Positions 1 through 64,000 of a stretch of 64,000 nt of DNA are shown here, one piece after another. Position 1 is the first letter of the stretch, and each line of letters opens with the position of its first letter. Under the pieces are notes generated by a model, which was not told the DNA's origin, did not search any database, and was given only the letters and a program-made list of their open reading frames with translations. The position numbers and the translations under genes were made by a program. This DNA comes from a bacterium (GTDB lineage: Bacteria; Bacillota; Clostridia; Oscillospirales; Acutalibacteraceae), in NCBI GenBank assembly GCA_022774755.1, contig JALFLK010000029.1:1-64000 (forward strand), in the 5' to 3' direction.

Positions 1-963
1 GCTACTGTCCGAAGAAAGAACAGTCGATACCTTTTCAAGCAGCGGGTCAGGCGGCTCTGTCCAAACTTCTGTTTCGCTTTTTTCAAATTCCCATATAAGT
101 TTTTGCGGATTGCGAACAAGGTGTATTCGCTGATCCTGCTGGTCTCTGCCGGTGATGTCAAGCGTTGCGGCATTGGCGGTTCGTTTCTCTTTGCTGAGGA
201 CAAAGGCGCCGTCTGCCGCACCGAGCAATCCGTTTGTGCCGGAGATTGTATCAAATTTGTCGTCAGCCTGCTGTTTGCGTGTGTGATGGACGATAAGCAT
301 TGTTACCTTGTAGCTGTCGGCAAGCGCTTTCAGCTTTGCAACGACATCGTAATCGCTGCCGTAGCTGTAATCCGCACCGCCTGTCTCTCGAATACGCTTG
401 AGGGTGTCGATTATGATTAGACCTGTATCGGGGTGTTCCTGTATAAAGCCTCTTATCTGATCTTCCAAACCGCCGTTTACGGTTTTGCTTTCTGTTGCAA
501 AATACAGGTCGTCTGTTCCGTCTGCACCGTACATATGATAGAGCCTGCGCTGTAAGCGAGGGTAATCATCTTCAAGGGCAAAATAAAGAACGGTTGCTTT
601 GCGGACTCTGTAATTCCAAAGCGGAGTTCCAGTGCTGATATGGTAAGCGAGCTGTGCCATCATAAAACTCTTTCCTACTTTCGGAGAACCCACGAACAAG
701 TAAGTTCCCTGATAAAGCAGACCGTCTATAAGTGCGATTTGTGTTTCGAAATCGGTATCATACAGAGCCGACATTGAAACGGTTTTCAAATATGACGGAT
801 CCATTTGCCTCAGCATTTCTCTTTGCATTTCACGAAAACTTTCGTCCAAATCCTTGATATTTTCATCGTTATCGTTTATACTAATGTCAGTACATTTTTG
901 GATTGACTGCTCCGTATCTGCGCCAACAGATACAACCGGAGCGGTCTTTTCTTTTTCTGTCAT
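1..963 (-). CDS. RepA-like / AAA_25 RecA-like ATPase (partial, runs off left edge)
   Basis: Minus-strand translation from ATG at 963 matches the 11985-13118 and 20498-21709 proteins (GSPKVGKSFMMAQLAYHISTGTPLW, IIIDTLKRIRETGG). Confidence 0.8.
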   Translation of the reverse strand, partial: MTEKEKTAPVVSVGADTEQSIQKCTDISINDNDENIKDLDESFREMQREMLRQMDPSYLKTVSMSALYDTDFETQIALIDGLLYQGTYLFVGSPKVGKSFMMAQLAYHISTGTPLWNYRVRKATVLYFALEDDYPRLQRRLYHMYGADGTDDLYFATESKTVNGGLEDQIRGFIQEHPDTGLIIIDTLKRIRETGGADYSYGSDYDVVAKLKALADSYKVTMLIVHHTRKQQADDKFDTISGTNGLLGAADGAFVLSKEKRTANAATLDITGRDQQDQRIHLVRNPQKLIWEFEKSETEVWTEPPDPLLEKVSTVLSSDSS

Positions 964-1286
964 TCCGATGCCTCCTTTAATCCGCCGAGAATATCTGCAA
1001 TCATTTTGATTAAGTCAAGTAATTCGTCATTGACTTCACCGCCGTTCTCAATCCTCTGTAATTCCGTAAGTACATCTGCAAGATTATTACGCAAAGCCTT
1101 ATATACTCTCGGATTACCTTGCACGATTACTTCTCGGTGCGTTAATCTTCGTGTTATATAGTCCTGTTTTGTCAAACCCGAAAGCTGAACATAGCGTTCA
1201 ATCTGTTCCCACTCCTCTGGTGAAACTCTGAACGCTGCGGTTTTATTTCTCCAACGGTTGTGTTCATCTTTGTTTTTAAGGGACAT
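960..1286 (-). CDS. MobC-like mobilization/relaxosome accessory protein
   Basis: NRWRNKTAAFRVSPEEWEQIE...VQGNPRVYKALRNNL, paralogous to 13115-13441 and 21691-22026. Confidence 0.65.
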   Translation of the reverse strand: MSLKNKDEHNRWRNKTAAFRVSPEEWEQIERYVQLSGLTKQDYITRRLTHREVIVQGNPRVYKALRNNLADVLTELQRIENGGEVNDELLDLIKMIADILGGLKEASE

Positions 1287-1288
1287 AA

Positions 1289-2362
1289 TTATTTACCCCT
1301 TTCCATATCTAATTTTTCCGCCATTTCAGTCTGCTTTGAGGGAAACAGGTGTGCATAGTTATAAGTAATATCAATGCTTTCGTGTCCCACTCGGTCTGCA
1401 ATAGCTGTTGCAGAAAATCCCATATCAATCAGCAAACTAACGTGGCTGTGGCGGATGTCGTGAATACGGATTCTTTTTACGCCTGCTTCTTTTGCGCCTC
1501 TGTCCATTTCTCTGTGCAGATAGCTTTTTGTAATTGGAAACACTCTGTCCTCCAAACCCACATCGTAAAGCATTTTCAGATAATCCTGCATTTCATCACA
1601 AAGGAACTTCGGCAACTGAATTGTGCGGTTACTTTTCTCTGTTTTCGGTGAAGTGATTATACCTCTGCCGTTTAAGTGCTGAAACGATTTATTAATTGTT
1701 ACCGTTCGCTTTTCAAAATCGAAATCAGCAGAAGTAAGAGCTAACAGCTCGCCCTCACGAATACCCGTCCAATAGAGCATTTCAAACGCATAGTATGACA
1801 TCGGCTTATCCATCATCACATCGGCAAATTTAAGATATTCATCTTTTGTCCAAAAGAGCATTTCACGATTTTTCTTTTTGCCCATACTTCCTGCCTTTTT
1901 GCAAGGATTTTCTTTCAAATTATAGTACCTAACTGCGTGGTTAAAGATTGCAGACAACTGATTGTGAATTGTTTTCAAATACACCGGCGAATAAGACTTG
2001 CCTTTATCGTCCTTGTAATTGATAAGTTCATTTTGCCAAGTGATAATTTGCTGTGCCGTTATGTTGCACATTTTCAGCTTACCGAAATATGGAACAAGCT
2101 TTTTATCAATAATATGTTTCTTGGTTTCCCAGGTGTTTTCTTTAAGTCGAGTCTGCATATCTTCAGAGTAATGTTCAATAAAACTCTTGAAATTCATATC
2201 CAAATCTCCACCAAGCTTGTTAAGCTGTTCTCGCTCCCAAGCCTGTGCTTCACGCTTTGTTTTGAACCCTCGTTTCTGCGACTGCTTGCGTTCACCGTTC
2301 CAATCGGTGTAACGGTAAAGCACTCGCCAAGTGTTTGTTTTTTCTTCTTTATATACTGCCAT
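1289..2362 (-). CDS. Tyrosine recombinase/integrase (Tn916-type)
   Basis: Arm-binding N-terminus; R..HxxRH..Y motifs (IHDIRHSHVSLLIDMGFS, HESIDITYNYAHL). Confidence 0.95.
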   Translation of the reverse strand: MAVYKEEKTNTWRVLYRYTDWNGERKQSQKRGFKTKREAQAWEREQLNKLGGDLDMNFKSFIEHYSEDMQTRLKENTWETKKHIIDKKLVPYFGKLKMCNITAQQIITWQNELINYKDDKGKSYSPVYLKTIHNQLSAIFNHAVRYYNLKENPCKKAGSMGKKKNREMLFWTKDEYLKFADVMMDKPMSYYAFEMLYWTGIREGELLALTSADFDFEKRTVTINKSFQHLNGRGIITSPKTEKSNRTIQLPKFLCDEMQDYLKMLYDVGLEDRVFPITKSYLHREMDRGAKEAGVKRIRIHDIRHSHVSLLIDMGFSATAIADRVGHESIDITYNYAHLFPSKQTEMAEKLDMERGK

Positions 2363-2365
2363 TGT

Positions 2366-2563
2366 TTAATCCCTCTCTTTCTTAGTTGCACCGTAGCAGG
2401 TGCGTTCCATAAAATATTGTTTGTTTACTCTTCCGGAAATTACCATATAGCCTTTTTCGGCTAGCTCGGCATTGAGCTTTTGGACGATTTTGTAAGCATA
2501 GGATTTGGAAACACCCAATTCCTGCGCCACCTCATCTACTTTCATAAAGCTTGCACTTTCCAT
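2366..2563 (-). CDS. Excisionase-like HTH protein
   Basis: Small HTH ORF (VDEVAQELGVSKSYAYKIVQKLN) directly upstream of integrase; paralogues in B and C. Confidence 0.65.
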   Translation of the reverse strand: MESASFMKVDEVAQELGVSKSYAYKIVQKLNAELAEKGYMVISGRVNKQYFMERTCYGATKKERD

Positions 2564-2715
2564 TTCATCACCCCTTTCTGTTTTAGATATAATTTTCTTA
2601 TTTATTGTCGGATACTTTCTGACCGCATTCCGATTTGTCCGAGCGGATACACCATTACCGTGATGTATGACGGTTATTCAATTTTCGCAAACAACTTAAC
2701 GCTATTTGCTTAATG

Positions 2716-2816
2716 ATTATACTAAACATATTCCGTTATGTCAAGTGGTTTTCGTAAAAATGTTAAACTTTTTTGTTTTATGTTGCTTGACATATGCTAA
2801 ACATATATGATATACT
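2716..2816. promoter_or_regulatory. Divergent promoters: minus TTGACA-N17-TATAAT (xis-int) and plus TTGACA-N18-TATACT (XRE)
   Basis: Minus -10 at 2716-2721, -35 at 2739-2744; plus -35 at 2787-2792, -10 at 2811-2816. Confidence 0.8.
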
Positions 2817-2850
2817 GATTGCACATTACATAAGTAAGGAGTGCAATTTT

Positions 2851-3381
2851 ATGTCAATCGGAGAGAGAATAAGATTTTTTCGTAATCTTTGCGGAATGAC
2901 ACAGAAATATTTAGGACAGGTGGTGGGATTTCCTGAAAAGACTGCTGACATTCGTATGGCACAGTATGAATCCGGCTCAAGAACACCAAAAACAGATTTA
3001 ACAAATAAACTTGCAGAGGTTTTTGATATATCTCCGCAGGCTCTTTCTGTTCCCGACATTGACAGTTATATAGGCTTAATGCACACCTTGTTTACATTAG
3101 AGGACAGATACGGGTTAACAATAGAAAAGACCGAAAACGGTGTTTCAATGTATGCAGACCCTCGCAAGGGGACGGACGCTGCCGAGCTTTCGGAAATGAT
3201 CGCTGCGTGGGCTGAACAATCCGAGAAATATCATAACGGCGACATTAACCGTGACGAATATGACAAGTGGCGCTACAATTATCCGAAGTATGATGAAACT
3301 TCCGGTTTTGTGAAAGTACCGTCACAGAATCTCAGCGATGCTATGGTTGAAGCGATTAAAGATAGGTTGAAGAGCGAATGA
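2851..3381 (+). CDS. XRE-family transcriptional regulator
   Basis: MSIGERIRFFRNLCGMTQKYLG HTH; RBS before ATG 2851. Confidence 0.9.
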   Translation: MSIGERIRFFRNLCGMTQKYLGQVVGFPEKTADIRMAQYESGSRTPKTDLTNKLAEVFDISPQALSVPDIDSYIGLMHTLFTLEDRYGLTIEKTENGVSMYADPRKGTDAAELSEMIAAWAEQSEKYHNGDINRDEYDKWRYNYPKYDETSGFVKVPSQNLSDAMVEAIKDRLKSE

Positions 3382-3430
3382 GTGAATTGAAAACCAATAG
3401 CTGTATCTCAACTGGAAAGGGTGGCTGTCA

Positions 3431-4171
3431 ATGACTGAAAAGGAGAAATATGCAAACGAATGGAACAACAGCGCCGAGTATTTTTCGGAACACAATAGCT
3501 ACAAACATCTGGCAGCGCAAATATCTCGGTATAAGACGGTACTGGAAATCGGTTGCGGCACAGGGCAAAGCACACTTGCTTTGTTAAAGGAAGGGCATTC
3601 GGTTATTGCTTTAGATCAAAACCCTTATTGCATAAGTAAAGCCCTTAATTTGATTTCTGCATCTCAATATTCAATTAAGGATTCACTGTGTGAGTTGACA
3701 GAGAATAGCGTATGCTTTATTGAGTGCGACGTTACAGACGAAGCAAATGTTAATGACCTACTTTCTGGTGCCAATATTGATATTGTTATATGCTGGAATG
3801 TTGGAACATACTGGGACATTGAGAAAGAAAAAGATATCTTACCAAAGATGCTTCAATATGGACTTACTATTGAACAAATTCGGCAAAATCCGGAATCCTC
3901 GTATGGGGAATTGGTAATTTGGAATTCCTGCAGGATTGCAAAGGATAAGAATTGTGCAGTTCAAATTGTTGATCGAGCAGTACAGAAATTGACTAAAGTG
4001 TCAGATCCTTATTATGTAACGCTGAAAAAAGAGTTCGGATTTAAGAGTATTAAATATATCAATATGAAGGCTAAAACGCTTTCGTTCGGAGGACGACAGC
4101 TTATTACAAACGGAAAGGTCAATATTGAGCGGGAAATACCAATTATTTTTACATCTATCTTAATGAACTAA
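3431..4171 (+). CDS. Class I SAM-dependent methyltransferase
   Basis: VLEIGCGTGQSTLALL motif I. Confidence 0.8.
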   Translation: MTEKEKYANEWNNSAEYFSEHNSYKHLAAQISRYKTVLEIGCGTGQSTLALLKEGHSVIALDQNPYCISKALNLISASQYSIKDSLCELTENSVCFIECDVTDEANVNDLLSGANIDIVICWNVGTYWDIEKEKDILPKMLQYGLTIEQIRQNPESSYGELVIWNSCRIAKDKNCAVQIVDRAVQKLTKVSDPYYVTLKKEFGFKSIKYINMKAKTLSFGGRQLITNGKVNIEREIPIIFTSILMN

Positions 4172-4172
4172 A

Positions 4173-4211
4173 AAAGAGCTATCAGACTTTCAAAAAATCT
4201 GATAGCTCTTT
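4173..4211 (+). terminator. Rho-independent terminator at right end of element A
   Basis: AAAGAGCTATCAGA/TCTGATAGCTCTTT inverted repeat. Confidence 0.8.
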
Positions 4212-4312
4212 ACTTTTACAATAATTCAAATAATGTTGCCATTTTGTTGCCACAGAGGGCATTCAAAAGGCGAAAAGCCTTTGTTTATGGGCTTTTTTAA
4301 GGGTGTGAAATC

Positions 4313-4323
4313 ATTCCCACTCG
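4313..4323. repeat. att core ATTCCCACTCG (A/B junction)
   Basis: Identical 11-mer at 4313, 15686 and 25118. Confidence 0.85.
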
Positions 4324-4693
4324 CTCCCGAAAACCACCTCTTAAACAATTCTGTATAGGTGATTTAGTTTGTGGTATTATAGTTATCTGTATTATCCATA
4401 AATTATGGACTACACAAATTTCTGTTGTCATTTTGTTGTCACGACAGTTTTATGTTTTTATAGAAAGCCAATATTACTATCCGATAAAAGAATAATTGCG
4501 TGTGGTTTTCTTGGCGGTTGATAGTATAGCATAGATTTATAATTTTTTCAAGTAGGGAGACAGTTAGAACCTCAAAATCGGCATAGGCAATACAAAAGCA
4601 TTACCACGCTCAATTTGTAGCTCGTAAAGCCCATAAATACAGCCTTTTTTCATCTCTAATGTTCTCCATTGAATTTTTTTCTATAGCAAAAAA

Positions 4694-5704
4694 CTATTTG
4701 TTTTCAATTGTATGAGAAAAAATTTTTGTTTCAATCTGATTCGTCAACTCAGTAAGGTAAAAATATAATTTGTCTTTTGCAACGGAGTAGTCCAGATTAA
4801 ATGCTTTATTTGTAAGCCCTTTTAATACATCGTCTTCTATCAAATCGGAGTCTGAAAGATACTGCCCTAATCCGTAATGTGCAAGGCAATTTCTAAAATT
4901 TCTATCTTTTAAAGAATCGTTTATGTAAAAGGTTGTTCCATTAATTGCATTTAATTCCTTGATAAAATTACAGAGATAGTAATACTGGATATATGCAAAT
5001 TTAAACTTCTGTGGAATTTCCTCAACAAAATAATTTTCTATAAATTCTATAACATAATTTGTGCTACAAAGTACAGAAAACAAAATGAATGCCAAATCCG
5101 TGTTCATTTTTAGAGGTGAAGATTTGAAGAAATGATAATCCTTAAATTCTACAACAAGACTGTCATTATACTTATAAACAGGTAATTCTGTACATCCAAA
5201 ATGTGCTGCTAAACTACCTGCAATATAGCTCATATCTCTTAACCACGGGCCAGCCTTATCATTACCTAATGTTTTTATTGGAATATACATTGAACATAAA
5301 ATGGTATTTCCACAAAATTTATTATCGTAAACATCAGTCCCAACATTGTAGTATCCAAATATTTTTTCTCGTAAACTGCATATCGAATAAAAATAGTTAT
5401 CACTTTCAGCAAGTTTACTTAATAGCAATTGTTTATATTCTGCATAGTTTTTATCGAATAATTTATGCCCTTGTCTTATTTGAGTATAAAAGTTTTTTTC
5501 TTCTTGATTAAATGTAGGAAAGCTTAATCCAACTTTTTTGCACCACTGCTCAGAGCCATCAGCAAAAATTCCTATATAGGGTATACTCATACAAACATAG
5601 TTGCTACTGATGTTTGTAGCATTTTGCATTATATGGGTTATTGCATATAAAAATCTTGCATCTTCATGTATTAAATCAAATGCTGCCTGTTGTACTTTAT
5701 TCAA
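4694..5704 (-). CDS. Hypothetical protein with HEPN-like RNxxxH motif
   Basis: RNFRNCLAHYGLG near C-terminus; long ORF. Confidence 0.5.
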   Translation of the reverse strand: MNKVQQAAFDLIHEDARFLYAITHIMQNATNISSNYVCMSIPYIGIFADGSEQWCKKVGLSFPTFNQEEKNFYTQIRQGHKLFDKNYAEYKQLLLSKLAESDNYFYSICSLREKIFGYYNVGTDVYDNKFCGNTILCSMYIPIKTLGNDKAGPWLRDMSYIAGSLAAHFGCTELPVYKYNDSLVVEFKDYHFFKSSPLKMNTDLAFILFSVLCSTNYVIEFIENYFVEEIPQKFKFAYIQYYYLCNFIKELNAINGTTFYINDSLKDRNFRNCLAHYGLGQYLSDSDLIEDDVLKGLTNKAFNLDYSVAKDKLYFYLTELTNQIETKIFSHTIENK

Positions 5705-5725
5705 ATGGACGCCCCTCTTTTAGAT

Positions 5726-5751
5726 ACTTATTGTGTGTAGACTTATAGTGT
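5726..5751 (+). promoter_or_regulatory. C-box-like tandem operator upstream of the R-M controller gene
   Basis: ACTTATTGTGT (5726) and ACTTATAGTGT (5741), then TATAAT at 5762-5767. Confidence 0.5.
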
Positions 5752-5790
5752 TCAATTCTATTATAATATAAAATTAGGAGGATTGCAACT

Positions 5791-6000
5791 ATGGATATTG
5801 TAAAAGTTTTTGGCACCAACCTCAAGAAATATCGTACTGCTATGGGTTTATCTCAAGAGGCTTTTGCCGATAAATGCGGTATGCACCGAACATATATCAG
5901 CGCAATCGAATGTTATCGCAGAAGCATCTCTCTTGAAAACATTCAGCGTATTGCTGATGCACTTGGAATTGAAACATATAAACTATTTTTGGAGGATTGA
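5791..6000 (+). CDS. XRE/controller (C)-protein-like HTH regulator
   Basis: 69-aa HTH (SQEAFADKCGMHRTYISAIECYRRSISLENIQRIADAL) typical of R-M C proteins. Confidence 0.75.
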   Translation: MDIVKVFGTNLKKYRTAMGLSQEAFADKCGMHRTYISAIECYRRSISLENIQRIADALGIETYKLFLED

Positions 6001-6005
6001 ACATT

Positions 6006-6845
6006 ATGGAACACAGAGATAGAGCGACTGGTTGGCAACATGCCAAATTATCCGGTCATAAGAACGAAGATTTAGTCAAAAATCTGTTGGATGAAAATAT
6101 AGATTTTCAACGCAGCTTTCTTTGTAGGGTTAACAGAGCGAATGCAAGAATCACCGATACAAGCATCGGTGGTCTTCACGAAACCAATGTACCAAGCGTC
6201 AATGGTAGAAAAACCAAATCTAAAACTGACCTCAAGGTTTTTCTCGATACCAATGAAGTAATCAATGTGTCTATCAAGAAAAGCCTTGGTGGACAGGTCT
6301 ACTTTGTAAGGGCAGGTCTGTTTATTGATACATTCGAAAAACAGTTTGGTGTCAAGATCCCTGTCGATGTTCATCGAGCCATCAATCTGTTTTGGGCTGC
6401 TGCTGACGATGCCGTTTCCATTATTGAAGAATATGGTGACAGAAGCATCCCCAAAAACTATGATTTACAGTTGAGACATAAGAGCTTAAATGCTACTACC
6501 TTGAGAGCTTATGACGAGCATCTCTATGATGTATTGTTGAGCTGGTTTACCGACAATGCTTACGAACTTGCTAAACTTTCGTTTTCCATGGGTGCAGTTC
6601 GTGATCGCAGCGAGTGGTCTGATTTTGTCTGGTACATAAATCTTCTCGGTGAAAATGACACCGATAATATTTTCTTCATCGAGGATGTATGTAATGCTGT
6701 TCAAAAGGTTGCGCACGAAGAAACTTATTATGGAACTTCCTACGGCGGTACCACTATACAATTGCCATTTGGATTTGTTCAGTGGCATCAGGGACAGTTG
6801 CAATTCCATCATGACTACGATAAAATATGTGATTTACTAAAGTAA
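6006..6845 (+). CDS. Putative type II restriction endonuclease
   Basis: KSKTDLKVFLDTNEVINVSIKK PD-(D/E)xK-like pattern; adjacent to C protein and methyltransferases. Confidence 0.5.
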   Translation: MEHRDRATGWQHAKLSGHKNEDLVKNLLDENIDFQRSFLCRVNRANARITDTSIGGLHETNVPSVNGRKTKSKTDLKVFLDTNEVINVSIKKSLGGQVYFVRAGLFIDTFEKQFGVKIPVDVHRAINLFWAAADDAVSIIEEYGDRSIPKNYDLQLRHKSLNATTLRAYDEHLYDVLLSWFTDNAYELAKLSFSMGAVRDRSEWSDFVWYINLLGENDTDNIFFIEDVCNAVQKVAHEETYYGTSYGGTTIQLPFGFVQWHQGQLQFHHDYDKICDLLK

Positions 6846-6857
6846 GGAGGACAATTT

Positions 6858-7613
6858 ATGCCATTAGACAGGCGTTCTTATCGTCTTTTACTTGGATTTC
6901 CAAACAAAGAGAAGCTAAAGAAATACCTTAAATTTACCGACGAAATACCGCTCGATTGGGAGCGATTAAGAGGCTGCAATGAAAGAGTAAAGGCTATTTT
7001 TTCAAAAATCAACCCTGTAATACATGAAGATATCCAGGTAGACCTGACAGCATTCAATCAAAAAATCGACAATGTATTTGAAGAAATGTGTCGAAACGAG
7101 CTGTTCCAAAAACTAACTAACAATGGGCGAAACCCTGTTGATGTTTACTATAGTTGGTTAAGAGGATATGCTGTCTGTGAGTTCTTTTTTAAAGCCATTG
7201 CATATATTTTTGAAGTTCCAGAAGCGTCGGTAAATAGAATCGGCAAAGACGACTTCACAAGTGTAGAGGTTTTTAAAAGAACCTCTGATGCAGACCTGGA
7301 AATTGTAGTTAATGATTCATTACGATATAAATTGGAAGTGCAGTCTGGATATACTGGAGCCAACGACATAAAGCGAACAAAAATTGACAGAGCCATTAGT
7401 GTCAAGAAAACAGAGAATATTGATTCTTATTTAATACACTTTGATATATACAATGGTCAAGCAGCGCTCTACTGTACATCAAATATTCAAACGAAGAATA
7501 TATCATGGACGATAAAATTTGAAAATTCCGAGACAATCGAAATACCAGAAGCGGCATTTAAGTGGTCACTGGAAAACAAACCAGATAAATACCGTACATT
7601 AGTTTATAACTAA
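6858..7613 (+). CDS. Putative restriction-associated nuclease
   Basis: SDADLEIVVNDSLRYKLEVQSGY (D...ExQ pattern); same operon. Confidence 0.45.
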   Translation: MPLDRRSYRLLLGFPNKEKLKKYLKFTDEIPLDWERLRGCNERVKAIFSKINPVIHEDIQVDLTAFNQKIDNVFEEMCRNELFQKLTNNGRNPVDVYYSWLRGYAVCEFFFKAIAYIFEVPEASVNRIGKDDFTSVEVFKRTSDADLEIVVNDSLRYKLEVQSGYTGANDIKRTKIDRAISVKKTENIDSYLIHFDIYNGQAALYCTSNIQTKNISWTIKFENSETIEIPEAAFKWSLENKPDKYRTLVYN

Positions 7614-7633
7614 TCCTTACAAGACGCCACAGT

Positions 7634-8722
7634 TTATTCGGTGGTGTCTTGCTCTTTTAACGCCTCAATCATTTGTTTTGCAATGGCCACAGAAAGAAGC
7701 GGAGGAACAGCGTTTCCAATTTCAAGACGCTTCATACCGTCGGAGCCGTAGAATTTATAATCATCTGGGAAACTTTGCAGACGAGCACCCTCACGAATGG
7801 ACATTGCTCTGGAATCTCTGGGATGAATACATCTTGAAGAGGACGGACATGCAAAGTTTCTTGTAATTGTTGTTGACGGTTTATCCCACCAAAGTTTGGC
7901 ATATGTGTTTCCGTAACCACTTTTAGGGCGAATGTCTTCTGGTAAATCATCCTTAGACTGTCCGTCTTTTAACGCTTCCATAATTCTTATTAAATGTGCA
8001 CCATTTTTTGGAGCAGCGTGTTCTGCAACACTGGTAGCCCCAGCTGCCCGGACAAACTCCAAAAATTCATTATTAGCGGGAGCTTCGTAGTAATCCTTAG
8101 CTTGACCGCTTTTGAGAACAGGAAGATCACCAATGGCTTCTTTCAGAGTTACATAAGGTTTCAATCCTTCACCATGAGTAGGCTGTGGATATCGATAACG
8201 ATTGATGCCTTTAAATCCAACAAGAATCACTCGTTCTCTTTGTTGGGGCACTCCATAATCGACAGCATTTAAAACTTGGTGTTTTAGGGAGTATCCAAGT
8301 TCCTCAAATTCCCTTTGGATTTGCTTGAACAACTGTCCTTTGTCCATACTTAAAATGCCAACAACATTTTCAAAAACAAATGCACGAGGTTGAAGAATTT
8401 TGAGAATTCTTTTATACTGCATAAACAGGTTGGCTCTCTCATCCATTTGGCGTTTGCCCAGCGTTGAGTAAGATTGACAAGGTGGCCCACCAACAACAAT
8501 ATCAACCTTTTTTCCTTTCAGTGATTCCGTTAGAACCTCTTCGGTTAAACTATTGATATCGCAATTTAGCATTTCCACATCTGGATGGTTTAGTTTGTAT
8601 GCAATTGATATATCTTTTTCGATTTCATTTGCAGCCAAGATATTAAATTGAGGAAGTTTAGAAAAACCATAACTTAATCCGCCAACGCCTGCAAACAAAT
8701 CTATTATATTATATTGCTCCAT
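7634..8722 (-). CDS. DNA (cytosine-5) methyltransferase
   Basis: DLFAGVGGLSYGF, VGGPPCQSYSTLG, FENVVGIL, GNAVPP motifs. Confidence 0.95.
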   Translation of the reverse strand: MEQYNIIDLFAGVGGLSYGFSKLPQFNILAANEIEKDISIAYKLNHPDVEMLNCDINSLTEEVLTESLKGKKVDIVVGGPPCQSYSTLGKRQMDERANLFMQYKRILKILQPRAFVFENVVGILSMDKGQLFKQIQREFEELGYSLKHQVLNAVDYGVPQQRERVILVGFKGINRYRYPQPTHGEGLKPYVTLKEAIGDLPVLKSGQAKDYYEAPANNEFLEFVRAAGATSVAEHAAPKNGAHLIRIMEALKDGQSKDDLPEDIRPKSGYGNTYAKLWWDKPSTTITRNFACPSSSRCIHPRDSRAMSIREGARLQSFPDDYKFYGSDGMKRLEIGNAVPPLLSVAIAKQMIEALKEQDTTE

Positions 8723-8732
8723 ATTTTTCTCC

Positions 8733-9680
8733 TTAAACTAGTGCTGACACAATATTTTTTGCTATTCTATCGACTACAGGAACACACACAGAATTGCCAA
8801 TTTGCTTATATACTTGTTTTTCGTTTTCTTTTGGCAAAACATAACTTTCGGGAAAGCCTTGAAGTCTTGCGCACTCACGGGGAGTCATAAGTCTTACAGA
8901 ATAATCATCATAAAAGAAAGGAATTCTTTCAAAGCGGCTTCCCATAGCAGCCAAAAGAGTAGGGCAAATTCCTTCCATACCTCTAGAAAGTCCCCAATCG
9001 GTAAATCGGTATACTCTTTTGCGATCATTCATATATTCCATCATTCGCTCCCACATACGATGACCATCCATATAGTACTTTTCATCTTGTTTTTCTTTAT
9101 CAAACAAATCAAAAGCTGTTTGAGTTAACGGGATCATATCTGGAAATTTAAATTTATTAAGGTGTTTCTTGTACTTAAAAGAAACAATGTAAATTCTATT
9201 CCTTTGTTGAGGAATATTTCCATATTCTTTCGCATTCATAACTTTATAAACGGTATAATATCCTAAATTCTCGAGTGTCTTGAGTATCACATCAAAGGTT
9301 TTTCCTTCATCATGTTTCACCAGATTGGCCACATTTTCAAGAAACACAACTTTTGGTTTAACTGCATTTATAACTCTGGCCGTTTCAAAAAACAAATTCC
9401 CTCTAGGGTCATTAAAGCCTTCCAGCAGTCCAACAGACGAAAACGCTTGGCAAGGGAAACCGGCTGTCAATATATCGAATTTAGGTATATTCTTTGTGTC
9501 TATCTTTTGTATATCTCCTTCAACAAGGTATTCATCTCCGAAATTTAATCTGTATGTCTTGCAAGCATACTTATCTATCTCATTTGCCCATACTAATTTA
9601 CATCCGTTTTTCTTAAAAGCTAAGCAGATTCCGCCGATTCCGGCGAACATACTGCCTGCTGTAATTTGTGTTTGCATCAT
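8733..9680 (-). CDS. DNA (cytosine-5) methyltransferase (second)
   Basis: SMFAGIGGICLAF, TAGFPCQAFSSVG, FLENVANLV, IGNSVCVPV motifs. Confidence 0.95.
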   Translation of the reverse strand: MMQTQITAGSMFAGIGGICLAFKKNGCKLVWANEIDKYACKTYRLNFGDEYLVEGDIQKIDTKNIPKFDILTAGFPCQAFSSVGLLEGFNDPRGNLFFETARVINAVKPKVVFLENVANLVKHDEGKTFDVILKTLENLGYYTVYKVMNAKEYGNIPQQRNRIYIVSFKYKKHLNKFKFPDMIPLTQTAFDLFDKEKQDEKYYMDGHRMWERMMEYMNDRKRVYRFTDWGLSRGMEGICPTLLAAMGSRFERIPFFYDDYSVRLMTPRECARLQGFPESYVLPKENEKQVYKQIGNSVCVPVVDRIAKNIVSALV

Positions 9681-9926
9681 TTATTCCTTTTCTTTTTTCA
9701 TAAATTCTAAGCATAGCGTTACGGTTCTTTTTAGTTGCGATTTAACAAACATAGAACTTGCCTTAAACTGTTCATTTTGTTGAAGAAGTTCTAAGGAGTT
9801 TTCGTCAAGGGTGTCAACACCCAACATTCTATAAACTCTACCGCAACGAGAAAGGATATCTTTTGCAGAGCGGGTGCCCATTTGCTTTTCAACAACTAGC
9901 CATTCAACCAACTTATCGGAATCCAT
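9681..9926 (-). CDS. Small hypothetical protein in methyltransferase operon
   Basis: 81-aa ORF abutting the methyltransferase start. Confidence 0.5.
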   Translation of the reverse strand: MDSDKLVEWLVVEKQMGTRSAKDILSRCGRVYRMLGVDTLDENSLELLQQNEQFKASSMFVKSQLKRTVTLCLEFMKKEKE

Positions 9927-10031
9927 AATTAGCCTCCAAAAATTTATTGTATAAGTATATCATATATTTACGTCAACGTCAAGTTATCGCCATAAAAGAA
10001 CGGCAGGGATTTCTCCCTACCGCCGCTTCGC

Positions 10032-10412
10032 TTATGCCGTATAAATTATTTCCGCATTTACAACTTCCGTTGCACGATTGCGGATATTGTTCATACGCTG
10101 TACCCAAAGCATTTGATTTTCGGCTTTGAGCTTTTCGGTTATATTTTCTTTTTCGGCAAGTTGTTTTGCCAGCCGGAAAAACATTTCATCTGCCTGCTCG
10201 TTAACATCTGCGAGATAACTGTTCAGCTTGCAGGAAGTCAGGAGAGTGGTATAGAAAACACGCTTATGCTGCTTTATATACCGTAAGTGGCGCTGTCCCC
10301 AAATGCCGACCGGCTTGTCTTCTTCTTCGGGAAGTGACAGGCAGGGGATAAAATAATCCCCCTGCTTTTCATACCAAAGACCGTTCTTCTCATCGTAAAT
10401 TCTGTTTTCCAT
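10032..10412 (-). CDS. TnpV-family protein
   Basis: IWGQRHLRYIKQHKR...NNIRNRATEVVNAEIIY; paralogue at 18741-19118. Confidence 0.7.
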   Translation of the reverse strand: MENRIYDEKNGLWYEKQGDYFIPCLSLPEEEDKPVGIWGQRHLRYIKQHKRVFYTTLLTSCKLNSYLADVNEQADEMFFRLAKQLAEKENITEKLKAENQMLWVQRMNNIRNRATEVVNAEIIYTA

Positions 10413-10421
10413 TGTGTGTTC

Positions 10422-11603
10422 CTACCTCTCATAATTGTTATTTTTTCTAAAGCGTTCATCACGCTGTTTAGACTTTTTAGATTCTTTCGCTTTTATTAAA
10501 AGGTCATCAATTTGTTTACTTCCGAAAACCTTGCGGAACAGTTTATAATCCTTATTTTCCGCACGCAGATTTTCATTTTCGTGGGACAGCTTTTTGTTTG
10601 CCCTTGTCAGTTTTTCATTTTCACGGTAAAGGTTTCCGTTCGTAATATTCAGTCGGTTATAACTGTCTATTGCTTTGAAATATCGTGCAAATAAGGTGCT
10701 TATCAGCGACTTTAACCGAGATATAAGTGGCTCAACAAACTTTGTCTTATAAGTTCTTGCCGACATCATTGCTGACGGCTCCGGCAACTGATATTCAGGT
10801 TCGTTCATTATACTTTCATCAAGGTTCTGCAACGCTCTTTCACCGTTATCAAAATTTTCTATACGGTCTGCCATAACTCGAAACTCGTCTTTTTTCTCGG
10901 CGAGCTTGTCCTCTAAAACTTCTATTTCTTTCTCTCTTTCCTGCTTTTTGTAGTCGAGAACAGAGAGATGTTTTTCGTGCGTGCCTTTGTGTTCCCACTC
11001 AATTCCGTAGCGTTCCATTACAAATGCGAGAGCAGATTTTTCCGCACTTACCCATTGGCTCCACTCGGTATCTCCACGGGTTCCGCCCTTAAAGCCCTGT
11101 GCGGCAAGCGCCTGTTTCAGGCTGACTCTTGTATCAAGTCCACGCTTGCTTCCGGTGGTGAAAGGGACAAAATCTATATGAAGATGCGGCGTTGCTTCGT
11201 CCATATGAAGATGAGCAGAGAATACCTTTAACTGCGGATTTCGTTCCTGAAATCCCCGATAATATTCGTCCAAAATCTGCCGTGCAAGCTGTCCGTTTTC
11301 GCTTTCGGCGCTCATATTTTCCTTGTCGCCTATCTGCAAAATCAGTTCGTGAAACGGTTTTTCCTGCTTGGAATTGCGTATCTTTTCATAATAGTTTGCA
11401 ATTTTTCTGTCAGCTCTCGTCTGCTTGTCGTTATATCGTTTGAGAGCGTCATCAAACAATTCGTGATAGATTTTCTTTATCGGCTCGTTGCAGTAATCTA
11501 TATTTAGATGACTGCGTTCACCGTCAACATTTTCAGCCTTGAACTTTCGGCTGTTGTGATTGACCGAGCCCTTTCCGACCATTGCGCTTATCGTTCTTTG
11601 CAT
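10422..11603 (-). CDS. MobV-family relaxase (Mob/Pre)
   Basis: HLHMDEATPHLHIDFVPF catalytic motif; likely start ATG at 11603. Confidence 0.9.
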   Translation of the reverse strand: MQRTISAMVGKGSVNHNSRKFKAENVDGERSHLNIDYCNEPIKKIYHELFDDALKRYNDKQTRADRKIANYYEKIRNSKQEKPFHELILQIGDKENMSAESENGQLARQILDEYYRGFQERNPQLKVFSAHLHMDEATPHLHIDFVPFTTGSKRGLDTRVSLKQALAAQGFKGGTRGDTEWSQWVSAEKSALAFVMERYGIEWEHKGTHEKHLSVLDYKKQEREKEIEVLEDKLAEKKDEFRVMADRIENFDNGERALQNLDESIMNEPEYQLPEPSAMMSARTYKTKFVEPLISRLKSLISTLFARYFKAIDSYNRLNITNGNLYRENEKLTRANKKLSHENENLRAENKDYKLFRKVFGSKQIDDLLIKAKESKKSKQRDERFRKNNNYER

Positions 11604-11640
11604 AATATCTATCTCCTTTCTTCTGAATTCTACCTTTCTC

Positions 11641-11690
11641 GGTTCTGTTACTCTTGTCAAGAGTAACGCAAAAGCACTTTTGACAGCCTG
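11641..11690. other. Candidate oriT of element B
   Basis: Inverted repeat GTTACTCTTG-T-CAAGAGTAAC followed by GCAAAAGCACTTTTGACAGC, upstream of MobV; conserved in element C. Confidence 0.5.
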
Positions 11691-11724
11691 CGGCCATCAA
11701 AAGATGCTGTTGCGCTCTCCGAGG

Positions 11725-11884
11725 GGGTGCGGGTCGCCGGTGGTGACCTCTGCCGATTTCAGTCGGCAGAAGCACCGACCGAACCGGCAGGTGAGACAGA
11801 GCCGCCTTTGAAAAGGGTGCGGGTGTCCGGTGGACACCTCTAAGCGTTAAGCTTAGAAGCACCGACCGAGCCGACAGGCGAGAC
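11725..11884 (+). repeat. Two tandem copies (11725-11797, 11815-11884) of a structured three-way-junction motif
   Basis: Near-identical flanks with two hairpins whose stems show compensatory changes between copies. Confidence 0.7.
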
Positions 11885-11911
11885 CCCTCTGCACACTCCG
11901 CTAAACTTTAT

Positions 11912-11989
11912 CCGTGACGATGTGTGTCGATGGTGACGGTCTTTTTGCTACCGCCTGAAACATCGACACGACCGTCACGCATCGTCACG
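11912..11989. repeat. Iteron-like repeats near rep gene of element B
   Basis: GTGACGATG / GTGTCGATG / GTGACGG and their inverted counterparts. Confidence 0.45.
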
Positions 11990-13118
11990 CCTGCGAAATC
12001 CACAAGTGTATCTTTCGCCCATCGTGACAGCGTTTGTTCTCATAACAGATACCATACTCATTGAACAAACGCCCTGCGTTGATATTCAGCTTCATCGACA
12101 AAGCGTTGGCTTTCATATCCACACCGAGCACCGCTACAAGCTCCGTTGGTGTTCCGTACCACTCGGCATTGTCTGCGGTGATAAATTCCGCTACCATTTC
12201 AAGCAATGGTTCGGGCGGCTCTTTCCAAAGTTCCGTTTCCACTCTGTCTAAATCCCAAAGCAGCGTTTCGGGATTCCGGTTGAGATAAATCTTTTGGTCG
12301 GGCTGGTCTCTGCCGGATACTTCAAGAGTGGCGGCATTACTTGTGCGCTTTTCCTTTTGCAAAACGAAGCCGCCGTCTGCCGCACCGAGCAAACCCGTCG
12401 TGCCGGAAATCATATCGAACTTATCCTCAGCGGTCTGCTTTCGTGTGTGGTGTACGAGCAGAACACAGATACCGTGACAGTCGGTAAATTTCTTAATGCG
12501 GTTGATAATTTCGTAATCGCTTGCGTAACTGTACTTATCTCCGCCAACCTCACGCACCTTTTGGAGCGTATCGATTATAATCAGCTTCGTATCGGGGTGT
12601 TCCGTTATGAAACCCTGCAACTGTTCATCAAGTCCGTTACCGAGTTGACTTGCCGAAACAGAAAAGTAAAGGTTATCTGTGCTTTCTGCGCCGAACATTC
12701 GGTAAAGGCGCTCCTGCAATCTGCGGTAGTCGTCTTCGAGCGCAAGGTATAACACCGTCCCTTTTCGGACAGTATAATTCCAAAGCGGCGTGCCCGTGCT
12801 GATATGATAGGCAAGCTGAGCCATAAGAAAGCTCTTGCCGAGCTTCGGCGCACCTGCGAAGATATAGGTGCCGGGATAGAGTAAGCCGTCAATAAGCGGC
12901 GGCTTGCTCTGATACACATTCTCATAAAGCTCGGTCATAGAAACGGTTTTGAGATAGCTTGGATTCATCATCAAAATCATTTCACGCTGAAAATCTTCAA
13001 AACTATTGAAATCTTCGGCTTCTTCGGTTATAATATCATCAGTGGATTTTTGAGAAGGCTGTTCCGTATCTGCGCCAACAGATACATTAGGAACAGTCTT
13101 TTCGTTTTCAATTATCAT
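11985..13118 (-). CDS. RepA-like / AAA_25 RecA-like ATPase
   Basis: GAPKLGKSFLMAQLAYH Walker A; IIIDTLQKVREVGG Walker B. Confidence 0.85.
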   Translation of the reverse strand: MIIENEKTVPNVSVGADTEQPSQKSTDDIITEEAEDFNSFEDFQREMILMMNPSYLKTVSMTELYENVYQSKPPLIDGLLYPGTYIFAGAPKLGKSFLMAQLAYHISTGTPLWNYTVRKGTVLYLALEDDYRRLQERLYRMFGAESTDNLYFSVSASQLGNGLDEQLQGFITEHPDTKLIIIDTLQKVREVGGDKYSYASDYEIINRIKKFTDCHGICVLLVHHTRKQTAEDKFDMISGTTGLLGAADGGFVLQKEKRTSNAATLEVSGRDQPDQKIYLNRNPETLLWDLDRVETELWKEPPEPLLEMVAEFITADNAEWYGTPTELVAVLGVDMKANALSMKLNINAGRLFNEYGICYENKRCHDGRKIHLWISQA

Positions 13119-13441
13119 TGTGTTTCCTCCTTTAATCCGTATAAAATTTCGGTTATAAGCTCGATTATATCGAGCAGTTCATCATCAATAGTTTTTCCTG
13201 CTTCAATTCTTTTGAGTTCGTCGAGAACGGCGGCAAGTTCATTGCGCAGCGCTTTATAAACTCTTGGATTGCCTTGCACTACAACATCACGGCATAATAG
13301 ATGCCTTGTGATATAATCCTGCTTTGTAAGCCCCGAAAGGCGTACCGCCGTTTCAATCTGCTTGTCTTCCTCCGGAGATACACGAAATGCAACTGTCTTG
13401 TTTCTCCAGCGGTTATGGTTATCTCTGTTTTTTGCTGACAT
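13115..13441 (-). CDS. MobC-like mobilization accessory protein
   Basis: Paralogue of 960-1286. Confidence 0.65.
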   Translation of the reverse strand: MSAKNRDNHNRWRNKTVAFRVSPEEDKQIETAVRLSGLTKQDYITRHLLCRDVVVQGNPRVYKALRNELAAVLDELKRIEAGKTIDDELLDIIELITEILYGLKEETQ

Positions 13442-13442
13442 A

Positions 13443-14522
13443 TTAGATTACTTCCTTTCTGAAATTATTAAGCTTATCCGCCATATCGTCCTGCGTGGAC
13501 GGGAATAGATGAGCGTAGTTATAGGTTATATCTATGCTCTCGTGTCCCACACGGTCCGCAATAGCAACCGCCGAATACCCCATATCAATCAGCAAACTGA
13601 TATGGCTGTGCCTTAAATCGTGAATACGAATACGCTTTACCCCGGCTTCCTTTGCACCACGCTCCATTTCACGGTGTAGATAGCTTTTCGTGATTTCAAA
13701 AATTCTATCGTTTTTACCAATTCCGTAAAGCTGCTTAAGATATTCCTGCATTTCTTCTATAAGAAACTGCGGCATTTTGATAGTGCGATTGCTTTTTGTT
13801 GTTTTCGGGTCTGTAATTACATCACGCTTTCCGATACGCTGATACGATTTGTTAATGGTTACCGTTCCACGCTCAAAATCGAAATCAGCCGGAGTCAAGG
13901 CAAGCAATTCACCTTCACGAACACCGCACCAATAGAGCATTTCAAAAGCATAAAATGATATAGGCTTGTCCATAATTGCAAAGGAAAATTTCTGATATTC
14001 TTCCTGTGTCCAAAAGAGCATTTCTCTACCTTTCGCCTTTCCCATATTTCCGACCTTGGCGGCTGGATTTTCCCTAAGCCCGTAAAATTTTACAGCGTGG
14101 TTGAAAATAGCACTTAATTGATTGTGGAGCGTTTTAAGGTAAACAGGCGAGTAAGGTTTGCCTTGCTTATCGGTTGCCTTAATCATTTCATTCTGCCACG
14201 CTATAATATCCTTCGGGCGTATTTCGCTGATTTTTCGCTGACCGAAATAAGGCATAATTTTCGTTCTCATAATATGCTCTTTGGTATGCCAAGTGTTTTC
14301 TTTTATGCGGTTTTTCATATCAACCGTATAAATATCTACAAAGCTTTCAAAGGTCATATCTAAATCGGTTTCAACTTTATTTAACTGTTCTCGCTCCCAG
14401 GCGAGAGCTTCTCTTTTTGTAGAGAAACCTCGTTTTGTTGATTGGTGAACTTTACCCTGCCAATCGGTATAACGGTAATAGACCTTCCAAGTGTTTGTTT
14501 TTTCGTCTTTGTAAACTGACAT
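13443..14522 (-). CDS. Tyrosine recombinase/integrase
   Basis: IHDLRHSHISLLIDMGYS...HESIDITYNYAHL. Confidence 0.95.
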   Translation of the reverse strand: MSVYKDEKTNTWKVYYRYTDWQGKVHQSTKRGFSTKREALAWEREQLNKVETDLDMTFESFVDIYTVDMKNRIKENTWHTKEHIMRTKIMPYFGQRKISEIRPKDIIAWQNEMIKATDKQGKPYSPVYLKTLHNQLSAIFNHAVKFYGLRENPAAKVGNMGKAKGREMLFWTQEEYQKFSFAIMDKPISFYAFEMLYWCGVREGELLALTPADFDFERGTVTINKSYQRIGKRDVITDPKTTKSNRTIKMPQFLIEEMQEYLKQLYGIGKNDRIFEITKSYLHREMERGAKEAGVKRIRIHDLRHSHISLLIDMGYSAVAIADRVGHESIDITYNYAHLFPSTQDDMADKLNNFRKEVI

Positions 14523-14525
14523 TGT

Positions 14526-14720
14526 TTAATCTCTCTCTTTCTGCTTTTCGCCGTAACAGGCTCTTTCTAAAAAATACTGTTTGTTGATTCGTCCTGAAAT
14601 CGTAATAAAGCCCTGCGCTTTCAGCTCTTCATTAAGTTTTTGGACTATTTTGTAAGCATAGGACTTCGAAATACCTAACTCGTCCGCTACATCCTGAACT
14701 TTCATAAAAGTTGCACCCAT
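14526..14720 (-). CDS. Excisionase-like HTH protein
   Basis: Paralogue of 2366-2563. Confidence 0.65.
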   Translation of the reverse strand: MGATFMKVQDVADELGISKSYAYKIVQKLNEELKAQGFITISGRINKQYFLERACYGEKQKERD

Positions 14721-14875
14721 TGCAATCCCTCCTTTCGATTTAATATTTTGAATTTATTTAGTGTCGGAGAACTTTCTGACCGCATTCCGATTTGCCCGAG
14801 CGGGTACACCGTTACCGTGATGCACGACGGTTATTTAGTTGTTCGCAAACACCTTAACGGTATTTGCTTAATACT

Positions 14876-14975
14876 ATTATACTAAGCATATTCCGTTATG
14901 TCAAGTGGTTTTTAAAAAATCTTAAACTTTTTTGTTTTATTTATCTTGACAATCACTAACTGTATATGCTATACT
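14876..14975. promoter_or_regulatory. Divergent promoters of element B
   Basis: Minus TATAAT 14876-14881 / TTGACA 14899-14904 (N17); plus TTGACA 14946-14951 / TATACT 14970-14975 (N18). Confidence 0.8.
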
Positions 14976-15005
14976 TAATTTCAGGAGTATGAAAGGAGTA
15001 TTTTT

Positions 15006-15536
15006 ATGGCTATCGGTGAAAGAATTCGCTTTTTCAGAAATTTAAAAGGTATGACTCAAAAATATCTCGGTATGCAGATGGGGTTTCCCGAAAAGACCGC
15101 CGATATTCGTATGGCGCAGTATGAGTCGGGTTCAAGGACGCCTAAAGCTGATTTAACAAATAATCTTGCAGAGGTGTTCGGCATATCTACGCAAGCACTT
15201 ACCGTACCCGATATTGACAGTGACCTTGGACTTATACACACATTGTTTACGCTCGAAGACCTCTATGGTATGAGAGCCGAGAATGTAAACGGAGAAGTAC
15301 ATTTATGCTTTGATGAAAACAAGCCGACAGCAAGCAAGTCTATTTTTGCAATGCTCGCCGCTTGGGCAGAGCAAGCTGAGAAATATCGCAACGGCGAAAT
15401 CACAAAAGAACAGTATGATGAATGGCGTTATACATATCCGAAACTCGATACCACACAAACTTGGGCAAAAGTACCGTCGCAGGAATTCAGCGATGCAATG
15501 GTCGAAGCATTCAAGGACAAACTCAAAAATATGTAA
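15006..15536 (+). CDS. XRE-family transcriptional regulator
   Basis: MAIGERIRFFRNLKGMTQKYLG. Confidence 0.9.
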   Translation: MAIGERIRFFRNLKGMTQKYLGMQMGFPEKTADIRMAQYESGSRTPKADLTNNLAEVFGISTQALTVPDIDSDLGLIHTLFTLEDLYGMRAENVNGEVHLCFDENKPTASKSIFAMLAAWAEQAEKYRNGEITKEQYDEWRYTYPKLDTTQTWAKVPSQEFSDAMVEAFKDKLKNM

Positions 15537-15549
15537 TCGGGCAAAACAA

Positions 15550-15585
15550 AAAGAGCTAACAGACACAGAAATCTGTTAGCTCTTT
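15550..15585 (+). terminator. Rho-independent terminator at right end of element B
   Basis: AAAGAGCTAACAGA/TCTGTTAGCTCTTT. Confidence 0.8.
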
Positions 15586-15685
15586 ATTTATGAATAATTT
15601 TCAGATGTTGTCAAAATGTTGTCACGAGGACATTTCGCCTTCTAAAAACCCAGTATTTATGCGGGTTTACGGCGTTTTGACTACT

Positions 15686-15696
15686 ATTCCCACTCG
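15686..15696. repeat. att core ATTCCCACTCG (B/C junction)
   Basis: Identical 11-mer. Confidence 0.85.
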
Positions 15697-16051
15697 CTTA
15701 ATTCATTCTAACACTAAACATATCTGTTTGGTGTTAGCGGTTATTGATACATCTTTTACCGCTATTCTGCCTATTATTTTTGGCTTCAAATTATAACAGT
15801 ATCAAAAAAGTATCAACGGTACTGCAATCATTATAACAGAAACAAGCCGTAAAATCAACACTTTAAAGCGATAAATGGTTTGTAGTTTTATATTCTGACT
15901 GAATCGAAATAGTGTAACGCTTTTGGGCTTCAAAAGGCACTGTTTATGCGCCCTTTTGGGAGCATAAACTTGATTGTTAGGGTAATATCATTACCTTACG
16001 AGTTTAGGCGTTACAGAGCATATTAGAAATATAATTTCAATTAAAAATGCA

Positions 16052-17215
16052 TTACATATTTGCTTTATCAATAAAATATTTAAGTTTATTTCTATCCCAA
16101 AGTATGACAAGGTTTTTTCTTGCTAATTCTTCAGCAGCAGGAGTAAAATAATTATTTGTAAGTACACAAGCAACGTGACAATCGTGCAGTGATTTGCTGG
16201 CAATTACCTCTTGAACAGCGGATACGCCAACAGAGGAATCGTAACGTTTACATTGAATAGCATATCGGACATCATCTTTTTCAGCTATCACGTCCGCCCC
16301 AAAATCACCCGAAGAAGGTGTGACGTTGATATTTATAAATCCATTTGAGCGAAGAAGATTTCCTGTGAAGATTTCAAAATCCCTTCCATCCATTATATCC
16401 ACTTCGTTTAGTTGAGGAATATCGCACGATTTTTCATATAATAATTCGTAGTCGATAACTTTAACTCCCTTTGACAATGCACGATTACGCAGCCTGATCA
16501 CTCTTGATTTTAGTACATTATTACTGACTTCGTCCTTGCATAATGCGTTCAAAACATTTTCTTCTGCTGTCAATCCGCTTTGTTGAAGAATATCAATTAT
16601 GATACTTCTGCGAGTATCAGGCTTATACGCGTTAAAATCAATTTCATAAAAACATTCTTCTTCCAACTCGTCAGGTAAATCCTGCTTGCTATTTATAAGG
16701 AAGAAACAAGTAAATGACGGTAAAGGAAGGTGATAACTCGCTGCCATCTGTCCTTTACCTGTAATAATGTCAATAGAATAATCGCTAACTGCTTGTATCA
16801 ATATATCCAATAGTTTTTGATTTATGAGTTGAATATCTGAAAAGATTACAATATCTCCTTCATTAATATATGTTAAAAGCGCAGCCAAATCACCTTCTTT
16901 TTCAATCAAAGCCGCAGATACAAAACGGGATTGAACATTTAACTCTTCGGCAATACTTGAAACAAATGGTACGACCAACCTTTGAGGACACCCAATCAAT
17001 ACACAGTTTGTCAGTTTCTGATTGGTTTTACCCACACGTTTTGCGTATTCAACATATTCATCTACTTTATTTTTCAGACTTAACGATAGTGTGGTGTCGT
17101 TTTTGGCTTTCGCAAACTTAGGAGCTGCCAAATTGAAAGCTATTTCCTTTTTATCATCGTTAAAGTAACCGTCCATATTTACCACCATATTATAAGTATC
17201 ACACATACGTTTCAA
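16052..17215 (-). CDS. Degenerate RuvB-like AAA+ domain fused to Mrr-type nuclease
   Basis: EKEGDLAALLTYINEGDIVIFSDIQLIN...DYSIDIITGKGQMAASYHLPLPSFT aligns by eye with RuvB; C-terminal SGDFGADVIAEKDDVRYAIQCKR Mrr catalytic motif; TTG start or ATG at 17206. Confidence 0.8.
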   Translation of the reverse strand: MKRMCDTYNMVVNMDGYFNDDKKEIAFNLAAPKFAKAKNDTTLSLSLKNKVDEYVEYAKRVGKTNQKLTNCVLIGCPQRLVVPFVSSIAEELNVQSRFVSAALIEKEGDLAALLTYINEGDIVIFSDIQLINQKLLDILIQAVSDYSIDIITGKGQMAASYHLPLPSFTCFFLINSKQDLPDELEEECFYEIDFNAYKPDTRRSIIIDILQQSGLTAEENVLNALCKDEVSNNVLKSRVIRLRNRALSKGVKVIDYELLYEKSCDIPQLNEVDIMDGRDFEIFTGNLLRSNGFININVTPSSGDFGADVIAEKDDVRYAIQCKRYDSSVGVSAVQEVIASKSLHDCHVACVLTNNYFTPAAEELARKNLVILWDRNKLKYFIDKANM

Positions 17216-17219
17216 TAAC

Positions 17220-18617
17220 TTATTTTATATTATTCATTAATTCTTTAAGTTTTGTCCTGTCCCAAAGCAATACAAGGTTTTTGTTAGCCAATTCCATCGC
17301 TGCGGGAGTAAAAATGTTATTTGTTAGAACGCAAGCAACGTGACAGTTATATATTGTTTTACTTGCTATTACTTCCTGAATTGCAGATATGCCAACAGGA
17401 GAACTATATTTTTTGCATTGTATAGCGTATTTTATTCCATCCTTAAACGCAATTACATCAGCGCCATAATCACCACTTGATTTTGTGACCGATATATTTG
17501 TAAAACCATTTTTCTGTAATAGTTCACCAGAAAACTTTTCAAATCCTGTACCAGTCATATTATTATCGATATCTTCAATGGAGAAGATATGCGCTTCATC
17601 AAATGTTTTATTAAAAATATGTTCCAAATCAACAGAATCGCCAACTTTTAATAAATCCGCTTTTATCCCTAACGAGAGATTTCTAAAAGAAAAGCGAGAA
17701 AAGAAATAAAAGATTATACCTGTTCTTTTAGAGTTTAGCAACAAGGGAATTAAAACTTCATCATTGTTTGAATTATTAAACAAATTATAAGATTCATTTA
17801 CAATAACAGCTATATAAGGCATTCTCTCAATATTATTAAAACCATTGACCATTCGATCATTATACGAATTTATATCTTTACAAGATGAATCTGCAAATAT
17901 AGCAAGTCGGCTCTTCATTTCATTTAACAGCCACGCAAAAGCACCATCTGCCTTTTTATTATCCGTTACTATTGGTATGAGTAACGACGGTATTCCACGA
18001 AACATAGAATAGCTTACACCATCATCAATAAGGAGTAGCTTTAGTCTGTTTGGAGAAGCATAAGTGACCATACGAGTGATAAATTGTGTTTGTATTGTAT
18101 CAGATGACTGGGGAAACACAAAATTATCGAGCTTATTCAAGAAATAACCGTTGTCAGAATAATCAACATCAATCCTAAAGTTATCTTTATAGATTTTTTC
18201 CACAGGTGGCATATTTGCTAATAGCTCCCTCAGCTCTGCCGTAAGTGAATTATCATCTTTTTTTGTGTGTGTATCAGGATTGTGTGATGATTCTTTATTT
18301 GAAACACAATTATTACGTCTTTTTACCCACTCATCATAGGTAATAATAACCTTTCTTGGTGTGCTTCCGTTATGAGGACCTACAACGCCTTGCTGTTCCA
18401 TTTCATCAAGCAACCTACCTGCTCTGGCGTATCCAACTTTTAGTTTTCTTTGTATGAGTGAAGTAGATGCTGTACCAGCTTCGATAACACATTTTACAGC
18501 TGAATCCATCATAGAATCTGTAATCTCTACATTATCATTTCTTATGACAGGCTCATTTATTATATCAAAAATTCTTTTTTCTATTTCATTATAATCATTG
18601 TTATTTCCCATATTCAC
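17220..18617 (-). CDS. FtsK-gamma domain + degenerate FtsK-like motor domain fused to Mrr-type nuclease
   Basis: GTASTSLIQRKLKVGYARAGRLLDEMEQQGVVGP (FtsK gamma); LKLLLIDDGVSYSMFRGIPSLLIPIVTDNKKADGAFAWLLNEMKSRLAIF...PYIAVIVNES (FtsK/SpoIIIE motor); SGDYGADVIAFKDGIKYAIQCKK (Mrr). Confidence 0.85.
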   Translation of the reverse strand: MNMGNNNDYNEIEKRIFDIINEPVIRNDNVEITDSMMDSAVKCVIEAGTASTSLIQRKLKVGYARAGRLLDEMEQQGVVGPHNGSTPRKVIITYDEWVKRRNNCVSNKESSHNPDTHTKKDDNSLTAELRELLANMPPVEKIYKDNFRIDVDYSDNGYFLNKLDNFVFPQSSDTIQTQFITRMVTYASPNRLKLLLIDDGVSYSMFRGIPSLLIPIVTDNKKADGAFAWLLNEMKSRLAIFADSSCKDINSYNDRMVNGFNNIERMPYIAVIVNESYNLFNNSNNDEVLIPLLLNSKRTGIIFYFFSRFSFRNLSLGIKADLLKVGDSVDLEHIFNKTFDEAHIFSIEDIDNNMTGTGFEKFSGELLQKNGFTNISVTKSSGDYGADVIAFKDGIKYAIQCKKYSSPVGISAIQEVIASKTIYNCHVACVLTNNIFTPAAMELANKNLVLLWDRTKLKELMNNIK

Positions 18618-18740
18618 AGCTCCAAGATTTGTTAAGAATATAGTATCATAATCTGCTTAGATTTGCAACAGGAAACGTATCCATTAGGCAAATAAACAAG
18701 CCGTCAAGTAGGAGATTGTCCCACTTGACGGCTGTGCTGA

Positions 18741-19118
18741 TTAGGTGTAAATCAACTCTGCATTTACAATCTCGGTTGCACGGTTACGGATATTGTTCAT
18801 TCGCTGCACCCAGAGCATTTGATTGTTAGCTTTGAGTTGTTCGGTTACGCCTTCCTTTTCGGCAAGTTGGTTTACCAACCGAAAGAACAAATCCTCTGCC
18901 TGCTTGTCAATGTCGACGAGATAGGCGGTCAGCTTGCAACTCGTCAGCAAATTGGTATAGCGGATTTTATGGTGCTGCTTGATGTACCGCAAATGCCGCT
19001 TGCCCCAAATGCCGATTTCTACCTTTGGCTGTTTGGGGAGCGTCAGACACGGCAAGTAATAATCGCCTTGCAGCTCGTAATGAATGCCTGTTTTCTTGTC
19101 GTAAATTCTTTTTTCCAT
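18741..19118 (-). CDS. TnpV-family protein
   Basis: Paralogue of 10032-10412. Confidence 0.7.
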   Translation of the reverse strand: MEKRIYDKKTGIHYELQGDYYLPCLTLPKQPKVEIGIWGKRHLRYIKQHHKIRYTNLLTSCKLTAYLVDIDKQAEDLFFRLVNQLAEKEGVTEQLKANNQMLWVQRMNNIRNRATEIVNAELIYT

Positions 19119-19142
19119 TGTTCATCAACCTTTCTGTATTAA

Positions 19143-20297
19143 TTAGCGTGCATCACGCTGTTTTTGCTTTTTGAATCCTCTCGCCTGCTCAATAATCTCA
19201 TTGAGCTTACGCTTTCCGAAAACCTTTTCCAACAAGCGGTAGGCTTTGTTTTGCTCTCGGAGCATACCGTTGACCTCTTTGAGCTTGGAGTTTTCATATT
19301 TCAGATGTTCGTTCTCACGGTATAATCTGCCGTTCATATTATTGATACGGTGGTAATTTTCCCAGCCTTGATAGCTTCTGGCGAGGACAGTTCTGACAAG
19401 ATTTTTCAGCCGACTGATTAAAGGCTCCACTATCTTTTTCTTGTAGTTCTTTGCCGTCATCAAACCCTGTGGCTCAGGGAGTTGGAGCTGTGGATCTTCG
19501 TCAAGTTGTTTTTCGACATTGCCAAGAAGCTCCTGCGCTTCCTCGATTTTCTCTACCGTCGCTTTTAGTCCTTTGACCTCAAGCTGCTTTTCTTCAATCT
19601 CCCTGTCAAGCTCGGCAACCTCTTTGGCTCGCTCCTGCTTTTTGTAATCAAGGACGGACAGATGCTGCTCGTGAGTGCCCTTCTGCTCCCACTCGATACC
19701 GTGCCGCTCCATAATCTGAGCAAGGACTTTCTTTTCGGAAAGTATCCAGCGATTCAGCTCATTGTCGCTCCTGCCCTCGCCTTTGAAGCCCATATTGAGC
19801 ATGGCCTGTTTCAGCGATACTCTTGTTTCCAAACCTCTCATGCTGCCGGTGGTGAACGGTACAAAGTCGATATGGATATGCGGCGTTGCTTCGTCCATAT
19901 GAAGGTGAGCGGAGAACACTCGCAGAAATGGATTGCGCTCTTGGAAGCCTTGATAGTATTCGTCGAGGATCGTCCTCGCAAGCTCGGCGTGTTCTCCTGT
20001 TGCCGACATATCTTCCTTGTTGCCGATTTGGAAAATGACCTCGTGGAACAGCTTCTCCTGTTTCCCTGATTCGATATGCTTATAGTAATCGGAAATCCTT
20101 CTGTCCTTGCGTTTCTGCTTATCGTTGTACTGTTTCAGAGCTTCATCAAACAATTCGTGATACACTTTCTTGATTGGCTCATTACAGTAATCTATATTTA
20201 AATAGGTACGCTCCCTGTCCACGTTCTCAGCCGAAAACGCTCGGCTGTTGTGGGTGACGGAGCCTTTACCCGTCATTGCGCTAATCGTTCTCTTCAT
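19143..20297 (-). CDS. MobV-family relaxase (Mob/Pre)
   Basis: HLHMDEATPHIHIDFVPF. Confidence 0.9.
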   Translation of the reverse strand: MKRTISAMTGKGSVTHNSRAFSAENVDRERTYLNIDYCNEPIKKVYHELFDEALKQYNDKQKRKDRRISDYYKHIESGKQEKLFHEVIFQIGNKEDMSATGEHAELARTILDEYYQGFQERNPFLRVFSAHLHMDEATPHIHIDFVPFTTGSMRGLETRVSLKQAMLNMGFKGEGRSDNELNRWILSEKKVLAQIMERHGIEWEQKGTHEQHLSVLDYKKQERAKEVAELDREIEEKQLEVKGLKATVEKIEEAQELLGNVEKQLDEDPQLQLPEPQGLMTAKNYKKKIVEPLISRLKNLVRTVLARSYQGWENYHRINNMNGRLYRENEHLKYENSKLKEVNGMLREQNKAYRLLEKVFGKRKLNEIIEQARGFKKQKQRDAR

Positions 20298-20355
20298 TTA
20301 TCTACCTCAAATTTGTATTAAAATATGGTTATCTTACTGAATTATCTCTAACTCA

Positions 20356-20405
20356 GGTTCTGTTACTCTTGCCAAGAGTAACGCAAAAGCACTTTTGACA
20401 GCAGA
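20356..20405. other. Candidate oriT of element C
   Basis: GTTACTCTTGCCAAGAGTAACGCAAAAGCACTTTTGACAGC, matching 11647-11687. Confidence 0.5.
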
Positions 20406-20497
20406 GCCATCAAAAATGCGACCTGCAAGCAGGTTTTGCGCTCTCCGAGGGGCAAGGGCAGCCCTTTGAAAAGGGCTCCCTGCACCCCGCCTAAACT

Positions 20498-21709
20498 TTA
20501 CTGCGTGTCAGTCCGTGTCAGCTGTGTCGGTGTTTTACACACCCCACAATCGCTGTCACAGCTGTCACGCTTTGACACGCCGCCCTCATAGGTCAGCGTG
20601 ATTCTGCGCCCTTCGTGAGTGCGCTTGTAGTGATAGGCGATTTTGTATTCGTCCATCAGACTGTTAACGTTGACGTTCAGCTTCTGCGTGATAGCGTTTG
20701 GCTTGATGTCAACGGCGAGATACTCGCACAGCTCTGTCGGCGTACCGCACCATTGCGGATTGTCGGCGGTCACCCTTTCGGCAATCCTTTCAAGCAATGG
20801 CTCTGGCGGAGCTTTCCAAAGCTCGGCTTCGATTTTGTCAAACTCCCACACCAACGTTTCCGTGTTCTTCTTCAAATACACACGCTGGTCTTGCTGATCC
20901 CTGCCCGATACTTCAAGCGTGGCATTGTTACTCGTGCGCTTATCTTTGTAAAGAACAAATCCTCCGTCAGCAGCGCCGAGCAAGCCGTTAGTGCCTGAAA
21001 TCATATCGAATTTATCATCAGCCGTTTGCTTGCGTGTATGATGGACAACCAACATACAAATGTTGTGCCTGTCCGTGAAACTCTTTAGCTTCGTGATGAT
21101 TTGGTAGTCGTTGGCGTAGCTGTAATTCTCGCCGCCGACCTCCCTAACCTTCTGCAAGGTGTCGATAATCACGAGCGAAGTATCAGGCTGCTTCTGTAAG
21201 AAGCCGTCAAGCTGTTCATCCAAACCATTGCCAAGCTGATGAGCTGATACCGAAAAAAACAGGTTTTCATTTTCGGATGTTCCGAACATACGGTACAAGC
21301 GTTTCTGTAATCTTGGATAGTCGTCCTCCAGAGCAAGGTACAGCACCTTCCCTTGCCGAACATCAAAGCCCCACAGCTTTGTACCTGTGCTGACGTGATA
21401 GGCAAGTTGTGCCATCAAAAAGCTCTTGCCGATTTTCGGCGAGCCGACAAACAAATATGTTCCCCGGTAGAGCAAGCCGTCGATGATCGGCGGCTTACTC
21501 TTGTAGGTGCTATCAAACAGCTCGGTCATTGAGACCGTGTGTAAATACGATTCGTCTATATCGCAGAGGTCATTAATTTCATCAAACCTATTGAAATCTG
21601 AATCGTTATTGTTTATAATAGTGGTGTTAGATTTTGTGAATGGCTGTCCTGCTTCTGTGCCAACAGAAGCGTTGAGGGCAGTCATTTCATTTAAGGCGTC
21701 CATTCGCAT
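20498..21709 (-). CDS. RepA-like / AAA_25 RecA-like ATPase
   Basis: GSPKIGKSFLMAQLAYH; VIIDTLQKVREVGG. Confidence 0.85.
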   Translation of the reverse strand: MRMDALNEMTALNASVGTEAGQPFTKSNTTIINNNDSDFNRFDEINDLCDIDESYLHTVSMTELFDSTYKSKPPIIDGLLYRGTYLFVGSPKIGKSFLMAQLAYHVSTGTKLWGFDVRQGKVLYLALEDDYPRLQKRLYRMFGTSENENLFFSVSAHQLGNGLDEQLDGFLQKQPDTSLVIIDTLQKVREVGGENYSYANDYQIITKLKSFTDRHNICMLVVHHTRKQTADDKFDMISGTNGLLGAADGGFVLYKDKRTSNNATLEVSGRDQQDQRVYLKKNTETLVWEFDKIEAELWKAPPEPLLERIAERVTADNPQWCGTPTELCEYLAVDIKPNAITQKLNVNVNSLMDEYKIAYHYKRTHEGRRITLTYEGGVSKRDSCDSDCGVCKTPTQLTRTDTQ

Positions 21710-22026
21710 TCCTCCTTCATACCGTTTAGCGTAACGGTGATTAATCTGATATTATCGAGTAGTTCGTCATCAACGCCTGCTCCTGCTTCTATGCGTTTCA
21801 GTTCATCCAAAACTAAGGTGAGCTGTGTTTTCAGTGCCTTATATACTTTCGGATTGCCCTGTACGACAATATCCCGATTCAGACATTTGCGGTAGCAATA
21901 CTCCTGCTTCGATAAGCCTGAAAGCGCAACAGCAATATTGATTTGCTTGTGTTCTTCGGGTGATACCCGAAATCCCACGGTGATATTTCTGAAACGGTTG
22001 TGTCGATCTACATTTTTAGCTGACAT
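21691..22026 (-). CDS. MobC-like mobilization accessory protein
   Basis: Paralogue of 960-1286. Confidence 0.65.
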   Translation of the reverse strand: MSAKNVDRHNRFRNITVGFRVSPEEHKQINIAVALSGLSKQEYCYRKCLNRDIVVQGNPKVYKALKTQLTLVLDELKRIEAGAGVDDELLDNIRLITVTLNGMKEECEWTP

Positions 22027-23101
22027 TTTGCAATCCCCTTTCTACATTTAATTTGTTAGCCATATCGCTTTGTGCTGATGGTAGCATATGAGCGTAACGA
22101 TAAGTAATGTCGATGCTCTCGTGACCTACTCTGTCAGCGATTGCCACAACGGAAAATCCCATTTCAATCAAAAGCGAAACGTGGCTATGCCGTAAATCGT
22201 GTATGCGTATGCGTTTTACGCCCGATTCCTCACAACCACGCTTCATTTCACGATGAAGGTAGCTTTTTGTGATAGGAAACAATCTGTCGTCCTTCCCAAT
22301 CTTATACAAGGAACGGATATAGTCTTGGAGCTCCTCTGAGAGAAAGTCAGGCATACTGACGGTACGGATACTTTTTGGCGTTTTCGGATCAGTGATTACA
22401 TCTCTCTGCTTGATACGCTGATAGGATTTGTTTATCCTTATCGTCTGCTTCTCAAAATCCAAATCGGCAGATGTTAAGGCTAACAACTCTCCTAACCGCA
22501 AACCACACCAATATAAGATTTCAAAAGCATAATAAGAAATCGGCTTGTCCATTATCGCTTCTGCAAATTTCAGATATTCAGGTTTAGTCCAAAACTGCAT
22601 TTCCTTTGTTTGCTCTTTACCCATATTGCCAACCTTAGCCGCAGGGTTACTCTTTAAGTCGTAGAACTTAACGGCGTGGTTAAAAATAGCGCTGATTTGA
22701 TTATGAATCGTCTTTAGATAGGTTTTAGAGTACGGTTTTCCTGCAGAATCACGATAACCCATCATTTCATTTTGCCAAGACATAATATCTGTCGGCTTGA
22801 TTTCGCAGAGCTTTTTGTTTTGAAAATAAGGCAATACCTTTTTCTCAATGACGGATATCTTTGTGTTCCAAGTGTTCTCCCTGATTTTTTCTTTGAGATC
22901 CGCCTTGTAAAGCTCCCAAAACGCTCCGAAGGTCATATCGACGTCATCACTTCTTTGAAGCAGGAATGTACGCTCCCACTCGCTCGCTTCACGTTTGGTC
23001 TTAAAACCTCGCTTAACTTTTCGGTCGTTACTGCCCTGCCAGTTCTTGTAATAGACGGACACATACCAAGTGTTGTTTGATTTATTCTTATAAACAGCCA
23101 T
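22016..23101 (-). CDS. Tyrosine recombinase/integrase
   Basis: IHDLRHSHVSLLIEMGFS...HESIDITYRYAHM. Confidence 0.95.
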   Translation of the reverse strand: MAVYKNKSNNTWYVSVYYKNWQGSNDRKVKRGFKTKREASEWERTFLLQRSDDVDMTFGAFWELYKADLKEKIRENTWNTKISVIEKKVLPYFQNKKLCEIKPTDIMSWQNEMMGYRDSAGKPYSKTYLKTIHNQISAIFNHAVKFYDLKSNPAAKVGNMGKEQTKEMQFWTKPEYLKFAEAIMDKPISYYAFEILYWCGLRLGELLALTSADLDFEKQTIRINKSYQRIKQRDVITDPKTPKSIRTVSMPDFLSEELQDYIRSLYKIGKDDRLFPITKSYLHREMKRGCEESGVKRIRIHDLRHSHVSLLIEMGFSVVAIADRVGHESIDITYRYAHMLPSAQSDMANKLNVERGLQNVS

Positions 23102-23106
23102 TTATA

Positions 23107-23307
23107 TCACTCTCCTTCTTCGGCTGATTGTACACCGTAAAATTTTTCCTCAAAATACCGGCGGCTCAATTTGCCTGCTACGGTATAAAAGCCTTTGGCT
23201 TTCAATTCCTTGTTGAGCGTATGCATAATCTTATATGCACTTGATTTTGATACGCCGAGACACTCGGCGATTTCATCAGCGGTAATCACGTTCTTGTTTG
23301 CTGTCAT
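23107..23307 (-). CDS. Excisionase-like HTH protein
   Basis: ADEIAECLGVSKSSAYKIMHTLN. Confidence 0.65.
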   Translation of the reverse strand: MTANKNVITADEIAECLGVSKSSAYKIMHTLNKELKAKGFYTVAGKLSRRYFEEKFYGVQSAEEGE

Positions 23308-23537
23308 AGGTTTAACCCCCTTTCTTATTTTGATTTAAAGTTGTAGAATTGATTTACAAAGCCCCGGATTTACTTACCGAGCCTCTCACCTCATTGCCTG
23401 CGACGCTTCTAACGCTCGGACTGTGACTGGTGGGGAGTATCCCTCCTGCTTCTGCACTCGTTCCGTTGGAAGTCTTGGCGCATTTGACAGGAGTGCGTTT
23501 ACTCGCTTTACTAAACTTATTAGTTTAGCGTATTTCT

Positions 23538-23641
23538 ATTATACTAAACATTTTAGATTAGTACAAGTGGATAAAACATAGAAAATACTAAACTTTTTTG
23601 CTTTGAAACTATTGACATTCACTAAACATATATGTTATACT
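23538..23641. promoter_or_regulatory. Divergent promoters of element C
   Basis: Minus TATAAT 23538-23543 / TTGTAC 23561-23566 (N17); plus TTGACA 23612-23617 / TATACT 23636-23641 (N18). Confidence 0.75.
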
Positions 23642-23671
23642 TATTATATTCTTAGGAAAAGAGGTCTAAAG

Positions 23672-24115
23672 ATGTCGATTGGTGAAAGAATCCGTTATAT
23701 CCGTAATCTGCGTGGTATGACACAGAAAGAACTCGGAAAAGCTATCGGCTTTGACGACAGAACGGCTGATATCCGAATCGCTCAATATGAAAGCGGTACT
23801 CGCACCCCGAAAGCAAACTATGTAGAAGCGATTGCAAAAGCGTTAAATGTTAAGACTTACGCTTTGAATGTACCCGAAACAGATACCTACCTCGGTTTGA
23901 TTCATACGCTTTTCGCTTTGGAAGATACCTATGGTATTAAAATCAATTCCATTGACGGCGAGCTTTGCCTGACGCTTGATAAGCACAACAAAAGCTATGT
24001 GACTATGTTTGAAATGCTCAACGATTGGCGTAATCAAGCTGAGAAGCTAAAGAATGATGAAATCTCCGAAGATGAATATAACGATTGGAAATATAATTAC
24101 CCAAAAACGAGGTAA
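23672..24115 (+). CDS. XRE-family transcriptional regulator
   Basis: MSIGERIRYIRNLRGMTQKELGKAIG. Confidence 0.9.
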   Translation: MSIGERIRYIRNLRGMTQKELGKAIGFDDRTADIRIAQYESGTRTPKANYVEAIAKALNVKTYALNVPETDTYLGLIHTLFALEDTYGIKINSIDGELCLTLDKHNKSYVTMFEMLNDWRNQAEKLKNDEISEDEYNDWKYNYPKTR

Positions 24116-24120
24116 CAATT

Positions 24121-24960
24121 ATGTATCTATATGTAGCAGAAACAAAAAAAGATAATGATAACCATTTGACCGCTGAAATTATAGAGGAGATAACTCAAGA
24201 AGAATTAGATGATTTAAATTCTGCTTTTACCTTTTGCGGAATATATCATCGCATTAATCAAATAAAAGATATTGTAATTGAAAATGGTATCGAGTTTCAG
24301 CAGTATATGAAAAGCGATAATTTATCAAGTATGAGTTTTCAAGGAGTTTCTCCAGAAAAACTCATACTAATCGCAAATAAACTTGTATTTAATTACGCTT
24401 CATCTATAAAAACCTATATTGATATGGAAACTCGACTTCTTAGAAAAAACAAAGGTGAGAATGAACTGAAACTATTCCGTTCAATTTGCAGTCAAATGTA
24501 TGATAATAGCATTGAATATCGGTTTTGGGCTAATTTTAGAAACTACGTAGTACACTGCGAGTTTCCATATGCTGTATTTCACAATTCAATTGATGATGGG
24601 TGTAAAGTGATTTGCTTAAAGGATCACTTATTAAAATTTGATAATTGGAAGCATTCAAAAAATGATATTGAGAAGATGGACAATGAAATTGATATACCTT
24701 CATTAGTTAATAATATGAGTTCAAAGATTATTGTTTTATTTTGGGATTTCTTTACTTACTTTGGGCAAGAAATTGTTGATGGAATTGAAAAATATGGTTC
24801 TTTTTGTAGACGACATAACGTGAAAGCTCCTGCTATTATGAAATCCGAAGAAAAAGATCAATTAGAGAATATGAATATGCAACCACTTCCTGTACAAAAA
24901 CTTTTTGCATCATTTGAAGCATTAAAACAAAATCCTAATGTAAATATACATTATAAATAA
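24121..24960 (+). CDS. Hypothetical protein with HEPN-like RNxxxH motif
   Basis: FRNYVVHCEFPY; starts 5 nt after XRE stop. Confidence 0.55.
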   Translation: MYLYVAETKKDNDNHLTAEIIEEITQEELDDLNSAFTFCGIYHRINQIKDIVIENGIEFQQYMKSDNLSSMSFQGVSPEKLILIANKLVFNYASSIKTYIDMETRLLRKNKGENELKLFRSICSQMYDNSIEYRFWANFRNYVVHCEFPYAVFHNSIDDGCKVICLKDHLLKFDNWKHSKNDIEKMDNEIDIPSLVNNMSSKIIVLFWDFFTYFGQEIVDGIEKYGSFCRRHNVKAPAIMKSEEKDQLENMNMQPLPVQKLFASFEALKQNPNVNIHYK

Positions 24961-24965
24961 AATAA

Positions 24966-25002
24966 CCCCTCTCGAATGAACTAAGCGTTCAAACGAGAGG
25001 GG
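24966..25002 (+). terminator. Terminator-like hairpin at right end of element C
   Basis: CCCCTCTCG/CGAGAGGGG. Confidence 0.6.
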
Positions 25003-25115
25003 TTTCCTCTTGCTTGTTTTATTGTAAAGAATAGTAAACAGTATCAAAACAGTATCAACAAGACTTTTGAAGTGTCAAAAAGTCAGTGTTTAAGCCATTT
25101 CTTTGACTTCTGTTC

Positions 25116-26669
25116 TTATTCCCACTCGACGGTGCCGGGGGGTTTAGAGGTTATGTCGTAAACTACTCTGTTTACATGCTCTACCTCATTTATAATACGA
25201 TTGGATACTCTACCTAAAATCTCGTATGGTATCTTTGCCCAATCCGCTGTCATAAAGTCGTCTGTTGTGACGGCACGAATTGCCACAAGCTCGTCGTATG
25301 TTCTTGAGTCGCCCATAACACCGACTGTCTTTACGCCGGGCAAAACTGCGAAAAACTGGCTCATTTTATCTTCGTAGCCACAGTTTTTCATCTCATCTCT
25401 CAGGACTGCATCCGCCTCCTGCAAGATTTTCACCTTTTCCTTGGTTATTTCGCCGATTATCCTTACTCCCAAGCCCGGTCCAGGAAAAGGCTGGCGCCAA
25501 ACAAGGTCGTGAGGAAGTCCAAGCATCTCACCTACCACTCTGACCTCGTCTTTGAACAGGTCTTTCAAAGGCTCGATTACACCCTCAAATTTTATATCAT
25601 CAGGGCGTTTTACCTGATTATGATGGGTCTTAATAACGGCGGCATCTCCTTTTCCGCTTTCGATTCTGTCAGGATAAATTGTACCCTGTGCAAAATATCC
25701 GCTGCCGTAATCCTCCCTGATTTTATCCCAAAACACTTTGTAAAATTCTTCGCCAATTACCTTACGCTTTGCTTCAGGCTCGGAGATGCCCTTGAGCTTG
25801 CTTAAAAATTCGTCACCGCAATTAACTCTGACGAAGTTCATATCAAAAAGCTTTGTAAAGGTTTCTTCTACAAAATCGCCCTCGTCTTTTCTCATAAGTC
25901 CCTGGTCAACGAAAACGCAGGTAAGCTGTTTGCCTACTGCTTTGCTGAGAAGTGCTGCTGCAACAGAGGAATCAACCCCTCCGGACAAGCCTAAAACTAC
26001 GCCCTTATCGCCTATCTCTGCTCTGAGCTCGCTGACGGTACGCTCAATAAAATCTTCCATTTTCCAGGAGCCTTTGCAGTTGCAGACATTATACAAAAAC
26101 GACCTTAGCATTTCCTTGCCGTTTTCGGTGTGATTTACCTCCGGGTGAAACTGTACACCGTACAGCTTTTTCTCGGGGCAGGACATTGCCGCAACAGGGC
26201 AAACATCGGTATGAGCAGTAACGGAAAACCCCTTAGGAGGCTCGCTGATGTAATCACGGTGACTCATCCAAGATATACCCCGGCTATCCAATCCGCTGAA
26301 CAGCACATCGTCGTTGTTATAGTAAGCCAAAGCCTTGCCGTATTCGCAGGAAGAATTATCCGCCGCCGCAGTAACCACTCCGTCAAGGGTATAAGCCATA
26401 AGCTGACAGCCGTAGCAAATGCCCAAAATCGGAATACCTAAGGAGAAAATCTCTTTGTCGATATGAGGGGATTTTTCGTCGTAAACGCTGTTGGGACCGC
26501 CTGTAAAAATCAGTCCCGACGGCGATAGCTCTCTGATTTTTTCGATACTTGTTGTGTAGGGCAATATTTCGCAGTACACGTTGCACTCACGAACCCGCCT
26601 TGCAATAAGCTGATTATACTGTCCGCCGAAATCAAGAACAATCACAAGCTCTTTCTCAACAGAATTCAT
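25116..26669 (-). CDS. guaA: GMP synthase (glutamine-hydrolysing)
   Basis: [25 protein letters not shown]-terminus [17 protein letters not shown]. Confidence 0.98.
25118..25128. repeat. att core ATTCCCACTCG (C/guaA junction)
   Basis: Overlaps the last codons of guaA (V-E-W-E-stop). Confidence 0.85.
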
Positions 26670-26703
26670 TGCGTCAATCTCCTTTTATAAAACAATAATA
26701 CGA

Positions 26704-27984
26704 TTATTTATAGATGATATCTTCCCTTGCAGGTCCGTTAGAAACCATTGTTATGGGTACGCCGATTTCTTTCTCTGCAAATTCTATGTATTCTCTGCAT
26801 TCTTTCGGGAGCTTGGAATATTCCTTTATTCCTGTAATATCGGTTTTCCAGCCTTTTAAGGTTTTGAGTACAGGCTTGCATCTCTTAAGCTTAGTGGTTG
26901 ACGGGAAGTAATCTATCACCTGACCGTCAAGCTCATACGCAACGCAAACGGGAATTTCATCAAGATAACCCAAAGCGTCAAGGACCGTAAAAGCAACCTG
27001 TGTAGCACCCTGTACCTGACAGCCGTAGCGAGTAGCAACAAGGTCAAGCCAGCCCATTCTTCTGGGGCGTCCTGTTGTTGCGCCGTACTCTCCGCCGTCT
27101 CCGCCGAAATTCCTCAGCTTTTCAGCCTCTTCTCCGAAAATTTCGCTGACAAATTCGCCTGCTCCCACTGCGCTTGAGTAGGCCTTTACAACCGTTACAA
27201 TATCCTTAATTTCGTAGGGAGGAATTCCGCCTGCACCTACTGCGCCGTAGCCTGCGATTGTATTTGACGAAGTTACCATAGGATAAATACCGAAGTCTGT
27301 ATCTTTAAGTGCGCCTAACTGTCCCTCTAACAGGATATTTTTTCCCTCTTTTACCGCATTATGAATAAAAGTAAAGGAATCGCCTACATAGGGTGCAAGA
27401 ATCTCTTTGTATTCCATAAGCTTGTCAAAAACTTCCTGAGTTGTTATTTCAGGCTTATGATAAAGATTTTTGAGAGTTGCGTTTTTAATCTCCAGTGCGT
27501 GTTCGATTTTAGCCTTCAGGCTGTCCATATCGTCGAAAAGCTCGTTAATCTGGAATCCGATTTTGGAATATTTATCGGAATAGAACGGTGCGATACCGCT
27601 TTTTGTTGAGCCAAAAGAATTTTTGCCCAAACGCTCCTCCTCATAACAGTCAAAGTCAACGTGATAGGGCATTACAACCTGAGCTCTGTCGGAAATCAGA
27701 ATCTTAGGCTCGGGGACTCCGCCGTTCTTTAGTGTTTGCATTTCTTTTACGAAATTTTCTACGCTGAAGGCAACGCCGTTGCCGATAACATTAGTAATAT
27801 TGCTGTGAAAAACACCTGAGGGAAGCTGATGCAAAGCAAACTTACCATAGTTGTTTTTGATTGTATGACCTGCGTTTGCACCGCCCTGAAAACGGATTAC
27901 AACATCGCTGTCATTTGCAAGGACGTCGGTAATTTTCCCCTTACCTTCGTCACCCCAGTTTGCTCCTACTATGGCCTTTACCAT
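26704..27984 (-). CDS. purA: Adenylosuccinate synthetase
   Basis: VGANWGDEGKGKITDVLA, GGANAGHTI. Confidence 0.98.
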   Translation of the reverse strand: MVKAIVGANWGDEGKGKITDVLANDSDVVIRFQGGANAGHTIKNNYGKFALHQLPSGVFHSNITNVIGNGVAFSVENFVKEMQTLKNGGVPEPKILISDRAQVVMPYHVDFDCYEEERLGKNSFGSTKSGIAPFYSDKYSKIGFQINELFDDMDSLKAKIEHALEIKNATLKNLYHKPEITTQEVFDKLMEYKEILAPYVGDSFTFIHNAVKEGKNILLEGQLGALKDTDFGIYPMVTSSNTIAGYGAVGAGGIPPYEIKDIVTVVKAYSSAVGAGEFVSEIFGEEAEKLRNFGGDGGEYGATTGRPRRMGWLDLVATRYGCQVQGATQVAFTVLDALGYLDEIPVCVAYELDGQVIDYFPSTTKLKRCKPVLKTLKGWKTDITGIKEYSKLPKECREYIEFAEKEIGVPITMVSNGPAREDIIYK

Positions 27985-28074
27985 ATAAAAAACTCCTTTT
28001 GACCCTTGTTTTATACCGACGCTCTTTTGAACGCAAATTATCGGTATTAAAGGTTATTAAAAATTAAGCTTTGA

Positions 28075-29511
28075 TTAAACATTGATTTCCGGCTTTTCTG
28101 TTTCAAGATTTTCGTAAGGAGCTAAGGCATTCTTAACATCGTTGTTCAAGAAATCCTCTGTCTGCTCCTTTGCCCTGCCGGTATATTTTTCAGGCTGAAG
28201 AATCGACTCCAGCTCCTCGTATGTTACGCCGAAGGCTTCGTCGTTTGCAATACGCTGCAGCAAATCATTTTCTCCGCCTTGCTCCTTGACAACCTTAGAC
28301 GCTTCCATTGAATGAACACGGATTCTCTCGTGGAGAACCTGTCTGTCTGCTCCTCTTTTCTTTACGGCGTCCATCATAATATTTTCGGTAGCCATAAAGG
28401 GAAGCTCTTTTTTAAGTCTTTGCTCGATTACCTTTGGATAAACAACCAATCCGTCGGCAACATTTGCATAAAGATTAAGAATTGCGTCAACTGCCAAAAA
28501 TGCCTCGGGAACGCTCAGACGTTTATTTGCGCTGTCGTCCAGGGTTCTTTCAAACCACTGTGTTGCAGTTGTGAAATATGTATTAAGCACGTCCACCATT
28601 ACATAGCGTGACAATGAGCCGATTCGCTCACTGCGCATAGGATTACGCTTGTACGCCATAGCAGACGAGCCGATTTGATTCTTTTCAAAGGGTTCCTCAA
28701 CCTCTTTAAGATGCTGGAGAAGCCTGATGTCGTTAGAAAATTTTGAGGCGCTCTGGGCAATTCCTGCAAGAACGTTCACAAACTGAGCGTCAAGCTTTCT
28801 TGAATATGTCTGTCCCGAAACGGAGAAACAGCCCTTAAAGCCCATTTTTTCGGCTATTTTTTTATCAAGAGCCTTTACCTTTTCGTGGTCGCCGTCAAAA
28901 AGCTCCAAAAAGCTTGCCTGAGTGCCTGTGGTGCCCTTTGAGCCTAAAAGCTTTGCCTTTGAAAGCTGATACTCAACATCCTCCAAATCCATAAGCAAAT
29001 CCTGAATCCAAAGGGCTGCTCTCTTGCCTACTGTTGTAGGCTGAGCAGGCTGAAAATGAGTAAATGCCAATGTGGGCAGAGCCTTGTACTTATCGGCAAA
29101 TTCCGAGAGGTTTCTGATAACGGTAACAAGCTTGTTTCTGATAAGCTTTAACGCCTCTGTCATAATGATAATATCGGTATTATCGCCTACATAACAGGAG
29201 GTTGCTCCCAAATGAATGATTCCCTTAGCTTTCGGGCACTGAACGCCGTATGCATATACATGGCTCATAACATCGTGACGGACAAGCTTTTCTCTCTCGG
29301 AAGCAACATCATAGTTAATGTCATCCTTGTGAGCTTTCAGCTCGTCAATTTGCTCCTGAGTAACGGGAAGTCCCAGCTCCATCTCTGCCTCTGCAAGAGC
29401 AATCCACAGTCTTCTCCATGTGCGGAATTTCATATCGGGTGAGAACAAATACTTCATTTCTTTGTCGGCATATCTTGAGGACAAAGGTGATTCGTAAATA
29501 TCTTTAGCCAT
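28075..29511 (-). CDS. purB: Adenylosuccinate lyase
   Basis: GSSAMAYKRNPMRSERI; start at ATG 29511. Confidence 0.97.
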   Translation of the reverse strand: MAKDIYESPLSSRYADKEMKYLFSPDMKFRTWRRLWIALAEAEMELGLPVTQEQIDELKAHKDDINYDVASEREKLVRHDVMSHVYAYGVQCPKAKGIIHLGATSCYVGDNTDIIIMTEALKLIRNKLVTVIRNLSEFADKYKALPTLAFTHFQPAQPTTVGKRAALWIQDLLMDLEDVEYQLSKAKLLGSKGTTGTQASFLELFDGDHEKVKALDKKIAEKMGFKGCFSVSGQTYSRKLDAQFVNVLAGIAQSASKFSNDIRLLQHLKEVEEPFEKNQIGSSAMAYKRNPMRSERIGSLSRYVMVDVLNTYFTTATQWFERTLDDSANKRLSVPEAFLAVDAILNLYANVADGLVVYPKVIEQRLKKELPFMATENIMMDAVKKRGADRQVLHERIRVHSMEASKVVKEQGGENDLLQRIANDEAFGVTYEELESILQPEKYTGRAKEQTEDFLNNDVKNALAPYENLETEKPEINV

Positions 29512-30991
29512 TCTTCTTCTCCTTGATTGGGATTTTTTTATCAAAGTTCATTCCGCCGCGTTCCTTGCCCTTAAAGGTTTGCTTAGTAGTGGCGGCAGGA
29601 TATTTTCCGGTAAAGCATGCGTCGCAGAAGCCGTCAATCTTATTAAACACCATCTCGCCTAAGCAGTCGGCAGGGAGATAACCCAAAGAATCGGCACCGC
29701 TAAGCTGACGGATTTCTTCAACGGTATGGTTGCAGGCAATAAGCTCCCCTCGTGACGGAATGTCCGTACCGTAGTAGCAAGGCCACAAAAACGGCGGTGA
29801 GGAAATCCTCATATGAACCTCTTTTGCGCCTGCCTCACGGAGCATAGTTACGATTCTGTCAACCGTAGTACCACGAACGATACTGTCGTCAATCATAACA
29901 ACCCTTTTTCCTTTTACGGGATTGAGAAGGGGGTTGAGCTTGATTCTTACGCTTTTCATACGCTCTTTCTGGCTCGGCTTAATAAAGGTTCTTCCGATGT
30001 AATTATTCTTGACAATGCCCTTTTCATAAGGGATTCCCGATTCTTCGCTGTAACCTATGGCGGCGTCAATTCCCGATTCGGGAACGCCGATAACAAGGTC
30101 TGCTTCAACGGGGAATTTTCTGGCAAGAATTCTTCCTGCCTGCTTGCGTGCTTCATATACGCTGACGGAATCAATTACCGAATCCGTCCTTGCAAAGTAA
30201 ATATATTCAAAAATACAGGGGGATTTTTTAACATTACTTTGAGTCTTAATACTTTTTAAACCGCTTTCGTCAACAACGATAATCTCACCCGGTTCAACAT
30301 CTCTGACAAACTCTGCTCCGCAGGCGTCAAGGGCACAGCTTTCGCTGGCAAAGCAATATGTTCCGTTTATCCTGCCGATACAAAGAGGCTTAAAGCCGTG
30401 GGGGTCTCTTGCGGCGATAATCTTTCTGGGGCTCATTACCAAAAGGCTGTATGCTCCCTCTATCTTCTTCATTGCATTGGCAACCGCCTCTTCTACCGAG
30501 TGGCATTTAAGGCGTTCCCTGGCTATAACATAGCAGATAACCTCGCTGTCGATGGTTGTCTGGAATATTGCTCCTCGCTTTTCAAGATCCTTGCGGATTT
30601 CAACAGCGTTTGTCAGGTTGCCGTTATGTGCAACGGCGATAGTACCCTTTACATAACGCATAACAAGCGGCTGTGCATTTTCCAGCACAGAGCCGCCTGC
30701 TGTTGAATAGCGAACATGGGATACCGCCATTTGTCCCCTTAGTGAATCTAATATTTCATTGTTGAAAACCTCGGTAACAAGACCCATATCCTTGTGATAG
30801 TCTATTACACCGCAGTCATTTACGGCTATGCCGCAGCTCTCCTGCCCTCTGTGCTGGAGGGCAAGCAAGCCGTTATAGCAAGCGTAGGCAGGGTCAAGAG
30901 TGCCGTCGCTGTATATTCCGAAAACTCCGCACTCCTCATGGAGCTCTTCGCTTGGGAATTTATCAAAATTACTAACCAAAGGTTCCACCAT
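29504..30991 (-). CDS. purF: Amidophosphoribosyltransferase
   Basis: ECGVFGIYSDG, ALQHRGQESCGIA, VVMIDDSIVRGTT. Confidence 0.97.
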   Translation of the reverse strand: MVEPLVSNFDKFPSEELHEECGVFGIYSDGTLDPAYACYNGLLALQHRGQESCGIAVNDCGVIDYHKDMGLVTEVFNNEILDSLRGQMAVSHVRYSTAGGSVLENAQPLVMRYVKGTIAVAHNGNLTNAVEIRKDLEKRGAIFQTTIDSEVICYVIARERLKCHSVEEAVANAMKKIEGAYSLLVMSPRKIIAARDPHGFKPLCIGRINGTYCFASESCALDACGAEFVRDVEPGEIIVVDESGLKSIKTQSNVKKSPCIFEYIYFARTDSVIDSVSVYEARKQAGRILARKFPVEADLVIGVPESGIDAAIGYSEESGIPYEKGIVKNNYIGRTFIKPSQKERMKSVRIKLNPLLNPVKGKRVVMIDDSIVRGTTVDRIVTMLREAGAKEVHMRISSPPFLWPCYYGTDIPSRGELIACNHTVEEIRQLSGADSLGYLPADCLGEMVFNKIDGFCDACFTGKYPAATTKQTFKGKERGGMNFDKKIPIKEKKNG

Positions 30992-31038
30992 CCGATTTAA
31001 TACTACTTTTGAAAAATGTTTTGCTTATTCTTATGAAA

Positions 31039-31746
31039 TCAGCCCAAGCCGATTCTCCTCATCATCTCGGCATAAGCCTCTTCGACACCGCCCATATCAC
31101 GGCGGAAACGATCCTTGTCCAGCTTTTCCTGAGTATCCATATCCCAGAAACGGCAGGTATCGGGAGAAATTTCGTCGGCAAGGATAATATCTCCGTGGAA
31201 ACGGCCGAACTCAATCTTAAAGTCTATTAAATCAACATTACATTCCTTAAAGAAGTCAATCATTACGCTGTTGATTTTAAGCGCCATTTCGGAAATTTTT
31301 TCAATTTCTTCTTTTGTTGCAAGGTCAGCGGCAAGAATATGGTATTCGTTTACCATAGGGTCGCCCAAATCGTCGTCCTTGTAGCAGAACTCAAGAACAG
31401 GCACTTTCATTACCGTACCCTCGGGGAGTCCCAAACGCTTTGACAAACTGCCGGCGGCTTTGTTTCTTACAATAACCTCAAGAGGAACAATCTCTACTTT
31501 TTTCAGAACTGTCTCTCTGTCGTTAAGCTCTTCAACAAAATCGGTTTTAATTCCCTTTTCTTCGAGAAGCTTAAACATAAAGTTGCTCATTCTGTTATTT
31601 ACAACGCCTTTTCCCACAATAGTGCCCTTTTTTTCGCCGTTAAATGCGGTAGCGTCGTCCTTATAGGAAACGATGCAATAGTCGGGATTGTCGGTTGCAA
31701 ATACCTTTTTTGCTTTTCCTTCATAAAGTTGCTCTTTCTTTTCCAT
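31039..31746 (-). CDS. purC: SAICAR synthetase
   Basis: [12 protein letters not shown]...[29 protein letters not shown]. Confidence 0.97.
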
Positions 31747-32035
31747 CAGAGATTCCTCCATACATTACATAGTAAGCCGAAAAACAAACAAAATATACAG
31801 CTTATTAAAGATACAGGTTAATTATAATACAAAAAGCATTTTTAAGCAACTATAATTGCAGGTAATTTTTAGTTTTTGATATATTGTGAAAAAATTAACA
31901 GTATGTATTTGTAAATATTATATCAATTTACCTTTAGTGATTATAATTTTAAAATAATTAAAATTTTTATTTAGAAATAATAAAAATTTTCCTTGATTTT
32001 TGTTCTTAGTTATTGTATAATACATTTTGTCACAC

Positions 32036-32122
32036 GCCGGTGTGATGGAATTGGCAGACGTAGTGGACTCAAAATCCACCGGTAGCGATACCGTGCCGGT
32101 TCGAGTCCGGCCACCGGCACCA
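32036..32122 (+). tRNA. tRNA-Leu (anticodon CAA)
   Basis: GCCGGTG...CACCGGC acceptor stem, GTGGA-CTCAAAA-TCCAC anticodon arm, GGTTCGAGTCC T arm, encoded CCA. Confidence 0.95.
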
Positions 32123-32126
32123 ATCG

Positions 32127-32169
32127 AGAGCCCCGACACGCAAGTGCGTTGTTGAGGCTCTTATTTTTT
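32127..32169 (+). terminator. Terminator downstream of tRNA-Leu
   Basis: GAGCCCCGAC...GTTGAGGCTC followed by T-rich tract. Confidence 0.65.
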
Positions 32170-32339
32170 TGAGCCTTTGGCTTTGAAACTGTAAATTTCT
32201 TATTTTATCCGGACGGATATAAAGCCCCACAAATGGCTCATCAAGGTCATTTACGAGGTTCTTTTTTGCGTTTTGGGTAGTAGTTGGGTAGGAACAAAGT
32301 ATTTTTTGCAAAAGTATTTATTGAAAAGTATTTAAAAAC

Positions 32340-33074
32340 ATGTCAGAATATTGTCAGCAAACATTCGGAGGATATACTGTGTCGGAATATTATAAAATTG
32401 AGGCAATCGGTCATATTGAAAACGACTTCACGGATAAGTTCGGTATTCCCAGACAAAGCGGAATTGTGGATTCAGTTCTGTCTAAAATAATTTTTGAGCC
32501 TGATTTCCGTGAAAAAGAGGCTTTCAGAAAAATTGAGCAGTTCTCCCACCTTTGGCTGATTTGGAGATTTTCGGAAAACGAGGGCTGCAGATGGAGTCCC
32601 ACTGTAAGACCTCCAAAATTAGGAGGTAACAAGCGTGTGGGAGTTTTCGCCTCCCGTTCTCCGTTCAGACCTAACGGACTGGGTATTTCCTGCGTTAAAT
32701 TTGAAAGAATTGAATTCACAAGGGAATACGGACCGGTTTTGTATGTAAAAGGTGCTGATTTAATGAATAAAACGCCGATAATTGACATTAAGCCGTATGT
32801 TCCATACTCAGACGCTGTTCTGAATGCATCGGGAGGATTTTCACTTAATAAATACGAAATTAATTTTGAGGTTGTTGATGCAGACGGATATTTAAAAACC
32901 GTCTCTGCCGAAAAGGCAAAATCCATAATCGAAATTTTAAAACAAGACCCCCGCCCCGGATACCAAAACGACGAAAATAGAATTTACAAAATGAAATTCG
33001 GCGGATATGAGATACATTTCAGCGTTATAAATGAGAAAATTAACATTGAAAATATTATAAGGACAGACCGATAA
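32340..33074 (+). CDS. TrmO/TsaA-like tRNA methyltransferase family protein
   Basis: IGHIENDF...FASRSPFRPNGLGISCVKFE; DIKPYVPYSD. Confidence 0.85.
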   Translation: MSEYCQQTFGGYTVSEYYKIEAIGHIENDFTDKFGIPRQSGIVDSVLSKIIFEPDFREKEAFRKIEQFSHLWLIWRFSENEGCRWSPTVRPPKLGGNKRVGVFASRSPFRPNGLGISCVKFERIEFTREYGPVLYVKGADLMNKTPIIDIKPYVPYSDAVLNASGGFSLNKYEINFEVVDADGYLKTVSAEKAKSIIEILKQDPRPGYQNDENRIYKMKFGGYEIHFSVINEKINIENIIRTDR

Positions 33075-33162
33075 TAAGCTGTAAATTTATATTTAATATT
33101 GTAATTTATGTTGTTTTTTGGTAGAATGGTGGAGAAAAATATTCAGACCAATTTGAAGGCAG

Positions 33163-34242
33163 ATGATTTGTATGAAAAATAAGAATGTCATTGATTTGGA
33201 AGCGCTGACGCCGGAACAGCTGGAAAGAATATGCAGTCTTGCGGAGGAGATTAAAAGGGCTCCCGAAAAATACCGTCACTCCTGCGACGGAAAAATTCTT
33301 GCTACATTGTTTTACGAGCCCAGCACAAGGACGCAGATGTCCTTTCAGACTGCAATGCTCAGGCTTGGCGGACGAACAATAGGCTTTGATGACCCTATGA
33401 ATTCCTCAGTTGCAAAGGGTGAAAACCTGAAGGACACCATTACAATCGTAAGCGGTTACGCAGACATTATCGCAATGCGCCACCCAAGCGAGGGCTCGGC
33501 TACAGCAGCAACGCTTTGCAGCAGTGTGCCGATTATTAACGGCGGTGACGGCGGACACCTGCACCCGACTCAGACGCTTACCGATGTAATCACTCTTAAT
33601 GCTGAAAAAGGACGACTCCACGACCTGACAATAGGTCTTTGCGGAGATTTGCTTAACGGCAGAACCGTACATTCGCTTATTAAAACAATGGCTAACTACA
33701 AAAACAATAAATTTGTTCTGATTTCTACAAAAGCGCTGTCAATACCCGGGTATGTGCGGAGCATATTGGAGCGTAAGCACTGTGAATACAAGGAGGTCTC
33801 AAGCCTTAAGGAGGCTATTGCAGAGCTTGATGTGCTGTATATGACAAGGATTCAGCAGGAGAGGTTTGCAAGCGAGCAGGAATATATGGATCAAAAGGGG
33901 ATTTTTGTTCTTGACTGCGAGAAGCTTGCCCTTGCAAAAAAGGATATGGTAATTCTTCATCCCCTGCCCAGAGTTGACGAGATTGATGTTAAGGTTGACA
34001 ACGACCCGAGAGCCTGTTACTTTAAGCAGGCGGTTTACGGAATGTACGGCAGAATGGCGCTGATTTATCTTTTGCTTAACGACAGAGACTTTGCCTTTGA
34101 CTGCTACAAGCCTCAGCTTTCGGACAGCAAGTGCAAAAATCCCAAGTGCATAGTGCAAAGCGAAAGCTATCTCCCCTACAACTGCAAATACGACTCCGAC
34201 GGCCATTTGGTATGCAACTACTGCGACCATATTATTGAATAA
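33163..34242 (+). CDS. pyrB: Aspartate carbamoyltransferase with C-terminal Cys4 tail
   Basis: FYEPSTRTQMSFQTAMLRLGG, HPTQTLTD, HPLPRVDEI; tail CKNPKC...CNYC. Confidence 0.93.
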   Translation: MICMKNKNVIDLEALTPEQLERICSLAEEIKRAPEKYRHSCDGKILATLFYEPSTRTQMSFQTAMLRLGGRTIGFDDPMNSSVAKGENLKDTITIVSGYADIIAMRHPSEGSATAATLCSSVPIINGGDGGHLHPTQTLTDVITLNAEKGRLHDLTIGLCGDLLNGRTVHSLIKTMANYKNNKFVLISTKALSIPGYVRSILERKHCEYKEVSSLKEAIAELDVLYMTRIQQERFASEQEYMDQKGIFVLDCEKLALAKKDMVILHPLPRVDEIDVKVDNDPRACYFKQAVYGMYGRMALIYLLLNDRDFAFDCYKPQLSDSKCKNPKCIVQSESYLPYNCKYDSDGHLVCNYCDHIIE

Positions 34243-34249
34243 TCTTTTT

Positions 34250-34360
34250 TGTGTTCATAGTTTTTTCAGTACATCTATTATATCTTTATATATTTTTCTG
34301 TATATCTCTTTGCGCCTGTATTTTGGTGCAAAGATTATGTGACACGGACATCTGCACTTT
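34250..34360 (-). pseudogene. IS200/IS605-type TnpA remnant
   Basis: Minus-strand translation HIIFAPKYRRKEIYRKIYKDIIDVLKKL*, resembling TnpA N-terminus. Confidence 0.65.
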
Positions 34361-34369
34361 AACACTAAC

Positions 34370-34424
34370 AAAAAGACTGCAATTTTAGTAAATGCACAAA
34401 TCTACTAAAATTGCAGTCTTTTTA
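34370..34424. terminator. Bidirectional terminator-like hairpin
   Basis: AAAAGACTGCAATTTTAGTA...TACTAAAATTGCAGTCTTTTT. Confidence 0.65.
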
Positions 34425-34619
34425 ATTATATAGTTGCTCTTTTTCCGGCTGATACGATATACCCATTTTTATATATAAGTTCATTAAGTGTCAGTAAAAA
34501 TCTTTAATGAATCTTTTTTACAACTATACATTACCACATTTTAAAGCAAAAAACAAGTCTTGTATTTTTTTATTTTTGGGTGTATTAAGTATTAAAGCTA
34601 TTAGAAAAGGAGAGTTTGT

Positions 34620-35501
34620 ATGGAACACATAACCGCTAAGGTAAGCTGCTTTGCAAGAGCCTACCATCTGAAAAACAACAAGACCTGCGTATTTTGCGAC
34701 GATGTCTCCGAAACACTTCTCGGTAATGACTACCGGGTAATTGCTGATAATCTAAAACAGGGAGCATCTTTTTTTCTTCCTGACTTTTCAGGCTCATCCG
34801 ACGACGCACTCCGTTTGATTACAGAAAGACAGCTAGCTCCGTCCGTATTAGCCAGAAGCGCATTTTGCGAAAATGCACTGGAAAATGAAATTAGTTTGGG
34901 CACAAAGCAATATGTCATCTTTGCATCAGGATTCGATACTTGGGGAATCCGAAACTCAAAACGGTCGATTAGTGTTTTTGAGCTTGACCTTCCTGCAATG
35001 ATAAAAGATAAAAACGCCCGAATTGCTTCTGCGAATTGTATAAGCTCCTCCGTATTTGTTCCGTGTAACCTTTCAGACACGGCATGGATTTATGCCCTTG
35101 AGCAAAGCGGTTTTGACAAAAAGAGCAAGGTCTTCGGCAGTCTGCTTGGTATAAGTTATTATCTTGATAGTGCCGAATTTTCGTCCTTACTTAAAAACAT
35201 CAGCAGGATTTTTACAGAAGGTTCGGCTTTATGCTTTGATTATCCGATGAAAAACGGCGGAAAAGAAACTCAAATAAACAGCAAACTTGCAAGCGGTGCC
35301 GGCGAGCCGATGAAGTCTGAATACACTTACGGAGAAATTGAAAAGCTCCTGTCTGATACGGGTTTTCTTATCTATGAGCATCTTGACTCAAAAGAAGCAA
35401 CAGACCGTTTCTTCACAAAATACAATGCCTCCAATCCTAAGCATCCTATGTATGCGCCCGAAGGCGTAGGATACTGCCTTGCGGTGAAAAAGAATTTTTA
35501 A
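34620..35501 (+). CDS. LCM-family SAM-dependent methyltransferase
   Basis: QYVIFASGFDTWGIR...VFELDLPAM; YYLDSAEFSSLL. Confidence 0.75.
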   Translation: MEHITAKVSCFARAYHLKNNKTCVFCDDVSETLLGNDYRVIADNLKQGASFFLPDFSGSSDDALRLITERQLAPSVLARSAFCENALENEISLGTKQYVIFASGFDTWGIRNSKRSISVFELDLPAMIKDKNARIASANCISSSVFVPCNLSDTAWIYALEQSGFDKKSKVFGSLLGISYYLDSAEFSSLLKNISRIFTEGSALCFDYPMKNGGKETQINSKLASGAGEPMKSEYTYGEIEKLLSDTGFLIYEHLDSKEATDRFFTKYNASNPKHPMYAPEGVGYCLAVKKNF

Positions 35502-35762
35502 ATTTATATTTGCAATGCGATCAGACCTGATGATAAATCTCATTTTCGGTTACTTCCGGCTTGCCCATACTTTTTGCCGAAGTGTTTTTTACTCCTGTAT
35601 ATCCGAGGTGCATTTTTACCTAAAGGTACAAATGCTTATCCCTCATCTTACGATGGGGGATTTTTTTATGTTATAGGAAATTGCTCGGCTGCGCTCGGGC
35701 ATAAAAGGATGTTTTCAGCAAAAGCTGTCTGCACGGATTGCGTGTCGAGGTACTCGACTTTT

Positions 35763-38700
35763 TTATGATTTGTAAACTGTTATCTCTTTGCTCAGGTGCA
35801 AAGAGTAAATTATGCACTCCGACACCTTTTTGTCGGTTGCCTGTTCCATTGCGGATTTATAGAGCATAAGCTGACTTTTATACATTTCGGCAAGCGATGA
35901 AACATCCTTTACCCTGTCGGTTTTATAATCAACAATAACCAAATTTCCGTCCTCTTCAAAAGCAAGGTCAACCGCACCTTGAAGAAGAATTTTGCTGTCT
36001 TTAAAATCATCCGAAATATCCGGGCGTATTGCAGAAGCGTCAATTTCAGTCATAAATCTGAATTCTCTCAACACATTGGGCGACGACATAATCCGCTGTG
36101 CCAACCCACCTTCCAAAAATCTGCGGACATTTTCGAGGTTTATTGAATCAGCCTCTGCTTTCGTAAGGCGGTTACTTTGAACAAGGCGTTGAATTTCTGC
36201 CTGCATATTAAGCTGTAAATTCTTAAAATCGCAAAATTGCATCAGCTTGTGCATACCTGTTCCCTTTTGGACAGCCGTAAGTTTTTCTCCGCTTAGAAAT
36301 TCCGGCTTTCTTAAAATTTTGGAGAATTTCGCCGAGGACTCTTTATGGGCAATATCCGAAGCAGAAACCTTAACGGGTAAATCGGTTAAGGGGGCGTATT
36401 TATAGCGGTAGTTTATTCTTTCAATCAAAGTTTTGATGAAATCAGGCGGCGGACTTTGCAGTATATTTTCCTCACCAAAAATATCCGAATCAAAAATTCC
36501 GCTGTAATCCTCAAGGGGATATTTCACGCTGTTAACAAAATCAATGTTCCAGTCGTATTTACAGGAATTATCGGGAGCCTTGTATATTTCTGACATACCT
36601 GCATAGTCGCTTAAATCCCGTGTTTTGGGATTAGCAAGAGCACATATAGTCATCCAGTCGCCGATGCTTTTTGCGTTTTTTACCGCATAGGGCGGAATCT
36701 TTCCTCCGACTGCAATTTTGGGCAAAAGCTTATCTATATATCCGGAAAGCGATTTTTGAGAATTTACTACAATCAGCTTTTCTTTAGCCCTTGTAAGAGC
36801 AACATAGAGTACACGCAGTTCCTCCGACATCTGGTTATCAGACATTGTAAGGGCAACTCCCTCACGGGGCATAGTGGTAAATTTGCACAGTCCATCGGTT
36901 TTTCTTATGCCTATTCCCATTTTTGAATGGAGAAGCACATCCTTGCCAAGGTCTTTTTTATTAAACTCTTTGGAAGAAGCGGCAACAAAGCATACGGGAA
37001 ATTCAAGTCCCTTGCTTGCGTGTATGCTCATAACCTTTACGGTATTGGTAACAACTCCGTCCAAGGGGGCGCCTGCCTGAAAATCACATCCGCATTCCTC
37101 GATTTTATCAATATAGCGCACAAAGGAAGAAAGGCCTTTGTATCCCTTAGATTCATAATCGGAAGCGTATTTGCACAAAAGAGAAAGATTTTTGGTTGCA
37201 TTGGTGCGTGTTTCTGTTGCAGAAACTATTGCAGGATACGCCGTAATGTCATAGATATATCTGATAAGCTCTTCAACCGTGTGGGTTATTGCGTAGGTGC
37301 GCAGAAAATCTAAATCATCCAAAAAAGATTTTGCCTTTTCATTTTCTTTTGCAAAGGCAGAAACGGCTGAATACAGGTTTTTATGTTCGCCTGTCAGCTT
37401 TGCAAGTGCCATTTCATCTGCCGTAAAGCCGTAGATTGGGCTCATCATAACCGAAAGAAGCGGAATATCACGAACGGGGTTGTCAATTATCCGCAGAAAA
37501 TTAAGCATAACTTTTATTTCTTTGGCGCTTAAAAAGCTCTCTTTTTTCTCTGAATAGGCAGGTATTCCCATCGATACAAGTTCGTTTACATATATCTGTG
37601 AGGTAAGCTCGGTACTGCGCAGAAGGACGGCAAAATCCGAATATTCTGCTTTGCGCATTTTATCCCCGTCCTTAACTTTATACCCCGACATCACCATCTC
37701 GTGGATTTTAACGGCGATATACCTTGCCTCAAGCACAGTAAAATCTATCTCGGAATCATAGCTGTCTCTGTCAAGCAGTGCAAGGCTTAATCCGGCGTCG
37801 TCAGAGGGCTCGAACTTTGCGGCAGCTTGGAGCCTTTCTTCTTCGGTATATTCCATCTCGCCTACCTGGGGTGACATTAAAAGCGAAAACACAAAATTCA
37901 CACCGTCGGCAATTTCTTCACGGCTTCTGAAATTCTTATCAAGAATTATTTTAGCGGGATAGTTATCTGTATTTCTGTCGTAAAGCGGATACTGTTTTTT
38001 CATTGACAAAAAAAGCTCCGGCATAGCGTGTCTGAAACCGTAAATGCTCTGCTTTACATCGCCTGCCATAAAACGGTTATTGTTGCTGACAGCTCGGAAT
38101 ATTAGGTCCTGCACCAGATTGACATCCTGGAATTCATCAACCATTATGTAATCAAAACGCTTAGATATTTCTTTGGCTGTTTCGGTAAATGTAATGTCTC
38201 CGTGGGAATTTTGCCGTACCAGAAGCTCAATGGCAAAATGCTCAATGTCGGAAAAATCAGCTATGTTTTTTAGTTTCTTTTTTTCTTTTATTATCTCTTC
38301 ATAGTAATTGACGCATTTGAAAATTGCAGAAATCAACGGTCTTGCCTTGGCAATATCATCATTACATTCCTCACTTGACCAGGCAAAAAGCTTTTTTAAT
38401 TCTTCAACCGCTGCTTTTATATTCTCTCTTGAATTTTTAATTTGTTCTTTTTTGACGTCATCTTCAAATTTACGGGGGAATGTCAATCTACCTGCATCAA
38501 AATTATGAATAGTATTCCCAATTTCGTCCCAGCTTCCGTTTTTGAGGATTTTGCTCGCCTTATCCAAATATGCGGAGTAATCGCACGCTAAATCAAAACA
38601 CGAGTATTTTTCAAGAACAGGTGCCTCCCTGATGCTGTGGAGCATATTATCGCATATTACAAGGCAGTAGCGGATTGCTAAATCGGCATAAGCGATTATT

Positions 38701-39338
38701 GCTTTTCCCCAAGGGGTTAATGATGGGTCTTTATCTTCACCGTACATATTAAGCTTAAGGGACATCCAATTTTCCGGAAAGGGGTCTGAACGCAGAAAGT
38801 TATAGACTTTTTCTATTATATCTCTGACTGCTCTGTCGTTTCTCGGAGAGGAAAAAGCCTCCACAAGTCCAATAAATTCTTCGTCAATATTGTCATAGAA
38901 ATGTTCAAGGGTTTCGTCCATAGCCTCGGACTTTAATATTGCAAGCTCGTTTTCGTCTGCAATTTTATAATCCTTGTTTATGCCCAGAAGGTAAAAGTAC
39001 TCCCTTGAAATATCAGTACAAAAGCTGTCTATTGTAGAAATATTTGCCTTGTAGATTAACTGCTTTTGACGGAGGAGATTATAATTTTCCGGGTCATTTT
39101 CAAGGAGCTCGTCAATGGCATTGGAGATTCTCTCTTTCATTTCCGACGCAGCCGCCCTTGTAAAGGTAACCACAAGGAGTCTGTCGGCGTCAACGGGATG
39201 TTCCGTATCTGTAATAAGCTCAATAACCTTCTGCACAAGCACGGCGGTTTTGCCGGAGCCTGCCGCCGCAGAAACAAGTATTGTTCCGCCGTTTGAAAAA
39301 ATAGCGTCCTTTTGGCTTTCCGTCCAGTTATTACTCAT
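35763..39338 (-). CDS. addA: ATP-dependent helicase/nuclease subunit A
   Basis: VSAAAGSGKTAVLVQKVI, DEFQDVN, LVIVDYKTDRV. Confidence 0.97.
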   Translation of the reverse strand: MSNNWTESQKDAIFSNGGTILVSAAAGSGKTAVLVQKVIELITDTEHPVDADRLLVVTFTRAAASEMKERISNAIDELLENDPENYNLLRQKQLIYKANISTIDSFCTDISREYFYLLGINKDYKIADENELAILKSEAMDETLEHFYDNIDEEFIGLVEAFSSPRNDRAVRDIIEKVYNFLRSDPFPENWMSLKLNMYGEDKDPSLTPWGKAIIAYADLAIRYCLVICDNMLHSIREAPVLEKYSCFDLACDYSAYLDKASKILKNGSWDEIGNTIHNFDAGRLTFPRKFEDDVKKEQIKNSRENIKAAVEELKKLFAWSSEECNDDIAKARPLISAIFKCVNYYEEIIKEKKKLKNIADFSDIEHFAIELLVRQNSHGDITFTETAKEISKRFDYIMVDEFQDVNLVQDLIFRAVSNNNRFMAGDVKQSIYGFRHAMPELFLSMKKQYPLYDRNTDNYPAKIILDKNFRSREEIADGVNFVFSLLMSPQVGEMEYTEEERLQAAAKFEPSDDAGLSLALLDRDSYDSEIDFTVLEARYIAVKIHEMVMSGYKVKDGDKMRKAEYSDFAVLLRSTELTSQIYVNELVSMGIPAYSEKKESFLSAKEIKVMLNFLRIIDNPVRDIPLLSVMMSPIYGFTADEMALAKLTGEHKNLYSAVSAFAKENEKAKSFLDDLDFLRTYAITHTVEELIRYIYDITAYPAIVSATETRTNATKNLSLLCKYASDYESKGYKGLSSFVRYIDKIEECGCDFQAGAPLDGVVTNTVKVMSIHASKGLEFPVCFVAASSKEFNKKDLGKDVLLHSKMGIGIRKTDGLCKFTTMPREGVALTMSDNQMSEELRVLYVALTRAKEKLIVVNSQKSLSGYIDKLLPKIAVGGKIPPYAVKNAKSIGDWMTICALANPKTRDLSDYAGMSEIYKAPDNSCKYDWNIDFVNSVKYPLEDYSGIFDSDIFGEENILQSPPPDFIKTLIERINYRYKYAPLTDLPVKVSASDIAHKESSAKFSKILRKPEFLSGEKLTAVQKGTGMHKLMQFCDFKNLQLNMQAEIQRLVQSNRLTKAEADSINLENVRRFLEGGLAQRIMSSPNVLREFRFMTEIDASAIRPDISDDFKDSKILLQGAVDLAFEEDGNLVIVDYKTDRVKDVSSLAEMYKSQLMLYKSAMEQATDKKVSECIIYSLHLSKEITVYKS

Positions 39339-42300
39339 TGTTATCCTCCTCTGGGTCAGGCTCTTTGCAAATTCTCTTCAAGGCGTCTGAATCCTTTAAG
39401 TCTTCTGCAAATTTATATGGGCTCTCTCCGTCAACATAATTACACACAGAATCATAAGGACAATACTGACAGCCGTCGTGATGCTTTCCCTTAACGGGTA
39501 CGGCGGATATGTTACCGCTGTATAGATTTTCTGCCATATCGGTAATGGTTTTGTCAATACTCTTAAAGATTTTTCCCATTTGCTCCAAATCGACCAGGCT
39601 CTTTGAAGAATAAGGAAGACCGCTTTTTACTTTTACCGGAATATAAATTCCGCTGCCGGATTTGTCCATTCCCTCAACAACCGAGATGTCGTTTAACACA
39701 AGTCCGTTCATTTTGAGCTTTGATTCAAGCTTTTCTCTGATTTTATCCTCGTCTGTGTTAATTTCAAAATTTTGGGGCGAGGCAGTGGAATACATATAAA
39801 GTATTCCGGCAGGGACGGTATTTTCTCCGTATCTCTCTGCGCCGTTTTTCTCAATGGCGCAAAGATAAATAAGCATTTGCAGGTTAATTCCCCAAAGTAT
39901 ATCGGTAATTGAAAACTCCTTGACGCCTGTTTTGTAGTCTATAACACGAATGTATTTTGATCCGTCCTTTTCCATTACGTCAACACGGTCAACGCTTCCG
40001 TAAATGCACACGCTCCTGCCTTGGGGAAGTTTAACCGTATATGCCGGAATATCTCCGCCGATTTCCAGCTCAAAATCCACGGGAACAAATTTGCTTTGGG
40101 AAAGCTCCGAAATCAGGTGCTTAATAATGATAAAGGAATTATCCTCCAGCCGTTTGTATAAATTCAAAAAGCTGTTGCTTTTATCCCCAAGTCCGCCCAG
40201 ATTTTCTTTGGCATATTGGATGTATATTTTTTTAATATCGTCCGTTATTTTTTCATCGCTTAAATCGGGCAATACTTCCTTTGGATTTATTTTCAGGAAT
40301 TTTTCAAATACATAGTGGGAGATTGTTCCAAATTCAAGAGCGTCGATTTTGGCAGGTCTGGGTAAAGATGCTTTCAGACCGTAGGTGCAAAAATACTGAA
40401 ACGGACAAAGGCTGTACTTTTCTATTCTTGACGCAGAAAGATTCATAGTCTTTCCAAAGAGCCGTTGTGCAATTTCCGGATTCATAATTTTTATGGGTTT
40501 GTTGCTGATGATTCCGTTAATGGTTGCAAGGCTGTCTGCGTATTTTGGATTTGCGGAAAAGTAGTTTTTTAGAGATTTTTCAAATTCCGAATCCGATTTA
40601 TAGTTTTGCGCGCAGTAATCAAATGCCGATTGTTCTGACCACAGCTTGCTTTCAACGGTCAGAAGTGCGGTTTCCTTAATTTTAATTTTCGGGAACATTT
40701 TTAAAAGTGAAAACACATAATCCGAAGGTCCTGCGGCTTCGCCTGAAATATCGGTTGAATGAAAAACAATATAAAGCTTTTGAGAAGCCGAGGAAAGACA
40801 GGTATAGGCAAGAAATTTCTCGTGATTTGCGATTTCTTCGGCAGAATCTCTAAACGGAAGCTGGCAAAGGGACAGACGCTTGCGCTCTGTTTCGGTAAAG
40901 ACGCCGGTTACGGACGGTACAGGCGGAAATTCGCCACGATTAAATCCAATTACAAACACAGCCTTGGTATCGCTGTCAAGGCGTATTCTCTGGGCGTCGC
41001 CGAAACGCACGCAGTCAACACTTTGGGGTATTTCGGATATTTTTTCATTTTCAAACTGCATTGACAAAAGCTCGCCGTAACGCTTTAATGAAGGCTTGAA
41101 TTTATTAAGCACCGCCGACATTTTATCAAGCACCTGCATAAGTATGTTCCAAAGCCTTATTTGCTGGGCGGCAAGCTCTGTTTTGCCTGAACTTTCCAGA
41201 CTTTCATACATTTTTATAAGCATCTTGTCTGCTTTGAGATTAAGCAAAAGCTCATAAAGATTGCCGGTGATTTTTTCTCCGTCTGCATCCTTTGATTTTT
41301 CTTTAAAGGCAACAAGAGGACCGATAACCGATTTTCTTACCTGTTCCAAAGCGTTAAGATTATCCTTGTCATCTTGTGTAAAATCCCCCTTTAAGCCGTC
41401 GGGATTACGGGTAAATTCCGAGAGAAAATCTTTTCGGTTTAAATTCCAGGTAAACAGATAATTTTCAAAAGCAGAAATATCCTCAACGGTATTCTCGGTA
41501 AGTCCTGTTTTTAAAATTGTAAGCACATCTTCCCTTTCAAAGCCGTTTGTGACCGCCTTTATGCAGGAACACACCAGTCTTACAATAGGCTTGATGAAAA
41601 TATCTTCGGGATAATCCATAAAACAGGGAATTTTATTTTTCTCAAATGCAGATGCAATCAAGGTTGAGTATGCGTTCGAATCATGGCAAATAACGGCAAT
41701 TTCCCTGTATCGCAGGTTTTCTTCCATAACAAGGCTATTGATAGTATTTGCAACATAATCAATCTCCTGATAAACATCGGGGGCGTTTACTATGGAAAAA
41801 TCAGCGGGCGTTTCGCCGTACTCATCTAATTTATCCAGCACAAGATTATTCTCAAGGTGAAGAAGCTCCGGGGATTTTATGCGGTAGTTTTTATCAAGCA
41901 CCACTACAGGGGCAATTTGCACAGCAAGCTTTTCAGCTATTGAAGTAAACTTAAGCCTGGTTTCTTTGGTTATTGCAAAAACAGAGTTAGGGCTGTGGTT
42001 GGCAGCTTCCAGGTTCAGAGAAACATAAAAATCTGCGGAGTTTTCCATAAGGCACTCCAATACCCTGTACTGCTGTGCAGTAAATCCGCTGAAAGAATCA
42101 ACGGCAATTATGTAATCCTCAAAAACAGGCGTTTCGCATAAAATTTCAAACACCCTGTTAAGATTTTCGCACGGGTCGATGTATGTGTTGGCAATAATGG
42201 CTTCATACGCTTCAAGAATCAACGCCGTTTCATTAAGCTTTTGCCTAAGCGACTGCTCGGGCACAGTCACGGCGGTATTTTTCAGCATATCTGCTGTAAT

Positions 42301-42687
42301 TGTGCATTTCTGACATTCACGGTAAGACTCTGTCATAAGCTCGGTAAGAGACGATTTTTGCTTTGAAAAAAGCTCAAGATTATCGGACACCTGCTCGATT
42401 GCCATACTCATAATGATTTTTCGTGTGCCGTCGTCAATAGTATTTGCGGTTTTGTATCCGACTTCGGAGAAAACATAGTCGCAAAGACGGGAAAATCCCA
42501 ACACCTTAATATTTCGGCACAGCTTTGGTCCGGCAGATTTCAAAAAGGATTTTTCGGTTTCAAAAGAGCTTTGATCCGGCACAATCATCAGCAATTTTTC
42601 ACTGCCTGATTTTGCAAAATCGGTAAATAATTTGTTTAAGTATTGGGTTTTGCCTGTTCCGCTTCTTCCTAAAACAAACCTGAGCAT
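39331..42687 (-). CDS. addB: ATP-dependent helicase/nuclease subunit B
   Basis: GRSGTGKTQYLN, IRVIDYKTGVKEF, C-terminal CxxC cluster. Confidence 0.95.
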   Translation of the reverse strand: MLRFVLGRSGTGKTQYLNKLFTDFAKSGSEKLLMIVPDQSSFETEKSFLKSAGPKLCRNIKVLGFSRLCDYVFSEVGYKTANTIDDGTRKIIMSMAIEQVSDNLELFSKQKSSLTELMTESYRECQKCTITADMLKNTAVTVPEQSLRQKLNETALILEAYEAIIANTYIDPCENLNRVFEILCETPVFEDYIIAVDSFSGFTAQQYRVLECLMENSADFYVSLNLEAANHSPNSVFAITKETRLKFTSIAEKLAVQIAPVVVLDKNYRIKSPELLHLENNLVLDKLDEYGETPADFSIVNAPDVYQEIDYVANTINSLVMEENLRYREIAVICHDSNAYSTLIASAFEKNKIPCFMDYPEDIFIKPIVRLVCSCIKAVTNGFEREDVLTILKTGLTENTVEDISAFENYLFTWNLNRKDFLSEFTRNPDGLKGDFTQDDKDNLNALEQVRKSVIGPLVAFKEKSKDADGEKITGNLYELLLNLKADKMLIKMYESLESSGKTELAAQQIRLWNILMQVLDKMSAVLNKFKPSLKRYGELLSMQFENEKISEIPQSVDCVRFGDAQRIRLDSDTKAVFVIGFNRGEFPPVPSVTGVFTETERKRLSLCQLPFRDSAEEIANHEKFLAYTCLSSASQKLYIVFHSTDISGEAAGPSDYVFSLLKMFPKIKIKETALLTVESKLWSEQSAFDYCAQNYKSDSEFEKSLKNYFSANPKYADSLATINGIISNKPIKIMNPEIAQRLFGKTMNLSASRIEKYSLCPFQYFCTYGLKASLPRPAKIDALEFGTISHYVFEKFLKINPKEVLPDLSDEKITDDIKKIYIQYAKENLGGLGDKSNSFLNLYKRLEDNSFIIIKHLISELSQSKFVPVDFELEIGGDIPAYTVKLPQGRSVCIYGSVDRVDVMEKDGSKYIRVIDYKTGVKEFSITDILWGINLQMLIYLCAIEKNGAERYGENTVPAGILYMYSTASPQNFEINTDEDKIREKLESKLKMNGLVLNDISVVEGMDKSGSGIYIPVKVKSGLPYSSKSLVDLEQMGKIFKSIDKTITDMAENLYSGNISAVPVKGKHHDGCQYCPYDSVCNYVDGESPYKFAEDLKDSDALKRICKEPDPEEDNNE

Positions 42688-42825
42688 TTAAAGCCTCCGT
42701 GTTATGTTATTTTTACATTAAAAATGTTTTTTTCATTTTCCACCCTAAAAATTGCAACTTCACTTTGGCAATTTAGGTTAGGTTTTCCTTAATTATATCA
42801 TAATCAATGTACCATAAACATCCCG

Positions 42826-43431
42826 TTAAGTTAAAAAATCTTTAATTTTTTCATAGTATTCTACTATTTTAAATTTATATATACGCTTTTCGCCGGTCAG
42901 CAAATTATATTCACGGTCATCGGTACATTTTTTAAGAGCCTGATAATCTGCGCTTGCGCCCACGCAAAGGGACGGATACATTACGCACCACCAGTTATGC
43001 CCTTTGCCCTCACCGATTATTATACGGAGTGCCGGATACTCGCCCGACGGCATAGTTACATTACCGTAGGTACGGGTATCGAAAAAAGTATCGGCAATCT
43101 GCGCTGTTACGCAGTAATCAAAGCCCTCGTCACGGACAACCCCCTTTGCCCTGTCGGCAAGTGCCTGCAAATTTTCGTCGGTCAGTCTGATTGCCTCGGA
43201 TTTTGAGCTTGCATTTTTATACATCTGCTGTGTATATTTAAGTATTTCGTCACGGACTTTTAGCTTCAGCGCCTGGTCGGTATCCGAATCGGAATTAGCT
43301 AAAATATGAAGCCTGAAAACATCATTTTGAACCTCTTGGCAAACAGCCTGAAACGGCACCATAGAAATAATAACTGCAATTACAAAAGCAGAGGCTAATG
43401 ATTTTAACAGTATTCTGATTTGCTTTTTCAT
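42826..43431 (-). CDS. spoIIR: Stage II sporulation protein R
   Basis: FRLHILANSDSDTDQALKLKVRD; YPALRIIIGEGKGHNWWCVMYPSLC. Confidence 0.95.
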   Translation of the reverse strand: MKKQIRILLKSLASAFVIAVIISMVPFQAVCQEVQNDVFRLHILANSDSDTDQALKLKVRDEILKYTQQMYKNASSKSEAIRLTDENLQALADRAKGVVRDEGFDYCVTAQIADTFFDTRTYGNVTMPSGEYPALRIIIGEGKGHNWWCVMYPSLCVGASADYQALKKCTDDREYNLLTGEKRIYKFKIVEYYEKIKDFLT

Positions 43432-43518
43432 AAAAACACACCTGTCCTCTCAAGTTACAGCTTGATTATGGACAGGTGAAGAACAATTTATACCGAAACC
43501 ATTGACTTTTACAGGAAA

Positions 43519-44400
43519 TTAAACCGAATAGTCAACTATTGCACAGCCGTGCTTGATAGGACGGCACAAATGTACGCAGGAATATTTTTCTTTCAGCATA
43601 TCTACACATTTTTCGGCTCGCTTTGCCGAAGAAAAAATACCAAAAACAGCAGAGCCTGAGCCGGTCATAACCGCTCCCCTTGACTTTGCCTTATACATAA
43701 TTTTTTTGATATCCATTACCTCGTCAAGGTTAAGCGCAACCTCAAAATCGTTGTAAAGACTGGAGGTAATCATAAACATATCCCTTAGATACAGAGCCTT
43801 AACAAGCTCCTGAGTAAAGGGTGGATGAGTAAAATTCATCTTATCGCACAAAGCATACGCCTCTGCTGTTGAAACCGAAACGGGAGGCTTGCACACAACA
43901 ATATAGCAATCGGGAAGCGGCGCAAGCTTGTGCAAATCCGTTCCCGTTCCCGACGCCCTTACGGTTCCGCCCTGTACGCAAAAAGGAACATCGGCTCCTA
44001 ATCTTGCAGAAACTTCCGTCATTGTTTTTACAGGCAGGTATGTACCGAACATTTTATTAAGCCCCATAATCACCGCTGCGGCGTCGGTGCTTCCTCCTGC
44101 CATTCCTGCCTGTGTGGGGATTTTCTTTTCAATATCTATAACAATTCCCGGGTTTTCAATGTGGGTATATTCAAAAAACAGACTTGCCGCCTTATAGGCA
44201 AGATTATGCTCGTCGCAGGGCACGCCCGGATAATCGCAGGATATTGTTATTTCTTTCGAATCATCGGCGGTTATGGTAACCGTGTCGTACAAGTCTATGG
44301 TCTGCATCACCATAAGAACATCGTGATAACCGTCCGGGCGTCTGCCTAAAATATCCAGAGAAAGGTTAATTTTTGCAGGCGCCTGTACTTTAATCTTCAT
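43519..44400 (-). CDS. ispE: 4-diphosphocytidyl-2-C-methyl-D-erythritol kinase
   Basis: APAKINLSLDILGRRPDGYHDV; GMAGGSTDAAAVI. Confidence 0.96.
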   Translation of the reverse strand: MKIKVQAPAKINLSLDILGRRPDGYHDVLMVMQTIDLYDTVTITADDSKEITISCDYPGVPCDEHNLAYKAASLFFEYTHIENPGIVIDIEKKIPTQAGMAGGSTDAAAVIMGLNKMFGTYLPVKTMTEVSARLGADVPFCVQGGTVRASGTGTDLHKLAPLPDCYIVVCKPPVSVSTAEAYALCDKMNFTHPPFTQELVKALYLRDMFMITSSLYNDFEVALNLDEVMDIKKIMYKAKSRGAVMTGSGSAVFGIFSSAKRAEKCVDMLKEKYSCVHLCRPIKHGCAIVDYSV

Positions 44401-45571
44401 TTTTCAGCTCCTCTAAGAAGGTTTCAATTCTATCCAAAGCAAGCTTTAAGTGCTTTAAGGAATACGAGTATGACATTCTTACATATCCCTCTCCGCTTGA
44501 GCCGAAAGCATTGCCGGGAACAAGGGCAACGTGCTTTTCTTTAATTAAACGTGTGCAAAACTCCTCGGAAGACAGCCCGGTTGATTTAATGCAGGGAAAA
44601 GCGTAAAATGCGCCCAAGGGTTCAAAACAGTCAAATCCGATTTTTTCAAATCTGCCGAGAATATACTTTCGCCTCATATCATACTCACTGCGCATATTCT
44701 CAATATCCTTATCTCCGTTTTTCAGAGCGTCAATGGCGGCGTACTGCGCCGTAGTAGGCGATGACATAATTCCGTACTGATGAAGCTTTGTCATCTGGTC
44801 AATTATCTGACAAGGACCTAAGGCATATCCCAATCGCCAGCCCGTCATTGCATAAGCCTTTGAAAAGCCGTTGATTACAACTGTTCTTTCCTGCATATCA
44901 TCAAGGGAGGCTATTGACACATGGCGCTGTTCGCCGTATGTAAGCTCGGCGTAAATTTCATCGGAAAGCACAAAGATATTGTGCTTTTTAATTATGGGTA
45001 TTATTTTTTCAAGGTCTTCACGGCGCATAATACCGCCTGTCGGATTATTAGGGAAAGGAAGAATCAAAAGTTTTGTTTTATCGGTGATGTTTTCTTCCAG
45101 CTCCTGTGCCGTCAGACGAAAGTTGTTTTCCTGCTTTGTTTCAATCAAAACAGGTTTTCCCCCTGCCATAATCGTCAAAGGCTCGTAGCAAACGAAGGAC
45201 GGCTGGGGAATCAGAACCTCGTCGCCTTTATTGACAATACATCTTAGAGCAAGGTCTATTGCTTCGCTTCCTCCAACGGTTACAAGAACATCGCTGTCCG
45301 GATTGTACTCCAAATCAAACTTACGCTTGTAATATTTTGCTATCTCCGTCCTAAGCTCGCCGAAACCTCGGTTAGGAGTATACCACGTTCTTCCCTTTTC
45401 AAGGGAATCTATGCCTGCCTGGCGTATGTGCCAAGGAGTTTTAAAATCAGGCTCTCCGATTGAAAGGGAAATAACATCGTCCATTTCATTTGCAATATCG
45501 AAAAATTTTCTGATTCCCGAAGGCTTAACATCCCTGATAGTCCCGTTAAGTGTTTTATCGTAATCTATCAC
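44390..45571 (-). CDS. PLP-dependent class I/II aminotransferase
   Basis: NNPTGGIM, SDEIYAELTY, GFSKAYAMTGWRLGY. Confidence 0.93.
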   Translation of the reverse strand: MIDYDKTLNGTIRDVKPSGIRKFFDIANEMDDVISLSIGEPDFKTPWHIRQAGIDSLEKGRTWYTPNRGFGELRTEIAKYYKRKFDLEYNPDSDVLVTVGGSEAIDLALRCIVNKGDEVLIPQPSFVCYEPLTIMAGGKPVLIETKQENNFRLTAQELEENITDKTKLLILPFPNNPTGGIMRREDLEKIIPIIKKHNIFVLSDEIYAELTYGEQRHVSIASLDDMQERTVVINGFSKAYAMTGWRLGYALGPCQIIDQMTKLHQYGIMSSPTTAQYAAIDALKNGDKDIENMRSEYDMRRKYILGRFEKIGFDCFEPLGAFYAFPCIKSTGLSSEEFCTRLIKEKHVALVPGNAFGSSGEGYVRMSYSYSLKHLKLALDRIETFLEELKNED

Positions 45572-46050
45572 AGTATTAAACTCCTTTTATCGTTGTCATC
45601 TTCGGAGTCAACCAGATTAACTCCGCTTTCCTTATAACATTTAAGTACAAAATGAGTTGCGGTGGATATTATTCCGTCTAATGCGGAGAGTTTTCTGGAA
45701 ACAAAGGCGGAAACATCCTGAATTGACTCGCCCTGCACAAACAGCGCCAAGTCGTAGGCTCCTGCCATCAAATATACAGACCTTACCTCGCTGTACTCCA
45801 TAACTCTCTGTGCCATTTCTTCAAAACCCGATTCGGGCTTTGGAGTTACTTTTAATTCAATCAGCGCCGTAACATTGGAATTTTTAACCTTTTCCCAGTT
45901 AATTGTGGCGTGGTATCCCTTAATAATGCCCTGCGCCCTGTATTCCTTAATCTGGGCGCATATATAATCCTCGGGCTCGCCCAGCATTGAGGCTAACTCC
46001 TCTGTTGTAAAGTCGGAATTTTCGCTTAATATTTGCAATAGCTTGTCCAT
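45568..46050 (-). CDS. Lrp/AsnC-family regulator
   Basis: EELASMLGEPEDYICAQIKEYRAQGIIKGYHATINW. Confidence 0.9.
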   Translation of the reverse strand: MDKLLQILSENSDFTTEELASMLGEPEDYICAQIKEYRAQGIIKGYHATINWEKVKNSNVTALIELKVTPKPESGFEEMAQRVMEYSEVRSVYLMAGAYDLALFVQGESIQDVSAFVSRKLSALDGIISTATHFVLKCYKESGVNLVDSEDDNDKRSLIL

Positions 46051-46095
46051 AGTTAATCCTCCTTAAAGGTTTAATTTTATTAAAACTAAGTTTTT

Positions 46096-46575
46096 CTATG
46101 TTGGTCGCAGTTCCTTTTCTCCCGTAACCGAAACCAAATTTGCACATACGGCGGACGCAAGGCAAAACAGTTCATTTTCGGGATTCATAATCTCAAGCAT
46201 ACAGCAGTTTTTTTCAAAAGCACAGCTGTGAACAGCAATAATTGAATTATCTGCGTCAGCAATATCAAAAGATTTTGACAGGATATTCCCCCTTATATGC
46301 CAGCTTACCCCGTAAAAGCCTGCGTCGGCGCAAAAGCTGGAGGGCTTAACCGTAAACTTAATATTGCGCTTAAAATCGCTTATTGAATACACCTGAACAA
46401 TCGGAAGCGGTAACTGAAGAATTTTTACCGCCGTTTTGCCGTCCGGGGTCGTGATTTTTAATCGTTTAAATGATTTTTTGTCTGCGGTTACGGTGTATTT
46501 TTCCCGATATAAATCGTCATACACCACAAAACGAGCCGAAACATTATGAGTATCACGGTTAATATAAAGCTTCAT
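46096..46575 (-). CDS. Hypothetical protein
   Basis: ORF in minus-strand housekeeping run. Confidence 0.6.
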   Translation of the reverse strand: MKLYINRDTHNVSARFVVYDDLYREKYTVTADKKSFKRLKITTPDGKTAVKILQLPLPIVQVYSISDFKRNIKFTVKPSSFCADAGFYGVSWHIRGNILSKSFDIADADNSIIAVHSCAFEKNCCMLEIMNPENELFCLASAVCANLVSVTGEKELRPT

Positions 46576-46616
46576 AAAATCACCGATTCGGTTAAAAATA
46601 TTTATATTAAACTTTA

Positions 46617-48539
46617 TTACAGGTTATCAAGCTCTTTCAGCCAGAGCGAAACCGAGGCGTCGCTGGGCATTCTGAAATCTCCTCTCGGCGAAAGTGTTAC
46701 GGAACCGACCTTAGGTCCGTCGGGAAGGCACGAACGCTTAAACTGCTGTGTAAAAAACCTCCTGACAAACACCTTCAGCCACTTTTTTATTTCTTCAACA
46801 GAATAATCGTCCTTAAAAGACCTTTTCGCTAAATAGAATATTTTTGACGGAGTATAACCGAAACGCACCAGATAGTACAGGAAAAAGTCGTGGAGTTCAT
46901 AGGGTCCCACTACATCTTCGGTTTTCTGCGAGATTGTGCCGTCTTTTTCCGGCGGCAAAAGCTCGGGGCTGACGGGAGTGTCGAGAACATCAAGCAACAC
47001 GGTTTTTAAATCTTCCTGTGAAACCGACGCTTCATACGCAGTCAGATAGCGCACGAGGGTTTTCGGCACGGAGCAGTTGACGGCATACATAGACATATGG
47101 TCGCCGTTGTAGGTTGCCCATCCCAGAGCAAGCTCCGATAAATCGCCTGTACCGATTACCAATGCCGACAGCTTGTTGGATAAATCCATAAGCACTTGTG
47201 TGCGCTCACGAGCCTGACAGTTTTCGTATGTTACGGAGTGTTCCTCCTCATTCTGACCTATATCCTTGAAATGCTGTCTGACAGAATCGGTTATATTCAC
47301 TTCGGTAAACGATACGCCGTAGGAAAGCGCAAGTCGTTCGGCGTTTGATTTAGTCCGCTGTGTTGTTCCGAAGCAGGGCATTGTTACCGTGTGTATTCCC
47401 TTTCGGTCAAGGTTAAGCATATCAAATGCGTGAACACAGACAATAAGAGCCAGGGTGCTGTCAAGTCCGCCGGAAAGTCCCAGAACAACATTTTTTATTC
47501 CGATATGTTCAAGCCTTGTGGCAAGACCTGTTGCCTGTATGTTGAGAATTTCACGGCATCTGTTCTCCAAATCTTCCTTTGAGTCGGGCACAAAGGGCGT
47601 TTTTCTAAAATATCGGGAAAGGCTAAAATCATTAACTTTTATATCAAATTTTATTCTTAAAATCTTTTCTGATTTTTCTTTTTCGGAATTAAATGTTGTA
47701 ATACGCCGTCTTTCTCCGTCAAGACGCTGAAGGTCAATGTCGCCGTAAATTATTCCTGTTGAAAACCTTTGGCTTTCAGCTAAAACAGTAGCGTTTTCAC
47801 AAATCAGGTTATGCCCGGAAAAGACCAAGTCGGTAGTACTTTCGCCGAAACCGGAGTCGGAAAAAATATATGCACAGCTTAGCTTTCCGCTTTGCAAATT
47901 CACCAGATTTTTTCTGTATTCCGCCTTGCCGATTACATCATCGCTGGCGGATGAGTTAAAAATCATCAGCGCTCCGCCGTTTTGAGCAAGATTAACAGAA
48001 GGAGAATCGGGAACCCACAAATCCTCGCATATTTCACAGCCGAAACGAAACTCCGGAATTGAGGTATGTTCAAAAACCGCATCAGCGGTTAAGAAGGTTT
48101 TTTGACCTGCAAAGTAAAAATCTTTTTCAAAAACATCTTTTCCCGAGGTAAAGTGCCTTTGCTCATAAAATTCCGTATAGTTAGGTATATTTATTTTCGG
48201 CACAAGGTCAAGAAGCTTGCCTTTACAGCATACTGCGGCACAGTTATACAACGCCTCTCTGAAAGCTACGGGAACTCCGATAACGGATACAATATCAAGA
48301 TTTTTTGTGTTTTCCAAAATGTCCTCAAGAGCCTTTTCGCAGGCGTCTAAGAGGCTTTTTTGCAAAAACAAATCGGAACAGGTATAGCCGGAAATACAAA
48401 GCTCAGGAAGCACAACGACGCTTGCGCCGTTATCCGCTGCTTGTTTTATGATTTCCGTTATTTTTTTGCCGTTGTTCAGGCAGTCTGCAACTCTTATTTG
48501 CGCAGTTGCAGAGGCAACACGCAGAAAACCGTATTTCAT
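46617..48539 (-). CDS. nadE: Glutamine-dependent NAD+ synthetase
   Basis: Nitrilase domain VVLPELCISGYT; GLSGGLDSTLALIV; GTGDLSELALGW. Confidence 0.96.
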   Translation of the reverse strand: MKYGFLRVASATAQIRVADCLNNGKKITEIIKQAADNGASVVVLPELCISGYTCSDLFLQKSLLDACEKALEDILENTKNLDIVSVIGVPVAFREALYNCAAVCCKGKLLDLVPKINIPNYTEFYEQRHFTSGKDVFEKDFYFAGQKTFLTADAVFEHTSIPEFRFGCEICEDLWVPDSPSVNLAQNGGALMIFNSSASDDVIGKAEYRKNLVNLQSGKLSCAYIFSDSGFGESTTDLVFSGHNLICENATVLAESQRFSTGIIYGDIDLQRLDGERRRITTFNSEKEKSEKILRIKFDIKVNDFSLSRYFRKTPFVPDSKEDLENRCREILNIQATGLATRLEHIGIKNVVLGLSGGLDSTLALIVCVHAFDMLNLDRKGIHTVTMPCFGTTQRTKSNAERLALSYGVSFTEVNITDSVRQHFKDIGQNEEEHSVTYENCQARERTQVLMDLSNKLSALVIGTGDLSELALGWATYNGDHMSMYAVNCSVPKTLVRYLTAYEASVSQEDLKTVLLDVLDTPVSPELLPPEKDGTISQKTEDVVGPYELHDFFLYYLVRFGYTPSKIFYLAKRSFKDDYSVEEIKKWLKVFVRRFFTQQFKRSCLPDGPKVGSVTLSPRGDFRMPSDASVSLWLKELDNL

Positions 48540-48560
48540 TATTCTTCACCTTAAAATAAA

Positions 48561-48594
48561 ATATACCGCAAGCACAAATATGCTTACGGTATAT
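48561..48594. terminator. Terminator-like hairpin
   Basis: ATATACCGCAAGCA/TGCTTACGGTATAT. Confidence 0.6.
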
Positions 48595-48648
48595 TATAAC
48601 CCAAACAAGAAAAATATACAAGAAGAATATCCTTTTATTAGGGTAACA

Positions 48649-50088
48649 TCAGAAAATGTTTCTGCGAAGATGCTTTTTGTATATAATGTACTCGTTATCG
48701 TACATAGGCTCATATTTATTCAAATATGTACTGGCAACGCCCATAAACAGCCAGAACCACACAACCATAAACGATACATCGTAGAGCAGAGCCTTTTCAA
48801 ACAGGGCATAAACAAGATACGCCGCCAAAAAGCTGAACAGACACGGGAAAATGTCGTTTTGAAGTCCCGATTTATCTTTAAAAAGGTTCTGAATAATGTG
48901 CTTTGCAAAGCGAAATCCGAAAATCGCAAAAATTGTAAATCCCAAAAATCCGGTGGATACAAGCAATGTCAGGTATCCGTTATGTAAATCCGAAAAATGA
49001 TAGGAAAAGCTCATAGCTCCGTCGGAGTATTCTTCGCTGTAAAGGACAATGTTGCCGTTGCTTATTCCGATAAAAGGAGAAATCTTAAACAGGTTGACGG
49101 ACTCTTTTGCAAGCTTAAATCTGCCGCTGTCAATGTTTTCGTTTATATGCGTAAAGGTTACAGGTTCTTCCCCTGATTGGGCAACCTTTTCGCTGTTTTG
49201 TTCTGCCACAACTTCTCTCGTGTGATTAACCACAGCGGAAAAGCCCTGCTGGCATATTACCCTGAACATAAACGCCGAACATACTACAAATACGCCTAAA
49301 CAGCACAGCGCAGTCAGTCTTGCAAACAGCTGTTTTTTTGAAAACCGTTTTTCCTCAGAAAAAAGCACATACACAACATATGCTATAACATAGCATATAA
49401 TCAGCACCATAGAGGCGTTTGAGTCGCACAGGAGCAATGAAAACAAATCAATTCCCGCACAGGTTAAAATCCAGATAATGCTTACCCTGGGTCTGCCGGC
49501 CTCGGTGTAAAACTTCTTTTTTGTAAGCATATGACAACAAACAATGGAAACAACCGATGTAAACCCCAGTAAATTCGGATTTACATAAACGCCTGTAAAT
49601 CGGTTCTCGTAGATTATAAACTTTATCCACGTAAACTCCTGAGAATCGTAGGAAACTCCGCAAACAAGGCAGGTTATGCCGATAATTCCCAGTATGGTGG
49701 TAATGTAAACAATTAACCTGCAAATTGTATAAAACTCGGCTTTGATGTTTGTCTGCGGTTCCGTGTGCATTCCGTAAAACAGAAAAAAGCACATACATAA
49801 ATTGAGAAAAACTATTCCGCTGTATATTACCATAACGGAGAAGTTAATAATCATTGTGATGAGATTGCATAAAAGGAACGCACCTATCCAAATGCCGAAG
49901 CGCATTTTTGTAAAGGTTTTGTATTTTCGCTGGTTGACGCAGCAAAGAATAACTCCCCATATAAAAAACGGCAACATAAGCACATAGGCAACTATTTGAA
50001 GATATGATATATTACAAAAAAACAAATCAATAATATAGCATATTCTAAAAGCAGACGGACTGCCGAAAAAAGATTTTAACCTTTTCAT
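48649..50088 (-). CDS. O-antigen ligase/polymerase-like membrane protein
   Basis: Multi-TM protein with SDLHNGYLTLLVSTGFLG motif. Confidence 0.7.
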   Translation of the reverse strand: MKRLKSFFGSPSAFRICYIIDLFFCNISYLQIVAYVLMLPFFIWGVILCCVNQRKYKTFTKMRFGIWIGAFLLCNLITMIINFSVMVIYSGIVFLNLCMCFFLFYGMHTEPQTNIKAEFYTICRLIVYITTILGIIGITCLVCGVSYDSQEFTWIKFIIYENRFTGVYVNPNLLGFTSVVSIVCCHMLTKKKFYTEAGRPRVSIIWILTCAGIDLFSLLLCDSNASMVLIICYVIAYVVYVLFSEEKRFSKKQLFARLTALCCLGVFVVCSAFMFRVICQQGFSAVVNHTREVVAEQNSEKVAQSGEEPVTFTHINENIDSGRFKLAKESVNLFKISPFIGISNGNIVLYSEEYSDGAMSFSYHFSDLHNGYLTLLVSTGFLGFTIFAIFGFRFAKHIIQNLFKDKSGLQNDIFPCLFSFLAAYLVYALFEKALLYDVSFMVVWFWLFMGVASTYLNKYEPMYDNEYIIYKKHLRRNIF

Positions 50089-50117
50089 TTTGCATCTCCT
50101 AAGCGTAAGGGAAACAT

Positions 50118-50801
50118 TCAGGACACCACTTCTTTTACGGTTTTAAGCATAAGATACAAATCTCTGCGGAATCCGAATCGGCTGATATATTTAAGGTTGT
50201 ACCGCATCTTTTGGGGCAGAATTTTATTTACATAATCCTCGTCGATATTTTCCGAAGACTGCAAAAGCTTTTCTTCATCCTTAAACTTTATGCTTGCAAG
50301 AGAGGTAATGCCTGCCGGCATTAAAAGCGTTGCGTACATTTCGTCGGTATATCTCTCCACATACTTAGGCACCTCGGGACGGGTTCCCACGATGCTCATT
50401 TTGCCTGACAAAACATTAAAAATCTGCGGAATTTCATCAAGGCGGTATTTTCGCAGGAATTTTCCCACCGATGTTACCCTGCTGTCGTTATTTCCGGTAA
50501 CAAGCGAACCGATTTTGTCTGCGCCGTCAACCATAGTTCTGAATTTTAAAATATTAAATATTCTTCCGTATGTGGTAACCCTCTTCTGCTTGTAAAACAC
50601 AGGTCCTTTTGAGGTCACCTTAACCGACAAAGCAATTATTATCATAGGAATTATAAGAAATACAAGTAAAATTGAGCACAAAACTATATCTGTAACCCTT
50701 TTCAGAAACAAACTCCTCTTTTTTTTGCTTAAAATATCATAATAAGGCTTTACCGCCTCAGTCTGCAAACGCTTTGGGAGTTTATCATACGGCAAAATCA
50801 T
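50118..50801 (-). CDS. Undecaprenyl-phosphate sugar phosphotransferase family
   Basis: FKRVTDIVLCSILL, ILKFRTM, YRLDEIPQIFNVLSGKMSIVGTRPEVP. Confidence 0.9.
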   Translation of the reverse strand: MILPYDKLPKRLQTEAVKPYYDILSKKKRSLFLKRVTDIVLCSILLVFLIIPMIIIALSVKVTSKGPVFYKQKRVTTYGRIFNILKFRTMVDGADKIGSLVTGNNDSRVTSVGKFLRKYRLDEIPQIFNVLSGKMSIVGTRPEVPKYVERYTDEMYATLLMPAGITSLASIKFKDEEKLLQSSENIDEDYVNKILPQKMRYNLKYISRFGFRRDLYLMLKTVKEVVS

Positions 50802-51127
50802 TTAGATACCCCTAATTCTTAATCTATATTCAGGTACATTTACCCACAGTAATATGATTTTAAATTATATATCAAAACGCTTGTATTTTCAAGAAAAATT
50901 TAATTATATTGGTACATATCATAATAGAGCATATTGTTTTATGACAAAACCGCGTCACGAATAATCAAACATAATTTGGTGAATTTTACAATATATGGTT
51001 AAATAAAATAAAAATTTATATTTATTCTATTTAATAATCAAAATCTCTTGACTAATTAAAAATATAGGGTTAAAATAATTACAGAGAAACAAAGCTAGTT
51101 AAATTTTAAAATTTTTAGGAGTTTATA

Positions 51128-51427
51128 ATGGATAACGAATATGCACCTGATTTGATTACCCTTTTGGACGAAGACAACAACGAACAGGAGTTTGAAATTC
51201 TCGGTGAAATTGAAGACGAGCGTGGAAAATTCTATGCTCTTTACCCTGTTTTTGACAATCCTAAGGACGCACTTAATGACAGCGGAGAATATTATATTAT
51301 GGAAGCCATTGAGGAAGACGGCGAAGAGCAGTTGGCGACAGTTGAGGATGAGGTTCTTGCCGATGAATTAGCCGCAATTTTCGAGGAGAATTTTGAAAAG
51401 CTTTTTGAAGACACCGAAGAAGAATAA
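51128..51427 (+). CDS. DUF1292 (YrzB-like) protein
   Basis: Acidic small protein, ITLLDEDNNEQEFEILGEI. Confidence 0.85.
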   Translation: MDNEYAPDLITLLDEDNNEQEFEILGEIEDERGKFYALYPVFDNPKDALNDSGEYYIMEAIEEDGEEQLATVEDEVLADELAAIFEENFEKLFEDTEEE

Positions 51428-51451
51428 TTAAAGAATAATCTTAGTTGTTTA

Positions 51452-51640
51452 ATGTCCTGCTTGATGCGTGAATGAAGCTAAAATAACCCTACAACTTTTA
51501 AATCGGGAGCTTTTCTCCTTGTGTGGTGTGCAGACCTCCCGCATCTCGGATGAAGGGAGCCTAAAGCACAAGGGATGGCACCCACCTGTTCTATTTCGTA
51601 GGCAGGTTATGCAAAGCTTCATACGGTCAAGCGGGATTTT
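51452..51640 (+). ncRNA. ssrS: Probable 6S RNA
   Basis: TCCTGCTTGA...TCAAGCGGGA closing stem, TGAAGCT/AGCTTCA second stem, GAGCCTAAAGCACAAGGGATGGCACCCACCTG...CAGGTTATGC core; ends in T-rich tract. Confidence 0.65.
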
Positions 51641-51787
51641 TATATTTTTTATTATCTGCTTTTTACGGTTTGTTTTTTTATTTTATTTTTAATTTTAGTT
51701 TAGGTTTATACAAGCGATCTGCCTGCGGCAGTGCTTTGGTTTATATGTCTGAATTAACGGACAATTTTGTTTATCGGAGAAAATATT

Positions 51788-52750
51788 ATGAAAATTTCTG
51801 TTTTGGGATGCGGCCGCTGGGGCAGCTGTATTGCCTGGTATCTTGATAAAATCGGTCACGACGTAATAAGCTGCGGTCTTGCAGACGCTCCTGAGCTGAT
51901 TGAGCTTAAAAATACTCATAAAAATTCTTACCTTACATATCCCAAATCCATCGAAGTTACAAGCGATTTGACAAGGGCTGTGGAACACGCCGAAGTCATT
52001 GTAATATCAATCTCCTGTCAGCATTTGCGTGAATATATGGAGGACATTGCAAAAAACAATCTTGACGGAAAAATAATAGTTTTATGTATGAAGGGCGTGG
52101 AGGTTACCACCGGTAAAAGACTAAGTCAGGTAGTCGCTGATTTTGTTGACGAGAAAAAAACACCCATAGCCGTTTGGGTTGGTCCCGGTCATCCTCAGGA
52201 CTATGTCAAGGGAATACCAAACTGTATGGTAATTGACAGCAACAACGAAAAAGTAAAGGCTATGCTGGTGGACAGCTTTACAAGCGAGCTTATAAGATTT
52301 TACTACGGCACCGACCTTATCGGCAGCGAAATCGGAGCTGCGGCAAAGAATGTTATCGGTATTGCGGCGGGAATATTGGATGGTCTTAACTATTCTTCCC
52401 TGAAAGGTGCGCTTATGGCAAGGGGTACAAGGGAAATTGCAAGGCTGATTAAGGCTTTGGGCGGAAACGAAATGAGTGCCTACGGACTTTGCCATTTAGG
52501 CGACTATGAGGCTACTTTGTTCTCACCCTGGAGTCACAACAGAAAATACGGCGAAGATTTTGCAAAGGGCATAAAGTATGACAAGCTTGCCGAAGGCGTT
52601 ATGACCTCCAAGGCGCTTATGAAGCTTGCAAGCCAATACAATGTTGATTTGCCCATTGTCGGCAGTGTTTACAGGGCTCTGTTTGAGGGGTATTCTGTTA
52701 AAGAACAGCTTGATTCGCTGTTTGTGCGCAAAGTAAAAAAAGAGTTTTAA
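51788..52750 (+). CDS. gpsA: Glycerol-3-phosphate dehydrogenase [NAD(P)+]
   Basis: MKISVLGCGRWGSCIAWYL; GAAAKNVIGIAAGI. Confidence 0.92.
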   Translation: MKISVLGCGRWGSCIAWYLDKIGHDVISCGLADAPELIELKNTHKNSYLTYPKSIEVTSDLTRAVEHAEVIVISISCQHLREYMEDIAKNNLDGKIIVLCMKGVEVTTGKRLSQVVADFVDEKKTPIAVWVGPGHPQDYVKGIPNCMVIDSNNEKVKAMLVDSFTSELIRFYYGTDLIGSEIGAAAKNVIGIAAGILDGLNYSSLKGALMARGTREIARLIKALGGNEMSAYGLCHLGDYEATLFSPWSHNRKYGEDFAKGIKYDKLAEGVMTSKALMKLASQYNVDLPIVGSVYRALFEGYSVKEQLDSLFVRKVKKEF

Positions 52751-52801
52751 TTATAGGCAATAATGGTTTTTACGCTGATTTCATAATAATAAAGAAACAA
52801 T

Positions 52802-52840
52802 AAACAAACCGTGACTCCTTTGGGAATCACGGTTTGTTTT
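52802..52840. terminator. Bidirectional terminator between gpsA and groEL
   Basis: AAACAAACCGTGA...TCACGGTTTGTTT. Confidence 0.85.
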
Positions 52841-52863
52841 ATATGGGGTTCATTATATGAAAA

Positions 52864-54808
<1,945 letters not shown>

Positions 54809-54831
54809 TTAAAAGTTTAAAAAATACATTT

Positions 54832-54858
54832 TTAGCACTCTCTATCACCGAGTGCTAA
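54832..54858 (-). promoter_or_regulatory. CIRCE element (HrcA operator)
   Basis: TTAGCACTC-N9-GAGTGCTAA. Confidence 0.97.
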
Positions 54859-55012
54859 CTATATTCTACACCATTTTATGTAAAAGTCAAGTGTTTTTTG
54901 ACTAAATTTGACCTTAAAATAAAAAAATTATTTTCCGTTTCAGTTTAATCCCTTTAAAAAGCCATTGTTATGCGGAATTTTAGGGATTTTTAAAACTGTA
55001 TATCAACAAAAA

Positions 55013-55035
55013 TTCCCCGCCAAAAAGGCGGGGAA
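55013..55035. terminator. Terminator hairpin
   Basis: TTCCCCGCCAAAAAGGCGGGGAA. Confidence 0.75.
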
Positions 55036-55077
55036 CAAGTAAAATTTTAACAATTTCAGAAAATTTATTTAACAAAT

Positions 55078-55824
55078 TTATGAATTATCTTTTAATCTCA
55101 TTAGAATATCTAAAACTTTCAGATAAAGCCAGATAATTGTAAAGGCAAGTCCAAAGGATGCAATCCACTCGTATTTTTGGGGAAGTCCTTTTTCAACCAT
55201 GCGCTGTACGGTTTCAAAATCACACAGCAGGAACATACAGGCAATAATAATGCCCACGATTGAAAATCCTATACTGAGAAAAGGATGACCCACAATCATA
55301 TCCACAAATCCGTTAAGCCCCGGAATAAAGTACGCAATCAGAATAAGTACACTTGAAATAATTGAAGTAATAAACAGCGTGGTAATAACTGTTCTGAACT
55401 TTTTGTTGGGCTTTACCGTACCTATGGTATAAAGCAAAAGCATTGAGAAAACAAGCACCAATGTAATTAAAACAGACAATATTATAACATCATTGTACTG
55501 TCCTGCAAAAGTGTATGAAATCCAACTGATTAAAATGCCCTGACTGAAGGCATACAGCGTTCCGGTTACCGGAATTGAAATACGGATAATCCAAGCAAGA
55601 AAAGGTGTAACTATGGTAAATACTGCGGCTACAAGCATCAAAATCACTTGCGGAATGTAAAAGGTATACTCTTCTTCCACAATAGGCTCGCCTGTTGCAA
55701 GCATAGGCGCAATCAAATAGTACGTTGCAAACCCTACGCCCGTCATTAAAAGGAAAAACAGGGTCTTAACGGTGATTCCGCTGTATGTAGCCTTTTTATC
55801 TCCCTCTGACGCACGATCTTCCAC
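55078..55824 (-). CDS. Bax inhibitor-1/YccA-like membrane protein
   Basis: Seven-TM pattern, KYEWIASFGLAFTIIWLYLKVLDILMRL. Confidence 0.8.
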   Translation of the reverse strand: MEDRASEGDKKATYSGITVKTLFFLLMTGVGFATYYLIAPMLATGEPIVEEEYTFYIPQVILMLVAAVFTIVTPFLAWIIRISIPVTGTLYAFSQGILISWISYTFAGQYNDVIILSVLITLVLVFSMLLLYTIGTVKPNKKFRTVITTLFITSIISSVLILIAYFIPGLNGFVDMIVGHPFLSIGFSIVGIIIACMFLLCDFETVQRMVEKGLPQKYEWIASFGLAFTIIWLYLKVLDILMRLKDNS

Positions 55825-55946
55825 GGTATTAAACTTGCGGAGAATCGGATTTTACCCCTTATAGATTGTATCGTTACCGCTTTGCTGTGTATTGACATTT
55901 TTCAGAGTTGCCATAATCCATCCTCCGTTCATTGGATGTAAAGATT

Positions 55947-56744
55947 TTATTCGGAAAGCAGTACACGGTCATTTGCAAATTTTTTGTGACTTAGCTGTTC
56001 AAACTTCTGCAAAAGCACTTCTACTGTAAGCTGCTTTTTTTCTTCTCCCGAAATATCAAGAATAATTTTGCCCTCGTTCATCATTATAAGTCTGTTGCCG
56101 TGGACGATAGCGTCGTTCATATTATGGGTTACCATCAAAGCGGTAAGGTTATTTTCTGCAATAATCTTGTCGCTTAATTCAAGCACCTTTGCCGCAGTTT
56201 TCGGGTCAAGAGCCGCAGTGTGCTCATCAAGGAGAAGAAGCTTAGGCTTTTTGATTGTAGCCATCAAAAGGGTAATAGCCTGGCGCTGTCCGCCTGAAAG
56301 AAGGCCTACCTTTGAGGTCATTCTGTTTTCAAGACCCAGTTCAAATTCTCTGAGCATCTCTTTATAGGCTGTCTTTTCCTTAGATGTTACGCCCCAGCCG
56401 AGACCTCTTCTGTCCCCTCTGCGTGCGGCAATCGCAAGGTTTTCGCCTATTTCCATATCGGCAACGGTACCGGTCATAGGGTCCTGAAAGACTCTGCCCA
56501 GATACTTTGCACGCTTATGCTCGGGCAAGCCCGAAACATCCGTCCCGTCAATAATAATAGCACCGCTGTCCACAGGCCAAACGCCTGCGATGGCGTTAAG
56601 CATTGTGGATTTGCCTGCGCCGTTTCCGCCGATAATAGTGCAGAAGTCTCCCTCGTTAAGGGTAAGATTAACGCCGTTTAAGGCGGTTTTTTCATTTATT
56701 GTACCTTTATTAAAGGTTTTGTAAATGTTTTTAATTTCAAGCAT
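55947..56744 (-). CDS. ABC transporter ATP-binding protein (TrpZ-like)
   Basis: IGGNGAGKSTMLNAIAG, LLSGGQRQAITLLMA, LLLLDEHTAALD. Confidence 0.93.
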   Translation of the reverse strand: MLEIKNIYKTFNKGTINEKTALNGVNLTLNEGDFCTIIGGNGAGKSTMLNAIAGVWPVDSGAIIIDGTDVSGLPEHKRAKYLGRVFQDPMTGTVADMEIGENLAIAARRGDRRGLGWGVTSKEKTAYKEMLREFELGLENRMTSKVGLLSGGQRQAITLLMATIKKPKLLLLDEHTAALDPKTAAKVLELSDKIIAENNLTALMVTHNMNDAIVHGNRLIMMNEGKIILDISGEEKKQLTVEVLLQKFEQLSHKKFANDRVLLSE

Positions 56745-57718
56745 CAGCTGTTACCTCCCTCTTGAGAAACCGACTTTGCGTTCTGCTTTGCAACCTTTTT
56801 AAAGGAGGTTCTGCGCTTGTTTTGCAGATAAGGAACAGCTAGGAAAATCGCAACAATTACTGCTGTAAACAACTTCATATCGTCCGAAGGCATCTTCAGC
56901 CAGAGAACTATACCCATTGAAATATAGTACAAAATTCCGCCGACAATGACAAAAATGAGGCGAATAATAAAATTCATCTTCTTGCGGAAGATTGCCTCGC
57001 CCAGCACCTGACCGATTATTACCGCTGCAAGTCCGATTACGATTGCGCCTCTGCCCATATTGATGTCTGCAAAGCCCTGATACTGAGCAAGCAAAGCACC
57101 CGACATAGCAACAAGTCCGTTGCTAAGGGCAAGGGCGATAACCTTTGTAAAGCTTATATTGATGCCCTGCGCCTTACTCATAGCAGGATTACAGCCAGTT
57201 GCACGAATTGAAGCACCCTGTTCAGTACCGAAGTACCAGTACATTGCGGCTACAACTACTGCGGCGATTCCCAGGGCAACGATTATTGCCATGGTAATAT
57301 TGCTTGACGAAAGCAACAAGGAGTAGTTGCGGTAGCTGACCGGCAGATTTGCACAACCCATTATGTTAAGGTTTATTGAATAAAGAGCAATTTGAGTAAG
57401 AATACCTGAGAGAATATCGGGTATTCCCAAAAGCGTATGTAAAAGTCCTGTAATAAGTCCTGCAAGCACGCCTGCGATTAAAGCCACAATTACTGCAAGC
57501 CACACGGGACATCCTGCTACAAGCAGAACAGCCGTCACGGCACCGCCGGTTGCAAAGGAACCGTCAACCGTCAGGTCTGCAAAATTAAGAAGCTTAAAGG
57601 TTATGAATACACCCAAGGCCATTAAGCCCCATATTATACCCTGCGCAATATTTCCCGGCAGTGCGGTAAAAAATGCAACGGGGTTAAGGGAAGAAAAATA
57701 AGAAATTATAGCGTCCAT
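56744..57718 (-). CDS. ABC transporter permease (TrpY-like)
   Basis: LLNFADLTVDGSFATGGAV...RATGCNPAMSKAQGINI. Confidence 0.9.
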   Translation of the reverse strand: MDAIISYFSSLNPVAFFTALPGNIAQGIIWGLMALGVFITFKLLNFADLTVDGSFATGGAVTAVLLVAGCPVWLAVIVALIAGVLAGLITGLLHTLLGIPDILSGILTQIALYSINLNIMGCANLPVSYRNYSLLLSSSNITMAIIVALGIAAVVVAAMYWYFGTEQGASIRATGCNPAMSKAQGINISFTKVIALALSNGLVAMSGALLAQYQGFADINMGRGAIVIGLAAVIIGQVLGEAIFRKKMNFIIRLIFVIVGGILYYISMGIVLWLKMPSDDMKLFTAVIVAIFLAVPYLQNKRRTSFKKVAKQNAKSVSQEGGNS

Positions 57719-57790
57719 TAAAATACCACCGATTTAAAAAATTACAGGGGTGACCGCATTAACGGCACCCCTATTTGAATATGTTTTTGA

Positions 57791-58801
57791 TTATTCAGCC
57801 TTAATAGCCTCGTAATCTTCAGGAATCTGAACATTAAGAGCGGCAGCTCTGCTCTCCATATACTTCTTTGTTGTTGAGGGAGCATACTGAACATCCATTG
57901 TTGAAATGTCTTTGCCGTTTACTAAAATGTCGTAAGCCATCTCGCCTGTTTTGTAGCCAAGGTCATAGTAGCTGATTGAAAGTGTTGCTACTCCGCAGCC
58001 CTTGCAGATACCCTCTTCGCCGGCGATAATCGGGATTCCGGCAGGCTCTGCAACATTGTTGATTACTGCTGCATTTGAAGCGGCTGTGTTATCGGTAGGA
58101 ACATAGATAACATCACTGGATTCACAGGCATTTGCCGTTACGGACGCAACATCGTTTGAATCTGCAAAAGAGAATTCCTTAACTGTCATTCCCATTTCTT
58201 CAAAGTTCTTAGTGATTTCTTTTACCTGGAACTTTGAATTTGCCTCAGCAGAACAATAGAGAATACCGATATTTTTAGCGTCGGGGAAAAGCTCTTTGAG
58301 CATTTTTGCCTGCTTATCAAGAGGAGCAAGGTCGGAAGTACCGGATACGTTCATTCCGGACTTACCTGTCCACTCCGGAATATCAAGAGCTGTGCCGTAA
58401 TCGGTAATTGATGTTCCGAGAACGGGAATAGTTGGTGTTGCTGTATATGCAGCCTGCAAAGCGGCTGTACCGTTGCCCATAATCAAATCAACATTTGAAG
58501 AAACAAACTGGTTGCAGATTGTAGAGCATGTAGGTGAATCGCCCTGAGCGTTCTGAACATCAAACTTTACCTTATCCTCGCCCATAAGCTTTTTGAGAGC
58601 ATCCTGGAAACCCTGAGTAGCGGCGTCAAGAGCCTCGTGCTGAACGAGCTGGCAGATACCTATGTTATACACTTTTGAAGAATCAGCCTTTGAGCTTTCT
58701 GTGTCTGACTGTGCGTTGTTGCCGGAACATCCCGCAAAACACAATGACAAGGTTAAAGCAGCCAGAATAACGGCGATTGTTCTTTTTAAACTTTTCATCA
58801 T
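57791..58801 (-). CDS. ABC transporter substrate-binding lipoprotein (TrpX-like)
   Basis: Lipobox LCFAGCSG; VYNIGICQLVQHEALDAATQGF. Confidence 0.92.
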   Translation of the reverse strand: MMKSLKRTIAVILAALTLSLCFAGCSGNNAQSDTESSKADSSKVYNIGICQLVQHEALDAATQGFQDALKKLMGEDKVKFDVQNAQGDSPTCSTICNQFVSSNVDLIMGNGTAALQAAYTATPTIPVLGTSITDYGTALDIPEWTGKSGMNVSGTSDLAPLDKQAKMLKELFPDAKNIGILYCSAEANSKFQVKEITKNFEEMGMTVKEFSFADSNDVASVTANACESSDVIYVPTDNTAASNAAVINNVAEPAGIPIIAGEEGICKGCGVATLSISYYDLGYKTGEMAYDILVNGKDISTMDVQYAPSTTKKYMESRAAALNVQIPEDYEAIKAE

Positions 58802-58939
58802 TTTTTCCTCCTGTAATACTTTTATGCTTTTATGTGTTAAAATGATTTAACATAGAGTATTCTACTACACCTTGGGTCAAATATCAATAGCAAGAAATAT
58901 TTTTATACAAAACTCATAATTTAATCATATGCTTTTTGT

Positions 58940-61900
58940 CTATTTAGCCACCACATTTTGGTCGCCGAGCTGATATTTTAATTCTTTAATCATAACGCTG
59001 TTAATGTCAACCCACATATTCCTTGGAGCTCTCACCTGGCGTTTTTCATCGGAAAGGTAAAAAATAACCGGTGTTGAACCTTCAAAAATATCAAGCACAC
59101 GCTTTGCCCGGTAAAAATCCTCCGATTCAAGGCTGTGAACCTTAATATAAAGCGCACCGGGGTTTTGTAATGGATTAGGAATTTTATTGCTGTTGCCGGT
59201 GCCGTTTTCCCGGATACTCCTGTTATGCCCATTGTTACTCTCTCCGCGAGGGGTATTATGGGAATTAAGGGTTTCGGGCTTTGAATTTTTATCCACGGCT
59301 TTAATGCTTTCGCAGACAAGCTTTGGGTCTTCGTCCTCTTTTTTATTGACAACAGCCTCGGTATATACAACCTGACCGTTTCTGACTGCCAATGAATAAC
59401 GCTCAAAAGCATTCGGGAAAACAAGCATTTCAATTACGCCGTACCTGTCCTCCAAATTAACAAAAGCCATCATTTTATTATTCTTTGTAACCTGAGTTTT
59501 TACATGAGATATAATTCCCAGAATTCTCACCTTTTGACCGTCTTTATAGCCTGTATGTGAGTCCTCGTTTAATATATCTCCGATTCTGTCTGCCTTGACG
59601 GCTTTGGCGTAATCGGCATAATCGTCAAGAGGATGACCGCTCAGGTACATTCCGGCAACCTCGTTTTCCATATACAAAAGCTCGGAGCGTGAAAATTCCT
59701 CCAGTACAGGCATTTGAGGCTCGGAACTTTCCATTGCGTCTGAGTCCATATCAAAAAGCGATATTTGTCCTACGCCGTTTTTTCGGCTTTCAAATGTAAT
59801 GCTGTCCAACACCGTTTTGGAAACAGCAAGCATCTGCCGTCTGTTTGCACCTAATCCGTCCAATGCTCCGCATTTTATCAGGCTTTCCAAAGCTCTTGAA
59901 TTCATATTTTTGCTGTACATTCTTTGGCAAAAATCATACAAAGAGCGAAAGGCACCATTCTCCCTCTCTGCAATAATGCAGTCAATAAACTGTCTGCCCA
60001 GATTTTTAATCGCAAGAAGTCCGAATCTGATGTCATTTCCCGACACCGTAAAGCTGTAACTGCTTTCGTTAATATGGGGCGGAAGTATGCGTATACCCAT
60101 ACGCTGACATTCGTTAATATATCCTGCCATTTTGTTCTGATTATCAAGCACGCTTGTAAGCAGAGAAGCCATATATTCCTTGGGATAGTGACATTTAAGC
60201 CACGCTGTTCTGTAAGAAATAATCGCATATGCCGTGGCGTGGGATTTATTAAAGGCATAGGAAGCAAAGCTTTCCATTTCGTCATATACGGACATTGCCG
60301 TCTTGCGGTTTACTCCGTTTCGCAGACATCCGGGAACGATTACCTTTCCGTTTTCGTCAGTTAAGCCCTCAATAAAAATCTGCCGTTCCTTTTCCATAAC
60401 GTCGTGCTTTTTCTTGCTCATTGCACGGCGTACAATATCCGCCCTGCCGAGGGAATAGCCTGCAAGAGTGCGGAAAATCTGCATTACCTGCTCCTGATAT
60501 ACTATACAGCCGTAGGTTACGTCAAGTATATTTTTGAGCAAAGGATGCTTGTATTTCACAAGACCGGGATTGTGCCTGTTTTCAATGTATTTAGGTATGC
60601 TGTCCATAGGTCCCGGTCGGTAAAGGGAAATTACGGCGATTAAATCCTCAAGGCACACGGGCTTTAGCTGGGTTAAAACATTTTTCATACCCTGGCTCTC
60701 AAACTGGAATACACCCTCGGAATTCCCCTGGGACATCATATTGAAGACAGCCTCATCATCGTAACGGATATCCTCTTCAGAAAAGTCGGGATTTGCTTTT
60801 TTTATCAGCTTTTCAGCGTCGTCAATTACCGTCAGATTGCGCAAACCGAGAAAATCCATTTTAAGCAGTCCCAGTTCTTCAAGGGTTGTCATTGTAAACT
60901 GGGTTACCACATTGTCGTCATTCTTTGAAAGAGGGACATAATCGCTTACGGGCTGTTCGGTAATTACAACGCCTGCGGCGTGCATTGTTGCGTGGCGGGG
61001 CATTCCCTCAATGCTCATTGCAAGGTCAAGGAGATTTTTGACCTGAGGGTCGTTGACATACAGCTCTTTAAGCTCGGGAGAAAGCTCCAGCGCCTTTTTT
61101 ATGGTCATTTTTATATCAAAAGGTACAAGCTTTGCGATTTTGTCTACCGTTCCGTAGGGCATACCTAACGCTCTGCCTACATCACGGATTGAGCCTCGTG
61201 CCGCCATAGTTCCGAAAGCGATAATCTGGACAACATGGTCACTGCCGTACTTTCGGATAACATAGTCTATAACCTCTCCCCTGCGTTCCTTGCAAAAGTC
61301 GATATCGAAGTCAGGCATACTGACTCTTTCGGGGTTTAAAAAACGCTCAAAAAGAAGATTATACTTAATTGGGTCAACATCGGTTATGCCTATGCAGTAA
61401 GCGCACAAACTGCCTGCACCCGAACCTCTGCCGGGGCCTACCGGAATATCGACGCTTTTGGCATACTGAACAAAGTCGTTTACAATCAGGTAATAATCAA
61501 CAAAACCCATTCTTTTGATTGTAGAAAGCTCGTATTCCAGCCTGTCTGTAACATCTTTGGAGGGATTTTCTCCGTAGTGCTTATACAGCCCCCTGTAACA
61601 TTGAGCTTTAAAATATTCAAAATGATCCTGATTATCGGGCACATCAAAATGAGGGAGCTTTCTTACTCCGAACTCAAACTCCACATTGCACCTGTCGGCA
61701 ATAAGCTGAGTATTGTCAATTGCCTGAGGAACATTTTTAAACAGCGCCCTCATTTCTTCTTCCGATTTAAGATAAAATTCCTCGGTCTTAAACTCCATCT
61801 TGTTTTCGTCGTTTACCGTGCGGTTAGTCTGAATACAGAGAAGTATTCTGTGGGTATTTGAATCGGATTTTTCTATATAGTGGCTGTCGTTTGTAGCAAC

Positions 61901-62500
61901 CAGGGGAATTCCCGTTTCTTCCGAAATTCTTAAAATCTGCGGATTTACTTTCAGCTGTTCTTCTATACCGTGATTCTGAAGTTCAAGGAAAAAGTTATCT
62001 TTACCGAATAAATCCCTGTATAAAATCGCCTTTTCCTTAGCCTTTTGATAATTGTCTTTGAGCAGATTCTGGGGAATTTCTCCTGCAAGGCATGCTGAAA
62101 GGCAGATAAGTCCGTCGTGATACTCCTTTAAAAGCTCGTCGTCAATTCTCGGTTTGTTGTAAAAGCCCTCGGTAAATCCCTTTGAAACAAGCTTAATCAG
62201 GTTTTGATAACCTTGATTATTCTCGCAAAGAAGTATCATATGATAATATTCACGGTCAAGCTCAAAGGTTTTGTCAAATCGGGTTCTGGGGGCAACATAA
62301 ACCTCACAACCGATAATCGGCTTAATACCGCACTTTTTACATTCACGGTAAAAATCAATAACACCGTACATTACGCCGTGATCGGTTATTGCAAGGGCAT
62401 TTTGTCCCAGGTTTTTTGCGGCATAAGGAAGCCTGCTTATACGGCAGGCGCCGTCAAGCAAGCTGTATTCGCTGTGAACATGTAGGTTTACAAAGGACAT
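58940..62500 (-). CDS. dnaE: DNA polymerase III subunit alpha
   Basis: NLHVHSEYSLLDGA PHP domain; GPGRGSGAGSL; PDFDIDFCKERR. Confidence 0.98.
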   Translation of the reverse strand: MSFVNLHVHSEYSLLDGACRISRLPYAAKNLGQNALAITDHGVMYGVIDFYRECKKCGIKPIIGCEVYVAPRTRFDKTFELDREYYHMILLCENNQGYQNLIKLVSKGFTEGFYNKPRIDDELLKEYHDGLICLSACLAGEIPQNLLKDNYQKAKEKAILYRDLFGKDNFFLELQNHGIEEQLKVNPQILRISEETGIPLVATNDSHYIEKSDSNTHRILLCIQTNRTVNDENKMEFKTEEFYLKSEEEMRALFKNVPQAIDNTQLIADRCNVEFEFGVRKLPHFDVPDNQDHFEYFKAQCYRGLYKHYGENPSKDVTDRLEYELSTIKRMGFVDYYLIVNDFVQYAKSVDIPVGPGRGSGAGSLCAYCIGITDVDPIKYNLLFERFLNPERVSMPDFDIDFCKERRGEVIDYVIRKYGSDHVVQIIAFGTMAARGSIRDVGRALGMPYGTVDKIAKLVPFDIKMTIKKALELSPELKELYVNDPQVKNLLDLAMSIEGMPRHATMHAAGVVITEQPVSDYVPLSKNDDNVVTQFTMTTLEELGLLKMDFLGLRNLTVIDDAEKLIKKANPDFSEEDIRYDDEAVFNMMSQGNSEGVFQFESQGMKNVLTQLKPVCLEDLIAVISLYRPGPMDSIPKYIENRHNPGLVKYKHPLLKNILDVTYGCIVYQEQVMQIFRTLAGYSLGRADIVRRAMSKKKHDVMEKERQIFIEGLTDENGKVIVPGCLRNGVNRKTAMSVYDEMESFASYAFNKSHATAYAIISYRTAWLKCHYPKEYMASLLTSVLDNQNKMAGYINECQRMGIRILPPHINESSYSFTVSGNDIRFGLLAIKNLGRQFIDCIIAERENGAFRSLYDFCQRMYSKNMNSRALESLIKCGALDGLGANRRQMLAVSKTVLDSITFESRKNGVGQISLFDMDSDAMESSEPQMPVLEEFSRSELLYMENEVAGMYLSGHPLDDYADYAKAVKADRIGDILNEDSHTGYKDGQKVRILGIISHVKTQVTKNNKMMAFVNLEDRYGVIEMLVFPNAFERYSLAVRNGQVVYTEAVVNKKEDEDPKLVCESIKAVDKNSKPETLNSHNTPRGESNNGHNRSIRENGTGNSNKIPNPLQNPGALYIKVHSLESEDFYRAKRVLDIFEGSTPVIFYLSDEKRQVRAPRNMWVDINSVMIKELKYQLGDQNVVAK

Positions 62501-62521
62501 CTAAATCACCGCAGTTTCATT

Positions 62522-63733
62522 TTATTCCGTAACCTTTGCGTTTACGGCTCCGTCGCTTAGAGTAAGCGTAAGCAAATCGCCTTGTTTTAATTCCTTAACA
62601 GAAGATACCATATTGTCGTCCTTTTGTATAAGGCCGTAGCCTCTTTTTAACACCGACAAAGGGTTAAGGGCTTCAAGGTGCGAAGCGGCGGAGCTTAATT
62701 TATTGGTATAGCTGTTAATGCTTTCGGCGGAATAAGCCGACAGCTTTTCTTTTGCAACTGACAGCTTTTTTTGGCAGTCTGAAAAAACAGCCGAAAATCT
62801 CTTTGGATTAAGCGAAGCCGAATAAAGGCTTAAATCGCTTTTACATCTGTTTAGCTTAGCTTCTGCAAGGGAAGATAAATACTGATGCTGTGATGCGTAA
62901 TAGGATAAAAGCTCCTTTTTATCGGGCACAGCAAGCTCAGCGGCGGCTGACGGCGTGGGAGCACGCAAATCCGACACAAAATCGCAGATTGTAAAATCGG
63001 TTTCGTGACCTACCGCAGAAATAACCGGTGTCTTGCAGGCAAATATTGCGTCAGCCAAAGCTTCGCTGTTAAACGCCCACAAATCTTCTATTGAACCGCC
63101 TCCTCTGCCGATAATAATTACATCGGCAAGGTGGTTTTCGTCCATTTTTTTAAGGGCGGAAACAAGCTGTTGCGGTGCGCTGTCACCCTGAACAAGAACA
63201 GGTGCCATTACGATATTGATACCGGAAAAACGCCTTGTAAGTATCGTCTTAATATCCTGCACCGCCGCACCTGTGGGAGATGTAATAACTCCCACGGTTT
63301 TGGGGAATTTGGGTATCGGCTTTTTTCTTTCTTTATCAAAATATCCTTTTTTATCAAGCTTATCTTTTAGCTGTTCATAAGCAAGCGCCAAAGCTCCTAC
63401 ACCGTCGGGCTGCATTGTTTCGATATACAGCTGGTACTGCCCCGTTGGCTCGTAAACTGTTACTCTTCCGCAGACAATAACCTTCATTCCGTTTTGGGGA
63501 GCAAATTGCAGTCTTTTGGCATTGCCTGCAAACATAACAGCTTTGATAACGGACTTTTCATCCTTTAAAGAGAGATAAATATGTCCGCTTTTGTAATGGT
63601 CAACAAGGTTGGAGATTTCTCCCGTAACAAACACGGCGTTTAAGTTCATATCTCCGTCTAAAAGGGATTTCACATAATAATTAAGCTGTGATACCGTTAT
63701 CGTCTTCGGAGTATTAAATTGAGGATTTATCAT
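62522..63733 (-). CDS. xseA: Exodeoxyribonuclease VII large subunit
   Basis: FVTGEISNLVDHYKSGHIYLSLKDE; GRGGGSIEDLWAFNSE. Confidence 0.97.
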   Translation of the reverse strand: MINPQFNTPKTITVSQLNYYVKSLLDGDMNLNAVFVTGEISNLVDHYKSGHIYLSLKDEKSVIKAVMFAGNAKRLQFAPQNGMKVIVCGRVTVYEPTGQYQLYIETMQPDGVGALALAYEQLKDKLDKKGYFDKERKKPIPKFPKTVGVITSPTGAAVQDIKTILTRRFSGINIVMAPVLVQGDSAPQQLVSALKKMDENHLADVIIIGRGGGSIEDLWAFNSEALADAIFACKTPVISAVGHETDFTICDFVSDLRAPTPSAAAELAVPDKKELLSYYASQHQYLSSLAEAKLNRCKSDLSLYSASLNPKRFSAVFSDCQKKLSVAKEKLSAYSAESINSYTNKLSSAASHLEALNPLSVLKRGYGLIQKDDNMVSSVKELKQGDLLTLTLSDGAVNAKVTE

Positions 63734-64000
63734 CTATATCACTTCTGTATGCAAGGTATGCAATTCCTGCGGCATTATCGCAGGAATACTCGGGCTGAGC
63801 GAAAACGCAGTCGAATTTTTTAGACAGGTTTTCTCTGATTATCAAATCGGACATAACTCCGCCGGCGTAAACCACCGGAGCACCCTTGTGGATTTCAAGC
63901 ATAAATTCTGTCATAGCCGAGATGGTTTCTTCAATGAATTTAAGGCAGTAATTTGCAACATATTCTTTTGGTTTTCCGCCTTCAAAAAGCTTTTGACATT
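63714..64000 (-). CDS. TsaD/Kae1-like family protein, C-terminal part (runs off right edge)
   Basis: PVVYAGGVMSDLIIRENL...FAQPEYSCDNAAGIAYLAY. Confidence 0.65.
   Translation of the reverse strand, partial: CQKLFEGGKPKEYVANYCLKFIEETISAMTEFMLEIHKGAPVVYAGGVMSDLIIRENLSKKFDCVFAQPEYSCDNAAGIAYLAYRSDIDDKSSI

Follow-up and report, generated by a model that had tools for sequence, protein, structure and literature searches.

The window, a stretch of 64,000 nucleotides from contig JALFLK010000029.1 of a bacterium of the Acutalibacteraceae, carries on its minus strand two genes whose products share an Mrr nuclease domain. In ORF1 this domain is fused to a RuvB that has lost its ATPase motifs, and in the upstream gene ORF2, which lies in the same operon and is separated from ORF1 by four bases, it is combined with parts of FtsK. 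The pair and the elements that delimit it are:

16052-17215, minus strand: ORF1, 387 amino acids, dead RuvB N-terminal and lid domains fused to an Mrr nuclease
17220..18617, minus strand: ORF2, 465 amino acids, FtsK gamma domain, dead FtsK motor and Mrr, upstream gene in the ORF1 operon
18699..18733, minus strand: terminator-like hairpin between the Mrr pair and the mobilisation genes upstream
15684..15696, plus strand: att-like core CTATTCCCACTCG, which repeats the 3' end of guaA and forms the far end of the element carrying the pair

ORF1 starts with a TTG codon, and an ATG is located three codons further in; the start codon of ORF2 is probably the ATG at 18611, which lies behind a GGAG ribosome site. 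The second copy of the att-like core at the 3' end of guaA (25116-25128) marks the opposite boundary of an integrative element, which encodes a tyrosine integrase, an excisionase-like protein, an AAA_25 protein and a Mob_Pre relaxase of the rolling-circle type, and whose carrier is a gut-type bacterium. Between 1289 and 25128 of the window, several related integrative mobilisable elements are arranged in tandem at the 3' end of guaA. Their genes code for an integrase, an excisionase-like protein, an HTH protein, AAA_25, Mob_Pre and a TnpV-like protein, and the cargo differs from slot to slot. The equivalent cargo slot of the neighbouring element (5997-9680) contains two C5 cytosine methyltransferase genes and two further genes without a match in Pfam or PADLOC, which perhaps encode the nucleases that match the methyltransferases in a restriction-modification system. 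The slot looks like a site at which defence cargo is exchanged. A protein of 279 amino acids encoded between the HTH regulator and guaA (24121-24960) likewise had no Pfam or PADLOC match.

The following segments can be distinguished in ORF1:

16598..17083, minus strand: residues 45-206, RuvB-like large ATPase domain (Pfam RuvB_N and structural model)
16967..16993, minus strand: residues 75-83, eroded Walker A motif, GCPQRLVVP in place of GPPGLGKTT of the host (alignment to host RuvB)
16871..16906, minus strand: residues 104-115 (IEKEGDLAALLT), in the region of predicted helix alpha3, the other retained element for RuvA contact
16718..16774, minus strand: residues 148-166 (IDIITGKGQMAASYHLPLP), presensor-1 beta-hairpin, identical to host RuvB
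16430..16621, minus strand: residues 199-262, RuvB middle (lid) domain (TIGR00635 match to residue 256 and model helices)
16067..16402, minus strand: residues 272-383, Mrr catalytic domain with E281, D304, D308, Q321, C322 and K323

The first-pass annotation had recognised a RuvB-like N-terminus by eye, and profile searches bear this out. Pfam RuvB_N matches residues 50-170 with an E-value of 3.6e-19 and 69.5 bits, which exceeds the curated cut-off of 27 bits, and apart from a weak AAA_5 match no other N-terminal family was detected in Pfam at E<=10. The NCBIfam RuvB models, among them TIGR00635, reach residue 256 at 64.5-70.1 bits, and the scores of a full-length RuvB equivalog are not attained (70.1 versus 282 and 64.5 versus 299 bits). 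All PDB sequence matches up to an E-value of 1e-10 are RuvB proteins (best 1.2e-16), and a Foldseek search with the predicted fold places RuvB structures first (7pbl, 8efv, 1ixs; E down to 1.4e-17). The AlphaFold model comprises the RuvB N-terminal and lid domains with block-mean pLDDT values mostly between 70 and 95 over residues 51-260; its input was an alignment with 25 RuvBs, whose rows steer the model and do not extend over the Mrr half. The gene for the host's own RuvB is located elsewhere in the genome, and its product is identical to the RuvB part of ORF1 at 57 of 157 positions. The best viral structural match to this part is BFVD A0A8S5VQM9 (E 5.3e-12), a protein of 684 amino acids, which is far longer than RuvB and is perhaps another RuvB fusion.

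The loss of the ATPase motifs, which had also been read by eye, was confirmed against the RuvB of the host. Besides Walker A, alignment to the host and E. coli proteins revealed that Walker B (FIDE to IFSD), sensor 1 (ATTR to LINS) and the arginine finger (PLRDRFG to ELEEECF) are replaced, and the sensor-2 segment GTPRIANR is likewise unconserved in the lid. Most positions that are invariant in RuvB across the phylum, e.g., those of Walker A and B, have changed in ORF1. The C-terminal DNA-binding winged helix of RuvB is missing as well, with Mrr_cat beginning at residue 274. The earlier description of a winged helix replaced by Mrr thus stands as far as the winged helix is concerned; however, the nuclease does not follow directly on the ATPase domain. 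Helices are predicted by AlphaFold at residues 199-212, 219-226, 232-249 and 256-260, so that the lid domain appears to be retained and Mrr appears to stand in for the winged-helix head only. ORF1 is derived from RuvB and shares its fold and hairpin, but is not a RuvB, as it lacks the catalytic motifs and the winged helix. It may nevertheless dock in the manner of RuvB. A mixed ring with host RuvB seems less probable, as neither the nucleotide site nor the trans-acting residues of the subunit interface remain.

The part of RuvB that has been kept is highly selective. Residues L135-L152 of E. coli RuvB (sequence from NC_000913) align exactly to I148-L165 of ORF1, and 18 of these 18 residues are those of host RuvB. 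The complete host-identical run spans 19 residues (148-166), a length that none of 100,000 shuffled versions of the identity pattern attained. It has been described that the presensor-1 beta-hairpin of RuvB interacts with RuvA (PMC2628435, PMC9477746) and that helix alpha3 contacts domain III of RuvA (PMC9477746). The third helix of the ATPase domain in the AlphaFold model of ORF1 comprises residues 107-115 within the IEKEGDLAALLT block and, by counting the model helices, would correspond to alpha3 of PMC9477746. When positions invariant in 29 RuvBs of the genus are considered, the hairpin keeps 18/18 versus 31/99 elsewhere in ORF1 (Fisher p 1.7e-8), the alpha3 element keeps 9/10, and both elements together keep 27/28 versus 22/89 in the rest (Fisher p 4e-12). 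We infer that the RuvB surfaces preserved in ORF1 are only those bound by domain III of RuvA, and that ORF1 docks there. The idea that lost catalysis combined with a kept fold reflects a structural or recognition role is thereby supported, and the retained part would be the RuvA-docking surface formed by alpha3 and the hairpin. The first-pass annotation overlooked the host-identical hairpin because an E. coli-type RuvB served as comparator; the sister gene with its dead FtsK motor and the retained lid domain escaped it too.

The hairpin of ORF1 has the form that is specific for the clade of its host, with 8/8 clade-specific residues kept. Within one bacterial family, this segment of RuvB ranges from PSARSIRLDL via QGAxSIHLPL to QMAASYHLPL (RuvB/RuvA loci L028-L127); ORF1 and the host possess the QMAASYHLPL type, and other genera the PSARSIRLDL type. 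Domain III of the adjoining RuvAs differs with the hairpin type (EVTP/DVTP versus EAS, a comparison uncorrected for ancestry), which suggests that the RuvB hairpin and RuvA domain III are matched surfaces. In comparison with 31 RuvB genes encoding the identical 19-mer, the hairpin DNA of ORF1 differs at 12-19 of 57 bases, and all of these differences are synonymous (pS about 0.9-1.5, i.e., saturated). Since synonymous sites are saturated without any amino-acid change, the comparison indicates that the hairpin peptide has long been under purifying selection and is not a recent copy. Recent gene conversion from host RuvB was rejected on the basis of the same saturation, and no donor was found among the 31 RuvBs with the identical peptide. 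The hairpin is also not simply the most conserved part of RuvB: it varies across the phylum, whereas the fully conserved motifs are those that were lost.

The nuclease half of ORF1 appears to be intact. Mrr_cat matches residues 274-380 (E 7.9e-28, 97.3 bits versus a cut-off of 21 in Pfam), and the motif residues are invariant or nearly so across 19 aligned Mrr domains, including the conserved D...QxK signature of D304, D308, Q321 and K323. The classical N-terminal winged helix of Mrr is missing, and RuvB_N is found at the N-terminus in its place. Judged by its sequence, ORF1 belongs to the Mrr catalytic family, in which its targeting domain is new, and a nuclease activity is predicted for it. 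The retention of all Mrr catalytic residues, together with the fact that Mrr is the part common to ORF1 and ORF2, argues against a purely dominant-negative role, in which ORF1 would compete with RuvB for RuvA or join its ring and dampen host recombination to protect the element, with the nuclease being secondary. A protein that keeps the RuvA-docking surface and lacks ATPase motifs fits such a role, and a mimic of this kind would block branch migration; however, the contacts for ring formation near the nucleotide site are lost, and we consider this explanation very unlikely.

ORF2 displays a comparable organisation, in which the following parts can be assigned:

18339..18521, minus strand: residues 33-93, FtsK gamma winged helix (FtsK_gamma, E 2.8e-26)
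18423..18449, minus strand: residues 57-65, RKLKVGYAR, KOPS/XerD surface, identical to host FtsK
17628..18170, minus strand: residues 150-330, FtsK motor without Walker A and with the Walker B Asp lost (FtsK_SpoIIIE, E 3.5e-13)
17235..17561, minus strand: Mrr catalytic domain, 61% identity with the ORF1 domain (Mrr_cat, E 8.5e-27)

The gamma domain of ORF2 superimposes on the KOPS-bound gamma domain 2ve9 with a TMt of 0.91 (Foldseek), and RKLKVGYAR is the equivalent of residues 1289-1297 of E. coli FtsK, a segment that suffices for the stimulation of XerCD recombination and coincides in part with the KOPS surface (PMC5052618). In the motor, Walker A is changed from GTTGSGKS to QSSDTIQT and Walker B from IDE to VNE. 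The FtsK_SpoIIIE match covers part of the domain, and the motor was also recovered by Foldseek (2ius, E 1.6e-7). The same structural searches returned the FtsK motor and KOPS-bound gamma domains for these parts and a resemblance of the predicted nuclease to MspJI and AspBHI. Positions invariant in FtsK are kept at 33/42 sites in gamma versus 41/124 in the motor (p 3e-7). The gamma domain may only be a DNA reader, as other proteins, such as a DeoR fusion, use gamma as a general winged helix. This fusion, a DeoR-type regulator with a C-terminal FtsK gamma domain, is found at L172 (G327:C1:710376-711563), and gamma serves as a mobile winged helix outside of FtsK.

The design of ORF2 is no one-off, and a wider gamma-Mrr and dead-FtsK-Mrr family was found in scans built on an alignment of ORF2 and its homologue L056 from a tailed phage. 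Long relatives occur in Acetatifactor, Hominisplanchenecus, other Lachnospiraceae, Clostridia and Erysipelotrichaceae and on viral contigs (L186-L190, L266-L268). The ORF2 architecture is common to L186-L188, L266 and L267; no gamma match was obtained in L189, L190 and L268, which are long and contain the dead motor and Mrr, and L056 has a divergent gamma-like stretch. At about 14 further loci, gamma and Mrr are combined in either order without a motor. Most family members have similarly degenerate motor motifs, and dN/dS values of 0.12-0.31 indicate that the dead FtsK motor is under purifying selection. Sequence comparison identifies the combination of gamma, dead FtsK and Mrr as a family that is conserved in Clostridia and Erysipelotrichaceae as well as in prophages. 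In L190 (5-4942), the dead-FtsK Mrr protein has a TM2 domain and adjoins a CD-NTase and a NucC effector, i.e., a CBASS locus; other members sit singly in prophages. An Mrr protein with two FtsK gamma domains is encoded at L245:3125-4858, and the same Mrr is joined to repeat-rich domains (BspA-like by eye) or TM2 membrane domains at L193:2447-4348, L058:5512-6354 and L016. The Mrr nuclease is a general effector that is combined with many targeting parts.

The ORF2 family also gave weak matches to Hjc (E about 0.08, below the cut-off) and to a RusA-like PHROG (E 3e-4). Together with the PD-(D/E)XK nature of Mrr, the action of both RuvB and FtsK in Holliday-junction or dimer resolution and the rolling-circle-type relaxase, these matches would fit a housekeeping function, in which each protein is a one-polypeptide stand-in for RuvAB-RecU or FtsK-XerCD and resolves the junctions or multimers of the element itself. 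However, Mrr enzymes introduce double-strand breaks and not symmetric nicks, the related elements next to this one have different cargo and no such pair, and relatives of ORF2 occur alone in prophages; a housekeeping function thus seems distinctly unlikely.

No second RuvB-Mrr fusion was found in draws of 300 genomes of the family, 100 of the genus, 394 of the order and 399 of the phylum, nor in scans of phage, plasmid, viral and genome contigs. The 13 viral RuvBs that were found all have Walker A (13/13), and a scan of viral contigs with the exact hairpin pattern yielded no close relatives of ORF1. A tandem Mrr pair at L272 was dismissed as a parallel: its N-termini are membrane or coiled-coil segments without RuvB. 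The literature search returned no paper on a RuvB-Mrr protein, and the combination of FtsK gamma with Mrr gave one unrelated match. A singleton architecture with only 57/157 residues identical to host RuvB might be regarded as an accidental, functionless fusion in decay. This interpretation is already disfavoured and extremely improbable, considering the open frame of 387 codons, the intact Mrr motif, the saturation of synonymous sites in the hairpin without amino-acid changes and the dN/dS of the sister gene's family, which is well below 1.

We favour, with a probability of roughly 0.55, the reading that ORF1 is an Mrr endonuclease whose docking module is an ATPase-dead mimic of RuvB, and that the pair is conflict (defence) cargo of the integrative mobilisable element. 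The architecture, motif loss, selective surface retention, purifying selection, operon structure and mobile-element context were directly established. The hairpin and alpha3 of ORF1 would bind domain III of host RuvA, and RuvA tetramers, which offer four domains III on Holliday junctions or reversed forks, would gather several copies of ORF1. The gathered Mrr domains would then pair and cut the DNA arms at the junction. The activity of E. coli Mrr depends on its oligomeric state, with the dimer being the active form (PMC12707154); therefore, gathering on RuvA could activate ORF1. ORF2 would be a parallel device, whose gamma head binds KOPS-like motifs or XerD and whose dead motor is a spacer or a second contact. 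The pair would be aimed at DNA where the recombination or segregation machinery assembles, e.g., the branched DNA of replicating phages or plasmids. The steps that we infer are the binding to RuvA, the activity of the nuclease, its local dimerisation, the nature of the target and defence as the outcome. The selective retention, the host-clade hairpin, its saturated synonymous sites, the intact Mrr motif and the same logic in ORF2 speak for RuvA docking, as do the dN/dS of the ORF2 family, the CBASS neighbour of L190 and the methyltransferases in the cargo slot of the sister element. Against it, the RuvB-Mrr fusion is a singleton, and a nuclease tethered to host RuvA would damage the host unless it were gated; no gate or antidote gene for ORF1 is visible.

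The retention of recognition surfaces and the loss of catalysis in both genes, as well as the location of ORF2 family members in prophages and defence islands, could also be explained by an integrated decoy, in which the dead RuvB and FtsK parts bait invader proteins that bind these host surfaces and binding releases or pairs Mrr. A bait, however, would be expected to preserve RuvB surface beyond the patch for RuvA, and the literature search yielded no invader protein directed at the RuvB hairpin, which makes the decoy unlikely. Returning to docking, it is tentatively proposed, at somewhat less than even odds, that the pair represents a class of mobile-element conflict systems in which Mrr is steered by ATPase-dead mimics of host motors, RuvB leading to RuvA at Holliday junctions and FtsK to KOPS/XerD, so that cutting would be determined by the bound machinery and not by sequence or methylation. 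If this is true, the targeting principle is absent from the literature searched, and a DNA structure would be recognised second-hand via the docking patch of a motor. ORF1 would offer a natural means of probing junctions occupied by RuvA, the decision over binding by one hairpin of 18 residues would be a clean and testable prediction, and RuvA and FtsK/XerD would join the host machines exploited in phage-host conflict.

Compared with RuvB itself, ORF1 has the N-terminal and lid domains, the fold, alpha3 and the presensor-1 hairpin in the exact form of the host clade, but lacks the ATPase motifs and the C-terminal winged helix, is fused to a nuclease and scores below the equivalog cut-off. With EcoKMrr and other type IV enzymes of the Mrr family (PMC12707154), it shares the C-terminal Mrr_cat domain, the PD-QxK type site and the presence of an N-terminal targeting domain; however, targeting is assigned to a dead RuvB, or to gamma and a dead FtsK, instead of a small winged-helix or SRA domain. 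ORF2 resembles FtsK/SpoIIIE in its gamma domain, including the KOPS/XerD surface, and in the fold of part of the motor, whereas the order is inverted (gamma before motor), Walker A is gone, a membrane domain is missing and Mrr is appended. PADLOC PDC-S02 and ZorD match the Mrr domain (E 5.2e-10 and 5.5e-17), but the match is confined to the nuclease, and no helicase or Zorya partners are present at the ORF1 locus. The closest concept is provided by the HerA/FtsK capture systems, in which, as in DndH, captured DNA motors are joined to nucleases in conflict systems (PMC10853773). RuvB is not described among them in PMC10853773. Inactive helicase domains in these systems and in DndH are thought to bind replication intermediates, and the captured motors are regarded as working pumps (PMC10853773). 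In contrast, the motors of ORF1 and ORF2 are dead, have no Walker A and retain putative docking surfaces only.
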